Shown here: in pieces, positions 1 through 64,000 of the stretch
How positions within the stretch are numbered: position 1 is the first letter of the stretch
Layout: each line of letters starts with the position of its first letter
Source: Candidatus Gastranaerophilales bacterium
Lineage (GTDB): Bacteria > Cyanobacteriota > Vampirovibrionia > Gastranaerophilales > Gastranaerophilaceae
DNA: 64,000 bases
NCBI GenBank assembly: GCA_947625305.1
Contig: CANQNW010000003.1
Location: 62,001-126,000, forward strand
Direction of reading: 5' to 3'
Translations under genes and position numbers: made by a program
Notes under the pieces: model-generated
The model's database searches: none
What the model was told of the DNA's origin: nothing
What the model saw: only the letters and a program-made list of their open reading frames with translations

Positions 1-359
1 AAATCTTAGGTTTTATAGGATTTTGGCAGATATTTGAAGAATCACACATTACAACACTTGCTATTCATCCTGACTTTAGAAGGCTTCAATTAGCTCAAAT
101 GCTTTTATTAAAAGCAATAGAGGAATGCTATAGCGATATGATTAAATATATAACTCTTGAAGTTCGTGAGAGTAATATTCCTGCCATCTCTTTATATGAA
201 AAGTTTTTGTTTGAATCAATCGGGGTGAGAAAGAATTATTATCAGGATAACGGAGAAAATGCAATTATAATGTTTACTCAAAATATTTGGTATGATAAAT
301 TTAAAGAAAATATAAAAACACTAAAAGAAAATATTAATAAGGTTGAACTTTTTAAATGA
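1..359 (+). CDS. rimI: Ribosomal protein S18 alanine N-acetyltransferase, C-terminal part
   Basis: GNAT-family acetyltransferase that acetylates the N-terminal alanine of ribosomal protein S18, using acetyl-CoA. The open frame runs in from the left edge, so the start is missing and about 118 residues are visible. They show the acetyl-CoA binding stretch (LAIHPDFRR) and the RimI signature LEVRESN followed by LYEKFLFESIGVRKNYY and a terminal IIMF strand. The usual R/Q-x-x-G-x-G/A loop is degenerate here (RRLQLA). The stop codon overlaps the start of bioY by 4 bp (ATGA), so the two are probably cotranscribed. Confidence 0.88.
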   Translation, partial: ILGFIGFWQIFEESHITTLAIHPDFRRLQLAQMLLLKAIEECYSDMIKYITLEVRESNIPAISLYEKFLFESIGVRKNYYQDNGENAIIMFTQNIWYDKFKENIKTLKENINKVELFK

Positions 360-997
360 TTAACAGACGATTAAAAGAAGGAATAAAAAGCTTTCATAAG
401 CCCGATAAAAAGATTAAATTTTGTTTGGGTGCGCTTGCAATCCTTTGTGTTTGTTTTCTTTTACTTATAATTTCAACATTTACTCAAATTAAAATTAACT
501 TAAATCCGCATGAAAGTTCTGCAGGTACATATTTGATGTTTGAGTATATTCCTCAAATACCGATTGTGCTTTTTATTGCGGGATTATTAGGTGAGAGCTG
601 GGGTTTAGCCTGCATTTTAATATATATTATTCTGGGACTTACTCCCTGGTTTCCTATATTTGCCTTAGGCGGAGGTTTAGGATATGTTTTCCAGTATAAC
701 TTCGGATATATTTTTGCATATATATTTGCCGTTATATTAACCTCAAAAGAACTTAACAAAGGAAACTCTTTATTAAATATCATTTTTGCTGTTTTATACG
801 GAGTACTCTCTATTCATGTAATAGGAATAATTTATATGATAATAGCGGCATTAATCAGGCATGATGGGCTTGATTTCATTGCTAATTGGATTTATTATCA
901 ATCACTTTCTAAAATTTTATACGATATAGTTTTTTCAACAATTGCATTAATCATTGCAAAATCCTGCAAAAGAATTATGTGGTTTTTCATGAGTTAG
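356..997 (+). CDS. bioY: Biotin transporter BioY (ECF substrate-binding subunit)
   Basis: Membrane S-component that captures biotin for an energy-coupling factor transporter. The 213-residue protein has a first membrane segment at about residues 24-45. The BioY-type core follows: QIPIVLFIAGLLGESWG, a run rich in ILIYIILG, then a glycine cluster (FALGGGLGYV) and FGYIFAYI, with further hydrophobic helices to the C-terminus. No ATPase or T-component gene lies nearby, so it probably uses a shared ECF module elsewhere. A bioD gene is in this window at 15.4-16.2 kb. The family call is firm; biotin as the substrate is by family. Confidence 0.85.
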   Translation: MINRRLKEGIKSFHKPDKKIKFCLGALAILCVCFLLLIISTFTQIKINLNPHESSAGTYLMFEYIPQIPIVLFIAGLLGESWGLACILIYIILGLTPWFPIFALGGGLGYVFQYNFGYIFAYIFAVILTSKELNKGNSLLNIIFAVLYGVLSIHVIGIIYMIIAALIRHDGLDFIANWIYYQSLSKILYDIVFSTIALIIAKSCKRIMWFFMS

Positions 998-1261
998 TTA
1001 TAAGCCGAAGGAAGATAATATTCTCACAAGTAACTGTTCAATAATTTGAAGGACTATAAATGCTATTAAAGGCGAGATATCTATCATTCCTATTGGCGGT
1101 ATAACAGAGCGGAAAGGCGCCATTATTATATTATAAAATCTTACAAGTGATGCAACAGGTTCTTTTCTAACATCAAAAATAGGTATCCAGCTTAATAAAA
1201 CAACTATCAGTATTATTAAGTAAATTAATCTAAAAATTATTGAAACAATGTAAGATATCAT
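998..1261 (-). CDS. YggT family membrane protein
   Basis: Small integral membrane protein of 87 residues with two hydrophobic segments (about 3-25 and 60-80). The intervening loop has the family pattern, SWIPIFD, then ASLVRFYNIIMAPFRSVIPPIG. YggT/YlmG/CCB3 proteins occur in bacteria and in cyanobacteria and plastids, where they have been linked to cytochrome assembly and cell division; the biochemical role is unclear. It is convergent with bioY, with stop codons directly adjacent, and lies 11 bp downstream of mtnP on the same strand, so it is likely in an operon with mtnP. Confidence 0.85.
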   Translation of the reverse strand: MISYIVSIIFRLIYLIILIVVLLSWIPIFDVRKEPVASLVRFYNIIMAPFRSVIPPIGMIDISPLIAFIVLQIIEQLLVRILSSFGL

Positions 1262-1272
1262 TTTAAAACCTT

Positions 1273-2082
1273 TTATGATGTTTGTGAAGTGTTATAACAT
1301 TCGCAATTATTTCTTTCAATAGGAACATTTTCTATAATTGATAATAATAATTGTTTTAATCTGCTTATATTGTTTTTAAATACATGGATTACTTCCTGAT
1401 GAGTAACGGGAGGCACATCACCTACTAAACCCGCATCATAATCCGTTATTAAGGCTATTGTTAAAGGACACATATCCAGTTCACGAACTAAATGTACTTC
1501 AGGATACTGGCTCATATTGATAACTTCCCAGCCTTGATTTGTAAAGAATTTAGATTCCGCTTTTGTTGTAAATCTAGGGCCGTTAATAATAACAACAGTA
1601 CCTGTTTCATGAACCGTTATACCTTGTTTTTTAGCTTGTTCTATTGCAATCTGCCTTAATTCAGGGCAATAAGGGTCTGCTGCAGAAGGATGAATACAAT
1701 TCGGACCTTCAAAAAATGTATTTTTTCTTCCGTCAGTCCAATCAATAAATTGATCGCATATTACAAAATCCCCCGGTTTTACGTGTTTTTGCAGACTGCC
1801 TGCCGCACAAGGTGATATAACTCTTGTAACACCTAAAGATTTTAAAGCCCAAACATTAGCTCTATAATTTACTAAATGCGGTAAAAATCTGTGGTCTCTG
1901 CCGTGACGGGGGATAAATGCAACTTTTTTTCCGTATATTTCACCTATTGTTATTGCATCAGAAGGGCTTCCATAAGGGGTATCTATTGTTATTTCCTCAA
2001 ACGGCATGCCTGAATTTTCAAAAAAACTGTAAAATCCGCTTCCGCCTATTATACCAATTTGCGCACTTTTTAATTCGCTCAT
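1273..2082 (-). CDS. mtnP: S-methyl-5'-thioadenosine phosphorylase
   Basis: Cleaves 5'-methylthioadenosine with phosphate to adenine and 5-methylthioribose-1-phosphate, recycling the by-product of polyamine synthesis. The 269-residue protein begins with the phosphate-binding motif IGIIGGSGFY. It then has TPYGSPS, IPRHGRDHRFLPHLVNYRANVWALK and the nucleoside-binding stretch NMSQYPEVHLVRELDMCPLTIALITDYDAG. The D-x-D pair in TDYDAG fits adenine-type specificity. The product is cytosolic. A second, different phosphorylase (PNP) is at 41.0-41.8 kb. yggT follows in the same orientation. Confidence 0.9.
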   Translation of the reverse strand: MSELKSAQIGIIGGSGFYSFFENSGMPFEEITIDTPYGSPSDAITIGEIYGKKVAFIPRHGRDHRFLPHLVNYRANVWALKSLGVTRVISPCAAGSLQKHVKPGDFVICDQFIDWTDGRKNTFFEGPNCIHPSAADPYCPELRQIAIEQAKKQGITVHETGTVVIINGPRFTTKAESKFFTNQGWEVINMSQYPEVHLVRELDMCPLTIALITDYDAGLVGDVPPVTHQEVIHVFKNNISRLKQLLLSIIENVPIERNNCECYNTSQTS

Positions 2083-2140
2083 AAAAATCTCCTAAACTCT
2101 GATATGTTATATTTATCACAGAAATGAAGTTATTACAATA

Positions 2141-2177
2141 AAAAAAGAAATGCTTATTATTTTAAGCATTTCTTTTA
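2141..2177. terminator. Rho-independent terminator after the pseudopilin genes
   Basis: A 14-bp perfect stem (AAAAGAAATGCTTA at 2143-2156 pairing with 2163-2176) closes a short AT loop and is flanked by A and T runs. It lies 22 bp past the stop of the pseudopilin gene at 2199 on the minus strand. It also separates that gene from mtnP. Confidence 0.75.
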
Positions 2178-2198
2178 TTATTAATTTAAATAATTCTA

Positions 2199-2786
2199 TT
2201 ATTTCTTGTCGCTTTGTGTAATATCAAGAGAATTTTCAATAAGTTCATCTTCGTAGGTAAAATCACCCGAATCAGGAGTACCGATTTTACCGTCATAAGA
2301 AACTTGAATTCTAAGTCCGACATCTCTTGTAGTATCGTCCTTAAGCTTGTCCAATTCACGGCCAGAAAGTGCACGGCTTACATAAATTGTACGATTTCTT
2401 GTATCACCCGTTGTTGTAAATTTATTACCTTCTAAACCCCAATATCTTATACCGTCAGTTGTCTTGAAGTTAGGATGTTCATAATTTGAAGGTCCGTCAC
2501 AATCAACTTCTCCTGAGGTATTTAAAGCATCAGCAATTGATCTACAAAAAGCATCCGCTGCAATATTTTTATCTGCCCAATATGCAGCCGAATTTGCGGC
2601 TATTGAATATACTGTTGAATCCATTGCGTTTGATACAGCACTTTGCATGCTGTACAAAGCTTTCTTATAAGTTACTTTATCTTTATCGGGTCTTACATTA
2701 TTGATAACAGGAATTAATATTGCCGCTAATACACCTATTATTGCCAATGTAACCAATGCTTCTGATAGAGTAAATGCTTTTTTCAT
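2199..2786 (-). CDS. Type IV pilin / type II secretion pseudopilin-like protein
   Basis: Protein of 195 residues with a classic class III signal: a short basic leader (MKKA) then FTLSEALVTLAIIGVLAAILIPVI. Prepilin peptidase would cut before the phenylalanine, and the glutamate at position 5 of the mature form is kept. The rest is a soluble globular domain (DGIRYWGLEG, RIQVSYDGKIGTPDSGDFTYEDE) shared with the neighbour at 2874, so the two are paralogs. No secretion ATPase is nearby. The exact role (pilus, competence or secretion pseudopilus) cannot be told. Confidence 0.8.
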   Translation of the reverse strand: MKKAFTLSEALVTLAIIGVLAAILIPVINNVRPDKDKVTYKKALYSMQSAVSNAMDSTVYSIAANSAAYWADKNIAADAFCRSIADALNTSGEVDCDGPSNYEHPNFKTTDGIRYWGLEGNKFTTTGDTRNRTIYVSRALSGRELDKLKDDTTRDVGLRIQVSYDGKIGTPDSGDFTYEDELIENSLDITQSDKK

Positions 2787-2873
2787 ATTTTGTCCCTTAT
2801 ACTCATAAAATTAGTACTACTTAATATAATAATACCACAATTTAATAATTTCAACTCCTTTTTATTTTTAACA

Positions 2874-3428
2874 TTATTCTGTAAGGCTATTTTCATATTT
2901 ATACACATTTTCATTGGGAATAGATACTTTTCCGTCATATCTGATATCGATAGCAAGCCCGGGGCTTTTATGGTTGTCATCTCTCGGTTTTGTTAATATT
3001 CCGTCTTTTAATTCATTTTTTGTAAATTTTCTGTCAAATTTAACTGTTATTTTGTCATCCGCATCAGAAAATTCTTTTTCAAATCCCCAGAACCTTATTC
3101 CGTCTGTTGTTATGAAGTTTGGTGAAGTATATGATGATTCTGAATTGCAATTACTTTTACCTGATATATTTAAATACTCGATAAAATAATTACAAACATT
3201 TATTCCTTTCAAATATAAGCCTCTTCCTTCCGCATCCACATTATTAACAATTGTATCCTCATCCATTATTTTTAGCATCGCAGATTGTATAGATTGAATT
3301 CCTTTCTTATAAAATATAGGGTCTTTTTCGGGTCTTGTATGATTTAATACGGGTATTGCAACAGCTGCTACGATACCTATTATCGTAAGAGTTACCAAAA
3401 CTTCAGCCAGAGTAAATGCTTTTTTCAT
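2874..3428 (-). CDS. Type IV pilin / pseudopilin-like protein, paralog
   Basis: Protein of 184 residues with the same N-terminal methylation signal (MKKAFTLAEVLVTLTIIGIVAAVAIPVL). Its body is paralogous to the gene at 2199: both carry RPEKD/RPDKD, a Y-KK-G/ALYS-like helix start, TTDGIR-WGFE/GLE and a C-terminal YDGK segment. The genes are 87 bp apart on the same strand, this one upstream. The tandem pair suggests either two subunits of one fibre or alternative pilins. Confidence 0.8.
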   Translation of the reverse strand: MKKAFTLAEVLVTLTIIGIVAAVAIPVLNHTRPEKDPIFYKKGIQSIQSAMLKIMDEDTIVNNVDAEGRGLYLKGINVCNYFIEYLNISGKSNCNSESSYTSPNFITTDGIRFWGFEKEFSDADDKITVKFDRKFTKNELKDGILTKPRDDNHKSPGLAIDIRYDGKVSIPNENVYKYENSLTE

Positions 3429-3575
3429 ATCTCACTTATTATGCCTATTATTTGCCGTAAAAATATAATATAATTATTTACATTTTATTTCAACTTTTTA
3501 ATATATACTTGATATTAATTTTTTAGCTGTTTATAATTCAATAGCTACATAATATTATTAATAGAGGTGAATAAA

Positions 3576-3782
3576 ATGAAAAAAGACATACATCCCGAAT
3601 ACAAAAAAACAGTTATAAAATGTGTATGCGGTAATGAAATTGAAACAGGTTCGGTACTTGATAATATTACGGTTGAAATTTGCAATCACTGCCATCCGTA
3701 TTATACAGGCAATCAAAAAATTGTTGATACCGAAGGCCGTATTGAAAAATTCAAAAAACGTTATCAAAAAAATACAAAATAG
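3576..3782 (+). CDS. rpmE: 50S ribosomal protein L31
   Basis: Zinc-type L31 of 68 residues, starting [12 protein letters not shown]. The four-cysteine zinc pattern is visible as C-V-C near residue 18 and C-N-H-C near residue 37. An upstream in-frame GTG at 3567 exists, but GAGGTG at 3564-3569 is the ribosome binding site of the ATG at 3576, so that start is chosen. Two tandem terminators follow directly, so the gene is probably a monocistronic unit ahead of thyX. Confidence 0.93.
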
Positions 3783-3788
3783 CTTTAT

Positions 3789-3840
3789 GCAGTGCTTTAA
3801 TAAAGCACTGCTTTTTTATACCCGTAAAATGCGGGTTTTT
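3789..3840 (+). terminator. Tandem terminators after rpmE
   Basis: First hairpin: GCAGTGCTTT (3789-3798), a 3-base loop, then AAAGCACTGC (3802-3811) and a T run. Second, weaker hairpin: ACCCG / CGGGT (3820-3836) with a T run. Both lie between rpmE and thyX, so thyX must have its own promoter or rely on read-through. Confidence 0.85.
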
Positions 3841-3860
3841 TATTTGAATGGAGGGATTAT

Positions 3861-4565
3861 ATGGCACAGGAAGATAAATTTGCAAAAGTCAGGTTAATAT
3901 CAAAGCCTGAAAATATGCTGAAAACAATATATACGGCCTGCAGAACCTGCTACAGCGCCGACTCCCCCCTTAATATATATGATTGTGAGTCCGCTCAGGA
4001 TAACGAAAAAATGCTTAAACTGATAAATCGTGTTATATCTTCAGGGCATTACAGCACGATAGAACATATACAGGTAAGCTTTGCAATAAGCCATATATCA
4101 AGAGCATGCTCTCATCAATTAGTCAGACACAGACACATGTCTTTTTCTCAAAAATCTCAAAGATATGTTAAAGAAAAAGAACAGTTTGAATATTTAATCC
4201 CTGATACAATTGAAAATAATCCCGAATTAAAGTCTAAATTTGAAGATTTTATGGGGAAAATATCGGATTTTTATCTTGAATTAACTCAAAGCGGTATCCC
4301 CGCTGAAGATGCAAGGGCAGTTCTGCCTAATGCAGCATCAACATCTATGGTCGCAAGTTTAAATTTAAGAGAATTGATTCACCTTGCCAATTTAAGGTTA
4401 TGCACAAGGGCGCAAAAAGAAATTAGAATTCTTGTTAAAAGAATGTGTGATGAACTTATTAAAGAAGAACCCTGGTTAAAAGAGTATTTAGTTCCTAAAT
4501 GCGAAAGATTAGGGTATTGTGACGAAGATAAATCTTGCGGAAGAAAAGAAACCAGAAAGCAGTAA
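3861..4565 (+). CDS. thyX: Flavin-dependent thymidylate synthase
   Basis: Makes dTMP from dUMP using methylenetetrahydrofolate and FAD, without a ThyA-type enzyme. The 234-residue protein carries the diagnostic RHR-x7-S motif (RHRHMSFSQKSQRY, near residues 91-104). It also has the upstream HYSTIEHIQVSFAI segment and the C-terminal RELIHLANLRLCTRAQKEIR that binds nucleotide and flavin. It is only 3 bp from prfA, so the two share a transcript. The start has GGAG just upstream. Confidence 0.95.
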   Translation: MAQEDKFAKVRLISKPENMLKTIYTACRTCYSADSPLNIYDCESAQDNEKMLKLINRVISSGHYSTIEHIQVSFAISHISRACSHQLVRHRHMSFSQKSQRYVKEKEQFEYLIPDTIENNPELKSKFEDFMGKISDFYLELTQSGIPAEDARAVLPNAASTSMVASLNLRELIHLANLRLCTRAQKEIRILVKRMCDELIKEEPWLKEYLVPKCERLGYCDEDKSCGRKETRKQ

Positions 4566-4568
4566 TTT

Positions 4569-5651
4569 ATGAAAGAAATGTTAGATAAAATATTACAAAT
4601 TGAAAGTAAATATATGGAATTGGGGCAGATTTTATCAGACCCCGAAGTTATTCAGGATTATAACAGATTTAAAACCCTTTCAAAGCAGAGAAAAGCAATG
4701 GAGGAAACCGTTGAAGTATATCATAATTGGAAAGATTCCGAGCAGGCGGTTAAAGATGCTCAGGAACTTTTAAAAAACGAAACTGATGAATCAATGAGAG
4801 AATTTCTTCATAATGAAATAACCGACAACGAAAATAAAATGTCAGAGCTTGAAGAAAGAATGAGAGTATTGCTTCTGCCTCGAGATCCTATGGATGATAA
4901 AGATATTATGCTTGAAATAAGAGGTTCTGCAGGCGGAGATGAAGCAAATATATTTGCGGGCGACCTTATGAGAATGTATTTAAGATATGCCGATAAACAA
5001 GGCTGGCAGACTCAAATATTAAGTAAAACGGATTGCGAAGCAGGCGGAGTATCTGAAGTCATCATCTCAATTAAAGGCGACAGTATTTATTCTAAATTAA
5101 AGTATGAATCGGGTGTACACAGGGTTCAAAGAGTTCCCGCAACGGAATCTCAAGGCAGAGTTCATACATCAACGGCGACTGTTGCTGTTATGCCTGAAGT
5201 TGATGATGTTGAAATTGAACTTAATATGAATGATATTGAAATAACAACAGCTCGTTCAGGCGGTGCAGGCGGTCAGAATGTTAATAAAGTTGAAACTGCG
5301 GCAAGAGTTTTCCATAAGCCGACGGGAATTATGATATTTTGTACGGAAGAACGGTCTCAGCTTCAAAATAAAGAAAGAGCATTGCAAATCTTAAAAGCTA
5401 AATTATATGATATGGAAGTCCAAAAACAAATGAAGGAAGTTACGGATTTAAGACGTTCTCAAGTTGGTACTGGCGACCGCTCTGAACGTATCAGAACGTA
5501 TAATTTTCCTCAAGGCAGATTAACAGACCACCGAATAGGTCAAAATCTTAATGTGTGGACTGTTATAGACGGAGATTTGGAGGAACTTATTAATCTGTTA
5601 ATGATGCATGACCAAAAATTAAAATTGGAAAAATTAGCAGAAATTAACTAA
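4569..5651 (+). CDS. prfA: Peptide chain release factor 1
   Basis: Recognises UAA and UAG stop codons and triggers peptide release. The 360-residue protein has the class I GGQ motif ([16 protein letters not shown]) and the RF1 codon-recognition tripeptide P-A-T in [18 protein letters not shown], which separates it from RF2 (SPF). Length is normal for the family. It lies in a tight run thyX-prfA-rsmH. The partner methyltransferase PrmC is not in this window. Confidence 0.95.
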
Positions 5652-5663
5652 AGGAAAAAGGGG

Positions 5664-6623
5664 ATGGGGGAATATAAGCATTATCCCGTAATGCTCAATG
5701 AGGCAGTTAATGCTCTTGAATGCACGGATGGTAAACTATATATAGATGCAACACTTGGCGGTGGAAGTTACAGCGAACTTATTTTAAAAAAAATTTCCCC
5801 CAATGGCAGGTTAATTTCTTTTGATGTTGATATTGACGCAATTAATTTTTCCAAACAAAAATTAAAAAGTTACGAAAATTTAACGATTGTTAACGATTCT
5901 TACACAAATATTAAGAAATATTTAGATGAAAATAATATTAAAGAAATAACAGGCGGTATTGTTTTTGATTTAGGTGCATCTGTACCTCAATTAACTTCTA
6001 AAGAAAGAGGTTTCAGTTTTTTAAGCGAGTCTAAATTAGACATGCGGTTTAATCAGTTCGGCGATTTATCCGCTTATGATGTTGTTAATGATTATAAAGA
6101 GGATGAACTTGTCCGAATATTTAGTGAATACGGGGAAGAAAGGTTTTCTAAAAGGATTGCAAAAAAAATAGTTGAAACAAGAAAAAATAATAAAATTGAA
6201 ACAACTAAAGACCTTGTTAATATTATATTTGAGGCAGCTCCGAGAATAAAATCCAAAATTCATCCTGCTACAAGAGTTTTTCAAGCAATCAGGATAGAAG
6301 TTAATCATGAACTTGACAATATTAAAAATACATTAAATGATGTGCTTACATTATTATCAAATAATGCTATACTATCAATAGTGACATTCCATTCACTTGA
6401 GGACAGAATAGTTAAACAATTTTTCAAACACTATTCAAAAGAATGGATTTCACCTTGGGGTCAGGAGCATGCCGTTATATATCCTGAGGCAGAAAAGTAT
6501 AATCCGCCTTTGCTTGAATTAATTAATAAAAAACCTATTCAAGCAACAGAGGAAGAAATAAAAATCAATCCGCCTTCAAGATCAGCTAAATTAAGAGTCG
6601 CAAAAAGAATAAACAAAAACTAA
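5664..6623 (+). CDS. rsmH: 16S rRNA (cytosine-1402-N4)-methyltransferase
   Basis: SAM-dependent enzyme (formerly MraW) that methylates C1402 of 16S rRNA; it normally opens the division and cell-wall cluster. The 319-residue protein starts HYPVMLNEAVNAL, followed by the SAM motif YIDATLGGGSYS. It has FDLGASVPQLTSKERGFSF and the conserved HPATRVFQAIRIEVNHEL, plus SFHSLEDRIVKQFF. The next genes (ftsL-like, ftsI, murE) keep the typical dcw order. Confidence 0.95.
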   Translation: MGEYKHYPVMLNEAVNALECTDGKLYIDATLGGGSYSELILKKISPNGRLISFDVDIDAINFSKQKLKSYENLTIVNDSYTNIKKYLDENNIKEITGGIVFDLGASVPQLTSKERGFSFLSESKLDMRFNQFGDLSAYDVVNDYKEDELVRIFSEYGEERFSKRIAKKIVETRKNNKIETTKDLVNIIFEAAPRIKSKIHPATRVFQAIRIEVNHELDNIKNTLNDVLTLLSNNAILSIVTFHSLEDRIVKQFFKHYSKEWISPWGQEHAVIYPEAEKYNPPLLELINKKPIQATEEEIKINPPSRSAKLRVAKRINKN

Positions 6624-6641
6624 ATTTCAGGGGAGACATCA

Positions 6642-7091
6642 TTGAGCAGAGCTTCAATAAAATATGTAGATAAAACTTATTTATACGGGCAACAAGTACC
6701 TGTCAGCGCTCCCGTGTCTAATCCCGTTATTTACGGCAGGTTTCCTAAACAAAATAATGTTAAATCTCCCGTTCAAAAGATAAACAAAATTTTTTCTACA
6801 ATCCTTTTAGGGTTGGTTATGTTATCACTTGTCAGTTATTATTTCGTTTCCGACAGTGAAAAAACAATGAATAACTTAGGAAGAGAAATTGTTGCTTTAA
6901 GTAACGAAAATATTGAACTTCAAAATAAAATTGATAACATGAATTCTTTTAATAAAGTTGATGCGATAATACAAGGAAATACTTTTCTTGATACCGCAAA
7001 ACAAGTTATAGAAGTTCCTGCCGTAAATTCCGCAGTTAATCCGAAATTACCTTCTATTCCCGTTAATTATAAATGGTCAATGGGTTATTAA
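6642..7091 (+). CDS. FtsL-like single-pass division protein (candidate)
   Basis: Protein of 149 residues between rsmH and ftsI, the usual place of ftsL. It has an about 50-residue polar N-terminus, one membrane segment (IFSTILLGLVMLSLVSYYF) and a following coiled-coil-like stretch (LGREIVALSNENIELQNKIDNM), as in FtsL/DivIC bitopic proteins. Sequence similarity to FtsL is not evident; the call rests on topology and position. The start is TTG at 6642, preceded by AGGGGAGA at 6629-6636. Confidence 0.65.
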   Translation: MSRASIKYVDKTYLYGQQVPVSAPVSNPVIYGRFPKQNNVKSPVQKINKIFSTILLGLVMLSLVSYYFVSDSEKTMNNLGREIVALSNENIELQNKIDNMNSFNKVDAIIQGNTFLDTAKQVIEVPAVNSAVNPKLPSIPVNYKWSMGY

Positions 7092-7153
7092 TTTTAGTTA
7101 AATTATTTTCTCTTTAATATAATTGTGATACCCTATTTATAGGGATTTGTTGT

Positions 7154-8869
7154 ATGAGACAAAGTGATGACAAAAACAAAATAAAACAGGTGGAATTGCG
7201 TATAAAAATTGCGCATATATTTATTTTGGGATTTTTTATGCTTGCCGTTATATACTTGTTTTTGCTTCAAATAGTAGATATCAGGCATTATAAGTCAAGA
7301 GCGGTAAATCAAAGATACAGCAAAAATTTTATTATGCGTGGGCAGATTCTTGATAGAAACGGTTTAAGACTTGCAACAGACCAAACCTCATATAATTTAT
7401 ATGCTCATAGAGAATATTTTGACCATACTCCCGAAGAAATTGCTCAAATGCTTGCTCCCGAGTTAAAAGTTTCCAAGCAGTCAATAATTAACTCAATAAA
7501 TAAAGGTTCAACGGTAATATTATTAAAGAAGGATGTAAATAGACAAACTGCAGATAAGATAAAAAAACTGGGGCTTAGAGAAATAAGTCTTGATAAGAAA
7601 AATGAAAGAGTATATCCGCAGGATGAACTCGCCGCTCATGTTATAGGGTATTATAATCCCGATGCGGATACGGCTGCAGGTGTGGAATTAACAGCTAAAG
7701 ATAAATTGGAGGATGTTGAAAATGATGTTAAAGTTCAAAGAACTCCAAGAGGCGATATTATATATGAAACAACTACAGACCCTGTTCTTGCATCAACCCC
7801 GCAGGTGGGTAAAACCGTTACATTAACAATAGATTCGGCTATTCAGCATGTTTGCGAGCGAGAACTTTTAAATATGGTCAATTCCAAAAATGCCACCCGA
7901 GGCGCTGTTATTGTTATGAATCCTAAAAACGGTGAAATATTAGGATATGCTGTTTACCCTAGATATAACCCGAATAATTATAAAAAAGTACCCGCAATAA
8001 GGCTGAAAAATTGGACATTATCCGATGTTTATCCGCCGGGTTCTACATTTAAAACTCTTACCGTGGCAGCGGGTTTAGAAAGCGGAAAAATTACTCCGTA
8101 TTCAAAAGTACTGGATACGGGGAAAATGCAGCTCGGCAACTGGACTATTCAAAACTATGACTACAATAAACATCCATACCCCGGGATGATTAATCTTGTA
8201 TATCTGCTTGAACATTCAAGCAATGTCGGAAGTGCCAATATCGCACTTATGATGCAGCCATCTGAATATTATAATATACTTTCAAATTTCGGAATAGGTA
8301 AAAAAACAGGTATTGACCTGCCCGGTGAATCGTCAGGACTTCTGCCAAAACCGTTTAAATGGGATAAATCAAGACAAGCTACAATGGGTTACGGCTACGG
8401 GGCTTCTGTTACTTCCATTCAAATGGTAAGCGCCGTAAGCGCCCTTGCAAATAAAGGAGTGAGAGTAACTCCGCATGTTATTAAATATTCGCCCGAAGAA
8501 GAAGAACAGAAAATTCAAAAAATTCAGGTACTTAAGCCTGAAACGGCTCAAGCAGTTACAAATCTTCTTGCACAAAGTATAAGTAACTCAAGAGGGGTTA
8601 TAAATCTTGAAAAATATACAGTAGCTGGTAAAACAGGTACTTCGAAAAAGCCTAAAGAGCATTCTAAAGGATATTCAAATTCTTTATATGCGTCAGTAGT
8701 CGGATATCTTCCGGCAAAAGACCCTCAAATGCTGGTTTATGTTGTTGTCGATGTTCCTTCTACTTTCGGAATTTGGGGTAATACTGTTGCAGGCCCTATA
8801 TTTAAAGAAGTGGCAAATCAGTGCGCAAGAATTTTAAATATCCCTCCCGATAAAAATGTTGTAAACTAG
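7154..8869 (+). CDS. ftsI: Division-type penicillin-binding transpeptidase (FtsI/PBP2 class B)
   Basis: Cross-links septal peptidoglycan. The 571-residue protein has one N-terminal membrane anchor (about residues 20-42) and the class B dimerisation domain with RGQILDRNG. The transpeptidase motifs are S297-T-F-K300 within PPGSTFK, the SSN triad in EHSSNVGSAN, and K493-T-G in AGKTGTSKKP. No PASTA domain is visible at the C-terminus. Neighbours rsmH, the ftsL-like gene and murE support the divisome role rather than cell elongation. Confidence 0.93.
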   Translation: MRQSDDKNKIKQVELRIKIAHIFILGFFMLAVIYLFLLQIVDIRHYKSRAVNQRYSKNFIMRGQILDRNGLRLATDQTSYNLYAHREYFDHTPEEIAQMLAPELKVSKQSIINSINKGSTVILLKKDVNRQTADKIKKLGLREISLDKKNERVYPQDELAAHVIGYYNPDADTAAGVELTAKDKLEDVENDVKVQRTPRGDIIYETTTDPVLASTPQVGKTVTLTIDSAIQHVCERELLNMVNSKNATRGAVIVMNPKNGEILGYAVYPRYNPNNYKKVPAIRLKNWTLSDVYPPGSTFKTLTVAAGLESGKITPYSKVLDTGKMQLGNWTIQNYDYNKHPYPGMINLVYLLEHSSNVGSANIALMMQPSEYYNILSNFGIGKKTGIDLPGESSGLLPKPFKWDKSRQATMGYGYGASVTSIQMVSAVSALANKGVRVTPHVIKYSPEEEEQKIQKIQVLKPETAQAVTNLLAQSISNSRGVINLEKYTVAGKTGTSKKPKEHSKGYSNSLYASVVGYLPAKDPQMLVYVVVDVPSTFGIWGNTVAGPIFKEVANQCARILNIPPDKNVVN

Positions 8870-8886
8870 TTAAAAAGGTAAAAAAT

Positions 8887-10362
8887 ATGTATTTAAAAGA
8901 TTTATTAAAATTACTGGATGATTATAAAACAGAAAACTTTGATAATGTTGATATAACAGGGATTTCATATAACTCAATGACTACAAAAAAAGGAGATATA
9001 TTCATTTGCATCAGAGGTGAAGCTTCTGACGGTCATAAATATGCTCAAAATGCGGTAGATAAGGGTGCAATCGCATTATTTTGCGAGGAAAAACTTAATA
9101 TCAATGTAGCGCAAATAATTGTTAACGATACAAAAAGAACAATGGCAAATATTGCAGCAGCATTTTATTCTGAACCATCAAAAGATATTAATTTAATAGG
9201 TGTAACGGGTACAAACGGCAAAACTACGGTTACTCATTTAATCCAAAGAATATTGGAGGAAAATAATGAAAAATGTGCATTAATAGGCACTTTAGGCTAT
9301 AAACTTTCAAGCAGTGATGAATATAAAGAGGCAAAACATACAACACCGCAGCCGCCTGAACTTCAAAGAGATTTAAGATTAATGGCTGATAGCGGTATTA
9401 ATAATGTTGTAATGGAAGTTAGTTCGCACTCTTTGGAACAAAAAAGAGTCGGCTGCTGTGAGTTTAACGGGGCAGTATTTACAAACCTTACTCAAGACCA
9501 TCTTGATTATCATATTACAATGGGCAATTATTTTAAGGCAAAAGCAATGCTCTTTGAAATGCTTAAAGAGGGTGATTTTGCAGTAATTAATGCCGATGAT
9601 GAATATGCAAAAGATTTTTTAAATATTATACCAAAAGGAGTAAGAACATATACTTACGGAGTTAAAAATAAAGCCGATATAAAGGCTGAAAATATTGATT
9701 TTTCAATAGACGGGGCTAAATTAACCGTTGAATTTAATGCTGGAAAAGAAAATTTAAACTTGCATTTGAACGGAATGTTCAGTGTTTATAATGCCTTAGC
9801 TGCATTTACTGCAGGGCTTGCAATGGGTATAGATTATAAGACAATAATAAAAGCGCTTGAAAATACAAAAAGCGTTGCGGGCAGATTTGAAATAGTAAGT
9901 AAAAAACCGCTTGTTATTGTAGATTATGCACATACCCCCGATGGGCTTGAAAATGTTCTGAAAACCGCAAGAGAGTTAACTCCGCAGACTTCAAAATTAA
10001 TATGTCTGTTTGGCTGCGGAGGAGATAGAGATGCGACCAAACGTCCTAAAATGGGTAAAATAGCAGATAATTTATCCGATAAAGTGGTTGTAACATCTGA
10101 TAATCCCAGAAGTGAAGATCCTCAATTAATTATTTCGGACATTATGACGGGGATTAAAACGGTTGATACAAAAAGAATTTTTGTAGAACCGGATAGGCGC
10201 AGGGCAATACAGTTTCTAAAAACGATTTCAAATCCTGAAGATGTAATTGTTATTGCGGGGAAAGGACATGAAGATTATCAAATATTAAAAAATGAAACAA
10301 TTCATTTTGATGACAGAGAAGAAGCAAGAAAAGTGTTTGTTGAATTAGGAGGCAGAGTATGA
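8887..10362 (+). CDS. murE: UDP-N-acetylmuramoyl-tripeptide synthetase (meso-DAP adding)
   Basis: ATP-dependent ligase adding the third amino acid to the UDP-MurNAc dipeptide. The 491-residue protein has the Mur ligase N-domain with YNSMTTKKGDIFICIRG, the ATP loop GVTGTNGKTT at residues 105-114, and the central TNLTQDHLDYH segment. The substrate motif D405-N-P-R408 is the signature of meso-diaminopimelate enzymes, so the wall is predicted to be DAP-type. The stop overlaps gpsA by 4 bp. Confidence 0.95.
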   Translation: MYLKDLLKLLDDYKTENFDNVDITGISYNSMTTKKGDIFICIRGEASDGHKYAQNAVDKGAIALFCEEKLNINVAQIIVNDTKRTMANIAAAFYSEPSKDINLIGVTGTNGKTTVTHLIQRILEENNEKCALIGTLGYKLSSSDEYKEAKHTTPQPPELQRDLRLMADSGINNVVMEVSSHSLEQKRVGCCEFNGAVFTNLTQDHLDYHITMGNYFKAKAMLFEMLKEGDFAVINADDEYAKDFLNIIPKGVRTYTYGVKNKADIKAENIDFSIDGAKLTVEFNAGKENLNLHLNGMFSVYNALAAFTAGLAMGIDYKTIIKALENTKSVAGRFEIVSKKPLVIVDYAHTPDGLENVLKTARELTPQTSKLICLFGCGGDRDATKRPKMGKIADNLSDKVVVTSDNPRSEDPQLIISDIMTGIKTVDTKRIFVEPDRRRAIQFLKTISNPEDVIVIAGKGHEDYQILKNETIHFDDREEARKVFVELGGRV

Positions 10363-11351
10363 AATTAACGGTTTTAGGCCCAGGGTGCTGGGGGTTAACT
10401 CTTGCATGGATGTTAAACAATAATTTTGAAGATATAACCGTTTGGGGCAGAACAAGTGATATCTCGGAGGAGCTCAGACAATTTAAAAGAACTACAAAAC
10501 CCCTAACCGTTCAACTGGATAATAAGGTTCAAATAACCGATAATCTTAAAGAAGCAATAGATAATGCCGATATTATACTTCTTGTTGTCGCAACGTCAGG
10601 CATAAGACCTGTATGTAAACAATTAAAAGAGGCAGGCTTAAAAAATAATCAAATTTTAGTTAATCTCTCTAAAGGGCTGGAACTGCCCTCTTTAAAAAGG
10701 ATGTCTGAGGTTATAAAAGAAGAACTGCCCGAGTCAAGACTTGTAATTCTGTCAGGACCTACCCTCGCAAAAGAAATTTTAAACGGGTGCCCGACTGCGG
10801 CTTGCGTAGCAAGTGATGATTTGCAAACTGCTGAATTTGTGCAAAAACATTTAAATGTTCCTTCTAAATTCAGGTTATATACAAATTCTGATGTTATCGG
10901 AGTAGAACTCGGCGGGAGTTTAAAAAATGTTATTGCAATAGCATCGGGATTTGCGGATGCAATGAAGCTTGGCGATAATTGCAGAGGAACTCTTTTAACA
11001 AGAGGAATGGCGGAAATAGTTAGAGTTAGTACAGCTTTAGGAGCAAAACCATCAACTCTTTACGGATTATCAGGCATGGGAGATTTAATTGCAACCTGTT
11101 CAAGCCCTTTCAGCCGTAACTTCACGGTAGGTTCAATGCTCGGGCATGGTAAAAAAATAAATGATATCTTAAATGAACTCGGATCTGTTGCAGAAGGAGT
11201 AAAAACTTCTAAAGCTTTATGCGAACTCGCTCAAAAACTGGGGCTTTCAGTTCCTGTTTCGTCTGCTATATATGAAGCTGTCTATACGGATATTACCCCT
11301 GAAGAAGTTCTAAATAAGCTTATGAACAGAAAACTTAAACACGAAGATTAA
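10359..11351 (+). CDS. gpsA: Glycerol-3-phosphate dehydrogenase [NAD(P)+]
   Basis: Reduces dihydroxyacetone phosphate to sn-glycerol-3-phosphate for phospholipid synthesis. The 330-residue protein starts with a Rossmann loop GPGCWGLTLAWML. It has LSKGLE, LSGPTLAKEI, the catalytic lysine region GGSLKNVIAIASGFADAMKLGDNCRGTLLTRGMAEI, and GLSGMGDLIATCSSPFSRNF. All are hallmarks of GpsA. It is translationally coupled to murE (ATGA overlap). Confidence 0.95.
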   Translation: MKLTVLGPGCWGLTLAWMLNNNFEDITVWGRTSDISEELRQFKRTTKPLTVQLDNKVQITDNLKEAIDNADIILLVVATSGIRPVCKQLKEAGLKNNQILVNLSKGLELPSLKRMSEVIKEELPESRLVILSGPTLAKEILNGCPTAACVASDDLQTAEFVQKHLNVPSKFRLYTNSDVIGVELGGSLKNVIAIASGFADAMKLGDNCRGTLLTRGMAEIVRVSTALGAKPSTLYGLSGMGDLIATCSSPFSRNFTVGSMLGHGKKINDILNELGSVAEGVKTSKALCELAQKLGLSVPVSSAIYEAVYTDITPEEVLNKLMNRKLKHED

Positions 11352-11365
11352 ATTAGGAGATATAA

Positions 11366-12952
11366 ATGTCCGATAAAAATTCATTTAAAGAATTGCTGGA
11401 GGAAGGTCAAAAACTTCAAGATGAAGGTAAATATAAAGAAGCCATTAAATTATATAAACTTGCTTTTGTTATGAAGGCTACAAAAATTGACAATAACAGT
11501 TTAGGGTCTTTATATATCAAGCTTGGTAATGCTTATTACAGCCTAAACGACAAAGATAAATCCGCATATTATTATGAAAAATATTTAGAACTTTTTCCTG
11601 ATGGACAGGCAAGTGTTTTTTCAAGGCTTGCAAGCGCTTATTATTATACAGATGCCGATAAGTGTGTTGATTATTATAATAAAGCTTTAAATTTAAAGAT
11701 AAGCAAATATGACATTGAAAATAAACTCTTTGCAATGACAAAATCCTCATTCTACAGCCAGCAGGATGTAAAAGAGGAATCGGAAAATGAAATTGATAAT
11801 TTAAAAAATACAATCTGTAAAGATATAAAAAAATACGACCATTCAAAAAAGAAAAAAATGCCTGATAAAAAGCTGAATATAGCATATTTATCCTCTGATG
11901 TTTATACTCATACAATGATGAACTATATACTTCCGATTTGGCAAAATCATAATAAAAATGAATTTAACTTTTTTGTATTCAACGGTGCCGAAAAACATGA
12001 CAAAACAACAGAACAGGTTGAGGGGTTGGGTTTTCAAGTTATACCTTGCCCAAAAATGAATGATACAGATGTAGCCAAACTTATTTATGAAAATGATATT
12101 GATATTTTAATAGATTTAGGCGGTTATACTCATTTAAAATCTTTTTCCGCCCTGTATAAACCTGCACCGATAATTATTTCGTATTTAGGTTACTTAAATA
12201 CTTTGGGTATTAAAGAAGTGGATTATATATTAGCGGATAAATTTGTTATCCCCGAAGATAAAGCATATTTATATACCGAAAAACCTTTATATAATAAAGC
12301 AGGTTATACAATATTTGCTAAAAAACCCTTTCCCGAAACAGGAGAATGTCCTTTTACAGAAAACGGTTATATTACATACGGCAGTTTTAATTGTACTTCT
12401 AAATTAACAGATACTATTTTATTCATCTGGTCAAAAATACTTGAAAAGGATAAAACCTCCAAACTTTTAATATACAGAACTCAATTAAATAAAAATCGCA
12501 TAAATGTATTTAAATCTAAATTTGCTAAATTGGGCATAAGTGCTGATAGAATAATTTTTTCAAATCAAAAATATTCTCCTCATTATAAAGCATACTCGCA
12601 GGCAGATATTTCTCTTGATCCGTATCCGTTTAGCGGAATGTCAATAGCGCTTGAATCATCTATGATGGGAGTTCCAAGTATAACATTATTAGGCGACGGC
12701 ATTCAATCAAGAGGGGTCGGCAGACTTAATAAAGTTTTAGGACTTGAAGAATTATTAAATGCCGACAACGGAGAAGAATATATTAATAAAGCCGTTAATC
12801 TTGCTAATGACAAAGAAAAACTAAAAGAATTAAAAAAATCCCTTCGGGAAAAAATTGAAAATTCTGAAATTATAAAAGGTGCAGAAGAATTTACAAAAGA
12901 TTTAGAAGATAATTTCAGAAAAATTTGGCTTGATTTTACAAATAGTCCTTAA
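11366..12952 (+). CDS. TPR-containing O-GlcNAc-transferase-like glycosyltransferase (GT41)
   Basis: Predicted protein glycosyltransferase of 528 residues. The N-terminal third carries tetratricopeptide-like helices (GQKLQDEGKYKEAIKLYKLA; YIKLGNAYYSLNDKDKSAYYYEKYLELFPD). From about residue 170 it has the SPINDLY/OGT C-terminal domain: IAYLSSDVYTHTM, DIDILIDLGGYTH, ISYLGYLNTLG, then YITYGSFNCTSKLT and ISLDPYPFSGMSIALESSMMGVP. Bacterial members modify proteins with a sugar; the donor and target cannot be read here. The gene follows gpsA by 14 bp and its 3' end overlaps a convergent gene by 17 bp. Confidence 0.8.
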   Translation: MSDKNSFKELLEEGQKLQDEGKYKEAIKLYKLAFVMKATKIDNNSLGSLYIKLGNAYYSLNDKDKSAYYYEKYLELFPDGQASVFSRLASAYYYTDADKCVDYYNKALNLKISKYDIENKLFAMTKSSFYSQQDVKEESENEIDNLKNTICKDIKKYDHSKKKKMPDKKLNIAYLSSDVYTHTMMNYILPIWQNHNKNEFNFFVFNGAEKHDKTTEQVEGLGFQVIPCPKMNDTDVAKLIYENDIDILIDLGGYTHLKSFSALYKPAPIIISYLGYLNTLGIKEVDYILADKFVIPEDKAYLYTEKPLYNKAGYTIFAKKPFPETGECPFTENGYITYGSFNCTSKLTDTILFIWSKILEKDKTSKLLIYRTQLNKNRINVFKSKFAKLGISADRIIFSNQKYSPHYKAYSQADISLDPYPFSGMSIALESSMMGVPSITLLGDGIQSRGVGRLNKVLGLEELLNADNGEEYINKAVNLANDKEKLKELKKSLREKIENSEIIKGAEEFTKDLEDNFRKIWLDFTNSP

Positions 12953-13325
12953 ATTCTTTTTTTATAACTTTATAACCGCAGCCATCGGGCATATTTAAAT
13001 TAAGAGATATTGATTTTTTAGGATAATCTCTGCATAATTTAGGTCTGTTGTTATAAACATTGCATTCTCCGTTAATGTTTAAATATTTACAGCTTAAAAT
13101 AATATCATTATTTTCATCCGCCCCCGATATAAAAAATCTTTTATAGTGCGGGAAAATAAACTGCATAAATCTTAATTCTTTTTCATTTTTAAGCCCGTAA
13201 GCTCTTATCTCACGACAGCAATTTCCGCATTTATTGCAGTTTCCCTCTATTTTATATTTTATTTTTTGAGGAATAAAATATGAAAGAATTTCAAAATATA
13301 TAGATTTTATTAAATCAATAGACAT
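12936..13325 (-). CDS. YkgJ-family CxxCxxCC cysteine-cluster protein
   Basis: Protein of 129 residues in the UPF0153/YkgJ family, thought to bind zinc or an iron-sulfur cluster. The cluster is C-N-K-C-G-N-C-C at about residues 31-38. Further conserved cysteines lie in LSCKYLN, GECNVYNNRPKLCRDYP and DGCGYKV. Function is unknown; some relatives are linked to lipid or protein modification. It runs convergently into the GT41 gene, sharing 17 bp of 3' ends. Confidence 0.8.
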   Translation of the reverse strand: MSIDLIKSIYFEILSYFIPQKIKYKIEGNCNKCGNCCREIRAYGLKNEKELRFMQFIFPHYKRFFISGADENNDIILSCKYLNINGECNVYNNRPKLCRDYPKKSISLNLNMPDGCGYKVIKKEFKDYL

Positions 13326-13394
13326 TTGTTAACAAACTCGGTTCAAAAAATATTTATCTGGTAAAATAATAGCATAAGAATTAACGAGGAAAAA

Positions 13395-15443
13395 ATGGCG
13401 AAAAAAAAGAATAAAAATAATCCTTTTATTGCATTTATAAAAGTAGTATTTATTGTTGTGTCTGCTTTTATACTTGCGGGATATTTTTCAATAAAGATGT
13501 ATTTAGATGAACTTCCGCCAATTCCAAATCTTGAAAAATATAACAGAAATATAGTTACTCAGGTTTATTCCTCTGATAATCAGTTAATTAAGACATTTCA
13601 AACATTTCATTATAAAGAAGTATCAATAAAAGAAATACCTCAATTTATGAAGGATGCAATTATTTCAACTGAGGATAAAAATTTTTATACTCACAGCGGA
13701 TATGATATATTCGGAATTTTTCGTTCTGTTATAGTTAATTTAATTAATAAACGAGCATCACAAGGTGCAAGTACAATTACTCAACAGCTTGCAAGGATTA
13801 TGTTTTTATCTAACGAAAAAACATTTGTAAGAAAAATAAAAGAAATTCAAATTGCTGCAAGAATAGAAAAAACAATATCAAAAGATAAAATACTTGAGAT
13901 GTACTTAAATAATGTATATTTAGGTTCCGGAGCATACGGTGTCGGGGCTGCGGCTGCTACTTATTTTAATAAGGATTTATCTAAATTAACATTGGCAGAA
14001 TGTGCATTAATTGCGGGGCTTCCTCAAGCGCCTTCGGTATACTCGCCTTATAAAAATATAAAAAAGGCAGAAAAGCGCAGAAATAAAGTTCTTAAAAGAA
14101 TGTACATAATGAAAACCATAACAAAGAAACAGTATGATGCCGCATTAAAAGAGAAGATTGTTTTAAATAAAGACCCCGGATTAACATGGACAAATGCAGC
14201 TCCTTATTTTATTGATTATGTCTTTAAAGAACTTGAAATGCTCGGGTTTGATGAAAGAGAAATATCTGAAGGCGGTTATAAAATAACTACTACATTGGAT
14301 TATAAATCTCAGGTTGCTGCAAATAAAGCAATTGAAAAGAATATGAATGCATGGCATTTAACAAAAGCAAAACAGCAGGCTGCATTATTCAGCTTTTCAC
14401 CTACTACAGGAGCTATTATTGCTTATTGTGGAGGCAAAAATTACAGAGAATCACAATATGACAGAGTTACTCAAGCAATAAGACCTCCGGGTTCTTCGTT
14501 TAAACCATTTGTATATACGGCAGCCATAGAAAAAGGTTATCTGCCCACTGATATGATAGATGACAGCCCCATAACTATAGGGAAATGGAGTCCTCATAAC
14601 TATGGCAATAAATATAGAGGCAGAATGCCTTTATATAAAGCGCTTGCAATTTCATCAAACGTTGCAGCGGTAAGATTAATTAAAGATGTAGGAATTGATG
14701 CGGTTATTAGTACTGCTAAAGCACTTGGAATTACAACTCCTTTAACAAACGATTATACAATATCACTCGGTTCTAACGGTGTAAAACTATATGATATGGT
14801 TGTTGCATACGGAAACTTTGCTAACGGCGGATATAAAGTTCAGCCCTACGCAATTGAAAAAATAGAAACCCAAAGAGGAAAAATAATATACCAAGCGAAA
14901 AGAACAAAAATAACAAAAGTTCTTGATAAAAATACCGCAGGTATTATGACTGCTATGCTCAGGAAGGTTATTACTTCAGGAACAGGCAGAGGCGCTGATA
15001 TAGGTAAACCAATGGGCGGGAAAACAGGTACAACAAACGATAACAAAGATGCTTGGTTTATAGGATATACTCCGGATATTGTTACGGGTGTTTTTGTAGG
15101 TAATGATGATAATACAAGTACAGGTTTGACAGGCGGAAGCGCCCCAGCCAGAATTTGGAAAGACATGATGATTGTTGCAACAGAAAAATACGGGAAACCC
15201 GAATTTGATTATGACCCTGTTGATATGGAAGTACATTATACCGAAACATCAAGTAATGATGATGAAAATGCGGAAGAAGATGCGGAAAGCGACACCACTA
15301 ATACGGAAAATCAGCCGCAAAACGGTGTAATTCCTCTGCCTTCGCCTCCTTCAAAAGTAAAAGAGAGTTTTAACAGTATTCCCGTTCAACTAAATGATAA
15401 AATTATAAACGCAAATAAAACCGAAACTCAAAATGAAAATTAA
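13395..15443 (+). CDS. Class A penicillin-binding protein (PBP1A type)
   Basis: Bifunctional peptidoglycan synthase of 682 residues. After one membrane anchor (about 12-34) comes the GT51 glycosyltransferase domain with catalytic E93 in STEDKNFYTHSGYD, the QGASTITQQLAR motif and KDKILEMYLNNVYLG. The transpeptidase domain has S367-S-F-K370 (PPGSSFKPF), SSNVAAVRL and K543-T-G (GGKTGTTNDNKDAWFIGYTP). The last 80 residues are acidic and proline-rich and probably disordered. The stop codon overlaps the stop of convergent bioD. Confidence 0.93.
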   Translation: MAKKKNKNNPFIAFIKVVFIVVSAFILAGYFSIKMYLDELPPIPNLEKYNRNIVTQVYSSDNQLIKTFQTFHYKEVSIKEIPQFMKDAIISTEDKNFYTHSGYDIFGIFRSVIVNLINKRASQGASTITQQLARIMFLSNEKTFVRKIKEIQIAARIEKTISKDKILEMYLNNVYLGSGAYGVGAAAATYFNKDLSKLTLAECALIAGLPQAPSVYSPYKNIKKAEKRRNKVLKRMYIMKTITKKQYDAALKEKIVLNKDPGLTWTNAAPYFIDYVFKELEMLGFDEREISEGGYKITTTLDYKSQVAANKAIEKNMNAWHLTKAKQQAALFSFSPTTGAIIAYCGGKNYRESQYDRVTQAIRPPGSSFKPFVYTAAIEKGYLPTDMIDDSPITIGKWSPHNYGNKYRGRMPLYKALAISSNVAAVRLIKDVGIDAVISTAKALGITTPLTNDYTISLGSNGVKLYDMVVAYGNFANGGYKVQPYAIEKIETQRGKIIYQAKRTKITKVLDKNTAGIMTAMLRKVITSGTGRGADIGKPMGGKTGTTNDNKDAWFIGYTPDIVTGVFVGNDDNTSTGLTGGSAPARIWKDMMIVATEKYGKPEFDYDPVDMEVHYTETSSNDDENAEEDAESDTTNTENQPQNGVIPLPSPPSKVKESFNSIPVQLNDKIINANKTETQNEN

Positions 15444-16159
15444 ATTCCGTTTAATTTCGGTATTTTCATCTTAAATACTTCTTCAAGGTCAATGCCGTTT
15501 AAAATTTCATTTATAAGTGTATTTGCTTTTACACTTTTGCCTCTAAAATTTCTTATTAATCCTAAAACTTTGACATCGCAGTAATTTTCAATTAATTCGG
15601 GAAAATATTTTATTTCGGGACTTTCCGAATATACCTGAAATTTATTAATGATTACACCTAAAATATTAATCCCCAGAGTTTTAGCGGTATTTATTTCATT
15701 AAAATACTGATTTACGGAATTATTGGAAGGATTTACAACAAATAATACCGGAATATTAAGTTTAAGCGGAAGATGATAATTATAAAGTTCATCAGTAACA
15801 GGGGTCATTAATCCGCCCGTTGATTCTATCATTAATGTATCCGTTTTTTTTGATAAAACCGAATAATCCTTTTTTATATCATCAAAATCAATATTAACTT
15901 TTTGCAATTTACTGCCTATTAAAGGAATAACATCGCCCGTGAACATATATGTTGAATGTGTTGTTATATATGGGTCAAGCATTTTTACAAAGGTTAAATC
16001 GGGCGAAATCAAATATTTTCCTTTATCTATTGCATTTGTTTGAATTGGTTTATATACACCTGATTTATAGCCGAGTGACTGCATAACCGCTGCAATCCCC
16101 GCTGATATTACAGTTTTGCCGTCTTCTTGATTTAAACTTGTTACAAAAATATTATTCAT
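15440..16159 (-). CDS. bioD: ATP-dependent dethiobiotin synthetase
   Basis: Closes the ureido ring of dethiobiotin from diaminopelargonate, CO2 and ATP. The 239-residue protein has a P-loop in the form VTSLNQEDGKTV near the N-terminus, YKPIQT, a substrate-side IESTGGLMTPV, and IPVLFVVNPSNNSVNQ. The P-loop prefix differs from the usual GTDTxVGKT but the GKT core is kept. No bioA, bioB or bioF lies nearby, so the pathway genes are scattered or incomplete; bioY at 356 could supply biotin. Confidence 0.82.
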   Translation of the reverse strand: MNNIFVTSLNQEDGKTVISAGIAAVMQSLGYKSGVYKPIQTNAIDKGKYLISPDLTFVKMLDPYITTHSTYMFTGDVIPLIGSKLQKVNIDFDDIKKDYSVLSKKTDTLMIESTGGLMTPVTDELYNYHLPLKLNIPVLFVVNPSNNSVNQYFNEINTAKTLGINILGVIINKFQVYSESPEIKYFPELIENYCDVKVLGLIRNFRGKSVKANTLINEILNGIDLEEVFKMKIPKLNGI

Positions 16160-16238
16160 AACAAAATTATATCAAATATTATTCCTTAATCTTCCTTCAT
16201 AAGGTGTAAAAGCTTATTTAATGTGGTAAACTGTATTT

Positions 16239-16799
16239 ATGAAAAATTTTTTTAAAATATTATTATTAATATTTATCTTTTTTGCGTGTATAAATGTTTT
16301 ACATGCCGATGAATCTGATGCGGAAAATAATAATATCAAAGTTCGTGCAGGTACATTTATAAAAGTAATGAACCTGAATGAAATATCAACTTTAGTTTCT
16401 GATATAGGTGATGAAGTTAAATTTTTAAATATTAATGATATGTATGTATATGAAACAAATGTGCTTCCAGCTGAAACACAAATATTTGGGGAAGTAGAGG
16501 ATGTCTTAGAACCTGTTCAGGGACGAAACGGGGCGATAAAAATATTAATAACAAAAATGATTACTCCTGATAAAAAGGTCTATAAAGTAAAGGGACACTT
16601 ATATTCAGACAATGATAATTACTTTGGAGGAGAAGAAACCCTGCCCGTTTATTACAGAAAAGTTCCTCATTTTCAGCAGAGAATAAGACCTATATTAAAG
16701 GCAGTACCCTTAAGTGTTTTAGAAGAAGGAAAACATACAGTTATTAAACCGGGAGAAGAACTTTTTGTTATTATAGAGGAAGATATTATTGCTAAGTAA
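16239..16799 (+). CDS. Secreted protein of unknown function, upstream of the TonB cluster
   Basis: Protein of 186 residues with a signal peptide (MKNFFKILLLIFIFFACINVLHA). The mature part has a beta-rich pattern: VRAGTFIKVMNLNEIST, GDEVKFLNINDMYV, LPAETQIFGEVEDVLEP, then a strand on metal- or proton-neutral residues KILITKMITPDKKVYKVKG. The next gene encodes a related domain with the same order of blocks (threshold 'PxxTxF', 'GDxVxF', 'PxGSxIxGxV'). I do not recognise a named family. It opens a run of genes leading into tonB-exbB-exbD, suggesting an envelope role. Confidence 0.7.
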   Translation: MKNFFKILLLIFIFFACINVLHADESDAENNNIKVRAGTFIKVMNLNEISTLVSDIGDEVKFLNINDMYVYETNVLPAETQIFGEVEDVLEPVQGRNGAIKILITKMITPDKKVYKVKGHLYSDNDNYFGGEETLPVYYRKVPHFQQRIRPILKAVPLSVLEEGKHTVIKPGEELFVIIEEDIIAK

Positions 16800-16812
16800 T
16801 TTGGGAGAATAT

Positions 16813-17481
16813 ATGAAAAAAATATCCGTATTTCTTATTTTTATATTTACGTTTTTTATAATTTCAAATGACTGTGTACTGGCCAAAAAAAATGATAAAA
16901 AACAGGAAAGTTTTATTCCTGTACAAAACGTAACTTATCCTGTCCCTGTAAACAATTATAAAATTCAAGATTATCAAGGTATAAATTATAATAATATTGA
17001 AGATAAATTTATTTTAATTCCTATAAATACCGTTTTTTCAGTTAATGCCATAACTCCTGTAAGTTCAAAAACGGCAAAAATCGGGGATAGAGTTTCTTTT
17101 TACTTTGTATCTGATTTTTATTATAAATCTGCTTTGGTAGCCCCTTCAGGCAGTAAAATAAACGGAACTGTGCTTTCAGATAAAGAAGATGAATTATTAA
17201 TAAAATTTACCAATATCACAACCTCCACGGGGCAGATTATTCCTGTTTCAGCCCAAATACAAACAGAGGACGGCTCGGGGATTTTAAAAGCAGAAAATAT
17301 TAAAAATGTTGAAGATAATAATACCTCTAAATCAAAGCAATATACTTCACAAACGGGAGCTGTTTTTAATATTAATAAACATTTGAAAACCGAAAACGGG
17401 AATGTAATAATACCGCAGAATACGCAGGTAAATATAATTTTAAATCAGCCTGTTACTGTTTTATCTAATACTCCTTTTTAG
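16813..17481 (+). CDS. Secreted protein of unknown function, related to its upstream neighbour
   Basis: About 222 residues with a signal peptide (MKKISVFLIFIFTFFIISNDCVLA). Blocks IPINTVFSVNAI, AKIGDRVSFYFVSDFYY, APSGSKINGTVL and ITTSTGQIIPVSAQI match the layout of the gene at 16239, so the two look like diverged tandem paralogs. An in-frame TTG at 16789 overlaps the upstream gene. The ATG at 16813 has GGGAGA 6 bases upstream and gives a proper signal peptide, so it is used. Function unknown. Confidence 0.7.
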   Translation: MKKISVFLIFIFTFFIISNDCVLAKKNDKKQESFIPVQNVTYPVPVNNYKIQDYQGINYNNIEDKFILIPINTVFSVNAITPVSSKTAKIGDRVSFYFVSDFYYKSALVAPSGSKINGTVLSDKEDELLIKFTNITTSTGQIIPVSAQIQTEDGSGILKAENIKNVEDNNTSKSKQYTSQTGAVFNINKHLKTENGNVIIPQNTQVNIILNQPVTVLSNTPF

Positions 17482-17550
17482 TTAGTAAACAGGCTATTTG
17501 TTTTATTAATAATTTTTTGATAGAATAACTTACAAATGGGAAGTTAGGGA

Positions 17551-18738
17551 ATGTCAGTAATAAAAAATGATGACAATATAAAATCAGGGGGTTTATCAAA
17601 CAGAAATGCTGTTTATGAAGTTCCTGCCGTTATAAGAAAAGAAAAAAATGAAATTTCTTTTGAAAAGGCTTTATTTATTGCAATAATATTGCACCCTGCA
17701 ATTATATTAATATTACTTTTATCATCATTTATCTTAAAATTACTGGGGATAGATTTTGACTTATTTAAAAAACCGGAACTAAAGCCGAAAGATATAGAGT
17801 TTGTACTTGTAGAAAAAGAGGCTCCGCCCATTGATAAAAATACTAAAAACAGAGCGGATAAAAATTCGCAAGCAGGCGGAAAGCATGACCCCAAACGGCC
17901 TGTTTCACTTCCGCAGACATCTGCGCCGAAAGCGCCTGCTAAAAAGCCGACTTCACCTGCACCAAATAAACCTGCAGTGAAACCGCAGCCGGCAGTGAAA
18001 CCCCAGCCTGCTCCCCAAAAACCGCAAGTTCAAAAGCCAGCACCGCAAACGCCTGCACCTCAACCGCAGACACCTGCACCTAAAGCGCCTGCTCCAAGAC
18101 CTGCTCCGGCTCCTGTTTCAGTTCCAAAACCGACAGTAAAACCGCAATCTAATTTTAATATACCAATACCAAAATCAAATATTCCGCAGGTAGCTCAGCC
18201 TTCAGGCGCTCCTGTTACATCGGCACCAAAAATTGGAGGCTCCGGTACGGGCAGTGCAGGCAAAAGTACTTCACCTGCTCCGAGTTTCTCGCCGACCACG
18301 GGTAGTAAAGGCGGCGCAGGAGGAACAGGAACAGGCGCTGGCGGCGGCGGAAGATTTAGTAATGCTACGGGTTCAGGCAGCGGAAATGTAGGTAACCCGG
18401 GCCCCGGCAATCCTAAAGGTGCCCCGGGCATTGATGCAATTAAAGAACCTGATTTCGGGCCTTATATGAAGGAACTTCAAAGAAGAATTAAAATGAATTG
18501 GGATCCCCCTAAGGGTAACGAAAGCAAACGAGTTATTCTTTTATTCTCGATTGCTCGTGACGGCAGACTGTTAAATGTTAAAGTTCACCGTTCATCAGGC
18601 TTGCCTGCAGCCGATAATGCAGCTATTGATGCAGTCAAGCTGACGGCTCCATTCAGACCACTGCCCCCTGAATTTAAAGGAAACAGTGTAGATATTCAAT
18701 TTACATTTGATTACAATGTATTTGGAGTATCGGGATAA
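17551..18738 (+). CDS. TonB-like energy transducer
   Basis: Predicted periplasm-spanning TonB/TolA-type protein of 395 residues. One membrane helix (about 45-66, IAIILHPAIILILLLSSFIL) follows a cytoplasmic N-terminus. A long proline/alanine/lysine-rich rod (about 100-215) and a glycine/serine-rich segment come next. The C-terminal domain (about 300-395) has YMKELQRRIKMNWDPP, RDGRLLNVKVHRSSGLPAADNAAIDAV and FRPLPPEF, the usual TonB C-domain pattern. The rod uses more GC than its surroundings because of proline and glycine codons. exbB and two exbD genes follow. Confidence 0.85.
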   Translation: MSVIKNDDNIKSGGLSNRNAVYEVPAVIRKEKNEISFEKALFIAIILHPAIILILLLSSFILKLLGIDFDLFKKPELKPKDIEFVLVEKEAPPIDKNTKNRADKNSQAGGKHDPKRPVSLPQTSAPKAPAKKPTSPAPNKPAVKPQPAVKPQPAPQKPQVQKPAPQTPAPQPQTPAPKAPAPRPAPAPVSVPKPTVKPQSNFNIPIPKSNIPQVAQPSGAPVTSAPKIGGSGTGSAGKSTSPAPSFSPTTGSKGGAGGTGTGAGGGGRFSNATGSGSGNVGNPGPGNPKGAPGIDAIKEPDFGPYMKELQRRIKMNWDPPKGNESKRVILLFSIARDGRLLNVKVHRSSGLPAADNAAIDAVKLTAPFRPLPPEFKGNSVDIQFTFDYNVFGVSG

Positions 18739-18771
18739 GATAAAAATTAATTAGAAAAGAGGAAATAAATT

Positions 18772-19407
18772 ATGGAATTATTATTACATTCAATTCAAAT
18801 GGACTGGCCGGTACTTCTGCCGATACTTTTATGTTCAATCTTAACTGTTGCCGTAGCTATTAACAGGTTCAGCTTTTATAACAAAAACAAAAGAGATGTT
18901 GTAAAATTTATAAGAGCTTTAAAATCAGAATTGGTTAATAACAGACTTGAGGCAGCTAAAAATTTAAGTATTCAATTAGGCGGTGTTATCGGGGAAGTAG
19001 CTGAAGAAGCAGTAAGAATATTTTCAGAACAAAAACAAGGGTTTTCCCGTTCTTTTGATATTTCAGCTAATTTAGCAACAAGAAAATTGGAAAAATATTT
19101 AACTATTTTAGGTACGGTAGGCGGTGTTTGCCCGTTCTTAGGTTTATTCGGTACGGTTGTAAGAATACTTTATACCTTCCAAGATTTAGCATCACAAGGT
19201 AATCAATCTGCAGCGGTTGCTATGGGTATAGGTTCAGCTTTGATTGCTACCGCATTCGGGTTAGGCGTTGCTATCGTTGCGGTTGTTTTATATAACCTTT
19301 TTCAATCTACAGTTAAAAGATATGAAGACGATTTTCAGCTTATTAAATTGTTATTCTTAAGCTTTACGGATTCGGAAGAAAAAGTTCAGTCAAAAGCATT
19401 TGTATAG
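18772..19407 (+). CDS. exbB: ExbB/TolQ proton-channel subunit
   Basis: Inner-membrane motor subunit of 211 residues that works with ExbD to energise TonB. Three membrane segments are visible (about 13-30, 115-140 and 160-190). The conserved stretch LEKYLTILGTVGGVCPFLGLFGTVVRI and the third helix IGSALIATAFGLGVAIVAVVLYN are typical of MotA/TolQ/ExbB. It sits between tonB and two exbD genes with 9-33 bp gaps, so the four are one operon. Confidence 0.9.
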   Translation: MELLLHSIQMDWPVLLPILLCSILTVAVAINRFSFYNKNKRDVVKFIRALKSELVNNRLEAAKNLSIQLGGVIGEVAEEAVRIFSEQKQGFSRSFDISANLATRKLEKYLTILGTVGGVCPFLGLFGTVVRILYTFQDLASQGNQSAAVAMGIGSALIATAFGLGVAIVAVVLYNLFQSTVKRYEDDFQLIKLLFLSFTDSEEKVQSKAFV

Positions 19408-19416
19408 GATTTTAAA

Positions 19417-19911
19417 ATGGCATTTTCAAGTTCAGATAATAAAAAAGGTTTATTTACCGAAATTAATATTACTCCTTTAACCGATATCTTTTTGGTATTG
19501 CTTATCATAATGATGGTTATAGCTCCTTCTTTTCAATCGGTTGATAATAATATTAATATCCCTGAAATAAATTCAGGTATTTCAATAGAACAAAAAAATG
19601 CGGAAATTGCCGTAACCAAGTCAGGTCAATATTATCTTAACGGAAGGGCAATTTCATCTGATAATCTGGTTACGGAATTAACCAATTTAAAACCGACTTT
19701 AGAAAAGCCTGAAGTAGTTGTTAAGGCTGATACTTTAACAAAGAGCAGTGAAATTCAAAAAATTATGAAAGCTGCTCAGGAAGCTGAATTTGCTAAACTT
19801 GTTTTAGCAGGTGAACCTTTAACGAAAAAAGAACAAAAAAAGCTTGAAAATACTTATAAACCTAAAGTAAAGGCTCAAAATAAACCTCAGGATTACAACT
19901 GGGATGAGTAA
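19417..19911 (+). CDS. exbD: ExbD/TolR family protein, first copy
   Basis: Bitopic partner of ExbB, 164 residues. The N-terminus has FTEINITPLTDIFLVLLIIMMVIAPSF, in which the aspartate in PLTD is the proton-carrying residue of the family. The periplasmic domain ends in an unusual lysine-rich tail (TKKEQKKLENTYKPKVKAQNK) not shared by the second copy. The first 30 codons are nearly identical in DNA to those of the next gene, indicating recent duplication or gene conversion there. Confidence 0.9.
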   Translation: MAFSSSDNKKGLFTEINITPLTDIFLVLLIIMMVIAPSFQSVDNNINIPEINSGISIEQKNAEIAVTKSGQYYLNGRAISSDNLVTELTNLKPTLEKPEVVVKADTLTKSSEIQKIMKAAQEAEFAKLVLAGEPLTKKEQKKLENTYKPKVKAQNKPQDYNWDE

Positions 19912-19922
19912 GGAATTTAAAA

Positions 19923-20312
19923 ATGGCATCACAAAGAAAAACTTTTAACGAAATTAATATTACTCCTTTAACCGATATCTTTTTGGTACTTCTTATTATA
20001 ATGATGGTTATAGCCCCCTTGCTTGACCAGCAGGGTTTAAATCTTGCCGTTCCTAATATGATTGAAGTTCAAGATGAAATTAAAGATTCCAAACTTATTA
20101 AAGTTGTTGTAACTAATGATAATAAATATATGTTAAATGATGTTGAAATCCCTGTTAATGACCTTTCAAACATGGTAAAAGACGAGGCAGTGCAAAATCC
20201 TGACGGGTTATTAATTATTACTCAGCCTGATGCTACTCACGGGGCTGTTGTTAAATTGATGGATGAGGCAAGAAATTCAGGTGTTACCAATATTTCCATC
20301 ACCGAATATTAA
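19923..20312 (+). CDS. exbD: ExbD/TolR family protein, second copy
   Basis: Second ExbD paralog, 129 residues, a normal length for the family. It repeats FNEINITPLTDIFLVLLIIMMVIAPLL at the N-terminus and has a standard periplasmic domain ending VVKLMDEARNSGVTNISITEY. Two ExbD proteins with one ExbB suggest a hetero-dimeric ExbD motor, as in some other bacteria. Its stop codon overlaps the stop of the convergent gene at 20309. Confidence 0.9.
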   Translation: MASQRKTFNEINITPLTDIFLVLLIIMMVIAPLLDQQGLNLAVPNMIEVQDEIKDSKLIKVVVTNDNKYMLNDVEIPVNDLSNMVKDEAVQNPDGLLIITQPDATHGAVVKLMDEARNSGVTNISITEY

Positions 20313-20983
20313 AGATTTAATTCTTTTTCGTAGTATTTAACAACCGCATAGGCATTTTTATCGTTGTCTTTTTTTGTTATTACTCCGTAATCATCGGTAT
20401 GTCCGTTATCACCATATTGATATATTTGACTAAATACAGTATATTTAAACCTGTCAATTTTTGCTTTTACTGCGGATTGTTTCGTTTGCTGATTGTCTTT
20501 CTTTTCTTGCAATTGGCTTGAATCAAATTGTATTATTGCCTCAGCTTTTTTACTTTTTCCGTTTTCTAACCTATGCATTATTGCTCTGTCAAATTCTTTA
20601 TAAAATTCGGATTTTCTTTTTTTTATTTTTGCTTCATCAGTACTGTAAAGATTATAAATATCGTTTTTATAATTTTTTTCCATTTTATTAAAATATTCAA
20701 AATCTTTTCCTGAAATCAGCGCAATCCTGTTTTTGCCAAATCTTCTGATTAAAATTCCGTTATAACCGTTATAATCTTCAAGGACATCTTTAAAAAATCT
20801 TCTTATTGCTTTTCTTTCTCCTCTTGAATATCCTGTTACATCGCTGGAATTTAAAATATCATTTATTTTATATGTGAAATTATCCAATTTCATTCTGTCT
20901 GCTGATAATTCAGGATTAGTTACAGATTTGATTTCTATTACTCTTCCAAAGTTTATAGCGCTATTTACAGATTGAACTCTCAA
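20309..20983 (-). CDS. Lineage-type protein with an N-terminal NFG leader, function unknown
   Basis: Protein of 224 residues, no signal peptide, no membrane segment. It begins MRVQSVNSAINFGRVIEI, a short leader ending in N-F-G that resembles the starts of the genes at 62127 and 62913, although the bodies differ. The body is charged and mostly helical (SRGERKAIRRFFKDVLEDYNGYNGILIRRFGKNRIALISGKDFEYF, then a lysine-rich stretch). I do not recognise a domain. It lies 3 bp downstream of ispF on the same strand and is probably in its operon. Confidence 0.7.
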   Translation of the reverse strand: MRVQSVNSAINFGRVIEIKSVTNPELSADRMKLDNFTYKINDILNSSDVTGYSRGERKAIRRFFKDVLEDYNGYNGILIRRFGKNRIALISGKDFEYFNKMEKNYKNDIYNLYSTDEAKIKKRKSEFYKEFDRAIMHRLENGKSKKAEAIIQFDSSQLQEKKDNQQTKQSAVKAKIDRFKYTVFSQIYQYGDNGHTDDYGVITKKDNDKNAYAVVKYYEKELNL

Positions 20984-20986
20984 TTT

Positions 20987-21466
20987 TTATTCCTTTATTA
21001 GTAAAACTGTTGAATACACTGCCACTGCTTGTTTTTCTCCGATAGAATCCATTTTTTCCATCGTTTTTGCTTTTATTGAAATTTTATTTTCTTCAATATT
21101 AAAAATTGAAGATAATTTTTTTTGCATTAATTTTATATAAGGTTTCATTTTGGGTTCTTCAATTATTATTGTATTATCCAAGTTATTTATTTTGTAACCG
21201 TTTTCTAAAATTATTTTATATGCTTCTTTTAGTAAAATTGTGCTGTCTATATCTTTATATTTAGGGTCATTATCAGGGAAATGCGTACCGATATCGCCAA
21301 GAGCCAAAGCTCCGAATAAAGCATCAATTATGGCATGGATTAAGGCATCGGCATCAGAGTGTCCCAAAAGTCCTTTTGTATGCGGGATTTCTACTCCGCC
21401 GAGAATTAATTTCCTGCCTGTAGCAAGTTTATGAATATCAAATCCCTGCCCTATTCTATACATCAT
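20987..21466 (-). CDS. ispF: 2-C-methyl-D-erythritol 2,4-cyclodiphosphate synthase
   Basis: MEP-pathway isoprenoid enzyme forming MEcPP. The 159-residue protein has the metal-binding D-x-H in GQGFDIHKL, GGVEIPHTKGLLGHSDADALIHAIIDALFGALALGDIGTHFPD, and the C-terminal TMEKMDSIGEKQAVAVY that binds the cytidine part. Length and motifs are normal. The 5' end overlaps the upstream HAD gene by 11 bp. The ATG one codon further in is an equally possible start. Confidence 0.95.
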   Translation of the reverse strand: MMYRIGQGFDIHKLATGRKLILGGVEIPHTKGLLGHSDADALIHAIIDALFGALALGDIGTHFPDNDPKYKDIDSTILLKEAYKIILENGYKINNLDNTIIIEEPKMKPYIKLMQKKLSSIFNIEENKISIKAKTMEKMDSIGEKQAVAVYSTVLLIKE

Positions 21467-22259
21467 TTATCTCCCATACAAATTTATTAATTGCTTTTAC
21501 AAAACCGTCATTTTGAACGGTATCTGTTATATAATCCGCTTCTGCTTTAATTTCATCGGTTCCGTTTGCCATGGCAACTCCTATCCCTGCAGTTTTTACC
21601 ATTTCAATATCGTTATTTTGATCGCCTATTGCCATTACTTCTTTTTCGGTAAAGCCGAGTTTCTTTGCCAAAAATTTTATGGCATTGCCTTTTGTTGCCT
21701 CTTTATTTGCTATTTCGCAGAAATAGTCAAAGGATTTAACTACATAAATTTGAGGATACTTTCTTCTTAATTCTTCTATAAAACTGTTTATAAAATTAAC
21801 ATCATATTTTATTGCAAGAAGTTTATTTAATTTAGAAAAATCAAGTTCATCAAAAGAATTTACCTTAAAATAATCAATCCCTTTATCGCCGATATAATCT
21901 TTTATATATTGATCGTCATCTTCAACATAGAGTGTATCTTCAATATAAACATTCAGATGAATATTTCTTTTTCTGCAATCAGTGATAATTTCACGGGCAA
22001 TATCAGGGTTTAAGTATTTAACATCAAGAATTTCGCCTTCATATGAATTAATTAGTCCGCCTTGATAGCAGATTAACGGGCATTTTATTCCTATTTTATC
22101 CGCAACGGACTTAGCGCTTCCGTATGTTCTTCCTGTTGCAATTGCAACATAAATTCCTTCTTTTATAAGATTTTGCATACACTCTTTTACTTTAGTGCTT
22201 ATACCGTTTTCGGGGGAATATATTGTTCCGTCTATATCAGTTACAACCATTTTAATCAT
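21456..22259 (-). CDS. Cof-type HAD-superfamily hydrolase
   Basis: Predicted sugar-phosphate or nucleotide phosphatase of 267 residues. HAD motif I is VVTDIDGTIYSP (nucleophile and acid D-x-D), motif II is IATGRTYGSA, a type IIB cap follows, and motifs III/IV are KGNAIKFLAKKLG and AIGDQNNDIEMVKTAGIGVAMANG. All catalytic positions are kept. The substrate cannot be read from sequence. It overlaps the Nudix gene by 4 bp and ispF by 11 bp, forming a three-gene coupled unit. Confidence 0.9.
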   Translation of the reverse strand: MIKMVVTDIDGTIYSPENGISTKVKECMQNLIKEGIYVAIATGRTYGSAKSVADKIGIKCPLICYQGGLINSYEGEILDVKYLNPDIAREIITDCRKRNIHLNVYIEDTLYVEDDDQYIKDYIGDKGIDYFKVNSFDELDFSKLNKLLAIKYDVNFINSFIEELRRKYPQIYVVKSFDYFCEIANKEATKGNAIKFLAKKLGFTEKEVMAIGDQNNDIEMVKTAGIGVAMANGTDEIKAEADYITDTVQNDGFVKAINKFVWEINDV

Positions 22260-22786
22260 AGTTTATATGCCTTCATAAGCGCTGATATGGTTTTGGAATC
22301 ATTTATTCTGCCGTCTTTTACCATTTTAAAGACTTCTTCTCTATCAATTGCAATATAGTCTAAAACTTCGCCCTCATCAAGATGTTGATGTGTTTGTGTT
22401 AAATCTGAAGCCTTAAAAAGATACAATTTTTCAGAGCAAAACCCCGGTGATGTCCAGATAAAACCTAATGGTTCCCAAGTGTTTGCAGTGTGTCCCGTTT
22501 CTTCTTCAAGCTCACGTTTTGCCGCATCAAGAATTTCTTCTTCTTCTTTATCTAATTTTCCTGCGGGCAGTTCATATAATACTTCTTTTGTCGGGTAGCG
22601 AAATTGTTTTACCATTAGTATTTTGCCGTCTTTTTCGCTTGCTATTACAACTCCGCCCTTGTGGTGTACAACTTCTCTTATTGTTTTATAACCGTTCGAT
22701 AATTCAACATTATCCCGAGTAATTATAAAAACTCTGCCGTTATAGATTTCTTCAGAATTTATGGTTTTCTCAAATAATTTTTCCAT
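22256..22786 (-). CDS. Nudix hydrolase, ADP-ribose pyrophosphatase-like
   Basis: Hydrolyses nucleoside diphosphates linked to another group, probably ADP-ribose. The 176-residue protein has the Nudix box as GKLDKEEEEILDAAKRELEEETG. The preceding KQFRYPTKEVLYELPAG and following WTSPGFCSEKLYLFKA are the features of the ADP-ribose pyrophosphatase subfamily. It is the first gene of the unit with the HAD phosphatase and ispF. Confidence 0.9.
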   Translation of the reverse strand: MEKLFEKTINSEEIYNGRVFIITRDNVELSNGYKTIREVVHHKGGVVIASEKDGKILMVKQFRYPTKEVLYELPAGKLDKEEEEILDAAKRELEEETGHTANTWEPLGFIWTSPGFCSEKLYLFKASDLTQTHQHLDEGEVLDYIAIDREEVFKMVKDGRINDSKTISALMKAYKL

Positions 22787-22832
22787 AAGTTAATTATAAT
22801 ATAAATTTGTCCTTTTATAATATAATTTAATT

Positions 22833-23558
22833 ATGAATGTAAAAAATGTAATAGGGTTTTGGGGATATCCTCATCCCGAGTTGATAAAAGAACATAAACA
22901 AAAATTCCCCAATGCGATTTGGGTGGATTTTGATATAGATTACGGGTTTGAAAAAACTGATATTCTGCCCGATTCATACTGCGCAATTATAAAAAATATT
23001 ATAAATTCGGCATTTCATTATAAAGATGAACTTCTTGTTATTTTAGCGCCTATCGGAAAAGATAAGTGTGACAGCGGGTGGTTCGCATATGAAATATTAA
23101 AAGATTTAGGGTTTAATATTATAAAAAGTATTTTTGAAGAGTCTTCTTACAGATGTGAAGTTAAAATTTCAACGTCAAACCTGCCTTTAAGGCAAAAAAT
23201 CGAACTTATAACAAAAAATATTTATGAGCCTCAAAATATTGATTTAACGCCATGTAAAGCAAATTTCGGATTTTGGGGTGTACCGCCTAATGACCTTTCA
23301 TTATTAGAGTTATTTCCAAATGAAACACATGTATACGGCTGGAGCAGATGTGTTGAGGCTATGACTCCTGCTGATATTGAACTTGAAATGTTTGTGGATA
23401 AGGATGTCCCGACTGTATTTTATTCGCAGTCATTCTGCTCAAAAGCCCAGCTTGCTAAATATTTAGCTGATAAATACAACGGGCTTTATATAGATATAGA
23501 TGATGTTGCGACAAATTCTACAAGAGCCAAAATAGAAGCATTTTTGAGGTTAAGATGA
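22833..23558 (+). CDS. Unrecognised protein with two GFWG repeats, coupled to an activase-like ATPase
   Basis: Protein of 241 residues without signal peptide or membrane segment. Two related blocks are visible: GFWGYPHPELI with FPNAIWVDFDIDYGF near the N-terminus, and GFWGVPPNDLSLLELFPNETHVYGW from about residue 148. This suggests an internal duplication. Five cysteines (DKCDSG, YRCEV, TPCKAN, SRCVEA, SFCSKA) could include metal or cluster ligands. The stop overlaps the start of the ATPase at 23555 by 4 bp, so the two are coupled. I know no named family for it. Confidence 0.75.
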   Translation: MNVKNVIGFWGYPHPELIKEHKQKFPNAIWVDFDIDYGFEKTDILPDSYCAIIKNIINSAFHYKDELLVILAPIGKDKCDSGWFAYEILKDLGFNIIKSIFEESSYRCEVKISTSNLPLRQKIELITKNIYEPQNIDLTPCKANFGFWGVPPNDLSLLELFPNETHVYGWSRCVEAMTPADIELEMFVDKDVPTVFYSQSFCSKAQLAKYLADKYNGLYIDIDDVATNSTRAKIEAFLRLR

Positions 23559-24256
23559 TTGTACTTGATGCGGGCACAACTTGGTCTAAAATAGTTGAAA
23601 GTGATAATGAAAATAAGATGAATAAGTTTTCCTCCAATCTTGTAAAATGCGAAAACGGTTTTAATTATTATGTTATCCCTTCAAGCAATTTAAAAGATAT
23701 TGATTTTAAATTTGATAAAGCAACGGGGCATATGTCAAAATCAATGCTGAACTCTGATAGCGACTATGAAAATGAGGTTATTGCCTTAATTGAAGGTTTC
23801 AGAAAAAAAGTAAATAATGACGGGCTTATCCTTGATATGGGAAGCAGAGATTCAAAATGGGCCTTGTATAAAAACGGCAAATTTAAAGACTTAGATTGGA
23901 ATAATTCCTGCTCAAGTTCAACCGGGGCAACCATTGAAATGCTTTTAAAATTCTATTCCGTAAATGCAAAAGATTTGGAATTTAATAATGAAAAATACAT
24001 AATAACCTGCGGTATATTCGGCTTAGAAAAAATAATGGATGATATAGCAAAAGGAAACGACGCAAAAACCGCCATTTCTAAATTCATCCACGGAATTGCT
24101 TTTAATGCCTGGAACTTTGCAAAAAAGCCCGATAAAATATATTTATCAGGCGGTTTTTGCGAAAATGAATGCTTTATAAAATCGCTTTCAAATTACTGCG
24201 AGGTTATTCCCATGGGCAGATTTTTGCTCTGCGAAGGACTTATAAAAATTTATTAA
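23555..24256 (+). CDS. BadF/BcrD-type ATPase, 2-hydroxyacyl-CoA dehydratase activase-like
   Basis: ASKHA-fold ATPase of 233 residues. The phosphate loops are VLDAGTTWSK at the N-terminus and LDMGSRDSKWAL in the middle. Two cysteine blocks, NSCSSSTGAT and ITCGIFG, fall where activases of the HgdC/BcrD family place the ligands of their shared [4Fe-4S] cluster. A C-terminal LSGGFCENECFIKSL matches the family's TGG motif. Known activases pass one electron to a 2-hydroxyacyl-CoA dehydratase, but no dehydratase subunits are nearby. The likely partner is the coupled upstream protein. Family is fairly sure, function is not. Confidence 0.75.
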   Translation: MIVLDAGTTWSKIVESDNENKMNKFSSNLVKCENGFNYYVIPSSNLKDIDFKFDKATGHMSKSMLNSDSDYENEVIALIEGFRKKVNNDGLILDMGSRDSKWALYKNGKFKDLDWNNSCSSSTGATIEMLLKFYSVNAKDLEFNNEKYIITCGIFGLEKIMDDIAKGNDAKTAISKFIHGIAFNAWNFAKKPDKIYLSGGFCENECFIKSLSNYCEVIPMGRFLLCEGLIKIY

Positions 24257-24274
24257 TGAGTTTCCAAAACAAAT

Positions 24275-24306
24275 AAAAAGAACTCCCAAAATTGGAAGTT
24301 CTTTTT
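24275..24306. terminator. Bidirectional terminator between the activase gene and rpsI
   Basis: A long stem, AAAAAGAACT-C-CCAA (24276-24289) pairing with TTGG-A-AGTTCTTTTT (24292-24305), has a short loop and A/T tails on both sides. It lies between convergent transcription units. Confidence 0.85.
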
Positions 24307-24325
24307 GAAATATATTTGAAAAATA

Positions 24326-24721
24326 TTAACGTTTTGAGAATTGAAATCTTTTTCTTGCTCTCTTGCGTCCGTATTTTTTACGTTCTTTAACTCTTGCATC
24401 ACGAGTTAATAAACCTTCAGCTTTTAATACTGATTTATATTCTTCGTTATATTTTAATAAAGCTCTTGAAATACCGTGTTTAATAGCGCCAGCTTGAGCA
24501 GTTACACCACCGCCTACCGTTTTAACTCTTACATCAAATTTTTCCTGATTATCAGTTAAAGCAAGCGGTTTATAAACCATCATTTCTAAAGCTGCACGAT
24601 TTCCAAAGTAATCAGCAAAAGTTTTTCCGTTAACAAAAACTCTGCCTTTACCTTTTACAAGTTTTACAACTGCAATAGCAGTTTTTCTTCTTCCGGTTGC
24701 CATAATTTCTTTATCTGCCAT
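24326..24721 (-). CDS. rpsI: 30S ribosomal protein S9
   Basis: Protein of 131 residues ending in the S9 tail LLTRDARVKERKKYGRKRARKRFQFSKR, whose C-terminal arginine reaches the ribosomal P site. The N-terminal part has GRRKTAIAVVKLVKGKGRVFVNGK and VKTVGGGVTAQAGAIKHGISRALL. It is the last gene of the ribosomal operon and abuts rplM (stop and start share one base). Confidence 0.97.
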   Translation of the reverse strand: MADKEIMATGRRKTAIAVVKLVKGKGRVFVNGKTFADYFGNRAALEMMVYKPLALTDNQEKFDVRVKTVGGGVTAQAGAIKHGISRALLKYNEEYKSVLKAEGLLTRDARVKERKKYGRKRARKRFQFSKR

Positions 24722-25161
24722 TATTTAGCCTCCGTTTCGTTATAAACAACAGGTTTTTGAGCAGCATGAGGATGCTCTGAGCCTGCATATACTTTTAATT
24801 TATTGAATTGTTCCTGTCCTAAAGTGTTGTGAGGCAACATACCTTTTATTGCTTTTTCAATAACTTTAGTTGAATCTTTTTCCATTAATTCCTTAAATGA
24901 TGCTGATTTTAATCCGCCCGGATAACCTGTGTGGTGATAATAAATTTTACCTGTTTCTTTTTTACCCGTTACGGTAATTTTATCCGCATTGATAATAATT
25001 ACAAAGTCACCTGTATCAACGTTAGGTGTGTATTGCGGTTTGTTCTTGCCTCTTAAAATATTTGCAGCTAATACTGCCAATCTGCCTAAAGTTTGACCTT
25101 CGGCATCAAGCAAATACCATTTCCTTTCTACTTCAAGAGGTTTAGCTGAATAAGTTTTCAT
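24721..25161 (-). CDS. rplM: 50S ribosomal protein L13
   Basis: Protein of 146 residues with the L13 blocks [64 protein letters not shown] and [34 protein letters not shown]. It overlaps truA by 4 bp upstream and touches rpsI downstream. The order truA-rplM-rpsI is common in Gram-positives and cyanobacteria-like operons. Confidence 0.97.
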
Positions 25162-25937
25162 AAGCTTTCTCCATTTATATCATTATATATTACTTTTACT
25201 AATGTTAAGCCCTCGGGGCTTATGGTCGAACCTGCTTTTGTTTTATCCTTCGAGTCTAAGATATCTTTAAGTGTTTCAGGGGCTAAAGATTTTCTTTGAA
25301 TCATCAGGAGAGTTCCGACGATCGATCTGATCATATTGTACAAAAACCTGTCTGCAATAAAGTCAATGTATATAAATTCGCCGTCTTTTACGGCATGCGC
25401 TTTATACATTTTGCATATTTTAGCCGGATTAGCTGTTTTTACTTTCTTAAATGAAGTAAAATCATGCTCACCTACCAGATATGAAAGTGCTTTATTCATA
25501 CTTTCAACATCCAAAGGATATTTGACTAATAAACAATTTTCGTCCCACGCACTTCGTTGAGTTCTGTTCACAATCGTATATCTGTAATGTCTTGCTTTAG
25601 CACTCTTTTGTGCGTGAAACGGCTTTTCTACTTTTATTAATTCTTTTACACTGATTGTTTTAGGTAAAATCCCGTTTAAAGAATTAACGAACTTACTCGG
25701 ATTTAGTTCAAACTCAGTATCAAAGTGGGCGGTCTGCCCTTTAGCATGAACACCGGCATCGGTTCTGCCTGAGAAAATTGTTTTGGTTTTTGTTTTTGTC
25801 AACGTACTGATTGCTTTTTCCACTTCCGTTTGTATTGTTTTAACGGATTTATTCGTGTTAGGCATGTTTTGCGGCTGCTTTTGGCTGCCCTGATAGTCTG
25901 TACCTATATACTCAATTGTTATTAAGTATCTTTGCAT
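25158..25937 (-). CDS. truA: tRNA pseudouridine(38-40) synthase
   Basis: Converts uridines 38-40 of the tRNA anticodon stem to pseudouridine. The 259-residue protein has the TruA active-site motif [18 protein letters not shown] with the catalytic aspartate. It also has [20 protein letters not shown] and the C-terminal [18 protein letters not shown]. Both ends overlap neighbours by 1-4 bp, so it is translated as part of the ribosomal operon. Confidence 0.95.
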
Positions 25938-26365
25938 TATACTAACTGGATTAATGCCATTTCTACGCCGTCGCCGCGTCTTGGCGGTAAGTGAAATATT
26001 CTTGTATATCCGCCGTTTCTGCTTTCATATTGTTTGCCGATTTCAGAAAATAATTTCTTTAAAACAGTTTGAGGTATTAACTTTTTACCTTCTTGAAGGC
26101 TGTCAAATATTTCACCTGTTTTGCTGTCGACAAATTTTGATGTTTCAACATCAAATATGAACTTAGCAGCCTGTCTTCTTGCATGTAAATCGCCTCTTTT
26201 TGCGAGAGTTATTATTTCTTCGGCATAAGGTTTAAGTGCTTTTGCTTTTGAAATAGTTGTTTTGATTTCGCCATGTAAGAACAGTTCTGTTGCTAAAGAT
26301 CTCAACAAGGCATTTCTTTGGTCTTGCGGTCTTGAGAGTCTGTTTCTTGTGCATTGGTGTCTCAT
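25937..26365 (-). CDS. rplQ: 50S ribosomal protein L17
   Basis: Protein of 142 residues. The N-terminus RNRLSRPQDQRNALLRSLATELFLHGEIKTTISKAKALKPYAEEIITLAKRGD is the L17 core. The C-terminus ends GGYTRIFHLPPRRGDGVEMALIQLV, as usual. The internal stretch with FDVETSKFVDSKTGEIFDSLQEGK is an insertion relative to the shortest family members. It follows rpoA by 18 bp. Confidence 0.96.
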   Translation of the reverse strand: MRHQCTRNRLSRPQDQRNALLRSLATELFLHGEIKTTISKAKALKPYAEEIITLAKRGDLHARRQAAKFIFDVETSKFVDSKTGEIFDSLQEGKKLIPQTVLKKLFSEIGKQYESRNGGYTRIFHLPPRRGDGVEMALIQLV

Positions 26366-26383
26366 TTTTATTTATCCTTTTAA

Positions 26384-27358
26384 TTAAACTTCCTCAAGTT
26401 CAACACCTTCTGGGTTCGGTTGAAGTTCCAAACCTACTTGGTGTAATTTTTCTATTACTTCATCGGAAGATTTTTTACCGAAATTTTTAATATTCAATAA
26501 ATCATGTTCCGATTTTTTAAGCAGTTCAGCTAAAGAATTGATACTTGCTCTTTTTAAGCAGTTATATGCTCTTACGGACAATTCCAAATCTTCAATTGAA
26601 ATACTTGGTGCTTGTGCTTCCTCTTCAACTTCTTCTACTACCTGATGGCTTGGAAGAACAGCCGGCTGACCTGTTATTGAAGCTATTTGCATAAAGTGTT
26701 CAATTAATAAGTTAGCTGCCTGACTTAAAGCACTTGATACATCAATACTTCCGTTTGACCAGATTTCAAGTGTTAATTTATCATAGTCAACTACGTCGCC
26801 TACACGAGTATTTTCTACATTGTAGCTTACTCTCTTTATAGGCATGAATGATGCATCTATAGGTAATAAATCTATAGGAATATTACCTTTATTTTCTTTT
26901 AATACATCAACGGTTCTGTATCCTTTACCTGTTTCAACGGTAATATCAGCAGAAATGCTTCCGCCTTCCGAAATAGTACATATTAACCAGTCAGGATTTA
27001 CAACCTTAACACCTGCAGGCAATTGAAGGTCGCTTGCAAGTACAGGTCCGGGTCTATCAATATCCAATCTTAAATGCTGAGGATCTTTATCTTCTGTTTT
27101 TACCGTTAAACCTTTTAAGTTTAACATAATGTCTATTGCATCTTCAACAATTCCGGGGATTGAAGTATATTCGTGAGTAATACCTTCAATTCTGATTGAT
27201 GTAACAGCGGCACCTTCCAGTGATGATAATAATACTCTTCTTAAAGCATTACCGATTGTTGTACCAAAACCTTTTTCCAACGGTTCAACTACGAATTTAC
27301 CGTACTGTGAACCATCTGAAGATGTTGTTGTATTTATACATTTAATTTTTAATTCCAT
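26384..27358 (-). CDS. rpoA: RNA polymerase alpha subunit
   Basis: Alpha subunit of 324 residues, needed to assemble the core enzyme and to contact activators and UP elements. The N-terminal dimerisation domain shows GKFVVEPLEKGFGTTIGNALRRVLLSSLEGAAVTSIRIEG. The C-terminal helix-hairpin-helix domain shows SIEDLELSVRAYNCLKRASINSLAELLKKSEHDLLNIKNFGKKSSDEVIEKL. Length and both domains are normal. It lies between rpsD and rplQ, the standard order. Confidence 0.97.
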   Translation of the reverse strand: MELKIKCINTTTSSDGSQYGKFVVEPLEKGFGTTIGNALRRVLLSSLEGAAVTSIRIEGITHEYTSIPGIVEDAIDIMLNLKGLTVKTEDKDPQHLRLDIDRPGPVLASDLQLPAGVKVVNPDWLICTISEGGSISADITVETGKGYRTVDVLKENKGNIPIDLLPIDASFMPIKRVSYNVENTRVGDVVDYDKLTLEIWSNGSIDVSSALSQAANLLIEHFMQIASITGQPAVLPSHQVVEEVEEEAQAPSISIEDLELSVRAYNCLKRASINSLAELLKKSEHDLLNIKNFGKKSSDEVIEKLHQVGLELQPNPEGVELEEV

Positions 27359-27377
27359 TGTATTTTATCTCCTACAA

Positions 27378-27980
27378 TTATTTAGAATAATACTCGATTA
27401 CAAGCTGTTCTTTTATTTCAGGGTCTAACTCTTCACGTTCGGGGATTCTGTCAAAAGTTACTTTCATAGCATCTTTATCTATAGTAATCCACTGAGGAGC
27501 TAATGCTAAATCAATTGATTCAGCTACTGATTTAATAAAATCAGCACTGCCTGATTTAAATGTTATAACTTCACCGGGTTTTACGGTATAAGAAGGAATA
27601 TCAACTCTTTTACCGTTTACAAGCACATGCCCGTGGTTAACGATTTGTCTTGCTTGTTTTCTTGAAATAGCATAACCTGTTCTGAAAATAATGTTATCAA
27701 GTCTTGATTCTAATAATTGTAAAAGAACCGTACCTGTAACACCTTTACTTCTGCTTGCTTCGTTGTAATATCTAACGAATTGTTTTTCGCTTAATAAATA
27801 TGTTAAGCGGATTTTTTGCTTTTCATTCAAGTGAATAGCATATTCCGAAAGCTTTTTTCTTGCGGCACCATGCTGACCGGAAGCGTTTTGTCTTAAGGAC
27901 GAAACCAGCTTTCTGTTTGATAAATCCGTAACTCCGTAGTTACGAAATAATTTATTTGATGGTCCTGTATACTTAGCCAA
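27378..27980 (-). CDS. rpsD: 30S ribosomal protein S4
   Basis: Protein of 200 residues that nucleates 30S assembly and often autoregulates its own operon. It has the S4 RNA-binding domain LESRLDNIIFRTGYAISRKQARQIVNHGHVLVNGKRVDIPSYTVKPGEVI. The N-terminus lacks the zinc cysteines, so this is the zinc-independent form. It lies between rpsK and rpoA. Confidence 0.97.
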   Translation of the reverse strand: MAKYTGPSNKLFRNYGVTDLSNRKLVSSLRQNASGQHGAARKKLSEYAIHLNEKQKIRLTYLLSEKQFVRYYNEASRSKGVTGTVLLQLLESRLDNIIFRTGYAISRKQARQIVNHGHVLVNGKRVDIPSYTVKPGEVITFKSGSADFIKSVAESIDLALAPQWITIDKDAMKVTFDRIPEREELDPEIKEQLVIEYYSK

Positions 27981-28003
27981 TTTATGACTCCTTACTTTTC
28001 TTG

Positions 28004-28390
28004 TTATACTCTACGTTTTTTTGGAGGACGGCAGCCGTTATGAGGAATAGGTGTAACGTCCTTAATTAATGTGATTTCGAGTCCTGCAGCTTGAATAGCT
28101 CTTATAGCTGTTTCTCTGCCTGACCCGGGTCCTTTGATATAAACTTCAACTTTTTTCATACCTTGGTCTATTGATTGTTTTGCAACTTTTTCTGCTGCAG
28201 ATTGTGCTGCAAACGGTGTACCTTTTCTTGCGCCTTTAAATCCGCATCCGCCTGCTGATGCCCAAGCAATAGCATTACCTTGAGTATCCGTTGAAGTTAC
28301 GATTGTATTATTAAAGGTTGATTGTATATGTACAACACCTTGTAATACATTCTTTTTTTCTTTCTTTTTTGTTTTTACCGGTCTAGCCAT
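28004..28390 (-). CDS. rpsK: 30S ribosomal protein S11
   Basis: Protein of 128 residues: [51 protein letters not shown], ending [17 protein letters not shown]. Both ends are highly conserved in the family. It lies 15 bp from rpsM and 23 bp from rpsD on the same strand. Confidence 0.97.
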
Positions 28391-28405
28391 TGTTTATATT
28401 ACTCC

Positions 28406-28777
28406 TTAAATTGTTTTCTTGTTGGCGATTGGGCCTGATTTCTTACCACGTCTTGTTCTTGCATTTGTTTTTGTTCTTTGTCCTCTTGCAGGAAGTTTAC
28501 GTCTGTGACGCATTCCTCTGTAAGAATTGATTTCACTCAATCTCTTGATGTTTACTGATTCTTCTCTTCTTAAATCACCTTCGATTGTGTAATGAGATAA
28601 TTCATCTCTTAATTGTTTAATATTGTCATCTGTTAAATCGTCTGTTCTTAAGTCTTCAGAGATTCCGCATGCTGCCAATATTTTTGCACTTCTGGTTGGT
28701 CCTATTCCGTAGATATAGGTAAGTGCAACTACCATTCTCTTATTACGAGGTAAATCTACCCCGGCAAGTCTTGCCAT
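28406..28777 (-). CDS. rpsM: 30S ribosomal protein S13
   Basis: Protein of 123 residues with the S13 N-terminus [38 protein letters not shown] and the arginine-rich tail [36 protein letters not shown] precedes the ATG by a few bases. Upstream, where rpmJ is normally within a few dozen bases, lies the palindrome cluster of about 0.4 kb. Confidence 0.97.
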
Positions 28778-28855
28778 AATTTCTCCTTTTGTTTATGTTT
28801 TACTTTGATTGTTTTTGGTTAGGTTTGTTTTGCTTTTGTGGTCGGGCTCGTTCGG

Positions 28856-29266
28856 CTGTCTTGGTTTTTACTCCCTCTCGGGGCTGTCACTCCTACGCTC
28901 TGCTGTCGTCGTTTCGCCCCTCACATATTCGAGCTTTGCTCTACGTAAAAACCGCTTCGTTTCACTCCACCCGTCCGCAATTTCGCTGTCCTGAAATTGC
29001 TTCCCGCTCAAGCCTGTCGTTGGCTTCACTCCGTTGTCACCAACTTCGCTGTCCTGATTATTCGCCCTGCTCGCCCCTTCATTCCGCTTCGGAATTTCAT
29101 TCCTGTCGCTCCATCGGGACTTCGCTTTGTTACGGGTTTCGCTTCGCTTCACCCTAGCGAAAATCGTCTTGAAATTGTTTCCCGCTCAAGCCTGTCGTTC
29201 GTTCGCCTTTGGCTGTCCTCACTTCGGCTTTCGCTACCCGGATTATCATCCGTCCGCAATTTCGCT
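28856..29266. repeat. Cluster of nested GC-rich palindromic elements inside the ribosomal operon
   Basis: This 0.4-kb block between rpsM and rpmJ has far higher GC and strand bias (purine-rich on the minus strand) than its surroundings. It holds at least four inverted-repeat modules. GGTTTTTAC/GTAAAAACC is at 28863-28871 and 28945-28953. GTTGG/CCAAC is at 29019-29044. GATTATTCGC/GCGAAAATC is at 29056-29165. GAAATTG/CAATTTC is at 29171-29263, with an inner GCAATTTC/GAAATTGC pair at 28977-29000. A 30-bp direct repeat (28992-29021 and 29170-29199) differs at one base. CTGTCYT recurs at module edges (28856, 28986, 29049). The module at 28863 matches the element at 53930 in arms and flank. Confidence 0.85.
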
Positions 29267-29379
29267 CAGCCTTGTCTTTGTTTATGTTTCGGGTTTTCGC
29301 AAATTATTGCTACTCTGCCTTTTCTTTTTATTACTTTGCATTTATCGCAAAGCGGTTTTACTGATGCTCTAACTTTCAT
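29266..29379 (-). CDS. rpmJ: 50S ribosomal protein L36
   Basis: Standard 37-residue L36: [19 protein letters not shown], then [17 protein letters not shown], with the C-x2-C ... C ... H zinc ligands. The open frame continues upstream, but the ATG at 29379 begins the conserved protein. The stop codon is at the very edge of the palindrome cluster, and the last copy of CCGTCCGCAATTTCGCT (29250-29266) touches it. Insertion therefore occurred just after the gene without damaging it. Confidence 0.95.
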
Positions 29380-29503
29380 GACTTTTTCCTTTATTTTATT
29401 ATCTGTTAATCGTTTTTTATAACACTTCATTTTCTTTTTGACTTTGTGCCTGCTTTTTGACATTCTGCCCAATTATTCTGCCTGCACCGACTTTATGAAG
29501 TTT

Positions 29504-29719
29504 TTACTTTAATCTGTATGTTATTCTGCCTCTTGTTAAATCATAGGGGGTCATTTCTACTTTGACTTTATCTCCGGGTAATATCTTTATGAAGTTTTTT
29601 CTTATTTTCCCTGATATGTGTGCCAGTATTTCATGCCCATTTTCAAGCCCTACTCTAAACATAGCATTCGGCAGTGATTCCAATATCGTTCCTTCGAATT
29701 CTATTACGTCTTTTGACAT
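29504..29719 (-). CDS. infA: Translation initiation factor IF-1
   Basis: S1-fold protein of 71 residues: [71 protein letters not shown], given here only to show that the whole domain is present. The frame is open for 14 codons further, but the ATG at 29719 begins the conserved protein and has GAGGAAA upstream. It is the first gene of this ribosomal unit. secY, adk and map, which often precede infA, are absent; the next genes are divergent. Confidence 0.94.
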
Positions 29720-30006
29720 ATTTTCCTCATTTTTAAATTTGTCAATAAAAATATCGTACATGTTAAATTTTTCAAATCAAGCCTTTTTTTCTTATACTGT
29801 TTTATTTTTTAGCTTTTTTATTTGGAATTTCTCTTGTTGTTTTTTTAATATTACGAAATAAACCCTGATTTTGCGACTATCTTAATCACTTACTTTTACT
29901 ATTTTTTCAACGAAATGTAAATTTTTCTTAACATGATTAATGTTTTGTATTATTATAAAAAAAATAAATAATATTTCTTTAAGAATTACATGCTATTATT
30001 TTAATT

Positions 30007-30960
30007 ATGAAAAAGTTTTTAAGTTTTATTCTTATCATATTTATCAATATCGCAGTCTTTGCATCTTTAATCTTTGTTTGCGATGTATTTATTTACAATT
30101 ATAATTATAGAAATTACAACAAATTATATAAAAAATTAAGCTTTAAGTACTTAAAAAAAACAGACTATTTAATTGATATAAATACCTATTTTGACGGGTC
30201 AAGCGATATATACCGGGGAAGAAAACCCGACGGACTGGAATACTCTAAAAACAAACCCATTATTATATTCGGCTGTTCTATAGTTCAGGGGCAATTTTTA
30301 AATTATGACCAAACCATAAGCTACAAACTTGCTCATATATTAAAAAGACCTGTTTATAACCGAGGCATTGCCGGACATGGTATTCAACAAATGTACTGGC
30401 AAACAACTTTTAATAATTTTTATAAATCTGTCCCGCCTGCCGATGACGTTATTTTTATTCTGATTGATGATCACTACTTTCGTATGCATACTTATTTTAT
30501 GGATATTTTAGATCATCATTTTAATATTCATTATTCTAAAAAACATAATGATTTTATACTTGATAATACAAATAACAGTTTTTTAAATATTTTAAAATCT
30601 TCTTATACTTTTAAGTTTTTAAATATGAAATATGCGGATTTTTATGTTAATAACCCTAAAAATGCAGAAAAAATAACTGATGAAGTTCTCTGGTTCTTTA
30701 TTAAAACAAGAGAAAACCTTGAAAAAAAATGGCATAAAAAGTTTAAATTTACGGTTATAATTTTTGATAAAATTAAATATAAAGACCTTTTAGTAAAAAA
30801 ACTAAAAGAAAACAATTTTAATATCATTGAAACAAGTAATATAACAAAAGAAAATCTTAAAGATAAAAAATATTTTTCACAAAATACATTTCATCCGACT
30901 AAAGAAGTATGGGATTTACTTGCTCCTTTAATTGCAAAAAAAATAAAGGAGGAAAGTTGA
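30007..30960 (+). CDS. Membrane-anchored SGNH-hydrolase-like protein, copy 1
   Basis: Protein of 317 residues with an N-terminal membrane anchor (about 5-28) and a predicted periplasmic domain. The family core is RGRKPDGLEYSKNKPIIIFGCSIVQGQFL, where G-C-S stands in place of the SGNH block I G-D-S. A terminal FHPTKEVWDLL fits block V (H of the catalytic pair), and the aspartate usually 3 residues before is replaced by N/T in this copy. It is more diverged than copies 2 and 3. The substrate is unknown; members often deacylate or acetylate glycans and lipids. Confidence 0.7.
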   Translation: MKKFLSFILIIFINIAVFASLIFVCDVFIYNYNYRNYNKLYKKLSFKYLKKTDYLIDINTYFDGSSDIYRGRKPDGLEYSKNKPIIIFGCSIVQGQFLNYDQTISYKLAHILKRPVYNRGIAGHGIQQMYWQTTFNNFYKSVPPADDVIFILIDDHYFRMHTYFMDILDHHFNIHYSKKHNDFILDNTNNSFLNILKSSYTFKFLNMKYADFYVNNPKNAEKITDEVLWFFIKTRENLEKKWHKKFKFTVIIFDKIKYKDLLVKKLKENNFNIIETSNITKENLKDKKYFSQNTFHPTKEVWDLLAPLIAKKIKEES

Positions 30961-31919
30961 TAAAATTTATTAAGATTATTCTTATTAATATTTTTATTTT
31001 TTCTTTATTAATTTTTATAAGTGATATTTTTACTTATAAGTATTATGCAAATATATTAAAGAACAAAAGAAATTACGGAATTGACAAGTTTGGATATAAT
31101 ATAAGATTACCAATTTATACAAATGACTTAAAAAGTTTCTTTAACGGCAGAGGAAATATATATTGGGGAAGAAAACCTGACGGTTTGGAATATAAGAATA
31201 AAATACCAATTGTTGTTTTTGGATGTTCTTTTGCTTATGGTCAATATTTAAATTTTAATCAGACTTTTAGTTACAAATTGGCTCATTTACTAAAAAGACC
31301 TGTTTATAACAGGTCAATAGTAGGCGGCGGATTTCAACATATGTATTTCCAAACTGTTGATTACGGCAATAAAGACTATTTCAACGATATTAAAGATACA
31401 GATATCGTTATATATATAATGATAAATGATCATTACAGAAGAACCATATTAAATTATTTTAATATACCCGATAAAGATATTCTTCTTACTTATTCATATA
31501 AAAATAGTAAGTTTAAAATGAATGATAATAAATTTTTTAATTTGTTGAAATCTAGTTACACATTTAAAAGTTTAAATCGTATATATGCAGATAATTATGT
31601 TCTTAATCCCAATCATGCGGAAATACTGACCGATACCGCCGTTAGATACTTTGAATTAACAAGAAACGAACTTGAAAAACATTATAATAAACATATTAAA
31701 TTTTGTATTATATTATATGAAAGCTGGGAAATACCACATAATAAACTTTTAACCAAAAAATTACAAGATAAAGGTTTTATTGTTATATCAACTAAAGATT
31801 TAACAAATGAAGATTTAAATTCTCCAAAATATATGTTGCAGGATAATTTACACCCGACAGAAGCTGCTTGGGATTTACTTACTCCTTTAATTGCAAAAAA
31901 AATAAAGGAGGAAAGTTGA
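30957..31919 (+). CDS. Membrane-anchored SGNH-hydrolase-like protein, copy 2
   Basis: About 320 residues. The start is the TTG at 30957 that overlaps the TGA of copy 1 (TTGA), with AAGGAGG 4-5 bases upstream. It gives (M)IKFIKIILINIFIFSLLIFISDIF as anchor. Core motifs: WGRKPDGLEYKNKIPIVVFGCSFAYGQYL, FSYKLAHLLKRPVYNR, VIYIMINDHYRR and DNLHPTEAAWDLL, where D and H fit SGNH block V. DNA identity with copy 3 is very high over most of the gene, so this is a recent tandem duplication. Confidence 0.75.
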   Translation: MIKFIKIILINIFIFSLLIFISDIFTYKYYANILKNKRNYGIDKFGYNIRLPIYTNDLKSFFNGRGNIYWGRKPDGLEYKNKIPIVVFGCSFAYGQYLNFNQTFSYKLAHLLKRPVYNRSIVGGGFQHMYFQTVDYGNKDYFNDIKDTDIVIYIMINDHYRRTILNYFNIPDKDILLTYSYKNSKFKMNDNKFFNLLKSSYTFKSLNRIYADNYVLNPNHAEILTDTAVRYFELTRNELEKHYNKHIKFCIILYESWEIPHNKLLTKKLQDKGFIVISTKDLTNEDLNSPKYMLQDNLHPTEAAWDLLTPLIAKKIKEES

Positions 31920-32869
31920 TAAAATTTATTAAAATTATTCTTATTAATATTTTTATTTTTTCTTTATTAATTTTTATAAGCGATATTTTTACTTATAAAT
32001 ATTATTTAAATATTTTAAAAAATGACAAAAGTTACAGAATTGAAAAGTTCGGTTATAATACAAATTTACCAATTTACGTATACAACTTAAAAGATTTCTT
32101 TAACGGCAAAGATAATAAATATTGGGGAAGAAAACCTGACGGGTTAGAATATAAAAATAAAATACCAATTGTTGTTTTTGGGTGTTCTTTTGCTTATGGT
32201 CAATATTTAAATTTTAATCAAACTTTTAGTTACAAATTGGCTCATTTACTAAAAAGACCTGTTTATAACAGAGCAATAGTAGGCGGCGGATTTCAACATA
32301 TGTATTTTCAATCCGCAGATTTTGGCAGAAAAGCTTTTTTTAATGATATTAAAGATACAGATACCGTTATATATATAATGATAAGAGATCATTACAGAAG
32401 AACTGTTTTAGATTATTTTAATATACCTGATTTAGGCAGACAACTTACTTATTCATATAAAAACGGCAGATTTAAAATTAATAATAATAAATTTATTAAT
32501 TTGTTGAAATCTAGTTACACATTTAAAAGTTTAAATCGTATATATGCAGATAATTATGTTCTTAATCCCAATCATGCGGAAATACTGACCGATACCGCCG
32601 TTAGATACTTTGAATTAACAAGAAATAAACTTGAAAAACATTATAATAAACATATTAAATTTTGTATTATATTATATGAAAGCTGGGAAATACCACATAA
32701 AAAACTTTTAATCAAAAAATTACAAGATAAAGGTTTTATTGTTATATCTACAAATGATATTTTTAAAGAAGATTTAACTTTACCAAAATATTTGGCAGAT
32801 AACGGTCATCCGACAGAATATACATGGGATTTATTAACTCCTAAATTAATCAAGGCTTTGAATTTATAA
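31916..32869 (+). CDS. Membrane-anchored SGNH-hydrolase-like protein, copy 3
   Basis: About 317 residues. The start is TTG at 31916 overlapping the stop of copy 2, with the same AAGGAGG signal; the junction DNA (a stretch ending GGAGGAAAGTTGATAAAATT) is the same as at the copy 1/2 junction. Anchor, GCSFAYG core and DNGHPTEYTWDLL are all kept. Differences from copy 2 cluster at about residues 30-60 and 120-160. It ends exactly where convergent purB ends. A fourth relative lies at 46999. Confidence 0.75.
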   Translation: MIKFIKIILINIFIFSLLIFISDIFTYKYYLNILKNDKSYRIEKFGYNTNLPIYVYNLKDFFNGKDNKYWGRKPDGLEYKNKIPIVVFGCSFAYGQYLNFNQTFSYKLAHLLKRPVYNRAIVGGGFQHMYFQSADFGRKAFFNDIKDTDTVIYIMIRDHYRRTVLDYFNIPDLGRQLTYSYKNGRFKINNNKFINLLKSSYTFKSLNRIYADNYVLNPNHAEILTDTAVRYFELTRNKLEKHYNKHIKFCIILYESWEIPHKKLLIKKLQDKGFIVISTNDIFKEDLTLPKYLADNGHPTEYTWDLLTPKLIKALNL

Positions 32870-34162
32870 TTAAATATCAAATCTTTTATAAATTTCGTCA
32901 ATATTTTTAAGATAATCTTGTGTATTAAAGCATTCTTTTATTTCTTCTTTTGAAAGATGAATTAAAATCTCTTTATCGTTTAAAAGATTTTTTTCAAAAT
33001 TACCGTTATTATTGAACGCATCGAGTGCATTTTTTTGTACGAGTTTATATGCATCTTCTCTTAAAAGTCCTTTGTCGCAGAGTTTTAAAAGAACTTTTTG
33101 CGAAAACACAATTCCCCCGAATAATTTTGTATTTTTAAGCATATTATCCTTATGTACTACAAGATTTTTAACGGTTTTATTAAGCCTTGAAAGCATATAA
33201 TCAATAAGGATTGTTGAATCAGGGAGGATTATTCTTTCTGCGCTTGAGTGGGAAATATCTCTTTCATGCCAGAGCGCAATATTTTCCATAGCTGCAATAG
33301 AGTTCGAGCGGACAATTCTGGCAAGTCCCGAAAGATTTTCGCCCGAAATAGGATTTTTTTTATGGGGCATAGCGGAGGAACCTTTTTGACCTGACGAAAA
33401 ACCTTCTTCAACTTCTAATACTTCCGTTCTTTGAAGGTGTCTTAATTCAACTGCAACCTGTTCTATTACGCATGCAATCAAAGCTAATGCCTGCAGGTAT
33501 CTTGCGTGGATATCACGGGCAATTACCTGAGTTGAAAATTTAGCGGGTTTTAACCCAAGGTATTCACAGGCAAGTTTTTCTATCTCGGGATTAATATTAC
33601 TGTAAGTACCGACAGGGCCTGAAATTTGACCGACATTTGCTTCATTTAAAGCATTTTCAAAATTTCTTTTATTTCTTTCAAATAAATCAATCCACCCGCA
33701 AAGCTTTACCCCAAAGGTCATCGGCTCTGCATGAACACCATGAGACCTGCCTATACATACGGTTTTTTTATGTTCTTTTGCTTTTTCCTTTATTGTTTTT
33801 ATAAGTTCATCGATATCATTTAAAATTATTTCCCCCGCATCTTTCATTTGAAGGGCTAATGCGGTATCTATAACATCCGAACTTGTCATTCCCATATGAA
33901 TATAACGGGAATTATCTCCTACATTTTCATTTACGTTAGTTAAAAAAGCAATTAAATCGTGATGAACTTCTTTTTCTATTTCATCTATGCTTTCAACGGT
34001 AAAAGAAGCTTTACTTGTTATATCTTTTAAAACTTCATCAGATATAACACCAAACTTGTTATATGCCTTGCATACGGCAAGCTCGACATCAAGATAATAC
34101 TGAAATTTAGTGTTTAACTCCCAAATTTTTTTCATTTCATCTCTTGAGTATCTGTCAATCAT
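32870..34162 (-). CDS. purB: Adenylosuccinate lyase
   Basis: Purine enzyme acting twice, on SAICAR and on adenylosuccinate. The 430-residue protein has the fumarase-superfamily signature GSSAMPHKKNPISGENLSG, plus MGMTSSDVIDTALALQ and GRSHGVHAEPMTFG. Length is normal. It is transcribed towards the SGNH cluster and is divergent from leuA. Confidence 0.96.
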   Translation of the reverse strand: MIDRYSRDEMKKIWELNTKFQYYLDVELAVCKAYNKFGVISDEVLKDITSKASFTVESIDEIEKEVHHDLIAFLTNVNENVGDNSRYIHMGMTSSDVIDTALALQMKDAGEIILNDIDELIKTIKEKAKEHKKTVCIGRSHGVHAEPMTFGVKLCGWIDLFERNKRNFENALNEANVGQISGPVGTYSNINPEIEKLACEYLGLKPAKFSTQVIARDIHARYLQALALIACVIEQVAVELRHLQRTEVLEVEEGFSSGQKGSSAMPHKKNPISGENLSGLARIVRSNSIAAMENIALWHERDISHSSAERIILPDSTILIDYMLSRLNKTVKNLVVHKDNMLKNTKLFGGIVFSQKVLLKLCDKGLLREDAYKLVQKNALDAFNNNGNFEKNLLNDKEILIHLSKEEIKECFNTQDYLKNIDEIYKRFDI

Positions 34163-34227
34163 AAAACTTCCTTTTTCAACTTTTTTATTTTACAATAAGT
34201 GCATAAAGAGTTCAAGAAAGGTATATT

Positions 34228-35760
34228 ATGAATAGAGCGCCCTTTTTCTATGATATTACTTTAAGAGATGGTAATCAGTCATTAAAAAAGCCTTGGAATA
34301 CATATGAAAAAGAAATTATTTTTAAACACCTTACGGAACTCGGAGTACAAGGGGTAGAGGTTGGTTTTGCCGCCGCCTCAGATATGGATTATGAAGCATG
34401 CTCTCATCTGGCATCAATAGCCCCTGATAATGTTGTTATTTCAGCACTCGCAAGATGTGTTGAAAATGATATCTTAAAAGCTTATGAATCTATTAAACAG
34501 GCACAAAAAAAGAGAATTCATACTTTTATTGCCATGAGCCCCTTTAATATGGAGTATGTTTTAAATAAAACACCAGAACAAGTCAGAAAACAGGCAATAG
34601 AGGCCGTTAGTTTTGCTAAAAATCTTATGGGTGATAACGGGGAAGTACAATTTTCCGTTGAACATTTCGGAGATTGCCGTGAAAATATAGATTTTGTTAT
34701 AGATACTCTTCAAGAAATAGTTAAAGCAGGCGCAAATGTTATAAATCTGCCTAATACCGTTGAAAGAACAAGGCCTAAAACTTTTATAGAACTGGTAGAA
34801 AAAGTATATAATGCACTACCTAAGGAGGTTACAATTTCGGTTCATAATCATAATGACCTCGGAATGGCTACAGCTGTAACCGTTGAAAGTTATTTTGCGG
34901 GAGCAGTTCAGCTGGAGTGCGCTTTAAACGGATTAGGCGAAAGGGCAGGCAATACAAATATGTATGAAGTCGCTGTTGCTCTTTATAATTCGGGGGTGGA
35001 GGTTCCATTAAACCTATCTAAAATATACGAACTGGCACTTACCATCTCTGATATGTCAAAAGTTAAAATATACGAAAAAGCCCCATTGATAGGGCCTGAT
35101 GCTTTGGCACACAGAAGCGGTATCCACCAAGACGGTGCAGTTAAAACAAAAGATATGCAAAAAGGTGCATATAGACCTATTCATCCTTCTTTAATAGGAA
35201 GAAAAGATGATGAAAAACTGGGATTTACTTCTCAATCAGGCAAAACAGCCATATATGAAATTATCACAGAGGCAGGCTATCCGATTACTCTGCAGGAGGC
35301 TCAAAGAATTGCTCCGTTTGCTAAAGAAACGGCGGAAAAAATCGGAGAACTTTCAACGAAAAACATTATCGATATTTACTTTAATCAGGTATTTAATGTT
35401 CAAGGCGCTTTCACTCTCTGCAGTATGGAAAAACTTCAAGACAATATAAGCCTGCATTTTAAATATAATGATAAAGAATACGATATTAAATTATCGGGTA
35501 ACGGGCCTGTTGATGCCTGCATTAAAGCTATTCAAAAAGCAGGTTTTAACTGTGAACTTTTACACTACGAACAGCAGGCATTAAATGAAGAAATTATGGG
35601 GTCAGGCGCAACAGCTATGAGTATTATGCATTTTAAAACTCCGAACGGTGACTCCGTTATTTCGAGAGGACTTGATGAAAGCACAGTAAAAGCCAATATC
35701 AAAGCTATTTTCAACGGGTTAAACATTATTGAAAACCTTTACTCAAAAACTAAGGGATAA
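34228..35760 (+). CDS. leuA: 2-isopropylmalate synthase
   Basis: First enzyme of leucine synthesis, condensing acetyl-CoA with 2-ketoisovalerate. The 510-residue protein has the catalytic metal motif YDITLRDGNQS, the conserved SVHNHNDLGMATAV and ECALNGLGERAGNTN. A C-terminal LeuA regulatory domain follows (SGNGPVDACIKAIQKAG). Homocitrate or citramalate synthase is possible in this superfamily, but the length and the dimer domain favour LeuA. leuB, leuC and leuD are not in the window. The next gene starts 3 bp later. Confidence 0.85.
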   Translation: MNRAPFFYDITLRDGNQSLKKPWNTYEKEIIFKHLTELGVQGVEVGFAAASDMDYEACSHLASIAPDNVVISALARCVENDILKAYESIKQAQKKRIHTFIAMSPFNMEYVLNKTPEQVRKQAIEAVSFAKNLMGDNGEVQFSVEHFGDCRENIDFVIDTLQEIVKAGANVINLPNTVERTRPKTFIELVEKVYNALPKEVTISVHNHNDLGMATAVTVESYFAGAVQLECALNGLGERAGNTNMYEVAVALYNSGVEVPLNLSKIYELALTISDMSKVKIYEKAPLIGPDALAHRSGIHQDGAVKTKDMQKGAYRPIHPSLIGRKDDEKLGFTSQSGKTAIYEIITEAGYPITLQEAQRIAPFAKETAEKIGELSTKNIIDIYFNQVFNVQGAFTLCSMEKLQDNISLHFKYNDKEYDIKLSGNGPVDACIKAIQKAGFNCELLHYEQQALNEEIMGSGATAMSIMHFKTPNGDSVISRGLDESTVKANIKAIFNGLNIIENLYSKTKG

Positions 35761-35763
35761 AAA

Positions 35764-37800
35764 ATGAAAAAACTTTTTATATCAATTTTAACTTTTATGG
35801 TATTAATGAACTCTACCATGCCTGTTTTTGCGTTCAGCGGGCATTTTATAACAAATCAAAACATAATTGATGTAATCCAAACCGAGAATATTGTTACCCT
35901 CGATGTTGAAAGAAGGCTTAAATCAGCTATTTCCAAAGTATACGGTGAAAAAAATACAAATGAAATATATGTAAATATACTAAAAATAATAAAAGAAGCA
36001 AGAGCAAAAAGAGACCCAAAATTAAAGCAGGAGGACTTATCCCGCACAAATGATTGGTATAAAGATGAAGTAATATATATGTTTTATGTGGACAGGTTCG
36101 GCACAAATAACGAAATGAAGCCGAATACTTTTAAAGAATCAGTTAAAATGCTCCGCTATTTAAAAGATTTAGGGATAACAACAATATATATGCTTCCGTT
36201 TGCGGAATCACCCATGGGCGATGCGGGTTTTGACGTCAAAGACCCCAGAGACGTAAGAAAAGATTTAGGCGGAATGAGTGAATTTATTCAATTTATAACT
36301 GAAGCAAAACGGCAGGGGTTTAAAATAAAAGCCGATTTAGTTTTAAATCATTTTTCCGAGCAGCACGAGTGGTTCAAAGAATTGCAAAACGGTGATTTAT
36401 CAAAACTTAATTATTTTGTTGTAACGGAACAAGAGCCTGAAAGAATTGTTTATAAAGATGAAAAACTCGGTTACGTCGCCGAATATAAAGAACCTGACGG
36501 AAAAATTTCCAAAAGAAGACTGATTTTTCCCGATATCACTGATACTCATTACAGAAAAGTCAATATTCAAGGAAAAGATTACTTTTTTTATCATACATTT
36601 TATCCGTTTCAACTCGATATAAATTGGGAAAACCCTGAAGTTTTATACTATAACTTAGAAACAATATCATTCTGGGCAAACCTCGGTATTGATATATTTA
36701 GAATGGATGCCATTCCATATTTAATAAAAGAAGAGGGAACAACAGGCGAAAACGATCCTAAAACTCACGAAATAATTAAAATACTCAGTACCTTTTTACA
36801 AGAAACAGCACCCCGTTCTGTTATACAAGCGGAAGCATGCCAGCCGCCCAAGAAAATATTAAGTTATTTCGGCAGTGAACGAAAAATTGACATAGATATT
36901 GACGGTAAAACAAAAGAATTAACAAGAACAAACGAAGTTCAAATTGCATATCATTTTCCCTACATGCCTGCAATATGGGCAACAATAGTATCGGGCGACA
37001 GTTCATATTTTTGGCAGACAAAAAAACAGACACCTGATATTCCTGAAAGTGCAAGCTGGGCAGTATTTTTAAGAGTTCACGATGAATTAACCCTTGAAAT
37101 GGTAAACCAAAAAACAAGAGAATTAATATATGAAAATCTGGCGGATAAAGGTGCAGAGTTTCGAAAAGGCTACGGTGTAAGCGGAAGACTGGCAGATTTT
37201 CTTGATAATAATCCAGACAGAATAACAATGGCATTTGCCGTTTTACTTTCCATGAAAGGTATTCCGATAATATACTACGGCGATGAAATCGGGATTAGAA
37301 ATAATTTTTCTTATGCTCAAAGATGGGCAAAAATAAGAGAAAGAAAAAATAAAAAATCTCAAAAAGATGATATGCTTTCATACTTTGACAGCAGGGACAT
37401 TCATAGAAACGCAATAAAACGGGAAACGTTTTATAAAGCAATGGAGCCTTCCAATTCTTTTAAAAACAAAATTTATAAAAACGTTAAAAGATTAATTGAA
37501 GTAAGAAAAAATTATAAAACACTTTCAAGGGGTGATTTTATTGAAGTTAAATCAAACAAAAAAGAAGTATTTTCATACTTAAGAACGGGGAAATCAGATA
37601 AAATATTAATAGTTAATAACCTTTCCGATAATAAAGTTTATGCGGAATTAGACAGCTCGTTATTTAACTTTTCATCAGACAGAACTTTTATAAAAATGCA
37701 GGAATTATTAACAAAACAAGAAAAAAAATTTGAAATAGATAATAAAAAATTAATTATAAAACTTCGTCCGTACGAAACTATGTGGTTAAGTTTTTACTAA
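35764..37800 (+). CDS. Secreted GH13 alpha-amylase-family enzyme
   Basis: Protein of 678 residues with a signal peptide (MKKLFISILTFMVLMNSTMPVFA). The GH13 barrel starts NDWYKDEVIYMFYVDRFGTN. Region I is ADLVLNHFSEQHEW, region II is GIDIFRMDAI (nucleophile D), region III is VIQAEACQPP (acid E) and region IV is FLRVHDELTLE. A C-terminal beta domain ends RPYETMWLSFY. The layout resembles trehalose-synthase or maltase-type enzymes more than endo-amylases, but specificity is not readable. It is followed by malQ, giving an alpha-glucan use module with an exported first step. Confidence 0.85.
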   Translation: MKKLFISILTFMVLMNSTMPVFAFSGHFITNQNIIDVIQTENIVTLDVERRLKSAISKVYGEKNTNEIYVNILKIIKEARAKRDPKLKQEDLSRTNDWYKDEVIYMFYVDRFGTNNEMKPNTFKESVKMLRYLKDLGITTIYMLPFAESPMGDAGFDVKDPRDVRKDLGGMSEFIQFITEAKRQGFKIKADLVLNHFSEQHEWFKELQNGDLSKLNYFVVTEQEPERIVYKDEKLGYVAEYKEPDGKISKRRLIFPDITDTHYRKVNIQGKDYFFYHTFYPFQLDINWENPEVLYYNLETISFWANLGIDIFRMDAIPYLIKEEGTTGENDPKTHEIIKILSTFLQETAPRSVIQAEACQPPKKILSYFGSERKIDIDIDGKTKELTRTNEVQIAYHFPYMPAIWATIVSGDSSYFWQTKKQTPDIPESASWAVFLRVHDELTLEMVNQKTRELIYENLADKGAEFRKGYGVSGRLADFLDNNPDRITMAFAVLLSMKGIPIIYYGDEIGIRNNFSYAQRWAKIRERKNKKSQKDDMLSYFDSRDIHRNAIKRETFYKAMEPSNSFKNKIYKNVKRLIEVRKNYKTLSRGDFIEVKSNKKEVFSYLRTGKSDKILIVNNLSDNKVYAELDSSLFNFSSDRTFIKMQELLTKQEKKFEIDNKKLIIKLRPYETMWLSFY

Positions 37801-37875
37801 ACAAATTATGCTTGTAAAATCTTATTTAGGATTATAAAATAAAATTACAGTTAGTTTTCAAGGGGTTGTAAAATT

Positions 37876-39792
37876 ATGACATATTGCGATGAACACAAAA
37901 AATCACCGTTCTCAAACGAACAAGCTAAATCAGTTATAAAAGAAGCATTAAAAGTTTTAGGCAAAAAACATCTTGCATTTATATCACATGCAAACAGTTT
38001 TCCTGCCGAAACAGGTAAAAATACAGGGTTTGGAACTGTTAATTCAAATTCCGCAAAAAAATTAATAGACTTTTTATCAGGTGTATTTACGGATATTCAG
38101 CTTGGACCTGCAGGTAAAACTAAATCTATTGATGCATCACCTTATACGGGTACAATTTTTTCAAATAACCCTTTATTTATTGACTTAGAACAATTAACAA
38201 CCACCGAATGGCATAATATTCTTTCGATTGAAACTTATAATAAGATAACCGAAAATAATCCCAATAAAAATACAAACAGAACCGCATATTCTTATATATT
38301 CCAAGAACAGGAAACTGCTTTAAAAGAAGCTTGGGAAAACTTTAAAAATCTTAACTGCCCCGAATTAAAAGCAGAGTTTGAAAACTATAAAGAAAATAAT
38401 AAATTCTGGCTGGAAAAAGACTCGTTATATGAAGCATTAACTATTGAACACGGCAATGACTACTGGCCCATGTGGCACAGTGAAGAAGATAAATCGCTTT
38501 ATAATCCGCAAAATGAAGAACAAAAAGTTCAATATGCTAAAAGAATTGAAGAACTTAAACAAAAATACTCGGATGTAATAAATTATTACTCGTTCTGCCA
38601 ATTTGTAATATATAAGCAGAATAATAAATCAAGAGAATACGCACAGTCTAAAGGTATGAAAATGATTGCAGACAGGCAGGTTGCCTTCTCTGATCGTGAC
38701 AACTGGGCATATCAATCACTATTTTTAAAAGGCTGGTGCTTGGGCTGTCCGCCTGATTACTTCTCGGAAGACGGTCAAATGTGGGGCTTCCCCGTTATGG
38801 ATCCCGAAAAATTATTTAATCCTGACGGCTCGCTCGGCGAAGGCGGAATTTTAATGAAAGAACTCTATAAAAAGATGTTCACCGAAAACCCGGGCGGTGT
38901 AAGAATTGACCATATGGTAGGCCTAATTGACCCTTGGGTTTATGTATCAGGTAAAAAACCAAAAATCGAAGAAGGTGCAGGCAGGCTGTATTCATCACCC
39001 GAACACCCCGTTTTATCAAGATATGCAATAGCTACAACCGACGATTTAAACTACGAAGTTGAAGCGGATAAAGAAGAAAGAATTTTAAAACTTACACCCG
39101 AACAGATTAGAAAATACGGCGCACTTGTTGAAAAAATTGTTATAGGTGCAGCTAAAGAGGTTGGCTTAGATAAAGACTCCATCGTCTGCGAAGACCTTGG
39201 AACTTTAACTTATCCCGTTGTTAATGTTATGAAAGAATATGACCTTCAGGGAATGAAGTTAATTCAGTTTGTAGTACCCGAAAACCCCGAACACCCTTAC
39301 AGATGTAAAAATATTACTCCAAGAAGCTGGGCAATGGTTGGTACTCACGATAATGAACCTATTGCCATGTGGGCTGACCAAACGGTTAATACGGAAGCAG
39401 GTTACTTAAACGGGAAAAATCTTGCAGAAGACTTATGGCCTGATGCAAATGATGAAGAAAAAGAACAAATTGCAGTAAGGATTTCAAAAGATGCACCATT
39501 TTTAACACAGACAAAATTTGTTGAACTGTTTGCGTGCAAAGCAGAAAATATTCAAATATTCTTTACGGATTTCTTAGGGCTTTACGATGTATATAACCGC
39601 CCCGGAACATCAGGCGATCAAAACTGGTCTTTAAGAATTCCCGATAATTATGAAGAAATCTATAATGAAAACTTAAAATCAGGCAAAGCATTAAATCTGC
39701 CGTTGATTTTAAAACTTGCGATTGAAGCAAGAGGGCATGAATTCAGCTCATTGCATCAAGATACAATTAAAAAGCTTGAAGAATTAATTTAA
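37876..39792 (+). CDS. malQ: 4-alpha-glucanotransferase (GH77)
   Basis: Amylomaltase that transfers glucan segments between maltodextrins in the cytosol. The 638-residue protein has MIADRQVAFSDRDNW, YFSEDGQMWGFPVMD, the nucleophile aspartate in VRIDHMVGLIDPW, the acid in VCEDLGTL and the stabiliser in VGTHDNEPIA. It is about 100 residues longer than plain MalQ; the extra length is around residues 80-220, including a cap-like TIEHGNDYWPMWHSEEDKSLY. No signal peptide. Confidence 0.9.
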   Translation: MTYCDEHKKSPFSNEQAKSVIKEALKVLGKKHLAFISHANSFPAETGKNTGFGTVNSNSAKKLIDFLSGVFTDIQLGPAGKTKSIDASPYTGTIFSNNPLFIDLEQLTTTEWHNILSIETYNKITENNPNKNTNRTAYSYIFQEQETALKEAWENFKNLNCPELKAEFENYKENNKFWLEKDSLYEALTIEHGNDYWPMWHSEEDKSLYNPQNEEQKVQYAKRIEELKQKYSDVINYYSFCQFVIYKQNNKSREYAQSKGMKMIADRQVAFSDRDNWAYQSLFLKGWCLGCPPDYFSEDGQMWGFPVMDPEKLFNPDGSLGEGGILMKELYKKMFTENPGGVRIDHMVGLIDPWVYVSGKKPKIEEGAGRLYSSPEHPVLSRYAIATTDDLNYEVEADKEERILKLTPEQIRKYGALVEKIVIGAAKEVGLDKDSIVCEDLGTLTYPVVNVMKEYDLQGMKLIQFVVPENPEHPYRCKNITPRSWAMVGTHDNEPIAMWADQTVNTEAGYLNGKNLAEDLWPDANDEEKEQIAVRISKDAPFLTQTKFVELFACKAENIQIFFTDFLGLYDVYNRPGTSGDQNWSLRIPDNYEEIYNENLKSGKALNLPLILKLAIEARGHEFSSLHQDTIKKLEELI

Positions 39793-39801
39793 GGAGTTTA
39801 A

Positions 39802-40161
39802 ATGCACGAGTTAAAGGTGGAATGTTCATTTTCGGCTGCGCATCATCTCTTGAATTATAACGGAGAATGCGAAAATCAGCACGGACATAACTGGAAGACA
39901 GAAGCATATTTTAGAGGATCGGAACTTGATAAATCCAACCTTTTGATAGATTTTAAAGTTTTAAAAAAAGAACTTAACAATATCTTAGACACACTTGACC
40001 ACAAAGATATTAATACACTTAAAGAATTTGAGGGAATAAGCCCTTCAAGCGAAATTATTTCAAAATATATTTATAAAAAACTTAAAGAAAAATTTCCGCA
40101 AACATATAAAGTATCGGTCTGGGAAACAGAGAAGGCATGCGCAAGCTATTTTGAGGAATAA
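39802..40161 (+). CDS. queD: 6-carboxy-5,6,7,8-tetrahydropterin synthase
   Basis: Queuosine and 7-deazaguanine pathway enzyme of 119 residues. The zinc histidines are in CSFSAAHHL and HGHNW, and the catalytic cysteine is in GECENQHGH, the QueD rather than PTPS arrangement. The C-terminal WETEKACASYFEE has the conserved glutamate. Other que genes are not in the window. It is 9 bp from malQ and 2 bp from uppP. Confidence 0.9.
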   Translation: MHELKVECSFSAAHHLLNYNGECENQHGHNWKTEAYFRGSELDKSNLLIDFKVLKKELNNILDTLDHKDINTLKEFEGISPSSEIISKYIYKKLKEKFPQTYKVSVWETEKACASYFEE

Positions 40162-40163
40162 AG

Positions 40164-41018
40164 ATGGGGATAATTCAAGCGGTTATATTGGGGATAGTAC
40201 AAGGCTTAAGCGAATTTCTGCCGATTTCAAGCTCGGCTCATCTGGTTATTGCATCTAACTTGTATAAAGTTTTTGTCGGAGACGACTTATCAAATAATTC
40301 GCCTGAAGAAATTTTTCTTGATATTATGCTTCATTTAGGCACTTTGATTGCCGTTTTAATATTCTTCAGAAAAGATATTTTAAATATTTTTAAAGCAATT
40401 TTTAACGGACTAAAAACAAAAGACTATAAAAACGAAGATTGTAAAACAGGACTATATATAATACTGGGTACGATTGTAACAGTTCTAATTGCATTTCCTC
40501 TGCACCATGTTGCGGAAGAGTTAGTATTTGACCCCGTAAAAGTAGGGATATTACTTATTTTTACAGGAATATTTCTTTTATCAAGCGAATTTTATTCAAA
40601 AAGAATTGAAACAAAATCTGAAAATATGGATTTAAAAACGTCAATAATAATAGCCGCAGCACAAGGTTTAGCGGCACTCCCGGGGTTTTCAAGGTCAGGG
40701 CTTACTATAGCATCAGGATTGTTCAGCAAAAAAACCAGATTTGCATCCGCTAAATATTCATTTTTGTTAAGTATACCGATTATTCTCGGAGCTTCAATGT
40801 TCTATCCTTTATTAAAGATTAATGTTAATGAATTGGCACAATTTAACTGGACGGCTATAATAATAGGAACAATATGTTCCGCTTTTGTCGGTTATATTTG
40901 TATTAAATACTTTTTAAAGTTTGTTTCAAAATATTCGTTAGGATTTTTCGGATATTATTGTATAATTATAGGGATATTAACATCTGCATTTTTTATGTTT
41001 ATTTCAATGGGGTTATAA
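40164..41018 (+). CDS. uppP: Undecaprenyl-diphosphatase
   Basis: Membrane enzyme (BacA family) that recycles undecaprenyl pyrophosphate for wall synthesis and gives bacitracin tolerance. The 284-residue protein has the two family motifs, LSEFLPISSSAHLVIAS at the N-terminus and PGFSRSGLTIASGL at about residue 172. Eight or so membrane helices are visible. It is packed between queD and a nucleoside phosphorylase gene. Confidence 0.95.
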   Translation: MGIIQAVILGIVQGLSEFLPISSSAHLVIASNLYKVFVGDDLSNNSPEEIFLDIMLHLGTLIAVLIFFRKDILNIFKAIFNGLKTKDYKNEDCKTGLYIILGTIVTVLIAFPLHHVAEELVFDPVKVGILLIFTGIFLLSSEFYSKRIETKSENMDLKTSIIIAAAQGLAALPGFSRSGLTIASGLFSKKTRFASAKYSFLLSIPIILGASMFYPLLKINVNELAQFNWTAIIIGTICSAFVGYICIKYFLKFVSKYSLGFFGYYCIIIGILTSAFFMFISMGL

Positions 41019-41019
41019 A

Positions 41020-41820
41020 ATGAATAAAACAATTGAATATATTAACGAAAAAACGGGAAATTTTATACCTGAAATAGGTATAATACTTGGTTCAGGCTTA
41101 GGTGAATTTGCTGATGAACATAGAACCATTGCAATTCCATATAATGAAATCCCGAATTTTGAAACATCCCACGTACAAGGGCATAAAGGATTATTGGTTT
41201 TTGCTCAAATCCAAGGGAAAAATGTTGTTATGATGCAGGGAAGATACCATTTTTATGAAGGCTATTCAATGCAGACGGTAACTTTCCCCGTTAAAGTAAT
41301 GAAAAAACTCGGAGTAAAAACATTAATCATAACCAATGCGGCAGGTGCAGTTAATCCTGATTTTACCCCCGGAGATTTAATGTTTATAACAGACCATATA
41401 AATTTTATGGGAACAAATCCTCTAATAGGTAAAAACGATGATACTTTAGGAACTCGTTTCCCCGATATGAGCGAAATATACTCAAAAGAGTTAATAAATA
41501 AAGCCGTCCAAACCGCAGAAAACCTGAATATTAAATACCAAAAAGGAATATATGCGGCAACAACAGGGCCGAGTTATGAAACTCCCGCAGAAATTAATAT
41601 GTACAAAATCTTAGGAGCAAGCGCAGTCGGTATGTCTACCGCTCCCGAAGCTATTGTTGCAAATTATGCTGGCATGAAAGTTCTTGGAATAAGCTGTCTT
41701 ACCAATTATGCCGCAGGTGTTTCAAATACCCCCTTAAATCATCAAGAGGTCATTGAAACAGCAAATAAAGTTAAAGAAAACTTTAAAAACTTATTATCGG
41801 AACTTATTAAGATTATATAA
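41020..41820 (+). CDS. Purine nucleoside phosphorylase
   Basis: Splits purine nucleosides with phosphate. The 266-residue protein is of the trimeric PNP family. It has GIILGSGLGEFAD, a phosphate-site VQGHKG, GRYHFYEGY, TNAAGAVNPDFTPGDLMFITDHINFMGTNPL, and TTGPSYETPAEINMYKILGASAVGMSTAPEAIVANYAG. The asparagine at LTNYAAGVS supports use of guanosine and inosine. It is related to, but distinct from, mtnP at 1273. Confidence 0.92.
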   Translation: MNKTIEYINEKTGNFIPEIGIILGSGLGEFADEHRTIAIPYNEIPNFETSHVQGHKGLLVFAQIQGKNVVMMQGRYHFYEGYSMQTVTFPVKVMKKLGVKTLIITNAAGAVNPDFTPGDLMFITDHINFMGTNPLIGKNDDTLGTRFPDMSEIYSKELINKAVQTAENLNIKYQKGIYAATTGPSYETPAEINMYKILGASAVGMSTAPEAIVANYAGMKVLGISCLTNYAAGVSNTPLNHQEVIETANKVKENFKNLLSELIKII

Positions 41821-41881
41821 AGGCACTATAACTCTGTGCTAAACTTATATTATAGGGGATAAGAAGTACAGGAGAAAAATT

Positions 41882-43000
41882 ATGATTCCGATTTTAGATT
41901 CAAAAAGACAATATGCAAAAATAGGCAAAGAAATTGAAAAAGAAGTTCTTGAAGTCTTGGCTTCAGGCTCATATATTTTAGGAAAGCACAATAAAGCTTT
42001 TCAAACGGAATTTGCAGACTTTGTAGGCACAAAGTATTCCGTAGGCTTAAACTCGGGAACTGACGCACTGCACTTAGCATTAAGAGCATTAAATATCGGC
42101 AGAGGCGATGAAGTTATAACAACAGCATTTACATTTGTAGCAACAGCAAGCGCAATAGGTCTTGCAGGTGCAACTCCCGTATTTGTTGATATTAACCCTG
42201 ATACATTTAATATTGACGCAAATAAAATTGAAGCGGCTATTACTCCGAAAACAAAAGCTATCATTCCCGTTCATTTATACGGACAGCCTGCAGAAATGGA
42301 TAAAATAATGGATATAGCAAAAAGACATAACTTAAAAGTTGTTGAAGATTGCTGTCAGGCTATCGGTGCGGAATTTAAAGGACAAAAAGTCGGTTCATTC
42401 GGCGATTTCGGATGTTTTAGTTTTTATCCGACAAAAAATTTAGGCGGTATGGGCGATGGCGGTATGATTACCTGCAATGATGAAAATCTTTATAACAGAG
42501 TTATCGCATTAAGAAACCATGGCGGTGCCATCAGATATTATCATGATGAATTAGGTGTAAACTCAAGACTTGACGAAATCCAAGCAGCTATCTTAAGAGT
42601 TAAAATGCCATATGTAAATGAATGGAACGCAAAAAGAAGAGAAAATGCTTACAGATATAATGAAATGTTCTCTAAATATCCTGAAATCTTAACTCCTAAA
42701 GAAGTTGAAAATTCTTACTGCGTATATCACCAATATACGATAAGAATTGAAAATCGAGATAAAGTTCATCAGCTTTTACAGGAAAACGGTATCGGCGCAA
42801 TGATTTATTACCCCGTTCCATTGCATCTGCAAAAATTACATAAAGATTTAGGCTACAAAGAAGGCGACCTTCCGTTGACGGAAAAAGATACAAAACTTGT
42901 TATGTCGCTTCCTATGTTCCCTGAAATAACACCCGAAGAACAGCAAACAGTAGTTGATACCGTTGTTAAATGCTTAAATATGACTAAACAAGCAGTATAA
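41882..43000 (+). CDS. DegT/DnrJ/EryC1/StrS-family PLP aminotransferase
   Basis: Sugar aminotransferase family member of 372 residues, probably making an amino sugar for surface glycans. The PLP lysine is in FYPTKNLGGMGDGGMI. Other blocks are GLNSGTDALHLALRALNIGRGDEVITTAFTFVATASAI, IPVHLYGQPAEMDKIM, VEDCCQAIGAEFKG and YHDELGVNSRLDEIQAAIL. The substrate is unknown. It ends the core block; a strong terminator follows and the accessory region begins. Confidence 0.92.
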   Translation: MIPILDSKRQYAKIGKEIEKEVLEVLASGSYILGKHNKAFQTEFADFVGTKYSVGLNSGTDALHLALRALNIGRGDEVITTAFTFVATASAIGLAGATPVFVDINPDTFNIDANKIEAAITPKTKAIIPVHLYGQPAEMDKIMDIAKRHNLKVVEDCCQAIGAEFKGQKVGSFGDFGCFSFYPTKNLGGMGDGGMITCNDENLYNRVIALRNHGGAIRYYHDELGVNSRLDEIQAAILRVKMPYVNEWNAKRRENAYRYNEMFSKYPEILTPKEVENSYCVYHQYTIRIENRDKVHQLLQENGIGAMIYYPVPLHLQKLHKDLGYKEGDLPLTEKDTKLVMSLPMFPEITPEEQQTVVDTVVKCLNMTKQAV

Positions 43001-43013
43001 CAATTTAATCTAT

Positions 43014-43048
43014 AAAAAAGACTGCCTTATTAAAGGCAGTCTTTTTTA
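43014..43048 (+). terminator. Strong Rho-independent terminator after the DegT gene
   Basis: Stem AAGACTGCCTT (43018-43028), loop ATT, and AAAGGCAGTCTT followed by a T run. It marks the boundary between core genes and the accessory locus. Confidence 0.9.
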
Positions 43049-43056
43049 TTTGCACC

Positions 43057-43066
43057 GGGGGGGGGG
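43057..43066 (+). repeat. Run of ten G
   Basis: G10 in intergenic DNA, inside a sequence (TTTGCACC, G10, TAAAAGCAAG) that parallels the G-run promoters at 44066 and 59651 but lacks their TATAAT box. It is probably a decayed or recombined copy of that promoter joined to the short repeat at 43072. Confidence 0.8.
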
Positions 43067-43071
43067 TAAAA

Positions 43072-43099
43072 GCAAGTAGGTTTGATTAGCGGAGTATAG
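43072..43099 (+). repeat. Short dispersed repeat, copy 1
   Basis: GCAAG-TAGGTTTGATTAGCGGAG-TATAG. Consensus over the copies is close to GCAAGGTTGGGTTAGCGGAG. Other copies are at 44751, 48113, 57009 (minus strand) and 58300 (minus strand). All lie next to Kelch, XRE or SGNH genes of the accessory regions. Confidence 0.7.
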
Positions 43100-43142
43100 T
43101 CTATTACTCATAAAATACCCAAAATTGTAGATTAATAAAAAC

Positions 43143-43168
43143 AAAAAGCACCCCTAAAGGTGCTTTTT
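43143..43168. terminator. Terminator after the family A gene at 43191
   Basis: AAAAAGCACC / GGTGCTTTTT stem with a 6-base loop. It lies 22 bp beyond the stop of the minus-strand gene at 43191. Confidence 0.8.
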
Positions 43169-43190
43169 ATCTGACTTGTGCCAAGTTTTT

Positions 43191-43685
43191 TTATTCTTTT
43201 GTGTCGTCTTTCATTTTGAAAGTCCAAACCATATCAAATCTCGGTTTATCTCCTGTCGGGGATAATTTTGCAACTTCTCCTACCTTATCGCCGTTATTAT
43301 CAACCAAGTCAAAAATGTTGTTAGAGTTATTCCCGTTATTTTTTATGTAGTATGTTCGTGGAAAATCTACAGGCAAGTTACCGGAATTATTTAAAATATC
43401 GTCTGTATCATCTCGCATAGGCTGAGTATAGGTAATTGCGAAATAAGGTTTATCATCTCCCATGCCTTCAATAGCTCCGACGTCATAGTGCCTGTTTGGG
43501 TCTAAGTTATTAAATTCCACTTGCCCATCTGTGCCTTTTTTAAACCCCGTGACTTGCGTACCTGTTTCAGAGTCAAAAAGCCCATATGCTCTTTGGGCAC
43601 AAGCACCATTTATTTCAATTTTTCTCGGGTTAGGAGTTAAAACAACCTGTTCAGGTGTTTTGTTTATAAATTTATTTTCATTCAT
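43191..43685 (-). CDS. Family A accessory protein, copy 1
   Basis: Protein of 164 residues, no signal peptide or membrane segment, function unknown. It belongs to a four-member paralog set in this window (also 44874, 45382, 60856). Conserved blocks: QVVLTPNPRKIEI, AQRAYGLFDSETGTQVTGFKKGTDGQVEFNNLDPNRHYDVGAIEGMGD, NSGNLPV, IFDLVDNNGDKVGEVAKL and TFKMKDDTKE. The motif GD-x-KP-x(4-7)-W/Y-T-x2-M-x-DDT occurs twice, so the protein appears to be two related units of about 70-80 residues. The start has AAAGGAC upstream. It is followed upstream on the same strand by the XRE gene at 43772, as in the mirrored copy. Confidence 0.7.
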   Translation of the reverse strand: MNENKFINKTPEQVVLTPNPRKIEINGACAQRAYGLFDSETGTQVTGFKKGTDGQVEFNNLDPNRHYDVGAIEGMGDDKPYFAITYTQPMRDDTDDILNNSGNLPVDFPRTYYIKNNGNNSNNIFDLVDNNGDKVGEVAKLSPTGDKPRFDMVWTFKMKDDTKE

Positions 43686-43771
43686 AATAAAAGTCCTTTC
43701 CGTTAACTTTATTTTATTATTTCAAATACTTCCGATTTTTATATTAATTTTACAGTTTTTTTACATTGATT

Positions 43772-43999
43772 TTATTCAAAAATGAAAAATTTATATTCGG
43801 GGATATCTAGGGCAGAAGAAATATTAAATAATAAATCCATACTCATATTTCTTCTTGCGGTTTCAACTTTAGCAATATGTTCTCTTGAAACATCAACCAA
43901 TTCTGCAAGCTGATTTTGAGAAAGATTTTTTTGTTTTCTGTATTTGGCAATATTGGTGCCAAGTAATTTCTTTTTAGCATTCTTATTTAACATAGCCAT
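43772..43999 (-). CDS. XRE-family regulator, left copy
   Basis: Helix-turn-helix protein of 75 residues, almost all domain: LGTNIAKYRKQKNLSQNQLAELVDVSREHIAKVETARRNMSMDLLFNISSALDIPEYKFF. It differs from the right copy at 59755 in two residues (D/N in SSALDIP, and the last E/K). The DNA of the two is identical through about the first 190 bases and then differs at several silent sites, which suggests gene conversion. It is divergent from the G-run promoter at 44066 and probably represses it or itself. Confidence 0.88.
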   Translation of the reverse strand: MAMLNKNAKKKLLGTNIAKYRKQKNLSQNQLAELVDVSREHIAKVETARRNMSMDLLFNISSALDIPEYKFFIFE

Positions 44000-44065
44000 A
44001 TTGTGAACTAAAAAGTTATATTTGTATGTAGTCTGTTTGGTAACAAAGATACTAAATTTTTAAAT

Positions 44066-44096
44066 TTGCTTCGGGGGGGGGTAAAAGTGGTATAAT
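44066..44096 (+). promoter_or_regulatory. G-run promoter, left copy (candidate phase-variable switch)
   Basis: TTGCTT (44066-44071), a 19-bp spacer containing nine G (44073-44081) and an extended -10 TGG-TATAAT (TATAAT at 44091-44096). The spacer is two bases longer than the 17-bp optimum, so loss or gain of G by slippage should alter strength. The same layout with the same spacer length is found on the minus strand at 59651-59681. It drives the broken Kelch gene starting at 44126. Confidence 0.75.
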
Positions 44097-44125
44097 GATT
44101 TTGTTTACGAATTTAGGTGGTTTTT

Positions 44126-44744
44126 ATGAGTAATGATAAAGAGAATATAGAACAAGAAAAAGTTAATAAACAAAGTTGGTGGAAGAAGTTGTTGGGTTTA
44201 AAGCAAATATCATGTCAAATATTGTTAATATTGGCTTTTATATGTCATAATAATATTTTTTGAATATTTAAAAGGTTCATACGGTTCAGAAGCCGTAGTT
44301 CTAAATGAAAATGAAATATTTTTACCATCACATTTCGATGAAGTTTTAAACCTAAAAACAGGTTTACATGATCAAATTCCAATTCCCGCACAAATTTATG
44401 ATATAAAAAAAAGAAAATTTAAACCATCTGATGAAGGAAATGCAGAAATATATGACCAAAAAACAAATTCTTATACTTCTGTAGGTTCTTTGAATGTAAA
44501 AAGATGCTATCATTCATCAATATTACTTTCAAATGGGAAAGTATTAATTGTTAATGGAGCAAAAGGACCCGGTGGAGCAACTGATAGAGAAACAAGAAAA
44601 GCAGAGTTGTTTGATCCCGAAACTAATAAATTTGAATTAATATCATCAACTAAACTTGAAAGATGGGCATTCTTTGTAGAGAAAATTTCAGATAATAAAA
44701 TACTAATTCATAATTACAATGGATGGGAAATTTATAAATATTAA
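44126..44744 (+). pseudogene. Kelch-like membrane-anchored protein, frameshifted
   Basis: The first frame gives a 45-residue product: MSNDKENIEQEKVNKQSWWKKLL, then a membrane segment ISCQILLILAFICHNN. It stops with TGA at 44261. The next frame continues without a gap as EYLKGSYGSEAVVLNENEIFLP and so on to 44744. It includes a Kelch-type unit (YHSSILLSNGKVLIVNGAKG, AELFDPETNKFELIS). Removing one T from the T6 run at 44256-44261 joins the frames into one reading frame of about 205 residues. It may be a pseudogene or a slippage-controlled gene. RBS AGGTGG precedes the ATG. It is a relative of the genes at 55908, 57047 and 58352. Confidence 0.75.
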
Positions 44745-44750
44745 TAATGA

Positions 44751-44779
44751 GCAAGTTGTTGGGTTAGCGAAGTGTAACA
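44751..44779 (+). repeat. Short dispersed repeat, copy 2
   Basis: GCAAGTTGTTGGGTTAGCGAAG followed by TGTAACA, immediately after the broken Kelch gene. Confidence 0.7.
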
Positions 44780-44828
44780 CAATAACTTTTCCTTATAAAA
44801 ATACAAAAAATTGTAAATTCATAAAACT

Positions 44829-44852
44829 AAGAAGCACCATTGGGTGCTTCTT
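44829..44852. terminator. Bidirectional terminator between the Kelch pseudogene and family A copy 2
   Basis: AAGAAGCACC / GGTGCTTCTT with a 4-base loop; it resembles the terminator at 43143 in sequence and position relative to a family A gene. Confidence 0.8.
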
Positions 44853-44873
44853 ATTAGTTTTGTGCCAAGTTTT

Positions 44874-45362
44874 TTATTTCTTTGTGTCATCTTTCATTTT
44901 GAAAGACCAAATATAATGGATTTTAGGTTTATCGCCTGTCGAGGTTAGGTTTGCAATTTCCCCAACTTTTTCGCCTTTAGAATCTACCATATCCAATACA
45001 TTGTTATTGCCGTTATCTTTTATGAAGTAGACATTAGGATATTCTACAGGCAAGTTCCCTGAATTTTTTAGTATTTCATCTGTGTCATCTTTCATACGTA
45101 CAGTCCAAATTAATGCAAATTGAGGTTTTTCATCACCCATACCTTCTATGGCTCCGACGTCATAGTGTCTGCTTGGGTCTAAGCCGCTAAATTCCACTTG
45201 CCCCTCTGTGCCTTTTTTAAAATCATTGACTTGTGTTCCTGTTGCAGAGTCAAAAAGCCCGTATGCTCTTGCTGGATGTGCACTATTTATTCTGATTGTT
45301 CTTGGGGTAGGGGTTACAACAACTTGTTCTTGCGGTTGATTTAAAGAAGTATTTTGTTCCAT
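44874..45362 (-). CDS. Family A accessory protein, copy 2
   Basis: Protein of 162 residues, closely related to the copies at 43191 and 60856. The two units are clearest here: the first ends GDEKPQFALIWTVRMKDDTDE and the second ends GDKPKIHYIWSFKMKDDTKK. The segment before each (YGLFDSATGTQV... and YFIKDNGNNNVLDMVDSKGEKV) also aligns loosely. No signal peptide, no known domain. It is 19 bp downstream of the short paralog at 45382 on the same strand, so they form an operon. The start has AAAGGAC upstream. Confidence 0.7.
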   Translation of the reverse strand: MEQNTSLNQPQEQVVVTPTPRTIRINSAHPARAYGLFDSATGTQVNDFKKGTEGQVEFSGLDPSRHYDVGAIEGMGDEKPQFALIWTVRMKDDTDEILKNSGNLPVEYPNVYFIKDNGNNNVLDMVDSKGEKVGEIANLTSTGDKPKIHYIWSFKMKDDTKK

Positions 45363-45381
45363 AATATGTCCTTTCTTTTAA

Positions 45382-45702
45382 TTAAGTATTTTTGTGTTCA
45401 TCATTATAAAGAGGTAAAGTCCAAATACGTAGGATTTGAGGTTTATCTCCGGTTGAAACTTCTCCGCCTCTAACTTCATATTTTTTATTAGGGTCTAAAT
45501 TTTTAAATTCAACATAACCTTTTTCTCCTTTTACAAAAGGAGTTTCTTGTTTTCCTGTTTTTGCATCAAAAAGGGCATAATCTCTTGCCGGCAAAGCCCA
45601 AGCTATTGCTATTGCTTTTTTGTCATCACTTCGAATTGCTTTTTCGGGGTAAGCATTTGAAATTTGTAATTTGTTTTCTTTTAATGAATTATTGTTTTTC
45701 AT
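45382..45702 (-). CDS. Short family A paralog with one unit
   Basis: About 106 residues from the ATG at 45702, which has AAAGGAAG upstream; the open frame continues further but without a ribosome binding site. The body is ARDYALFDAKTGKQETPFVKGEKGYVEFKNLDPNKKYEVRGGEVSTGDKPQILRIWTLPLYNDE. It matches only the first unit of the longer copies, with one GDKP-x5-WT motif instead of two. It could be the ancestral single-unit form or the result of an internal deletion. Function unknown. Confidence 0.65.
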   Translation of the reverse strand: MKNNNSLKENKLQISNAYPEKAIRSDDKKAIAIAWALPARDYALFDAKTGKQETPFVKGEKGYVEFKNLDPNKKYEVRGGEVSTGDKPQILRIWTLPLYNDEHKNT

Positions 45703-46234
45703 AATGAACTTCCTTTCTGCTTTTTTTGCACCAAAATATTGGCGTCTTTTGGGCGTCGTAACTGTATTGTGGTTAAAAAAATTGATTTTAACCGCATTTT
45801 TTAGTAGCAAAAATATTTACACTGCAATTTTTATGCAGTTTTGTAAAATATTCTTAGTTTTTTATAAAATTTATAAATTATATTCAAATTAATTTTAGGC
45901 ACAAACCAACGTAATAATATATTGCCCGTTTTTTTGAAATTTTAAACATCAATATTAAACTTTTGTTACATTTCTGTTTTTTCCCGAATTTGCCTCTTAG
46001 AAAAAAATATTTTATTTCTTTCTGCTCAAATTTGTTAACAAAATATCATTATAAGTCCAATATGCATATCCGTTATAGCGAGTACCCGAATATTGAAGTT
46101 CCTGCATATTGCCATCTCGTTTCACCCTCAGCTCCACATAGTTCCGCATACAGGCTCACAATCTTCGCATTTCTCACATGTTCGCTTTGTAACAACACTT
46201 CGGGGCTTATCGTAAATTTTGTGCGGACAAAATA
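45703..46234. other. Gene-free stretch upstream of the short family A gene
   Basis: No convincing coding region in 0.5 kb. Near the gene is a palindrome GGTTAAAA / TTTTAACC (45771-45793), a possible operator or hairpin, preceded by a GCGTCTTTTGGGCGTC direct repeat. The part 45840-46050 is plain AT-rich DNA. A GC-rich patch at about 46060-46225 is purine-biased on the minus strand, as in the palindromic elements at 28.9 and 53.9 kb, but I found no matching inverted arms. Confidence 0.5.
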
Positions 46235-46260
46235 AAAAACACCCGTAACGGGGTGTTTTT
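46235..46260. terminator. Terminator after the XRE gene at 46310
   Basis: AAAAACACCC / GGGTGTTTTT stem with a GTAACG loop, 50 bp past the stop of the minus-strand XRE gene. Confidence 0.8.
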
Positions 46261-46309
46261 GTATATCGGTATATTTTTGACCATTAACTAAATTTAATAT
46301 AATTTAACT

Positions 46310-46537
46310 TCAAACATCTTTAAACAAAGCTTTAATCGGGATTTTATAAGCAATACTTGTTCTTATAATGTATTTCAGGGTCAAATTTCTTTTTCCTGTT
46401 TCTACCTTTGCAATGTGTTCACGTTCATAATTAATTTTCTCACCAAATACATTTTGCGAGTGATTATTTTCACTTCTAAAATTTCTGATATTTTGAACCA
46501 ACACTTTCATAACTTCTTTTTCTTCCTTTGTATACAT
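46310..46537 (-). CDS. XRE-family regulator, divergent third member
   Basis: Helix-turn-helix protein of 75 residues: VLVQNIRNFRSENNHSQNVFGEKINYEREHIAKVETGKRNLTLKYIIRTSIAYKIPIKALF. It shares the recognition-helix end REHIAKVETxxRN with the copies at 43772 and 59755 but is otherwise diverged, so its DNA target may overlap theirs. It is divergent from the interrupted G-rich promoter at 46633, repeating the arrangement of the other two modules. A terminator follows. Confidence 0.82.
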   Translation of the reverse strand: MYTKEEKEVMKVLVQNIRNFRSENNHSQNVFGEKINYEREHIAKVETGKRNLTLKYIIRTSIAYKIPIKALFKDV

Positions 46538-46632
46538 TGGTTGTTCTCCTTTCTTTTTGCCAAGTATACAAAAATGATTAAATTATTATTTATTATTTGC
46601 TGGATTATATTGATTTGATGAAGTTTCTAAAT

Positions 46633-46672
46633 TTGCCTCGGGTGGGGGTGGGGAGGGTAAAAACGGTATAAT
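46633..46672 (+). promoter_or_regulatory. Interrupted G-rich promoter, third copy
   Basis: TTGCCT (46633-46638), a 28-bp spacer of G runs broken by T and A (GGGTGGGGGTGGGGAGGG), then TAAAAACGG and TATAAT (46667-46672). Flanks match the promoter at 44066 (TAAATTTGC before, ATTTTG and a GTTTAG-like RBS region after). The interruptions would stop slippage and the 28-bp spacer should be inactive, so this copy may be locked off. The four G runs also fit an intramolecular quadruplex. Confidence 0.6.
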
Positions 46673-46676
46673 TATT

Positions 46677-46948
46677 TTGGTTGCAAGTTTAGATGATTTT
46701 ATCAGTGAAGATGAAATACATAAAATAATTGAATTTAATTTGACGGAGAGTTTATATTACAGGTTTGCAGTAATAACTTTTGCAATTTGGCTTGCTATTG
46801 AAAGTATTTGTGCTTTTTTAAATTCAGGGGGGGGGGATCTAAATACGGTTATGCAGTTGCAGTTAACGGACTATTATGTTTAATTAATTGCATTAAAGCT
46901 TTGCTTTGTTATAAAATTATGAGAAAAGTAAACAGGTATTCTCCTTAA
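46677..46948 (+). pseudogene. Small membrane protein with a G10 run inside the coding sequence
   Basis: In the present sequence the frame is open from TTG 46677 to a stop at 46883 (68 residues): DDFISEDEIHKIIEFNLTESL, a membrane helix FAVITFAIWLAIESICAFL, then NSGGGDLNTVM. The helix is followed by G10 (46827-46836). With 8 or 11 G the frame would instead continue as GSKYGYAVAVNGLLCLINCIKALLCYKIMRKVNRYSP to a stop at 46948, adding a second helix and a basic end. That frame looks more like a real protein. The start is uncertain; no good RBS is seen. It may be phase-variable or simply broken. Confidence 0.5.
46881..46920 (+). repeat. 40-bp direct repeat, left copy
   Basis: TAATTAATTGCATTAAAGCT and the following 20 bases recur at 48232-48271 with about five changes. 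The two copies bracket the SGNH-like gene at 46999. The left copy encodes part of the alternative C-terminus of the membrane protein at 46677. Confidence 0.7.
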
Positions 46949-46998
46949 TATTAAAGAAAAATATCTATAAGCTTAAATTTTTGAGGTCTATAAAAAAT

Positions 46999-48006
46999 AT
47001 GAAATACTTAGATAAATTTAAATATTATATTTTTATTATTTTATTTAATTTATTTATTTTTATAGGATTATTTTTTTTGATGGAATATTCTATATATAGG
47101 GTATATCATAATATTGAATCTAAATATTATTTTAATTTTAATAATAATATAAAATTTAAATATGCTATTAAATGCCCTGATAATTATTATTACCTTAAAG
47201 ATTTTTTTAAGGAAAATAGTGTAGAAAGAGGGAATGAAGAAAGTTACGGTCGAAGTCCTGACGGTCTTGAATTTAAAAATAGAGCTCCGATTGTTATTTT
47301 TGGCTGTTCTTTTGCATATGGGCATTATTTAAACTACAATCAAACTTTTAGTTATAAATTGGCTCATTTGTTAAATCGAACTGTATATAACAGAGCTTTT
47401 TTTGACGAGGGTTTTGAGTTTATGTATTATCAAGTTGTTGATAAAATTAATTCTCCTTTTTTCTTTAGTGATGTTCCGCCGTCAGATGAAGTTATTTATA
47501 TTTATCTTCCCGATCATTTTAGACGGTCATTTCTTTTTGTTCTTGATATTTGCAATACTTGGCGAAGATTACATTATTCGTATAAAAATAAAACTTTTTA
47601 TCTTGATAATTACAATAATAAATTTTTTAATCTTCTAAAATCTTTTTATATAACTAAGCTTTTAAATCATTTATATGTAGAAAAATATCTTCTTAGCGAT
47701 AAAAATATTGATAAAGTTACGGATATTATATTGCAATACTTTATATATACAAGAAAAATCCTTCAAGAACATTGGAAAAAGGATATCAGATTTACTGTTA
47801 TTTTTTATACTGTTGGTGATGATAAATATGCCATGATTTTCAAAAAAAAACTGGAAGAGAATAATTTTACTGTAATTGAGACAAATGAACTGACAGATGA
47901 AAATTTAGTTTCTAAAGAATATCTTGACATTGATAACGGACATCCAACAGAAAAAGCTTGGGATTTGCTAACTCCGTTAATAATTAAAAAACTAGACTTA
48001 AAATGA
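46999..48006 (+). CDS. Membrane-anchored SGNH-hydrolase-like protein, copy 4
   Basis: About 335 residues, related to the three tandem genes at 30.0-32.9 kb. N-terminal anchor YIFIILFNLFIFIGLFFLMEY; core YGRSPDGLEFKNRAPIVIFGCSFAYGHYL and FSYKLAHLLNRTVYNRAF; C-terminal DIDNGHPTEKAWDLLTPL, with D and H as in SGNH block V. The ATG at 46999 is chosen; a TTG at 46981 in the same frame is possible, and GAGG at 46983-46986 is a little far for the ATG. It sits alone between the accessory modules, bracketed by 40-bp repeats. Confidence 0.72.
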   Translation: MKYLDKFKYYIFIILFNLFIFIGLFFLMEYSIYRVYHNIESKYYFNFNNNIKFKYAIKCPDNYYYLKDFFKENSVERGNEESYGRSPDGLEFKNRAPIVIFGCSFAYGHYLNYNQTFSYKLAHLLNRTVYNRAFFDEGFEFMYYQVVDKINSPFFFSDVPPSDEVIYIYLPDHFRRSFLFVLDICNTWRRLHYSYKNKTFYLDNYNNKFFNLLKSFYITKLLNHLYVEKYLLSDKNIDKVTDIILQYFIYTRKILQEHWKKDIRFTVIFYTVGDDKYAMIFKKKLEENNFTVIETNELTDENLVSKEYLDIDNGHPTEKAWDLLTPLIIKKLDLK

Positions 48007-48064
48007 TTCAAAATACAATCGGCTAAATCTTATGTTTTCAATAACTAATTCATGCACATATTTA

Positions 48065-48110
48065 TTTTTAACATCCTTATTTAACATAGCCATATTATAA
48101 ACTAACAAGT
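48065..48110 (-). pseudogene. Remnant of the 5' end of an XRE gene
   Basis: 46 bp matching, with about five changes, the first codons and upstream region of the XRE genes at 43772 and 59755 (the stretch around CTTATTTAACATAGCCAT, then the AACTAAAAAGT-like palindrome). The rest of the gene is missing. A dispersed repeat copy follows directly. Confidence 0.65.
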
Positions 48111-48112
48111 CT

Positions 48113-48138
48113 GAGGTTTGGTTAGCGGAGTGTTACCC
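48113..48138 (+). repeat. Short dispersed repeat, copy 3
   Basis: GAGGTTTGGTTAGCGGAG then TGTTACCC, directly after the XRE remnant. This is the same pairing of repeat and module as elsewhere in the locus. Confidence 0.7.
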
Positions 48139-48231
48139 AACATTTTTAAGCTTTTGTGTGAAATATCCGATTTCCCTAACCCAACATCAAAGCTGTATAA
48201 ATTTTTTTATCAATATTTAATTTTTTACATC

Positions 48232-48271
48232 TGATTAATTGCATTAAAGCTTTACCTTGTTATAGAATTAT
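48232..48271 (+). repeat. 40-bp direct repeat, right copy
   Basis: Second copy of the 46881-46920 repeat (GATTAATTGCATTAAAGCTT and following bases), just upstream of the HIT gene. Confidence 0.7.
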
Positions 48272-48293
48272 TAAAAAAGGTTATGAGGTAATT

Positions 48294-48626
48294 ATGTCAG
48301 ATTGTATTTTTTGCAAAATCGCAAACGGTGAAATCCCTTCCGATTTTATTTACGAAGATGAAAAGGTTGTTGCTTTTAATGATTTAAACCCGCAAGCACC
48401 CGTTCATTTTCTGGTTATTCCCAGAAAGCACTATGTTTCGTTAAATGATATAGATTCAAAAGAGGCATTTGCGGATATTTTTTCTGCCATTCCTAAAATT
48501 ACAGCAAAACTCGGTATAAAAGAGTATAGAACGGTTGTAAATACGGGTGAAAGCGCAGGGCAGACCGTTTTCCATATCCATGTCCACGTTATGGCAGGCA
48601 GAAAGTTTAATTGGCCCGCAGGTTAA
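48294..48626 (+). CDS. HIT-family nucleotide hydrolase (HinT-like)
   Basis: Purine nucleoside phosphoramidase-type protein of 110 residues. CIFCKIANGEIPSDFIYEDEKVVAFNDLNPQAPVHFLVIPRKHY is the family start, and the histidine triad is HIHVHVM with GESAGQTVFH before it. It is a housekeeping gene marking the return to core genome. The gene at 48630 follows by 3 bp. Confidence 0.93.
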   Translation: MSDCIFCKIANGEIPSDFIYEDEKVVAFNDLNPQAPVHFLVIPRKHYVSLNDIDSKEAFADIFSAIPKITAKLGIKEYRTVVNTGESAGQTVFHIHVHVMAGRKFNWPAG

Positions 48627-48629
48627 GTT

Positions 48630-48953
48630 ATGTATAACCGTTGGTATGATAGTTATCCCGAATTAAAATCATTGCTTCAGCTTTTAGAAAAGGTTGATTC
48701 ACAATATCTTGATGTTATTGCGCAGGATTTTCTTCAAATAATTTTGGATAAATACTCTGACAGGTTTGATGATGCCATTAGGCAGATGAGCGAAAATGCT
48801 CCGCCCCGTTATTTAAGGTGGTATGATGAAAATTACGACCTTCATACCTGTATTGAATTTATTAAAACTCTGAACGATAATGAAAAGGAAGATTTAATTA
48901 AATCTTTCATAATGTCACTTGTAAGCTTTATAACGAATGTAGATGATGAATAA
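48630..48953 (+). CDS. Conserved-looking small protein of unknown function
   Basis: Protein of 107 residues, acidic and helical, no signal peptide: MYNRWYDSYPELKSLLQLLEKVD, then RYLRWYDENYDLHTCIEFIKTLNDNEKEDLI. The tight packing (3 bp after the HIT gene, 11-bp overlap with the SDR gene) shows that it is a real gene of the operon. No family recognised. Confidence 0.75.
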   Translation: MYNRWYDSYPELKSLLQLLEKVDSQYLDVIAQDFLQIILDKYSDRFDDAIRQMSENAPPRYLRWYDENYDLHTCIEFIKTLNDNEKEDLIKSFIMSLVSFITNVDDE

Positions 48954-49671
48954 AAAAAATATATTAATTACAGGCTCATCAAGAGGTATAGGTCTTGAAA
49001 TCGCAAGGCATTTTGCTTTAGATTATAATGTTTTTATAACGGGCAGAGATGAACAAAAACTTGAAATGCTTGCTAAACAATACGGATTTAAAGGGTATTA
49101 TCCTTGTGATTTATCTTTGACGGATGGGGCTGAAAATCTTATATCGGGCTTAAATACGGATTTTGATATCTTAATAAATAATGCAGGTATGTATATTTAT
49201 AATCCGATTGAAAAAATGTCACCCATAGAAACCGTAAATTCAATGGTTTTGAACTCTTTAACTCCTTATGAATTAATAAAACGGGTTGTGCCTTATATGA
49301 AAAAGCAAAAATGGGGCAGGATAATTAATATAGGCTCAATTTCAGGTGTTATGGGCGAAGCGAATGCTTCTATATATTCTATGACAAAGGCATCTTTAAT
49401 CGGATTAACAAAATCGCTTGCGCTTGAACTTGCACAAGATGATATTACCGTTAATATAATTAATCCGGGATGGGTGGATACGGAATTAATCAATAATGAC
49501 AACCTTGAAGATGATTTTTCAAAAGACGAAATTATGGAAACCATTCCTCAGCGAAGGTTTGTAACTCCCGATGAAATAGCTTCCGCTTGCGAATTTTTAA
49601 TATCCGATAAAGCAAAAACTATAACGGGGCAATCCATAAACATTTGTGCGGGATTATCTTTAGGCTGTTAA
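48943..49671 (+). CDS. Short-chain dehydrogenase/reductase
   Basis: NAD(P)-dependent oxidoreductase of 242 residues. The cofactor loop is ITGSSRGIGLEIA, then INNAG, the catalytic serine in NIGSISGVMG, and Y-x3-K in YSMTKASLIGLTKSLALELA. It is similar in length and layout to FabG, but the N-terminal region and lack of fab neighbours leave the substrate open. It is the last gene of the HIT operon and is convergent with tolC. Confidence 0.88.
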   Translation: MMNKKNILITGSSRGIGLEIARHFALDYNVFITGRDEQKLEMLAKQYGFKGYYPCDLSLTDGAENLISGLNTDFDILINNAGMYIYNPIEKMSPIETVNSMVLNSLTPYELIKRVVPYMKKQKWGRIINIGSISGVMGEANASIYSMTKASLIGLTKSLALELAQDDITVNIINPGWVDTELINNDNLEDDFSKDEIMETIPQRRFVTPDEIASACEFLISDKAKTITGQSINICAGLSLGC

Positions 49672-49678
49672 AGATTTT

Positions 49679-51058
49679 TTAAAGATTTTCTTCCGCTTTA
49701 TATAAATCAACACCGCCTGCCGCTTTATACAGCCCTATCGTTGATATTATTAAATTGATTTTATTTGAAACTTCTTCTTTTTGAGTTAATAAATATGCCT
49801 CTTTTGCATAGAGAGTGTCAATATCGGCAGAAGCCCCGATTTCATTTTTTTCTTTTGCAAGAGAGTATATTTTTGTTTGGGTTTTTAGCCTGTTTGTACT
49901 TTCATTATAGTTATCGTTTGCGGTTTTATATTCTAAAAGCCCCGAATTAACTTCTTTTACACCTTCCAAAATTGTTTTTTGATAATCGTTTAAAGCTTCT
50001 TCATACTGAATTTTTTTAAGTTTTAAAAAAGCCGTTTTTCTTCCGCCCGAAAATAAATCCATCGAAGGAAGAACACCTAGATTTAAGAATTGAGAAGCTC
50101 CATGAAACAGTTCATTTAAGTGATATGCATTTAATCCGACCTGACCGACTATGGTAAACTTAGGCAGAAATTCCCTTTTCGCCGCTTTTACATCAAATCC
50201 TATTCTTTTGATGTTAGCTTCCTGCTGTTTAAAATCAGGTCTGTTGGATATAACGGCGGAAGAGTATTCCTTTGGCAAATCATTTAAAACGGTTACTTTG
50301 TCATAGCTGTTATACTTGATTTCATCTTCATTATCGGCAAGATAAACTTTTAAACTTTCTTTCAGCAGATTTTTGGTTAAATCGTGTTTATTTTTTTCTT
50401 CTTTTAAACTTGTAAGATATTTTTCTTCCGCAAGCACTTCGTTAATTGTGCAAAGTCCTGTTTCATACTTATCCTGCGTCATTGAAAGGATTTTTTCCTG
50501 AGTTTTAATTAACTCCTCTTGAATTTGAGATAATTTATCCGCCTTAATCAAATTAAAATAATCGGAAGCAAAATCAGAGGTTAAAGAAATATAAGTCGCT
50601 CTTTGCGCCTGTTTAACCATTTCCAGCTGTTGTTCCATGCTTTTTGTTTTAAATCTGTTTAATCCCCAAATATCTATTTCATACCCCGCAGTTAAAGGTA
50701 AAAGATAGTTATATTGAGAATATTTAGGGATTTGCATATCGCCGAACTGCTGGCGGGGTGCTTGTAAATCTCTGTTTAAATCACCCGAAAATCCGACAAA
50801 TGGCAGTTCATTTGCAAATTGCATTTTTACAAGTTTTTCATTTTCCTGAATTTTTAATGCCGTATTTTTAAGGTCATAATTATTTTTATAAACTGTAATT
50901 AAATTATCTTTTAAATACTCGTCTTTATAGTTATCCCACCATTTAATATTCAGGTATTCTATAGTTTTTTCGCCGTTTGGAATTTCCTTTTTCGCTATGG
51001 ACGGCAGGCATATTGAAAAAACAATAAATAGTATTATACAAAATTTTCTCATATTCAT
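49679..51058 (-). CDS. TolC-family outer membrane efflux protein
   Basis: Outer-membrane channel of 459 residues with a signal peptide (MNMRKFCIILFIVFSICLPSIAKK). The two-fold repeated coiled-coil pattern of the family is visible: ALKIQENEKLVKMQFANELP, GLNRFKTKSMEQQLEMVKQAQRATYISLTSDFASDYFNLIK, then VISNRPDFKQQEANIKRIGFDVKAAKREFLPKFTI. It is divergent from emrA-emrB with 59 bp between, and together they form a complete tripartite pump. Presence of TolC implies an outer membrane. Confidence 0.88.
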   Translation of the reverse strand: MNMRKFCIILFIVFSICLPSIAKKEIPNGEKTIEYLNIKWWDNYKDEYLKDNLITVYKNNYDLKNTALKIQENEKLVKMQFANELPFVGFSGDLNRDLQAPRQQFGDMQIPKYSQYNYLLPLTAGYEIDIWGLNRFKTKSMEQQLEMVKQAQRATYISLTSDFASDYFNLIKADKLSQIQEELIKTQEKILSMTQDKYETGLCTINEVLAEEKYLTSLKEEKNKHDLTKNLLKESLKVYLADNEDEIKYNSYDKVTVLNDLPKEYSSAVISNRPDFKQQEANIKRIGFDVKAAKREFLPKFTIVGQVGLNAYHLNELFHGASQFLNLGVLPSMDLFSGGRKTAFLKLKKIQYEEALNDYQKTILEGVKEVNSGLLEYKTANDNYNESTNRLKTQTKIYSLAKEKNEIGASADIDTLYAKEAYLLTQKEEVSNKINLIISTIGLYKAAGGVDLYKAEENL

Positions 51059-51073
51059 ATTCCCAAGAATTTC

Positions 51074-51097
51074 CTTGTGCTATAATTTAAGCACAAG
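51074..51097. promoter_or_regulatory. Palindrome over a -10 box in the tolC/emrA divergent promoter
   Basis: CTTGTGC (51074-51080), a 10-bp spacer beginning TATAAT (51081-51086), and GCACAAG (51091-51097) form a perfect 7-bp inverted repeat. A repressor bound here would cover the emrA -10. No regulator gene is adjacent. Confidence 0.6.
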
Positions 51098-51117
51098 AAT
51101 ATTTTATATTAAAAAAA

Positions 51118-52098
51118 ATGGAACACAAAATAACCGAATCATTAATAAGCGAGGAAGATAAAAGACACATTTACGAAAAAAAACGTGTAATTGTGCCTGC
51201 AATTACCGCACTTGTCATATTGGTATTGGGAATTATTATTTCCATAAACTCTGTATTTTACAAGTCAACTGATGACGCATTTGTGGAAGGGCATATAGTT
51301 ACCGTTGCACCGAGGGTATTCGGGCCTGTTATTAAGCTGAATGTTGAAGATAATCAGATTGTTAAAAAAGGCGACTTACTTTTGGAAATTGATTCTAAAG
51401 ACTACGAAGCAAAATTAAAACAATCGCAGGCTAAACTGGAGGAGGCTAAAGCAAGTCTTATAAGTGCCGATAACGATGTTATTAAAACATTGTCGGAATT
51501 GGAATTTGCTCAAAACGAATATGACAGATATTCTAAAATGCACGCAAAAGGAATTACTTCAACTCAGGATTATGAAGCAAGCCAAACAAAATTAACTCAG
51601 GCAAAATCAAACAACAGCAGTGCAAAAGCAAAATATGACGAAATAACTGCTTCAATTAAAAAACTGGAAGCGGAAGTTGAACAGGATGAATTAAATCTTT
51701 CTTATACTAAAATATATGCGGTTCAAGACGGCAAAGTAACACATAGAACAGTTGAAGAAGGCAATTACGTTCAAATTGCACAGCCTTTATTTGCCATAGC
51801 ACAGGATGATGTTTGGGTCGTAGCTAATTTTAAAGAAACTCAAATAGCTAACATGAAAAAGGGGCAAAAAGTAAAAATTAAAATTGATGCCTATGGTAAT
51901 AAGAAATTTAACGGTGTGGTAGACAGTCTGCAAATGGCATCTGGCGCTAAGGCAAGCCTTTTTCCGCCTGAAAATGCTGTCGGAAGCTACGTTAAGATTG
52001 TTCAAAGAATCCCCGTTAAAATCTTGTTTACAGATGATATCTCGGGGTATAACATAATCCCCGGCATGAGTGCAGTTCCTACCGTAAAGGTAAAATAA
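51118..52098 (+). CDS. EmrA/HlyD-type periplasmic adaptor
   Basis: Membrane-fusion protein of 326 residues linking the inner-membrane pump to TolC. One membrane helix (about 24-46), then TDDAFVEGHIVTVAPRVFGPVIKLNVEDNQIVKKGDLLLEID, the biotinyl-lipoyl-like half. A coiled-coil hairpin (about 98-195) follows, then YTKIYAVQDGKVTHRTVEEGNYV and a beta-barrel with WVVANFKETQIANMKKGQKVKIKIDAY. The pattern matches EmrA. It is 1 bp from emrB. Confidence 0.9.
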   Translation: MEHKITESLISEEDKRHIYEKKRVIVPAITALVILVLGIIISINSVFYKSTDDAFVEGHIVTVAPRVFGPVIKLNVEDNQIVKKGDLLLEIDSKDYEAKLKQSQAKLEEAKASLISADNDVIKTLSELEFAQNEYDRYSKMHAKGITSTQDYEASQTKLTQAKSNNSSAKAKYDEITASIKKLEAEVEQDELNLSYTKIYAVQDGKVTHRTVEEGNYVQIAQPLFAIAQDDVWVVANFKETQIANMKKGQKVKIKIDAYGNKKFNGVVDSLQMASGAKASLFPPENAVGSYVKIVQRIPVKILFTDDISGYNIIPGMSAVPTVKVK

Positions 52099-52099
52099 A

Positions 52100-53632
52100 A
52101 TGGCTCAGGAGTTGCAGTATAATAAAGTTCCGATTTGGTTAATTGCAATATCAATATTAATGCCTACATCATTTGCCGCCTTGGCAACTACGGCAACAAA
52201 TGTGGCTATTCCTCATATATCAGGATATTTTGCGGCAACAGCAGACGAATCAAAATGGATAGTAACCTCTTATATGGTTGCAAATGCCTGCATGATAATG
52301 CTTACAGGATGGCTTGAGCATGTTTTGGGACGCAAACAGCTTATAAAAGTTTGTATTTTTATATTTACTTTGGGCGCTTTAATCTGTACGATTGCTCCCT
52401 CATTAAATATAATGGTGATTGGAAGGTTAATCCAGGGAATTGGCGGAGGCCCTATGACACCGATATCTCAAACAGTGCTACTATCGGCATTTCCTGAAGA
52501 TAAAAAAGGTGTTGCGATGTCGCTTTTTGGTCTGGCGGTTATGGTTTGCGCCATATTAGGGCCGTCCTTCGGCGGATTTTTGGTTGATAACTTTAACTGG
52601 CATTACATTTATTCCGTTAATATTCCTGTCGGAATAGTTTCATATATGCTTATTTGTAAGAATATTGAAAATACCGAGCCTTCAAAAGAGAAAAAACATG
52701 TTGATTTTATCGGAATGAGCGCATTAATTATCTGGCTTTTATCTATGCAGATAGTTCTTGATAAAGGTCAGCAGTATAATTGGTTTGATTCTGCGTGGAT
52801 TTCGTGGCTTAGCGGATTTTCGCTTGTTGTATTGTCTTTTCTTGTTATTTGGGAAATTGAAAATAAAAATTCGTTTATTAATTTAAGGTTATTTAAAGAC
52901 AGAAATTTTTTAATCGGAACTATAATTTCAACGGCGGTAAGTATGGTTGTATTTACAACAATGTATCTTGCGCCTCAGTTTTTACAGAATGTATTAGGAT
53001 ATACGGCACTTTTAAGCGGATATACAATGGCACCCAGAGTTATATCCTGTTTAGTTATGCTTGCCGTTATTCCTAAATTAATGAAGCTTTATGACAGCAG
53101 AATATTAATTGCAATAGGGTTTTTCTTCTTAGGACTTGCAACTTTTGTATATACCAATGTTAATTTGGCGGTTTCATTTTTGTATGTATCAATACCAAAT
53201 GTTTTATTAGGTATCGGAGTAATTTTAACCTTTATTCCGATATCGGCATTAGCATTAGGGACTTTACCGAAGGAACAGCTTGCAAACGGTGCCAGTCTGC
53301 ATAATTTTTGTAAGACCGTAGGTGTTGCTGTAATTGTTTCAATGTCATCAACACTTGTTGCAAGGCACTCTCAAATTCATCAGGGATATCTGGTTGATAA
53401 TCTTTCTAATTTTAACTTGGTATTTCAAAATAAAATGGCGGGTTGGACAAGCACATTTATTCAGGGAGCATCCTATGCATTTGCCGTAAATAAGGCAAAT
53501 GCCTATGCTTATAAACAAATGATTGCGCAATCCACATTATTTGCTTATGTTGATACCTTCGCAATAGTTGCAATGCTAGCATTCATTCTAATCCCCGCTG
53601 CATTTTTTATGAAAATAAAAAAGAATAACTAA
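52100..53632 (+). CDS. EmrB/QacA-type drug:proton antiporter (DHA2)
   Basis: Major facilitator with 14 predicted helices, 510 residues. Motifs: TTATNVAIPHISG at helix 1, DESKWIVTSYMVANACMIMLTGWLEHVLGRKQL (motif A loop), GRLIQGIGGGPMTPISQTVL (motif B/C region) and AILGPSFGGFLVDNFNWHYIYSVNIPVG (motif C of drug exporters). Substrates are not predictable. The stop lies inside the 64-bp direct repeat at 53631, so the accessory region begins exactly at the gene's end. Confidence 0.92.
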   Translation: MAQELQYNKVPIWLIAISILMPTSFAALATTATNVAIPHISGYFAATADESKWIVTSYMVANACMIMLTGWLEHVLGRKQLIKVCIFIFTLGALICTIAPSLNIMVIGRLIQGIGGGPMTPISQTVLLSAFPEDKKGVAMSLFGLAVMVCAILGPSFGGFLVDNFNWHYIYSVNIPVGIVSYMLICKNIENTEPSKEKKHVDFIGMSALIIWLLSMQIVLDKGQQYNWFDSAWISWLSGFSLVVLSFLVIWEIENKNSFINLRLFKDRNFLIGTIISTAVSMVVFTTMYLAPQFLQNVLGYTALLSGYTMAPRVISCLVMLAVIPKLMKLYDSRILIAIGFFFLGLATFVYTNVNLAVSFLYVSIPNVLLGIGVILTFIPISALALGTLPKEQLANGASLHNFCKTVGVAVIVSMSSTLVARHSQIHQGYLVDNLSNFNLVFQNKMAGWTSTFIQGASYAFAVNKANAYAYKQMIAQSTLFAYVDTFAIVAMLAFILIPAAFFMKIKKNN

Positions 53633-53694
53633 TTACAATAAGATGTAATTAGTTTTTGATTAATTTACAATTATTTACATATACCTGAAATCAT
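53631..53694 (+). repeat. 64-bp direct repeat, left copy
   Basis: Starts with AATTACA-ATAAGA-TGTAATT (a hairpin) and runs to GAAATCAT. It matches 55842-55905 at all but about seven positions. The pair brackets the toxin-like gene, its membrane neighbour and the gene at 55243. Between this repeat and the start codon at 53900 there is only AT-rich DNA with no feature I can name. Confidence 0.8.
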
Positions 53695-53899
53695 GTATTC
53701 ATCATGTTTTCGGCTGTATTTGAAATTGAGTAAAATAATATTTTTATTCGATACATCTTGAAATGTTATGAAAAAGATTTATACTGAAAATATAAAGAAA
53801 CAACAAGTTAGATAAACTATTAATAATAAAATGGGGATTAGGTAAGATTATTATTAGTTAATTCGCTGTAGAAAAATAAATTAAGGAAGGGAATTGGTT

Positions 53900-53944
53900 A
53901 TGGCTGTTTGGAATGAGGCAGAACACCCAGCGGATTTTGCGTAG
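53900..53944 (+). pseudogene. Detached 5' end of the toxin-like gene
   Basis: ATG with AAGGAAGGG upstream, encoding MAVWNEAEHPADFA and then TAG. The stop lies inside the inserted element at 53930. The peptide NEAEHP continues naturally into D-S-D-D-E-G-K-F-T-Y-K of the downstream frame once about 109 bp is removed. This restores the HP-(R)D-x-(2-4)-GKFT pattern common in phage and effector proteins. Confidence 0.65.
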
Positions 53945-54043
53945 AGTGGAGCGGAGCGAAACTTGAAGAAGTGAATGCCCGGAATGAGCAGACACGGCAG
54001 TGTGGCGAATGACAGGGCAGAGAGTAAGCAAAATCCAAGACAG
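53930..54043 (+). mobile_element. Small palindromic insertion element with inverted-repeat arms
   Basis: Arms GGATTTTGC (53932-53940) and GCAAAATCC (54028-54036), followed by AAGACAG (54037-54043). The interior is GC-rich and purine-biased. The module at 28856-28953 has the same plan, read on the minus strand: GGTTTTTACGTAGAG, a purine-rich interior, GAGTAAAAACC, AAGACAG. No coding capacity; this fits a MITE or REP-like element moved in trans. Confidence 0.75.
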
Positions 54044-54752
54044 TGATGATGAGGGAAAATTTACTTATAAAAACGGGGGAAGTTCTAATTCAAATCCTCT
54101 GCTTTTGGGCGGGGTTCAATATAACGAAAAAAAAGAAAACAGAGAAGATATTCTCTATAATGATAATTCTTTTAAAGATAATCTATCAAATTATAGAAAC
54201 AAATTACTTGATTTCTTAGGAGATAATTTAGAAAGAGAAGAAATATTATACTCAAATATATCAGAATTGGAAAATAAAATAATTCAAGTTACAGTAAATA
54301 AAATAGATGATTTGAAAGAAAAACTAAATAATATTATAAGAAAATTAAGTCATCCTGGAATGATTTATTCTAATCAATCTCAAAAAGTGCTAAATGAAGC
54401 TCAAAAATGGAATAATGCACTTGGAGATTTTGCAAGAAATTATGAGGATATGATAGATGCTAATACAATAGGTGGAGATAAGTATTTACATGCAAAAGCA
54501 AATTGTCAGGCAGCTCAACGAGGTCGTAATGGAGAAATTATTTCTTATGTTTTAAGTACCTATAGGGAATTGGAAGAAGGAACAAGAAAAGTAGTATTTA
54601 GAGGAGAAAATTTGTTTGAACAGCTACAAGATGCAAGAGAAGATATTCAAGCTAACAATGAAGGAAGAAATTTAGGGAAACTAAATCCGAATATTAATTG
54701 TAAATATTTATTGAACGATAGACGTCCAAATGGTCTTGACGACAAATATTAG
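54000..54752 (+). CDS. Toxin-like protein with an Rhs-type C-terminal domain, 5' end displaced
   Basis: About 240 residues of continuous frame; the GTG at 54000 lies inside the inserted element, so the original start was probably 53900. After a GKFTYKNGG segment comes a helical, lysine- and glutamate-rich middle. The C-terminal domain has IGGDKYLHAKANCQAAQRG, STYRELEEGTRK and QDAREDIQANNEGRNLG. The pattern DKY-H-x-A-x-C-x(5)-G ... D-x(2)-AN-x(2)-GR-x2-G recalls a domain I know from the ends of Rhs and wall-associated proteins, but I cannot name it with certainty. The next gene could be its immunity protein. Confidence 0.55.
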   Translation: MWRMTGQRVSKIQDSDDEGKFTYKNGGSSNSNPLLLGGVQYNEKKENREDILYNDNSFKDNLSNYRNKLLDFLGDNLEREEILYSNISELENKIIQVTVNKIDDLKEKLNNIIRKLSHPGMIYSNQSQKVLNEAQKWNNALGDFARNYEDMIDANTIGGDKYLHAKANCQAAQRGRNGEIISYVLSTYRELEEGTRKVVFRGENLFEQLQDAREDIQANNEGRNLGKLNPNINCKYLLNDRRPNGLDDKY

Positions 54753-54766
54753 GGTAAAATACATAT

Positions 54767-55171
54767 ATGAATAAAATTAAATTAATAATTAAAACTATAA
54801 TTGCAATAATATTTGTACTTTATATCATTTATTTAAATCTGATTATTTCAACAGAAACTTCAGAACAAAACAAGTTAATATTATATAGTATTATTTCTAT
54901 TATATTTACACTTTTTATTTTATATTATACGTTTATAAAAAAAGCAGAAATATTTAAAGTATTAATTATAATATTTTGTTACTTGATTATTTTTAATAAT
55001 ATTCCGATTTTTAATAATATTTTTGACAAAGATTTTTGCCTTGATAATTCTATATGCCGAGAAGGTCTTAAAGTTAATACAAAATACGGAATAATTAAAA
55101 TTAATGAAGAAAATTGTTTAAAATATAATTGGAATTGGGATAAAAAATCAAAAATATGTACTATTAAATAA
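54767..55171 (+). CDS. Small membrane protein, candidate immunity protein
   Basis: Protein of 134 residues with three membrane segments (about 8-27, 38-56, 64-83) and a cysteine-bearing C-terminal domain (FCLDNSICREGLKVNTKYGIIKINEENCLKYNWNWDKKSKIC). It begins 14 bp after the toxin-like gene on the same strand, with very AT-rich codon use. Position and topology fit an immunity protein. No homology to a known one is seen, so this is an inference from context. Confidence 0.6.
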   Translation: MNKIKLIIKTIIAIIFVLYIIYLNLIISTETSEQNKLILYSIISIIFTLFILYYTFIKKAEIFKVLIIIFCYLIIFNNIPIFNNIFDKDFCLDNSICREGLKVNTKYGIIKINEENCLKYNWNWDKKSKICTIK

Positions 55172-55242
55172 TAATAAGATGTCCTACTCGCTGACGATCC
55201 TGCAAAATTTATAAATGATTTGAGATATTAAATATAATTTTT

Positions 55243-55752
55243 TTATTCTTCTGTATCAGAGATTTTTACATTTTTTAAATAGTTTTTAATTATTTTTCTT
55301 TGATATTCAGTATAATCATCTACTTCATTAATTTTTTTCAGGTCTATTTTGTTAGTAATTAAATAAGGATATACGTATTCAAGTAAATCAATATAAAAAT
55401 CTGTTGCTAAATCAGATTCTTTTTTAGTGTATTTTTCGGTTATTTCAACTAATCTTAAATAATAATAAAATAAAGGTGAGTATATATAATCATCTGGAAT
55501 TGAAACTAAATCAATAAGTTCATCTCTTGTAAAACTTGAAGGATTATTTTTATATTTTTCAACGTTAATTTTTACATCTTCAACAATTTCATCAATTTCT
55601 TTTTTTGTTTTCGGAGCTTCATTTTCAATTACTTTTTGGATTTCAATTTTGTATTGTCTTGGAAGTTTATATTTATCATCTTTCTTGAAAAACAAAAAAG
55701 ACAAGGCAATAAGTAAAACAATAAGGAATAATATTATAAATTTTTTAATCAT
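55243..55752 (-). CDS. Membrane-anchored protein of unknown function
   Basis: About 169 residues from the ATG at 55752, which has AGGTG upstream; a GTG two codons earlier is less likely. An N-terminal anchor (FIILFLIVLLIALSFLFF) is followed by a charged helical domain: YKIEIQKVIENEAPKTKKEIDEIVEDVKINVEKYKNNPSSFTRDELIDL, then YYLRLVEITEKYTKKESDLATDFYIDLLEYVYPYL. No family recognised. It lies inside the segment bracketed by 64-bp direct repeats, opposite in strand to the toxin-like pair. Confidence 0.65.
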   Translation of the reverse strand: MIKKFIILFLIVLLIALSFLFFKKDDKYKLPRQYKIEIQKVIENEAPKTKKEIDEIVEDVKINVEKYKNNPSSFTRDELIDLVSIPDDYIYSPLFYYYLRLVEITEKYTKKESDLATDFYIDLLEYVYPYLITNKIDLKKINEVDDYTEYQRKIIKNYLKNVKISDTEE

Positions 55753-55841
55753 AAACACCTATAAATTAATATATAAATAAGAGCATAAAATATGGTTTTT
55801 GGCAATACAGAAATATTTAACAGTTGGTTAATACCTGTTTG

Positions 55842-55905
55842 AATTACAATAAGATGTAATTAATTTTGGATTAATTTACAATTATTTGCATTTTTCTGAA
55901 ATCAT
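55842..55905 (+). repeat. 64-bp direct repeat, right copy
   Basis: Second copy of the 53631-53694 repeat, ending 3 bp before the stop of the Kelch-like gene at 55908. The AATTACA/TGTAATT hairpin could also act as a terminator for that minus-strand gene. Confidence 0.8.
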
Positions 55906-55907
55906 AA

Positions 55908-56966
55908 TTATTTACTCCTATAATTTTTTTTATAAATATATATGTATGCACGGTTTGAAGAGTCAGTTGGTCCATTAATTCTTTTAACTAATGGAACATC
56001 CTTTGGATCTGCATTATGAAAACTTGGATAAATTGAAGTACTTCCACCAACTATCAAAACCATATTTTTATTTGGAATTTTAATATAATTAGGTAAATAT
56101 GAACGAACAAATTCATTTAAAGGCTTTAATTCTTTAGTTTCTACATCATATTCATATAACGGGCTAAACCAACTCGGATACCTATTAGTATGTATAACCG
56201 ATTCAACACTTACTCCATAATCAACTTCATCTCTTTTAACAACTATTTTTTTCTTAAACTCATCTTTCTCATTCAACATTTTGTAATTTATATTGTCTAT
56301 AAAAGGAATATTTTTATATGAAATATTTTGTTTTTCTGCTTTTTCTTTTATCGTCTTATATTCTATTGAATCTGAACTGTATGCATCTGAAATGTTTTTA
56401 GTCTTTAAATTATATTTATACATTGTATTAGAAGTGCAAAATATATTGATATCATCACCTTGTTTATATATTTGGTAACAATTTTTATCCAAATAAAAGT
56501 CTAAATCTTCACTATTCTTGGAAGCAAGATTATATTTAAATAAATATTGCTCTTCTTTTTTAAGTATGTCTCTGGCTAAAACATAAAGATTATCCCCATC
56601 GGATATAATATCTCTAACACCATAAGCTTTTTCAATTAAGTGTTTTTTAAGTTCCGGTAATTTTGAGAACTTAAATGTTTTTAAATCTAAAATATCGATA
56701 TGCCGTGAGTTTGAATAATTTGTAGTAAAAAATATTATTTTGGAATTATCAATAAAGTGCCCGGCAACTCCTGAATCATAGCAATGATTCATATCTTGTA
56801 ATCTATACAATCCCGGTTTTTGATTTGGATTTTTGGGATTAAATTTAGGTACAACACCCGCAAAACATATATTATTTGAAATCAAAATAAGAATAAAAAT
56901 GGAAAGAATAGTTTTAACAAAACCGTTTATTTTATCATATATTTTCTTATTTTTTTTGTTACTCAT
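55908..56966 (-). CDS. Kelch-like secreted protein, copy 1
   Basis: About 352 residues. The ATG at 56966 is used because AGGA lies 8 bases upstream; a TTG two codons earlier is too close. N-terminus MSNKKNKKI, then a long hydrophobic signal (TILSIFILILISNNICFAG). The body has repeated beta-propeller-like units: IDILDLKTFKFSKLPEL, LYVLARDILKKEEQYLFKYNLASKNS, TMYKYNLKTKNIS, LYEYDVETKELKPLNEF, MVLIVGGSTSIYP. It is the most diverged of the three Kelch-like genes here. Predicted surface or periplasmic; ligand unknown. Confidence 0.68.
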   Translation of the reverse strand: MSNKKNKKIYDKINGFVKTILSIFILILISNNICFAGVVPKFNPKNPNQKPGLYRLQDMNHCYDSGVAGHFIDNSKIIFFTTNYSNSRHIDILDLKTFKFSKLPELKKHLIEKAYGVRDIISDGDNLYVLARDILKKEEQYLFKYNLASKNSEDLDFYLDKNCYQIYKQGDDINIFCTSNTMYKYNLKTKNISDAYSSDSIEYKTIKEKAEKQNISYKNIPFIDNINYKMLNEKDEFKKKIVVKRDEVDYGVSVESVIHTNRYPSWFSPLYEYDVETKELKPLNEFVRSYLPNYIKIPNKNMVLIVGGSTSIYPSFHNADPKDVPLVKRINGPTDSSNRAYIYIYKKNYRSK

Positions 56967-57008
56967 AATCAAATTCCTATCTTTTTTCTTTTGTTACTTT
57001 TGTTGTTT

Positions 57009-57030
57009 GGTTAAAACCCAACCTACTTGC
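57009..57030 (-). repeat. Short dispersed repeat, copy 4
   Basis: On the minus strand: GCAAGTAGGTTGGGTT then TTAACC, preceded by GGGTAAAA as at 43057-43070. It lies between Kelch-like copies 1 and 2. Confidence 0.65.
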
Positions 57031-57046
57031 TTTTACCCTTTTTTTA

Positions 57047-58258
57047 TTAAAAATAATATCTATAAGATTTATTACTATGTACCATTCTTTCTGAACCTCC
57101 GTAATACAAAATACTACCGTCTTCTAACAAAACAGGATTTAAACTGTTCAGTCCGATTTTTTCAAATCCGTTTAATTTTTGCATTTTATATGTTTTATAG
57201 TCAAAATATGCACCACCTGTAAAAAATATTCCTTTATTATCAATAAATAAAGGAATGGTCATAAAACCCACACCTCTGTCAAGATACCCGATGATTTCAG
57301 ATTTTCCTGTCGTAATATTATATTTTTCAACCGATTTAATTACTGTTTCCGGAGTAAAACCACTGCCATAGCCATATCTAATTCCGCCGATAACTATTAC
57401 ATTATTTTTATCAAGTTTATGTGCATATATTTTATCAAACCTTGACTCAACTAATTGTCCGACAATTTTAAAATTATTTAATTCACGATTATATTCAAAA
57501 ACGTAGTTAAATTCATCTTTTTTCCCGTCTTTATCGCCTAATCCCATACCGAATATTAAAATATTTCCGTCTTCTTTTTCAATCAATCCTACTTTGTCAC
57601 TTTTTGTATCTATACATGAAGAATGTGCACAACTTAATCTATATGATAAAGTTTTATCTACCATCTTAATTGGTTCCGATAATTTGTAGTTTTTTGTATC
57701 AAAAATATAAAATTCCTTTTCTTTTCCACAGGAATAAATAAAAATATTTCCATCCTTTAGTTTTATTGAATTAGCATAATGGAATGGTTTTTGTCCTTTT
57801 TTTTCAAAATTATATCGTTCCAATACTGTTTGTATTGTCTTGTTCTTTAGATTATATATTTGAAACATATTTAATATGTTCACTTGAGGATCTAAGATCT
57901 TTGGAGTTATTATTAGCATATTTCCGTCGTCTAATCTATAAATCTGTTTTGCATCCATGTATATATTTAAAGGCGATATGGATTTGAATTTATTTGTCTT
58001 TGTATCGAATATTTCACCATGATTACTTGCCAATAAAACATTTCCATCCGGTAATATACCGTTTGCAATTGTTTGAAAGAAATATCCGGTAGAATTACCG
58101 ACTCTGTATAAACCTTGTTTTTGATTTTTAACTATTTTCCCCTGTTGTAATTTCATATCTTCTGCAATTGAAATACTGAATTTCCCACTTATAAATAAAA
58201 AACTGACTATCAATAATCCGATAAATATGTTTTTTAAATTTATTTTTTTTATACTCAT
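57047..58258 (-). CDS. Kelch-like secreted protein, copy 2
   Basis: About 403 residues from the ATG at 58258 (AGGA 8 bases upstream). Signal: MSIKKINLKNIFIGLLIVSFLFISG. Repeats of the Kelch/galactose-oxidase type are plain: GILPDGNVLLASNHGEIFDTKTNKF, IKLKDGNIFIYSCGKEKEFYIFDTKNYKL, IEKEDGNILIFGMGLGDKDG, KNNVIVIGGIRYGYG, LLEDGSILYYGG. The leader DNA (GATAGGAATTTGATTATGAG) is shared with copy 1. Predicted beta-propeller at the cell surface or in the periplasm. Confidence 0.75.
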   Translation of the reverse strand: MSIKKINLKNIFIGLLIVSFLFISGKFSISIAEDMKLQQGKIVKNQKQGLYRVGNSTGYFFQTIANGILPDGNVLLASNHGEIFDTKTNKFKSISPLNIYMDAKQIYRLDDGNMLIITPKILDPQVNILNMFQIYNLKNKTIQTVLERYNFEKKGQKPFHYANSIKLKDGNIFIYSCGKEKEFYIFDTKNYKLSEPIKMVDKTLSYRLSCAHSSCIDTKSDKVGLIEKEDGNILIFGMGLGDKDGKKDEFNYVFEYNRELNNFKIVGQLVESRFDKIYAHKLDKNNVIVIGGIRYGYGSGFTPETVIKSVEKYNITTGKSEIIGYLDRGVGFMTIPLFIDNKGIFFTGGAYFDYKTYKMQKLNGFEKIGLNSLNPVLLEDGSILYYGGSERMVHSNKSYRYYF

Positions 58259-58299
58259 AATCAAATTCCTATCTTTCTTCTTTTGTTACTTTTATTGTT

Positions 58300-58326
58300 G
58301 GTTATGCTCCGCTAACCCAACCTTGC
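58300..58326 (-). repeat. Short dispersed repeat, copy 5
   Basis: On the minus strand: GCAAGGTTGGGTTAGCGGAG then CATAACC, the most complete copy, between Kelch-like copies 2 and 3. Confidence 0.7.
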
Positions 58327-58351
58327 TTCCTTTTCCACTTAATTAACTTTG

Positions 58352-59542
58352 TTAAAACTGTAATCTATATGCATATTCACTAAAATTAGATAATGAATGT
58401 TTTTTATATTGTGAACCACAAAGTATTAAAATACTGTTATCTTCTAATTTAATAAATCTATATGGCAAATATAATGGAATTTTATTATTAATAATATATG
58501 ATTGATTTGTCTTAATATTGAATACTTCTATTGCACTATAATCTTCATTGTATCCTTCCCATCTTACAGTACCAATTATTATATTTTCATTATTAAGTTC
58601 AATATTATAACTTGGATTTGTATTTGTTAATGTACAAATAATTTGTGAAGTATTAGTTCTAACATTATATTTTTCTATTGTTTTTACGGGATTATTATTT
58701 TTATTTAAACCACCCCAAACAAGAATATTTTCACTATCAATTTTTTTTGCTTGAACTTTATCTACTCTCCCATTTTTAAGATTACCAATATATGAAAATT
58801 TATTTGCATTAATATTAAATTTATATATTCTACTAAAATCAATTCCCGAGTTATTATTAATATTTTTTTGATTGCGATTTCTAGTTCCATTGCCAAATAT
58901 AAGGATATCTCCATCTTCAAGTTCGATTAAAGCACGATTTTTACCATTTTTTACTATATCATCACAAAACTCAAGTTTATAAAACTCCATTTTATCAGGA
59001 TAAAATCTATAACTCTTGTATTCATCAACAATTAATACACTTCCATCTTTCAATTTTTTCATTGATACATTATGTCCAAAATTGGTAGGAGCATTTTCAA
59101 TCTTGTTAAAAGTCTCAGTTTTATAATTATAAATAGTTGGAGTACAGCGATAACCGCCTACTAAAAATACATCACCATTATTTAAAATAACCGATGCATG
59201 ATTTTGCATATCATTCATTAATACTCTTTGTCCACCAACTTCCCCATATTTAATATTACCTTTTGGCTCTCGAAATGTATTGGTTTTAGGGTTATAAATT
59301 TCCCCAAATACATAAGGCTCTTGTTGAATTCCTCCAGTAATTAATACTTCTCCAGTAGGTAATAGAATTCCATTTTGTTCTTGTCTCGGTTTTAATACTT
59401 TTAATTTTGTTATTTTAATATTTCTAAATCCATTTTCTATTGCAAAAGTATCATTTAAACTTGTAATTAAAAAAAATAAACAAATTATAAATAAACATAT
59501 AAATATTTTTTTTAAATTTATTATTTTGTTACTCATCATCAT
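58352..59542 (-). CDS. Kelch-like secreted protein, copy 3
   Basis: Protein of 396 residues. Its start (ATGATGATGAGTAAC) overlaps the TAA of a 26-residue leader ORF as TAATG, so translation is coupled. Signal: MSNKIINLKKIFICLFIICLFFLITSL. Repeats: GILLPTGEVLITGGIQQEPYVFGEIYNPKTNTF, HASVILNNGDVFLVGGYRCTPTIYNYKTETFNKI, MKKLKDGSVLIVDEY, IELEDGDILIFGNGTRNR, NILVWGGLNKNNNPVKTIEKYNVRTN, IKLEDNSILILCG. Six or seven blades are likely. It is controlled by the minus-strand G-run promoter at 59651. Confidence 0.78.
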   Translation of the reverse strand: MMMSNKIINLKKIFICLFIICLFFLITSLNDTFAIENGFRNIKITKLKVLKPRQEQNGILLPTGEVLITGGIQQEPYVFGEIYNPKTNTFREPKGNIKYGEVGGQRVLMNDMQNHASVILNNGDVFLVGGYRCTPTIYNYKTETFNKIENAPTNFGHNVSMKKLKDGSVLIVDEYKSYRFYPDKMEFYKLEFCDDIVKNGKNRALIELEDGDILIFGNGTRNRNQKNINNNSGIDFSRIYKFNINANKFSYIGNLKNGRVDKVQAKKIDSENILVWGGLNKNNNPVKTIEKYNVRTNTSQIICTLTNTNPSYNIELNNENIIIGTVRWEGYNEDYSAIEVFNIKTNQSYIINNKIPLYLPYRFIKLEDNSILILCGSQYKKHSLSNFSEYAYRLQF

Positions 59543-59622
59543 TAATCCCTATCTTTTTTCAACAAATTTAACCAACTTTTATTTTTCTTTTCTTGTTCTA
59601 TATTCTCTTTATCATTACTCAT
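59542..59622 (-). CDS. 26-residue leader ORF, coupled to Kelch-like copy 3
   Basis: ATG at 59622 with CAGGTG upstream, encoding MSNDKENIEQEKKNKSWLNLLKKDRD. The first twelve residues equal those of the Kelch pseudogene at 44126, where they lead into a membrane segment. Here the frame ends after 26 codons and the true Kelch gene starts in the TAATG overlap. It is either a leader peptide or the remnant of a gene fused by deletion to the Kelch gene. Confidence 0.6.
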   Translation of the reverse strand: MSNDKENIEQEKKNKSWLNLLKKDRD

Positions 59623-59650
59623 AAAAACACCTGAATTTATAAATAAAGTA

Positions 59651-59681
59651 ATTATACCACTTTTACCCCCCCCCAGCGCAA
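59651..59681 (-). promoter_or_regulatory. G-run promoter, right copy (candidate phase-variable switch)
   Basis: On the minus strand: TTGCGC (59681-59676), a 19-bp spacer with nine G (59674-59666), extended -10 TGG-TATAAT (59656-59651). Spacer length, G number and flanking TAAAAGTGG equal those of the left copy at 44066, while the -35 half has diverged by a T-rich insertion upstream. It points to the leader ORF and Kelch-like copy 3. Confidence 0.75.
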
Positions 59682-59754
59682 AAAAAGCAAATTTAAAAAA
59701 TTATTATTTGTACCCAATAAGACTACATACAAATATAACTTTTTAGTTCACAAT

Positions 59755-59982
59755 ATGGCTATGTTAAATAAGAATGCTAAAAAGAAATTACTTGGCACCA
59801 ATATTGCCAAATACAGAAAACAAAAAAATCTTTCTCAAAATCAGCTTGCAGAATTGGTTGATGTTTCAAGAGAACATATTGCTAAAGTTGAAACCGCAAG
59901 AAGAAATATGAGTATGGATTTATTATTCAATATTTCTTCCGCACTCAATATACCCGAATATAAATTTTTCATTTTTAAATAA
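59755..59982 (+). CDS. XRE-family regulator, right copy
   Basis: 75 residues, identical to the gene at 43772 except N for D in SSALNIP and a final K. It is in inverted orientation relative to that copy and divergent from the G-run promoter at 59651. The intergenic DNA also matches (TAGTTCACAATATGGCTATG and the GACTACATACAAATATAAC stretch, with an AACT-AAAA-AGTT-type palindrome that could be its operator). Downstream, a toxin-antitoxin pair separates it from its family A gene. Confidence 0.88.
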   Translation: MAMLNKNAKKKLLGTNIAKYRKQKNLSQNQLAELVDVSREHIAKVETARRNMSMDLLFNISSALNIPEYKFFIFK

Positions 59983-59995
59983 TTTAAAACTAAAC

Positions 59996-60301
59996 TTACA
60001 TTTGTTTTAATCTTTTTTCATCATTATCCATGCCTTGTTTTAATAAAGATTTAATATAAGTTTGATAAGGCATACCTAATTCTTTTGCGATTTTTTTTGC
60101 TCTTGCAATTTCAAATTCAGACCACCTAAAATTAACTTTAGGATATTTTTTCTTTACATCTGCCTCTGCTTTGGTGATAACTTCATCAATGTTATGAATA
60201 TTACCAAATTCATCAATCAATTCAGATGTTTCTTCAACAATTTGTTCTGTTGAATTTGCAAGCATTTCTTCAATTTGTTCTTTGCTAAATTTTTCTTTCA
60301 T
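59996..60301 (-). CDS. CopG-like antitoxin
   Basis: About 101 residues from the ATG at 60301, which has GGAG upstream. The C-terminal part NFRWSEFEIARAKKIAKELGMPYQTYIKSLLKQGMD is the ribbon-helix-helix-type region found in CopG/BrnA-like antitoxins. The acidic N-terminus may bind the toxin. It starts 2 bp after the toxin gene, toxin first. Proposed role: neutralise the toxin and repress the shared promoter at 60603. Confidence 0.75.
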   Translation of the reverse strand: MKEKFSKEQIEEMLANSTEQIVEETSELIDEFGNIHNIDEVITKAEADVKKKYPKVNFRWSEFEIARAKKIAKELGMPYQTYIKSLLKQGMDNDEKRLKQM

Positions 60302-60303
60302 AA

Positions 60304-60591
60304 TTATCTCCAATCTGAAAAAGCAGTTATTATAAATATATAAGAGTCTTTTTCTTTTAATTTCATATAATATAGTGTAATATCACAATCAGCTGAATAT
60401 GCTTCATATCTTTTATATTCTTCATTCCATTCTTCTTCTGTTATAGTGAAGAATGCACGAATAGCTTCATTTAGGGTTATTAAATGTCTATGCCATATAT
60501 GTGGTTCATATTGGTTATTTATTGGATTTAAGTCTAATTTAAACTTAAATGTATAGTTACCAACTTTTTTAATAAGATATTTACAATTCAT
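60304..60591 (-). CDS. Putative toxin of a type II toxin-antitoxin pair
   Basis: About 95 residues: MNCKYLIKKVGNYTFKFKLDLNP, HIWHRHLITLNEAIRAFFTITEEEWNEEYKRY, ending KLKEKDSYIFIITAFSDWR. Size, order and the final IFIITAF strand resemble RelE/BrnT-fold toxins, but I cannot place it in a named family. The frame is open to a GTG at 60627, inside the promoter; the ATG at 60591 lies only a few bases after the expected transcription start, so a nearly leaderless mRNA is likely. Confidence 0.65.
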   Translation of the reverse strand: MNCKYLIKKVGNYTFKFKLDLNPINNQYEPHIWHRHLITLNEAIRAFFTITEEEWNEEYKRYEAYSADCDITLYYMKLKEKDSYIFIITAFSDWR

Positions 60592-60602
60592 ATAAATATC
60601 AT

Positions 60603-60631
60603 AACATATTGTACGCACTTTGTACACCCAA
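60603..60631 (-). promoter_or_regulatory. Promoter with an internal operator for the toxin-antitoxin pair
   Basis: On the minus strand: TTGGGT (60631-60626), a 17-bp spacer, TATGTT (60608-60603). The spacer is filled by TGTAC-AAAGTGC-GTACA (60626-60610), a perfect 5-bp inverted repeat, the expected place for autorepression by the antitoxin complex. Confidence 0.6.
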
Positions 60632-60721
60632 TATAATTATTTGTTAAATATGATTTTACAAATATGAATGTATCATTTACTCAAATTAAATTTTAAATAA
60701 AATACATTAATAAATTTTTTT

Positions 60722-60778
60722 ATATCCAATCAGACTACATACCAATATAAATTTTTTGTTTTTAAATAAAATCAATGT
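60722..60778 (+). other. Deletion scar of a further XRE gene
   Basis: The XRE upstream sequence (CCAATCAGACTACATACCAATATAA) is joined directly to the XRE 3' end (TTTTTGTTTTTAAATAAAATCAATG). Compare 59715-59750 for the first part and the end of the 43772 gene for the second. The join lies in AATATAA-TTTTT, shared by both ends, so a short-homology deletion removed the gene. Confidence 0.65.
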
Positions 60779-60855
60779 AAAAAAATTGTAAAATTAATAT
60801 CAAACCCGAAAAAATTTGAAATAATAAAATAAAGTTAACACAAAGGACAATTATT

Positions 60856-61350
60856 ATGAACGAAAATAAATTATTAAATGACTACACTGAACAAGTTGTT
60901 TTAACTCCCAACCCGAGAAAAATTGGAATAACTCATGCTTATGCCCAAAGAGCATACGGACTTTTTGATTCAGAGACAGGCACACAAGTTACAGGGTTTA
61001 AAAAAGGCACAGATGGGCAAGTTGAATTTAATAACTTAGACCCAAACAGGCACTATGACGTTGGTGCTATAGAAGGTATGGGAGATGAAAAACCTGTATT
61101 TGCAATAAATTGGACTGAAAATATGATAGATGATACAGACACTATATTAAAAAATTCAGGCAACCTGCCTGTTATATATCCGGCTACATATACAATAAAA
61201 GATAATGGCAGCAATTCCAACAACATTTTTGACTTGGTTGATGATAATGGCGATAAAGTAGGAGAAGTTGCAAAATTAGCACCAACCGGCGATAAACTGC
61301 AAATCAATTTTATATGCTCTTTCAAAATGAAAGACGATACACAAAAATAA
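60856..61350 (+). CDS. Family A accessory protein, copy 3
   Basis: 164 residues, very close to the copy at 43191: QVVLTPNPRKIGITHAYAQRAYGLFDSETGTQVTGFKKGTDGQVEFNNLDPNRHYDVGAIEGMGDEKP, then KNSGNLPVIYP, NIFDLVDDNGDKVGEVAKLAPTGDK and CSFKMKDDTQK. The upstream DNA (ATTTGAAATAATAAAATAAAGTTAAC, then AAAGGAC) is also shared with that copy. It is in mirrored orientation. Function unknown. Confidence 0.7.
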   Translation: MNENKLLNDYTEQVVLTPNPRKIGITHAYAQRAYGLFDSETGTQVTGFKKGTDGQVEFNNLDPNRHYDVGAIEGMGDEKPVFAINWTENMIDDTDTILKNSGNLPVIYPATYTIKDNGSNSNNIFDLVDDNGDKVGEVAKLAPTGDKLQINFICSFKMKDDTQK

Positions 61351-61378
61351 CAACTTTGGTACAGTTCTGAGAACAAAA

Positions 61379-61400
61379 AGCCCCGTCAAATGGCGGGGCT
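61379..61400. terminator. Bidirectional terminator
   Basis: AGCCCCG (61379-61385) / CGGGGCT (61394-61400) with A-rich and T-rich sides, between family A copy 3 and the convergent gene at 61423. Confidence 0.8.
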
Positions 61401-61422
61401 TATATTTTATAATTTCAGAATA

Positions 61423-61659
61423 TTATCTGTTATAATTTTCATCTTCAATTTTTGATAATTTATCGTTAATCGACATAACAAGATAAATTAAGAAGAAAAC
61501 AAAGATAAAACTTACAAGTCCTGCCCATAAAACACTTAATCCTGCCCAAAGTCCTTGCGAGCCAACCATCATAACCGTTGAGATAACAAGTCCTACAAGA
61601 GTTAAAACCGCCATGATGTCTACAATAATTCCGCCGAATTTAACAACAAATTTTTTCAT
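61423..61659 (-). CDS. Small two-helix membrane protein
   Basis: 78 residues: MKKFVVKFGGIIVDIMAVLTLVGLVISTVMMVG, a short loop with GLWAGLSVLWAGL, then VSFIFVFFLIYLVMSINDKLSKIEDE. Two hydrophobic segments with a charged C-terminus in the cytosol. AGGAGA precedes the start. No family recognised; it probably marks the end of the accessory region. Confidence 0.7.
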   Translation of the reverse strand: MKKFVVKFGGIIVDIMAVLTLVGLVISTVMMVGSQGLWAGLSVLWAGLVSFIFVFFLIYLVMSINDKLSKIEDENYNR

Positions 61660-61842
61660 AATATTCTCCTTTGTTTAATCATTTTTATAATACTTTTTTA
61701 TAAAAGTATTTGTATTATCGAGAAAGGTAATATAAGAGGTTAAATTTACATTTAACAAAAGATAATATAAAATCTGACTTTTTCTGAAACTGATTTTAAT
61801 ATAATATTCTTGAAAAAATAATAACAAAAATGTAGTTATAAA

Positions 61843-62126
61843 ATGAAAAAGAGTTTAATTATATTATCTGTCATTGCATTATTATTTATACAAACACCTG
61901 TATTAGCAGGAACATATGGTACTAACGGAAAAGTTACCGCAAAATCTATTGGTGCAGGTGCATTATCACTTCTTGTTTGGATAGGTATCGGACAAGCAGT
62001 TAACGGGCAAAAACCAGAAAAAACTGGACACATGCTCTGCTTGGTTTAACAGGTGTATTTAGAATTTGGTCTTGCTATGATGCTGTTGTTGATAGAGACT
62101 GCGGTGTCCGGGAAAACAGAATTTAA
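61843..62126 (+). pseudogene. Small secreted or membrane protein, frameshifted
   Basis: The first frame codes MKKSLIILSVIALLFIQTPVLAGTYGTNGKVTAKSIGAGALSLLVWIGIGQAVNGQKPEKTG. It then leaves the natural frame and stops at 62049. The natural continuation, THALLGLTGVFRIWSCYDAVVDRDCGVRENRI, is in another frame and ends at 62126. A single-base length change in the A6 run of CCAGAAAAAACTGG (about 62017-62023) accounts for it. The rejoined product has a signal segment, one further helix and a short tail. Confidence 0.65.
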
Positions 62127-62771
62127 TCAGGCAAATAATTTATATTTTTGAGCCAATTTTATAGAATTTGAATCCATTGCAAAATTTATGGTTTTCATAC
62201 CCATATCACGCATAACGGCATATCTGTGCCTGCCATCCGTAATACTTGCACGAATACCGTTTTTATCTTCAGTTAAAATCAAGATAGATGCATTTATATC
62301 TTTGCCCGTTGAAATATATTCAAAAGCCTTATTATATCTGTCATCTATAGCACCTGTTTTACCTTGCGAGGCTATATAATAAGATTCATCTTTTTGTAAT
62401 AATTTATCCAGCTTTTTGACATTGATACCAAAAAGTTCATACCCGTATTTATATTCCGAAGGAATAACTATTCTGTTATTTATATTTTTATGATTTAGTG
62501 CCTCATCTTTTGTTACTTTTGTATATTGAATGTTTTGCTGTTTCAGAAAAGATTCAATATAATCATCATACTTACCATCTACATATAAATTTGCTTTTGC
62601 ATATATGCCTGTTTTAGAAATTTCAGAAAAATCAGAATACATTTTATCAGACTCACAATTAAGTTCCCTATATATTTCATCTTCAAAATGAGACACTTTT
62701 GAGGAATTTGCGCCTGAAATATTATATTTATACAGACTTCCAAAGGAAGGATTATTACTTACTATTTTCAT
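62127..62771 (-). CDS. Lineage-type protein with an N-terminal SFG leader and a ParB-like motif
   Basis: About 214 residues from the ATG at 62771. It begins MKIVSNNPSFGSLYKY, a leader ending in S-F-G. Near the C-terminus, GIRASITDGRHRYAVMRDMGMKTINF matches the DGRHR core of ParB/sulfiredoxin-like domains that bind nucleotides. The middle is helical (FEDEIYRELNCESDKMYSDF). No partner is evident: the next gene upstream is divergent. The function is unknown; a DNA partition role is unlikely from the short domain. Confidence 0.68.
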   Translation of the reverse strand: MKIVSNNPSFGSLYKYNISGANSSKVSHFEDEIYRELNCESDKMYSDFSEISKTGIYAKANLYVDGKYDDYIESFLKQQNIQYTKVTKDEALNHKNINNRIVIPSEYKYGYELFGINVKKLDKLLQKDESYYIASQGKTGAIDDRYNKAFEYISTGKDINASILILTEDKNGIRASITDGRHRYAVMRDMGMKTINFAMDSNSIKLAQKYKLFA

Positions 62772-62912
62772 ATTTTTATTAAACCAAAAGATAATTATAA
62801 TTGCCAAAAAAACTTTAATTATAAATAAAAATTAATAATTAATTTTTATTAAAAAATAGCAAAAAATTTTATCTTTGTTTTTCATATGAGAAAACATAGG
62901 AGTGTATTTAAT

Positions 62913-63278
62913 ATGCAAGTGTCAAATCTTTCTTCAAATGTATCATTCGGCAGAGTATATGCTGTTGCAGGTTCTAAAGCAGGTGTTGATGAATTATCTC
63001 AAAGATTGGCTAAAGCAAAGGGTAAACTTGTTACTTATGATGCTACAAGTTTATACAAAAATACTTATTCAGACAGTAAAACAATTTGTGCCAAAGCTGC
63101 ATCTATGGGTGATAGTATTATGTTTTTTATCACAGGTAAAAAAGATACTAAAGATGCTAAATTTATGAAAAAAACTTGGAGTTCTTTAATCGGTATAAGC
63201 CAAAATGTAACTGATTTTATCAAACTTACGGATATTGATGAAGCTGAAAAAGTATTAAAAAAAGAAATGAGAAGATAA
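62913..63278 (+). CDS. Lineage-type protein with an N-terminal SFG leader, function unknown
   Basis: About 121 residues from the ATG at 62913, with AGGAGTG upstream; a start at 62886 lacks such a signal. It begins MQVSNLSSNVSFGRVYAVAG. The rest is a small alpha/beta-like domain: SKAGVDELSQRLAKAKGKLVTYDATSLY, SIMFFITGKKDTKDAKFMKKTW, then a helical basic end. No known domain. It is convergent with priA with no gap. Confidence 0.7.
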   Translation: MQVSNLSSNVSFGRVYAVAGSKAGVDELSQRLAKAKGKLVTYDATSLYKNTYSDSKTICAKAASMGDSIMFFITGKKDTKDAKFMKKTWSSLIGISQNVTDFIKLTDIDEAEKVLKKEMRR

Positions 63279-64000
63279 TTATAAGATATCAACAGGGTCA
63301 ATATCTATTATCATTTTGATATCTTCAGCACAAGAAGTATTTTTTATAAAGGTCGATATTAAATATTGACCTTTTTTTCCCATTTTATTTTTAATAATTA
63401 TTTGATATCTGTATTCTGATTTAATTTTATGCATAATACATTTCATGGAACTTGTTATTTCTATATATTCGGATACGGATAATTTTTCAATCCGTTCTTT
63501 TAATCTTTCTGCTACTTCATTAGCGCAAACTGCAGCTCTTATTTCATCGGTTGAAGAAAATACGACTTTAATTATTTGACAGAAAGGAGGATAATCAAAT
63601 ATTTCCCGCCGTTCAATCTCATTTTTATAAAAATCTTTATAATTTTGAGATTTTGCATTTTTTATAGCATATAAATCAGGATTATAAGTTTGAAAAATAA
63701 CTTTTCCTTCGTATTCACCTCTGCCTGCCCTGCCTGCAACCTGCATTAACAGTTGAAAGCCTCTTTCGCTTGCTCTGTAATCAGGCAGAGTAAAGCTTAC
63801 ATCTGTATCTATTACTCCGACCAAAGTAACATTCTTATTATCCAGCCCTTTTGCTATCATTTGAGTGCCGATTAAAATATCAGTTTCACCCTTTTGAAAT
63901 CTGTCTAATATTTCAATGTATTTTGATTTTGAATTAAGCACATCTGAATCAATTCTTTCAATAACTGCTTCAGGAAATAATTTTTTTGCTATGCTTTCAA
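63279..64000 (-). CDS. priA: Primosomal protein N' (replication-restart helicase), C-terminal part
   Basis: The visible 240 residues run off the right edge, so the N-terminus is missing. They contain the end of the helicase core: RIDSDV, then GETDILIGTQMIAKGLDNKNVTLVGVIDTDVSFTLPDYRASERGFQLLMQVAGRAGRGEYEGKVIFQTYNP. The C-terminal domain (EIERREIFDYPPFCQIIKVVFSS, then KSEYRYQIIIKN) completes the protein. PriA reloads the replisome at stalled forks. The family call is firm. Confidence 0.95.
   Translation of the reverse strand, partial: ESIAKKLFPEAVIERIDSDVLNSKSKYIEILDRFQKGETDILIGTQMIAKGLDNKNVTLVGVIDTDVSFTLPDYRASERGFQLLMQVAGRAGRGEYEGKVIFQTYNPDLYAIKNAKSQNYKDFYKNEIERREIFDYPPFCQIIKVVFSSTDEIRAAVCANEVAERLKERIEKLSVSEYIEITSSMKCIMHKIKSEYRYQIIIKNKMGKKGQYLISTFIKNTSCAEDIKMIIDIDPVDIL

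Follow-up and report, generated by a model that had tools for sequence, protein, structure and literature searches.

The run of nine G residues at positions 44073-44081 (+ strand) of the window, by which we mean the whole 64-kb stretch of Candidatus Gastranaerophilales DNA analyzed here, is probably the slippage-prone spacer of a σ70-type promoter, one copy of a cassette placed before genes for Kelch or other exported proteins, whose transcription would be expected to depend on tract length. Our verdict is that this is a real, nonrandom promoter tract of the slippage type within a large contingency repertoire. In the mechanism that we posit, the genus would have set the cassette before membrane-anchored Kelch β-propeller genes and some other exported-protein genes; replication slippage would then gain or lose G residues, shifting the distance between the -35 and -10 elements one base pair at a time (observed spacers are 18, 19, 20, and 21 bp), and each shift would be expected to raise or lower transcription of that single gene. 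Each cassette copy would shift independently, yielding a mixed population. Lying upstream of the expected transcription start, the tract would act on transcription only and not on the reading frame, and the extended -10 may render the length effect graded rather than strictly on/off.

Read directly from the sequence, the promoter at 44066-44096, the left of two copies discussed below, consists of TTGCTT (44066-44071, + strand), a -35-like hexamer; C at 44072; the G9 tract; TAAAAGTGG (44082-44090); and TATAAT (44091-44096). The spacer is 19 bp, and the hexamer is part of an extended -10, TGGTATAAT (44088-44096, + strand), of the form TG-G-TATAAT with TG one base 5' of the hexamer. A ribosome-binding site, AGGTG at 44115-44119, and an ATG at 44126 follow (44115-44128, + strand), the start codon lying 30 bp past the -10; transcription presumably starts from this promoter. 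The elements claimed in the earlier note (TTGCTT, a 19-bp spacer with G9, and an extended TATAAT) are thus exact. As in porA and vlp, a homopolymer sits between -35 and -10, the former assigned here by conservation: the position of the TTG is conserved in the cassette family, which makes this the putative -35. A consensus promoter scan omits the site because it allows spacers of 16-18 bp only, so its silence is uninformative, and a genome-wide search for a -35 spacing preference at other TATAAT sites gave no usable, clear signal.

The G9 run at 44073 is not a product of chance. At 31.9% GC, the window holds four G/C runs of 9 or longer where a first-order model of the 64 kb expects 0.05, which upholds the claim that a G9 tract is unexpected in DNA this rich in A and T. 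G-run lengths go from 1 to 5 and then only to 9, 10, and 10, with one C9 and nothing between, and GGGGGGG matches 14 times, against 1.4 in dinucleotide shuffles. The excess extends to the whole genome (1.97 Mb), in which 71 runs of G8 or longer are present vs about 8 expected and 65 runs of G9 or longer vs about 1.7 expected, both expectations being extrapolated from window composition. Across the genus, 24 of 41 genomes carry 16-119 runs of G9 or longer and the remaining 17 carry 0-9. There are 14 occurrences of the motif GGGGGGGGTAAAA in the same genome and as many as 22 in others of the genus, whereas its reversed control is absent throughout. That the runs are assembly or sequencing artefacts is a very remote prospect, which we reject: homopolymers are error-prone and the comparison is one of assemblies only, but the runs recur in those 24 separate assemblies while being rare in the other 17, and they occupy a fixed position in a promoter as well as conserved domains of surface genes.

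The promoter position is indeed narrowly defined. We collected 46 copies of a recurrent cassette, TTGCNNN-G(8-11)-TAAAARTGG-TATAAT, the left promoter among them. TATAAT starts exactly 9 nt past the tract in the 46 copies with G8 or more, 41 of them have TTG at position -7 relative to the tract as compared with 4 of 93 tracts lacking a nearby TATAAT (p about 5e-25), and in most copies an ATG lies 28-29 nt past TATAAT. A genus-wide search with TAAAARTGGTATAAT, a pattern that demands neither a G run nor a -35, found 59 sites; with a slightly looser pattern, the 60 distinct sites in the fetched loci comprised 44 with G8-11, 5 with a shorter or interrupted G tract, and 11 with no G run. The 71 tracts of the window's own genome were not preselected by a -10 pattern, and among these, 11 have TATAAT within 12 nt on the G strand, 5 of them at offset 9, vs 3 tracts with TATAAT on the C strand (1.4 expected). 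The cassette hardly occurs beyond a single genus of Candidatus Gastranaerophilales. When named genomes were scanned with the pattern, the hits fell in Candidatus Gastranaerophilales from rabbit gut with two exceptions: a contig assigned to a "Bacilli" bin from that series of samples (L176), where a binning error is plausible, and a weak hit in a "Clostridia" bin from goat cecum (L177). A second promoter type, with a perfect TTGACA, a 16-bp spacer holding G10, and TATAAT, was observed on the minus strand of L031 (2662-2671; G000:C4:162698-162707).

Tract length varies at homologous promoters. Among nine homologous pairs of promoter plus gene start (at least 85% identical over 100 nt), seven differ in the number of G residues. 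The left promoter has G9 here and G10 in G012, at 94% identity, and the whole left locus carries G9, G8, G10, or an interrupted tract in other species; a Kelch promoter has G8 here vs G9 in G026, within 309 bp at 91% identity. Matching to two near relatives covered 14 of the 71 tracts, and 7 of these 14 differ in length, this Kelch promoter among them. The differences at the same promoter are differences between species; the picture is not one of a G9 fixed in every strain, and this comparison of related genomes supports the earlier proposal of spacer change by slippage. Slippage within one population is presumed. The spacing itself departs from what had been proposed, that slippage would move the promoter toward or away from 17 bp: measured from the conserved TTG, spacers are 18 bp (n = 3), 19 bp (n = 22), 20 bp (n = 14), or 21 bp (n = 2), and no cassette copy has 17 bp. 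The mode, 19 bp, exceeds the customary 17 bp. Two interrupted tracts (L117 and L138) keep 19 bp, a hint that about 19 bp may be a working spacer here, in combination with a G-rich spacer and an extended -10.

We also considered that the G run could be a fixed element of the promoter, structural or bound by a regulator, for example an operator for a divergently encoded HTH protein or a stiff spacer, with length mattering little and no switch. Beside both promoter copies in the window lies a divergent gene for a 75-aa XRE-type HTH regulator (43772-43999, - strand, HTH_3, E 3e-13; second copy, 59755-59982, + strand), and family tracts are mostly 9 or 10 long. Homology to the regulator region is, however, absent from most cassettes, few loci matching beyond the promoter; lengths differ among homologous promoters; and runs of like length distribution occur inside genes that have no promoter there. 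We consider a fixed part unlikely and favor the slippage-prone spacer, with expression predicted to follow tract length.

Kelch_6 matches were found in 21 of the 38 proteins scanned downstream of cassettes, single proteins match WG repeats, TPR, or LptF/G, and all but one of the 38 (37) contain a strongly hydrophobic segment within the first 100 residues; these targets may be surface exposed. The gene behind the left promoter is itself broken (44126-44744, + strand). Its ORF retains the family leader MSNDKENIEQEK and the membrane helix but is cut short at 45 aa by a frameshift at a T6 run; a 162-aa Kelch remnant follows in the next frame (44256-44744) and aligns first to residues 45-90 and next to 304-405 of a 405-aa paralogue that is intact, a skip from 90 to 304 that reveals the loss of an internal block as well. 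The idea that the left promoter precedes a membrane-anchored Kelch gene thus holds for the family to which the gene belongs, but the gene is frameshifted and internally deleted. Driving only a broken remnant, the left copy would itself switch to probably little effect and is a weak example; experiments would be better served by the right copy and the paralogues. The right copy (59651-59681, - strand) reads TTGCGC-T-G9-TAAAAGTGG-TATAAT, again with a 19-bp spacer, and is followed by a 26-aa leader ORF starting at 59622 and a 396-aa Kelch protein (58352-59542, - strand; Kelch_6, E 1e-14). A third, decayed promoter copy (46633-46672, + strand) has an interrupted tract, GGGTGGGGGTGGGGAGGG, at 46640-46657, which also has the form of a G-quadruplex motif. 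Several further genes neighbor these promoters. Three paralogues of about 162-164 aa adjoin Kelch promoters in inverted and direct copies (43191-43685, 44874-45362, and 60856-61350), two of the three having been scanned against Pfam with no match, and beside the right promoter a gene for a CopG-type antitoxin and a neighboring 107-aa ORF (59996-60627) form a possible toxin-antitoxin pair.

The segment 48219-56914 is inverted relative to the near relative G026 (G026:C6 103932-110403; 96-98% identity, bounds approximate) and is flanked by inverted cassettes at 43188-44180 and 61353-59571 that are 83-91% identical, making recombination between the cassettes a reasonable inference, with approximate breakpoints. 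Upstream, the flank 41805-43072 is 99.4% identical to G026. Within it, at 43050-43066 (+ strand), the left half of a promoter (TTGCACC) and a G10 tract are fused to a foreign tail with no TATAAT after it, the G run at 43057 being the junction; at this site, G026 has an intact G11 promoter. Recombination between cassettes could exchange the gene beneath a promoter, and one may ask whether this is what the cassette is mainly for, the shared promoter and leader letting Kelch genes swap, delete, and invert, with the G run a by-product or joining point. The inversion between cassettes, the foreign tail joined at 43057, and the like upstream flanks that precede different downstream genes all fit such a role. 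As the main explanation we nevertheless deem it improbable, since it leaves unexplained the many single-gene runs, the precise promoter geometry, and the one-base length differences; it is, moreover, compatible with a slippage-prone promoter spacer rather than exclusive of it. The inverted segment carries HIT, SDR, outer-membrane efflux, HlyD, and MFS genes, among others. The ORF at 54000-54752 encodes a serum amyloid A domain (PF00277, E 2e-18), which one would not expect in a bacterium.

Many runs lie inside genes. An MBOAT gene is split at a G8 tract, the profile matching at 71-254 in one frame and at 260-329 in another, and its orthologue in G010 has G9 and reads through; another gene is open at G10 here and broken at G9 in G010. 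In an ATP-grasp gene, the split falls at a G10 tract, at profile position 91/92; this gene encodes a GARS_A, PurD-like protein (L030 907-2206; G000:C4 near 50759), and one would not expect a relative of a purine enzyme to be switchable. Within the window, a G10 tract at 46827-46836 (+ strand) puts a small membrane-protein gene out of frame, whereas the orthologue in G026, with G5, is open. The GLF, DegT, and glycosyltransferase genes that bear tracts are open. Frames that are open in one genome and broken at the orthologous site of another are thus found at these other tracts and not at the promoter tract. ORFs at the 71 tracts include those for LicD, WbqC, RgpF, Polysacc_synt_2, GT2, GT8, FkbM methyltransferases, and radical SAM enzymes, gene content that is usual for contingency loci. 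A broader picture is conceivable, although we advance it only tentatively and think it somewhat more apt to be wrong than right: a contingency system on the scale of the genome in these uncultured, non-photosynthetic relatives of cyanobacteria from the gut, in which one slippable cassette copied before a large family of Kelch surface proteins, dozens of poly-G tracts in glycan-synthesis genes, and gene swapping by recombination and inversion would mean that slippage and shuffling jointly set the surface coat.

Loss of mismatch repair as the cause of the runs in this genome was rejected, MutS1 and MutL being intact; slippage rates would accordingly be lower than in species deficient in mismatch repair. 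In G033, which has the most G9 runs of the genus (119), MutS1 is present and MutL was not found at 96% completeness. A single origin of the high-run state is not supported: on the MutS tree it needs about six changes, at least four of them on well-supported branches, and this scatter implies that high run number was gained or lost repeatedly. Viral carriage was likewise discarded, with no match in viral contigs.

The architecture has precedents, and the earlier statement that promoter tracts of this kind switch surface proteins in other bacteria agrees with what is known of porA and of Mycoplasma vlp. In porA of Neisseria meningitidis, a poly-G tract of about 9-11 between -35 and -10 likewise undergoes single-base changes and controls an envelope protein, the amount of surface protein falling 2.2-fold with 10G and 13-fold with 9G relative to 11G (PMC3639595); porA differs in being one gene rather than a many-copy cassette, its length effect is proven whereas ours would follow by analogy, and both phylum and protein are unrelated. 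The vlp genes of Mycoplasma hyorhinis form a surface multigene family with one promoter homopolymer per gene, in which spacer changes switch transcription (PMC10502178, PMC2268961), but there the tract is poly-A, the products are lipoproteins, and switching is proven, in contrast to poly-G and Kelch propellers in an unrelated phylum. Helicobacter canadensis resembles the present case in having poly-G tracts genome-wide, most in genes and few in promoters, and frameshifts in some of the assembled genes, methyltransferase and glycosyltransferase genes among them; it has 29 coding-region-associated tracts, with length variation in reads, as compared with 71 runs here, from assemblies, and, unlike here, no uniform promoter cassette is described (PMC2823697). 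A literature search, with most subscription papers outside its reach, returned no earlier report of phase variation in the Gastranaerophilales lineage, in line with the suggestion that the lineage is new to this phenomenon. What is new here is the lineage, the scale, and the inversion of a window segment between promoter copies.

Phase variation by slippage is known chiefly in host-adapted pathogens and mycoplasmas. The contrast within the genus, in which some genomes have 0-9 runs of G9 or longer and others have 16-119, provides natural comparisons of gain and loss. Phages, host antibody, and glycan niches are possible selective forces. If our reading is true, gut relatives of cyanobacteria vary their surface through the chance mechanism that those pathogens use, on this scale and as commensals that possess MutS and MutL.

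Follow-up and report, generated by a model that had tools for sequence, protein, structure and literature searches.

The window, by which we mean the whole 64,000-nucleotide stretch of Candidatus Gastranaerophilales DNA analyzed here, carries on its minus strand a promoter-like element with a run of guanines between a -35-like box and a -10 box (Table 1). Read directly from 59681 to 59651, this core has the layout TTGCGC-T-G9-TAAAAGTGG-TATAAT, giving a spacer of 1 + 9 + 9 = 19 nt; the TGGTATAAT within it is also compatible with an extended -10. The core faces an intact gene whose product matched Pfam Kelch_6 (9.7e-15). The predicted structure of this protein was a propeller (pLDDT 79, pTM 0.80), and the model matched solved PDB Kelch domains (E 2.6e-13); with a predicted N-terminal membrane helix, the product may be exposed on the cell surface. 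Two further array genes follow, and the counterpart of the third in another genome, G045, sits directly behind a G-tract core of its own. Runs of eight G are much more frequent in this DNA than chance predicts, with 10 overlapping matches in the 64-kb window against a shuffled mean of 0.34. The sequence GGGGGGTAAAA occurred 14 times in the genome, and the reversed pattern did not occur in it.

Table 1. Coordinates of the promoter cores, related tracts and neighbouring genes in the window.
Feature	Position	Strand	Description	Evidence
Minus-strand promoter core	59651..59681	-	TTGCGC (-35-like) 59676-59681; T 59675; G9 (GGGGGGGGG) 59666-59674; TAAAAGTGG 59657-59665; TATAAT 59651-59656	Sequence, pattern search, genus-wide conservation
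Sister promoter core	44066..44096	+	Spacer 19; TTGCTT 44066-44071; C 44072; G9 44073-44081; TAAAAGTGG 44082-44090; TATAAT 44091-44096	Sequence, pattern search, alignment
Decayed copy	46633..46672	+	TTGCCT, interrupted tract GGGTGGGGGTGGGGAGGG, TAAAAACGG, TATAAT	
Empty-site-like joint	43050..43071	+	TTGCAC-C-G10-TAAAA joined to Kelch 3' flank	
Leader ORF	59542..59622	-	26 aa, MSNDKENIEQEK...; stop overlaps Kelch start codon	
Kelch gene faced by the core	58352..59542	-	Kelch beta-propeller protein, N-terminal membrane/signal helix	
Second array gene	57047..58264	-	Weak Kelch match; own intergenic repeat; without G-tract promoter	
Third array gene	55908..56972	-		97.6% to G045:C6:103932-105002
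Kelch gene remnant behind sister core	44490..44744	+	84 aa	Kelch_6 2.3e-05
Divergent Xre-type helix-turn-helix (HTH) gene	59755..59982	+	Duplicated beside sister core	Pfam HTH_3 1.5e-13, alignment

The sequence-only reading had proposed that the minus-strand element is a real promoter with a G tract in its -35/-10 spacer and the same geometry as the sister core. Direct reading confirmed this architecture, as both cores have a spacer of 19, nine G and the same TAAAAGTGG before TATAAT. The two had also been regarded as independent copies, which did not survive alignment: they are paralogues, oppositely oriented and 91% identical across 418 bp, and the duplicated segments span the divergent HTH gene, the promoter and the leader. 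By this alignment, the pair in the window represents a single inverted duplication. Nor does their shared tract length, offered as support for function, carry much weight, because G9 is the commonest length among the 71 genome tracts of at least 8 G (G8, 6; G9, 40; G10, 20; G11, 5), so that two tracts would agree in length about 41% of the time by chance. Each copy had further been said to drive a Kelch gene; an intact Kelch gene does face the minus-strand core, whereas the sister faces only a remnant. The inference of function nevertheless holds, because the core is present in 50 copies in 15 genomes, with a conserved -35 position, a variable tract length and genome-wide poly-G loci of the contingency type.

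The concern that the second copy is an assembly duplicate of the first was also addressed. Homopolymer counts in an assembly can be off by one, and the long stretch of identity between the two copies might suggest a single locus represented twice. However, the copies diverge at about 9%, with many differing positions, and differ in flanks, upstream spacing and downstream genes, so they are not an assembly duplicate; moreover, the same core was found in many separately assembled genomes. An assembly or sequencing artefact is therefore extremely improbable, and is already refuted as far as the existence of the tract is concerned.

A search of the genus with GGGTARAANNGGTATAAT returned 50 sites in 15 of 41 genomes and none for the reversed pattern. 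The tract was interrupted in four of these copies, and in the 46 intact ones it was G8 (n=4), G9 (n=27), G10 (n=12) or G11 (n=3). Among the intact copies, TTGC precedes the tract at a constant distance (97, 93, 89 and 86% at the four positions), and TATAAT, the block after it and a start codon about 28 nt further on are conserved. TTG(C/T) is kept directly before the tract although the sequences upstream are mostly unrelated. Two features speak against a sigma-70-type promoter of this design: the spacer is 19–20 nt in most copies, above the usual optimum, and the -35 box matches the consensus at three to four positions only. In most copies the gene faced by the core encodes a protein with a membrane or signal helix at its N-terminus, often with Kelch motifs, and the N-terminus of the leader is fused in frame to many of these downstream proteins at other core copies. 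As judged from these alignments, the core and the short block after it form a near-identical cassette that precedes many genes for secreted or membrane proteins. The idea that the divergent HTH gene belongs to a common switch was abandoned, since the upstream sequence is unrelated at most copies. When genome contigs were searched with a 17-base pattern, which is too loose for specificity, a long tract was present, among the matches listed, in Gastranaerophilales records only (L022, L115 and L128), and none of the 28 pattern matches in viral contigs had a tract of at least 5 G. These matching contigs suggest that the genus belongs to Candidatus Gastranaerophilales. Separately, the sequence after TATAAT in the intact copies (n=46) has the consensus TTGTTTACAA, a short palindrome close to where transcription is expected to begin and perhaps an operator.

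Tract length was compared in ten pairs of copies with homologous downstream genes, leaving out a tandem duplicate, repeats of that duplicate and the decayed window copy. It differed in eight of the ten, including one interrupted to G5; as the pairs come from different species, this shows mutability over evolution and not switching in a clone. The closest pair, with flanks 91 and 97% identical, had G8 and G9. Homopolymers in such a position are familiar from the vlp genes of Mycoplasma hyorhinis, in which one lies in the promoter spacer before each member of a surface-protein family; there, however, the tract is poly-A and the genes form one clustered family encoding lipoproteins. The porA promoter of Neisseria meningitidis has a poly-G of 9–11 between -35 and -10, where 11G gives high expression and 9G a 13-fold lower level on the surface (PMC3639595). 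In Treponema pallidum, poly-G tracts occur in the promoters of several membrane-protein genes; expression of tp0126 is best at a 17-nt spacer, and tprE/G/J need 8 or fewer G (PMC7864442). As in the porA/tp0126 type, the tract described here lies between -35 and -10 and its length differs between near-identical copies, in this case between species, and by layout the core would work like these promoters. In porA, tract length sets the expression of a surface protein, but porA is one gene with no cassette reuse, whereas here many gene families share one core. The tpr tracts occupy a different part of the promoter, and gene exchange at the tract is not mentioned in PMC7864442.

Poly-G promoters in this genome, analyzed from stretches around its tracts, are not confined to the shared core. 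One, TTGACA-A-G10-AATGC-TATAAT, has perfect boxes and a spacer of 16 (G000:C4:162687-162714), and two others, TTTACA-18-TATAAT and TTGATT-18-TATAAT, each have G9 in the spacer; since these lack the shared core, they argue that a spacer G tract was reached more than once. An exact TATAAT was found within 18 nt of tracts, counting both orientations, 22 times against about 5 expected, and the shared core accounts for 6 of the 22. Where tracts fell in long ORFs (longest reading of at least 180 aa), 17 of 33 were in frame and 16 of 33 out of frame. Many of these coding tracts lie in surface-glycan genes, and the Pfam matches of tract-bearing products include glycosyltransferases, capsule synthesis, RgpF, MBOAT, UDP-galactopyranose mutase (GLF), DegT aminotransferase and FkbM methyltransferase. 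Many tracts, surface genes and 17 ON to 16 OFF frames are the features of a multi-locus poly-G phasome of the Campylobacter type, and the best reading of these sequence data is that the core belongs to a large phasome of this kind in Gastranaerophilales. Campylobacter jejuni NCTC11168 has 29 poly-G/C loci of 7 or more (PMC4965091), and, likewise AT-rich and gut-dwelling, it carries many G tracts within surface-glycan genes, some in the ON frame and some in the OFF frame. It belongs to another phylum; the count of tracts of at least 8 is 71 in the present genome and up to 179 in another genome of the same family, and a dedicated promoter cassette is present here.

Within the order, family f1 reaches those 179 tracts per genome, with many genomes carrying tens, compared with 0–15 in the other families; an uncultured gut lineage carries tens of poly-G tracts per genome, and far fewer are present in its order's other families. 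Genomes of family f1 range from 0 to 179 tracts, a pattern of repeated gain and loss. Few loci with coding tracts are common to the window's genome (G000) and G045. The Gastranaerophilales lineage is not known to include pathogens, and this large phasome lies outside the well-known pathogens, in non-photosynthetic gut cyanobacteria. Why genomes rich in phase-variable loci seem to be confined to pathogens is a question raised in a 2025 review (PMC11868660). Our literature search returned no paper joining phase variation to Gastranaerophilales or Vampirovibrionia, and the sole one also naming Melainabacteria was a flagellin survey.

The tract could also be a passive mutational by-product, grown next to T with no regulatory effect, while the extended -10 alone drives the promoter. 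Consistent with this, T-to-G mutation occurs at high rates at GnT sites (PMC12344412), TGGTATAAT would suit an extended -10, and the coding tracts have the same length mode (9). However, 46 of 50 copies retain a tract of 8–11 G, the -35-like motif is kept at its upstream edge despite unrelated flanks, and coding tracts are concentrated in surface-glycan genes and divide evenly between ON and OFF. We therefore regard a passive origin as unlikely. The core is, with good confidence on the sequence comparisons above, a sigma-70-type promoter with a mutable poly-G spacer tract, probably phase-variable by slipped strand, whose reuse as a cassette would let genes be exchanged.

In such a promoter, replication slippage would add or remove one G and, as the spacer equals 10 plus the number of G, change the spacer length; this would raise or lower transcription of the gene for the secreted or membrane Kelch protein. 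The secreted-protein genes can thus probably be switched by one-base slips. If the 17-nt rule applies, G9 (spacer 19) would give a weak or OFF state and activity would rise in shorter tracts, with G7 best. An extended -10 could relax this rule, and TGGTATAAT may carry the promoter in that way. Such a promoter, nearly the same in every copy but with dozens of natural tract lengths, would be convenient material for testing how spacer length sets transcription.

The core also coincides with the ends of homology between loci. Often, two loci are alike in the downstream gene alone or in the upstream sequence alone, with the changeover at the core. Downstream homology begins at -5 to -19, in one case running from -5 for 1.8 kb at 94% identity, upstream homology stops at +19 to +69 (e.g. 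93.5% over 1.37 kb), and one 2.17-kb block has cores at both ends. A homology end fell within -25 to +60 at 26 of 46 cores (57%), compared with a mean of 9.1% and a maximum of 22.5% at 78 shifted control positions. The shared core biases this test to some extent towards a positive result, because it draws any alignment into itself, and for the same reason the homology ends do not fix the exact crossover. The core thus appears, from these alignments, to be a preferred breakpoint where genes are exchanged. New, as far as this comparison goes, are one near-identical promoter cassette serving many secreted-protein genes and its apparent use as a preferred breakpoint for exchange.

The window holds two further tracts of the same origin, one interrupted and one without a -10 (Table 1). 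The latter resembles an empty site: to its left the sequence matches G045 at 99.4% identity, and there the full core is present and followed by a gene. This joint, together with the way homology stops at the core on either side, might indicate that a mobile element or site-specific recombinase has its end or target in the core, with promoter function secondary. However, a non-exhaustive scan of ten ORFs near cores revealed neither a transposase nor a recombinase, block lengths vary, other poly-G-spacer promoters lack the rest of the core, and ordinary homologous recombination over 30–75 shared bases would be enough. A mobile origin is accordingly quite unlikely, and a transposon or insertion-sequence end was rejected for want of a transposase in those ORFs. 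An invertible promoter (inverton) was likewise rejected, as the inverted cores are about 15.5 kb apart, the promoter is not between them and no invertase was seen in the ORFs scanned near the cores. The simplest candidate cause of the exchange is homologous recombination across the repeated core, and the repeated cassette would let genes move between sites by recombination at or near it. It is possible, although we put this forward only tentatively, that the poly-G core serves two purposes, with tract length setting expression and repetition making the core a preferred joint for swapping secreted Kelch-type genes among expression sites, which would couple switching to repertoire shuffling.

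Several smaller observations concern the surroundings of the cores. Between the window's two inverted cores, the block 48219-56914 is inverted relative to G045 C6:103932-110403. The gene downstream of the decayed copy (46640-46960, plus strand) has lost its start ATG, which is changed to ATC, and carries a G10 tract at 46827; the corresponding run in G045 is five G long. An intramolecular G-quadruplex was ruled out at the core, a single run of nine G being insufficient; the interrupted tract GGGTGGGGGTGGGGAGGG at 46640-46657 could form one. A repeated family of about 164 aa (MNENK/MEQN...) lies near many cores (43191-43685 and 44874-45362 on the minus strand, 60856-61350 on the plus strand), and the two copies scanned (43191 and 60856) had no Pfam match. 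Finally, an intergenic repeat, GCAAGTAGGTTGGGTTAGCGGAGTATAACCCAACA, with a short palindrome, recurs behind Kelch genes at about 57034, 58323, 48105 and 43072.
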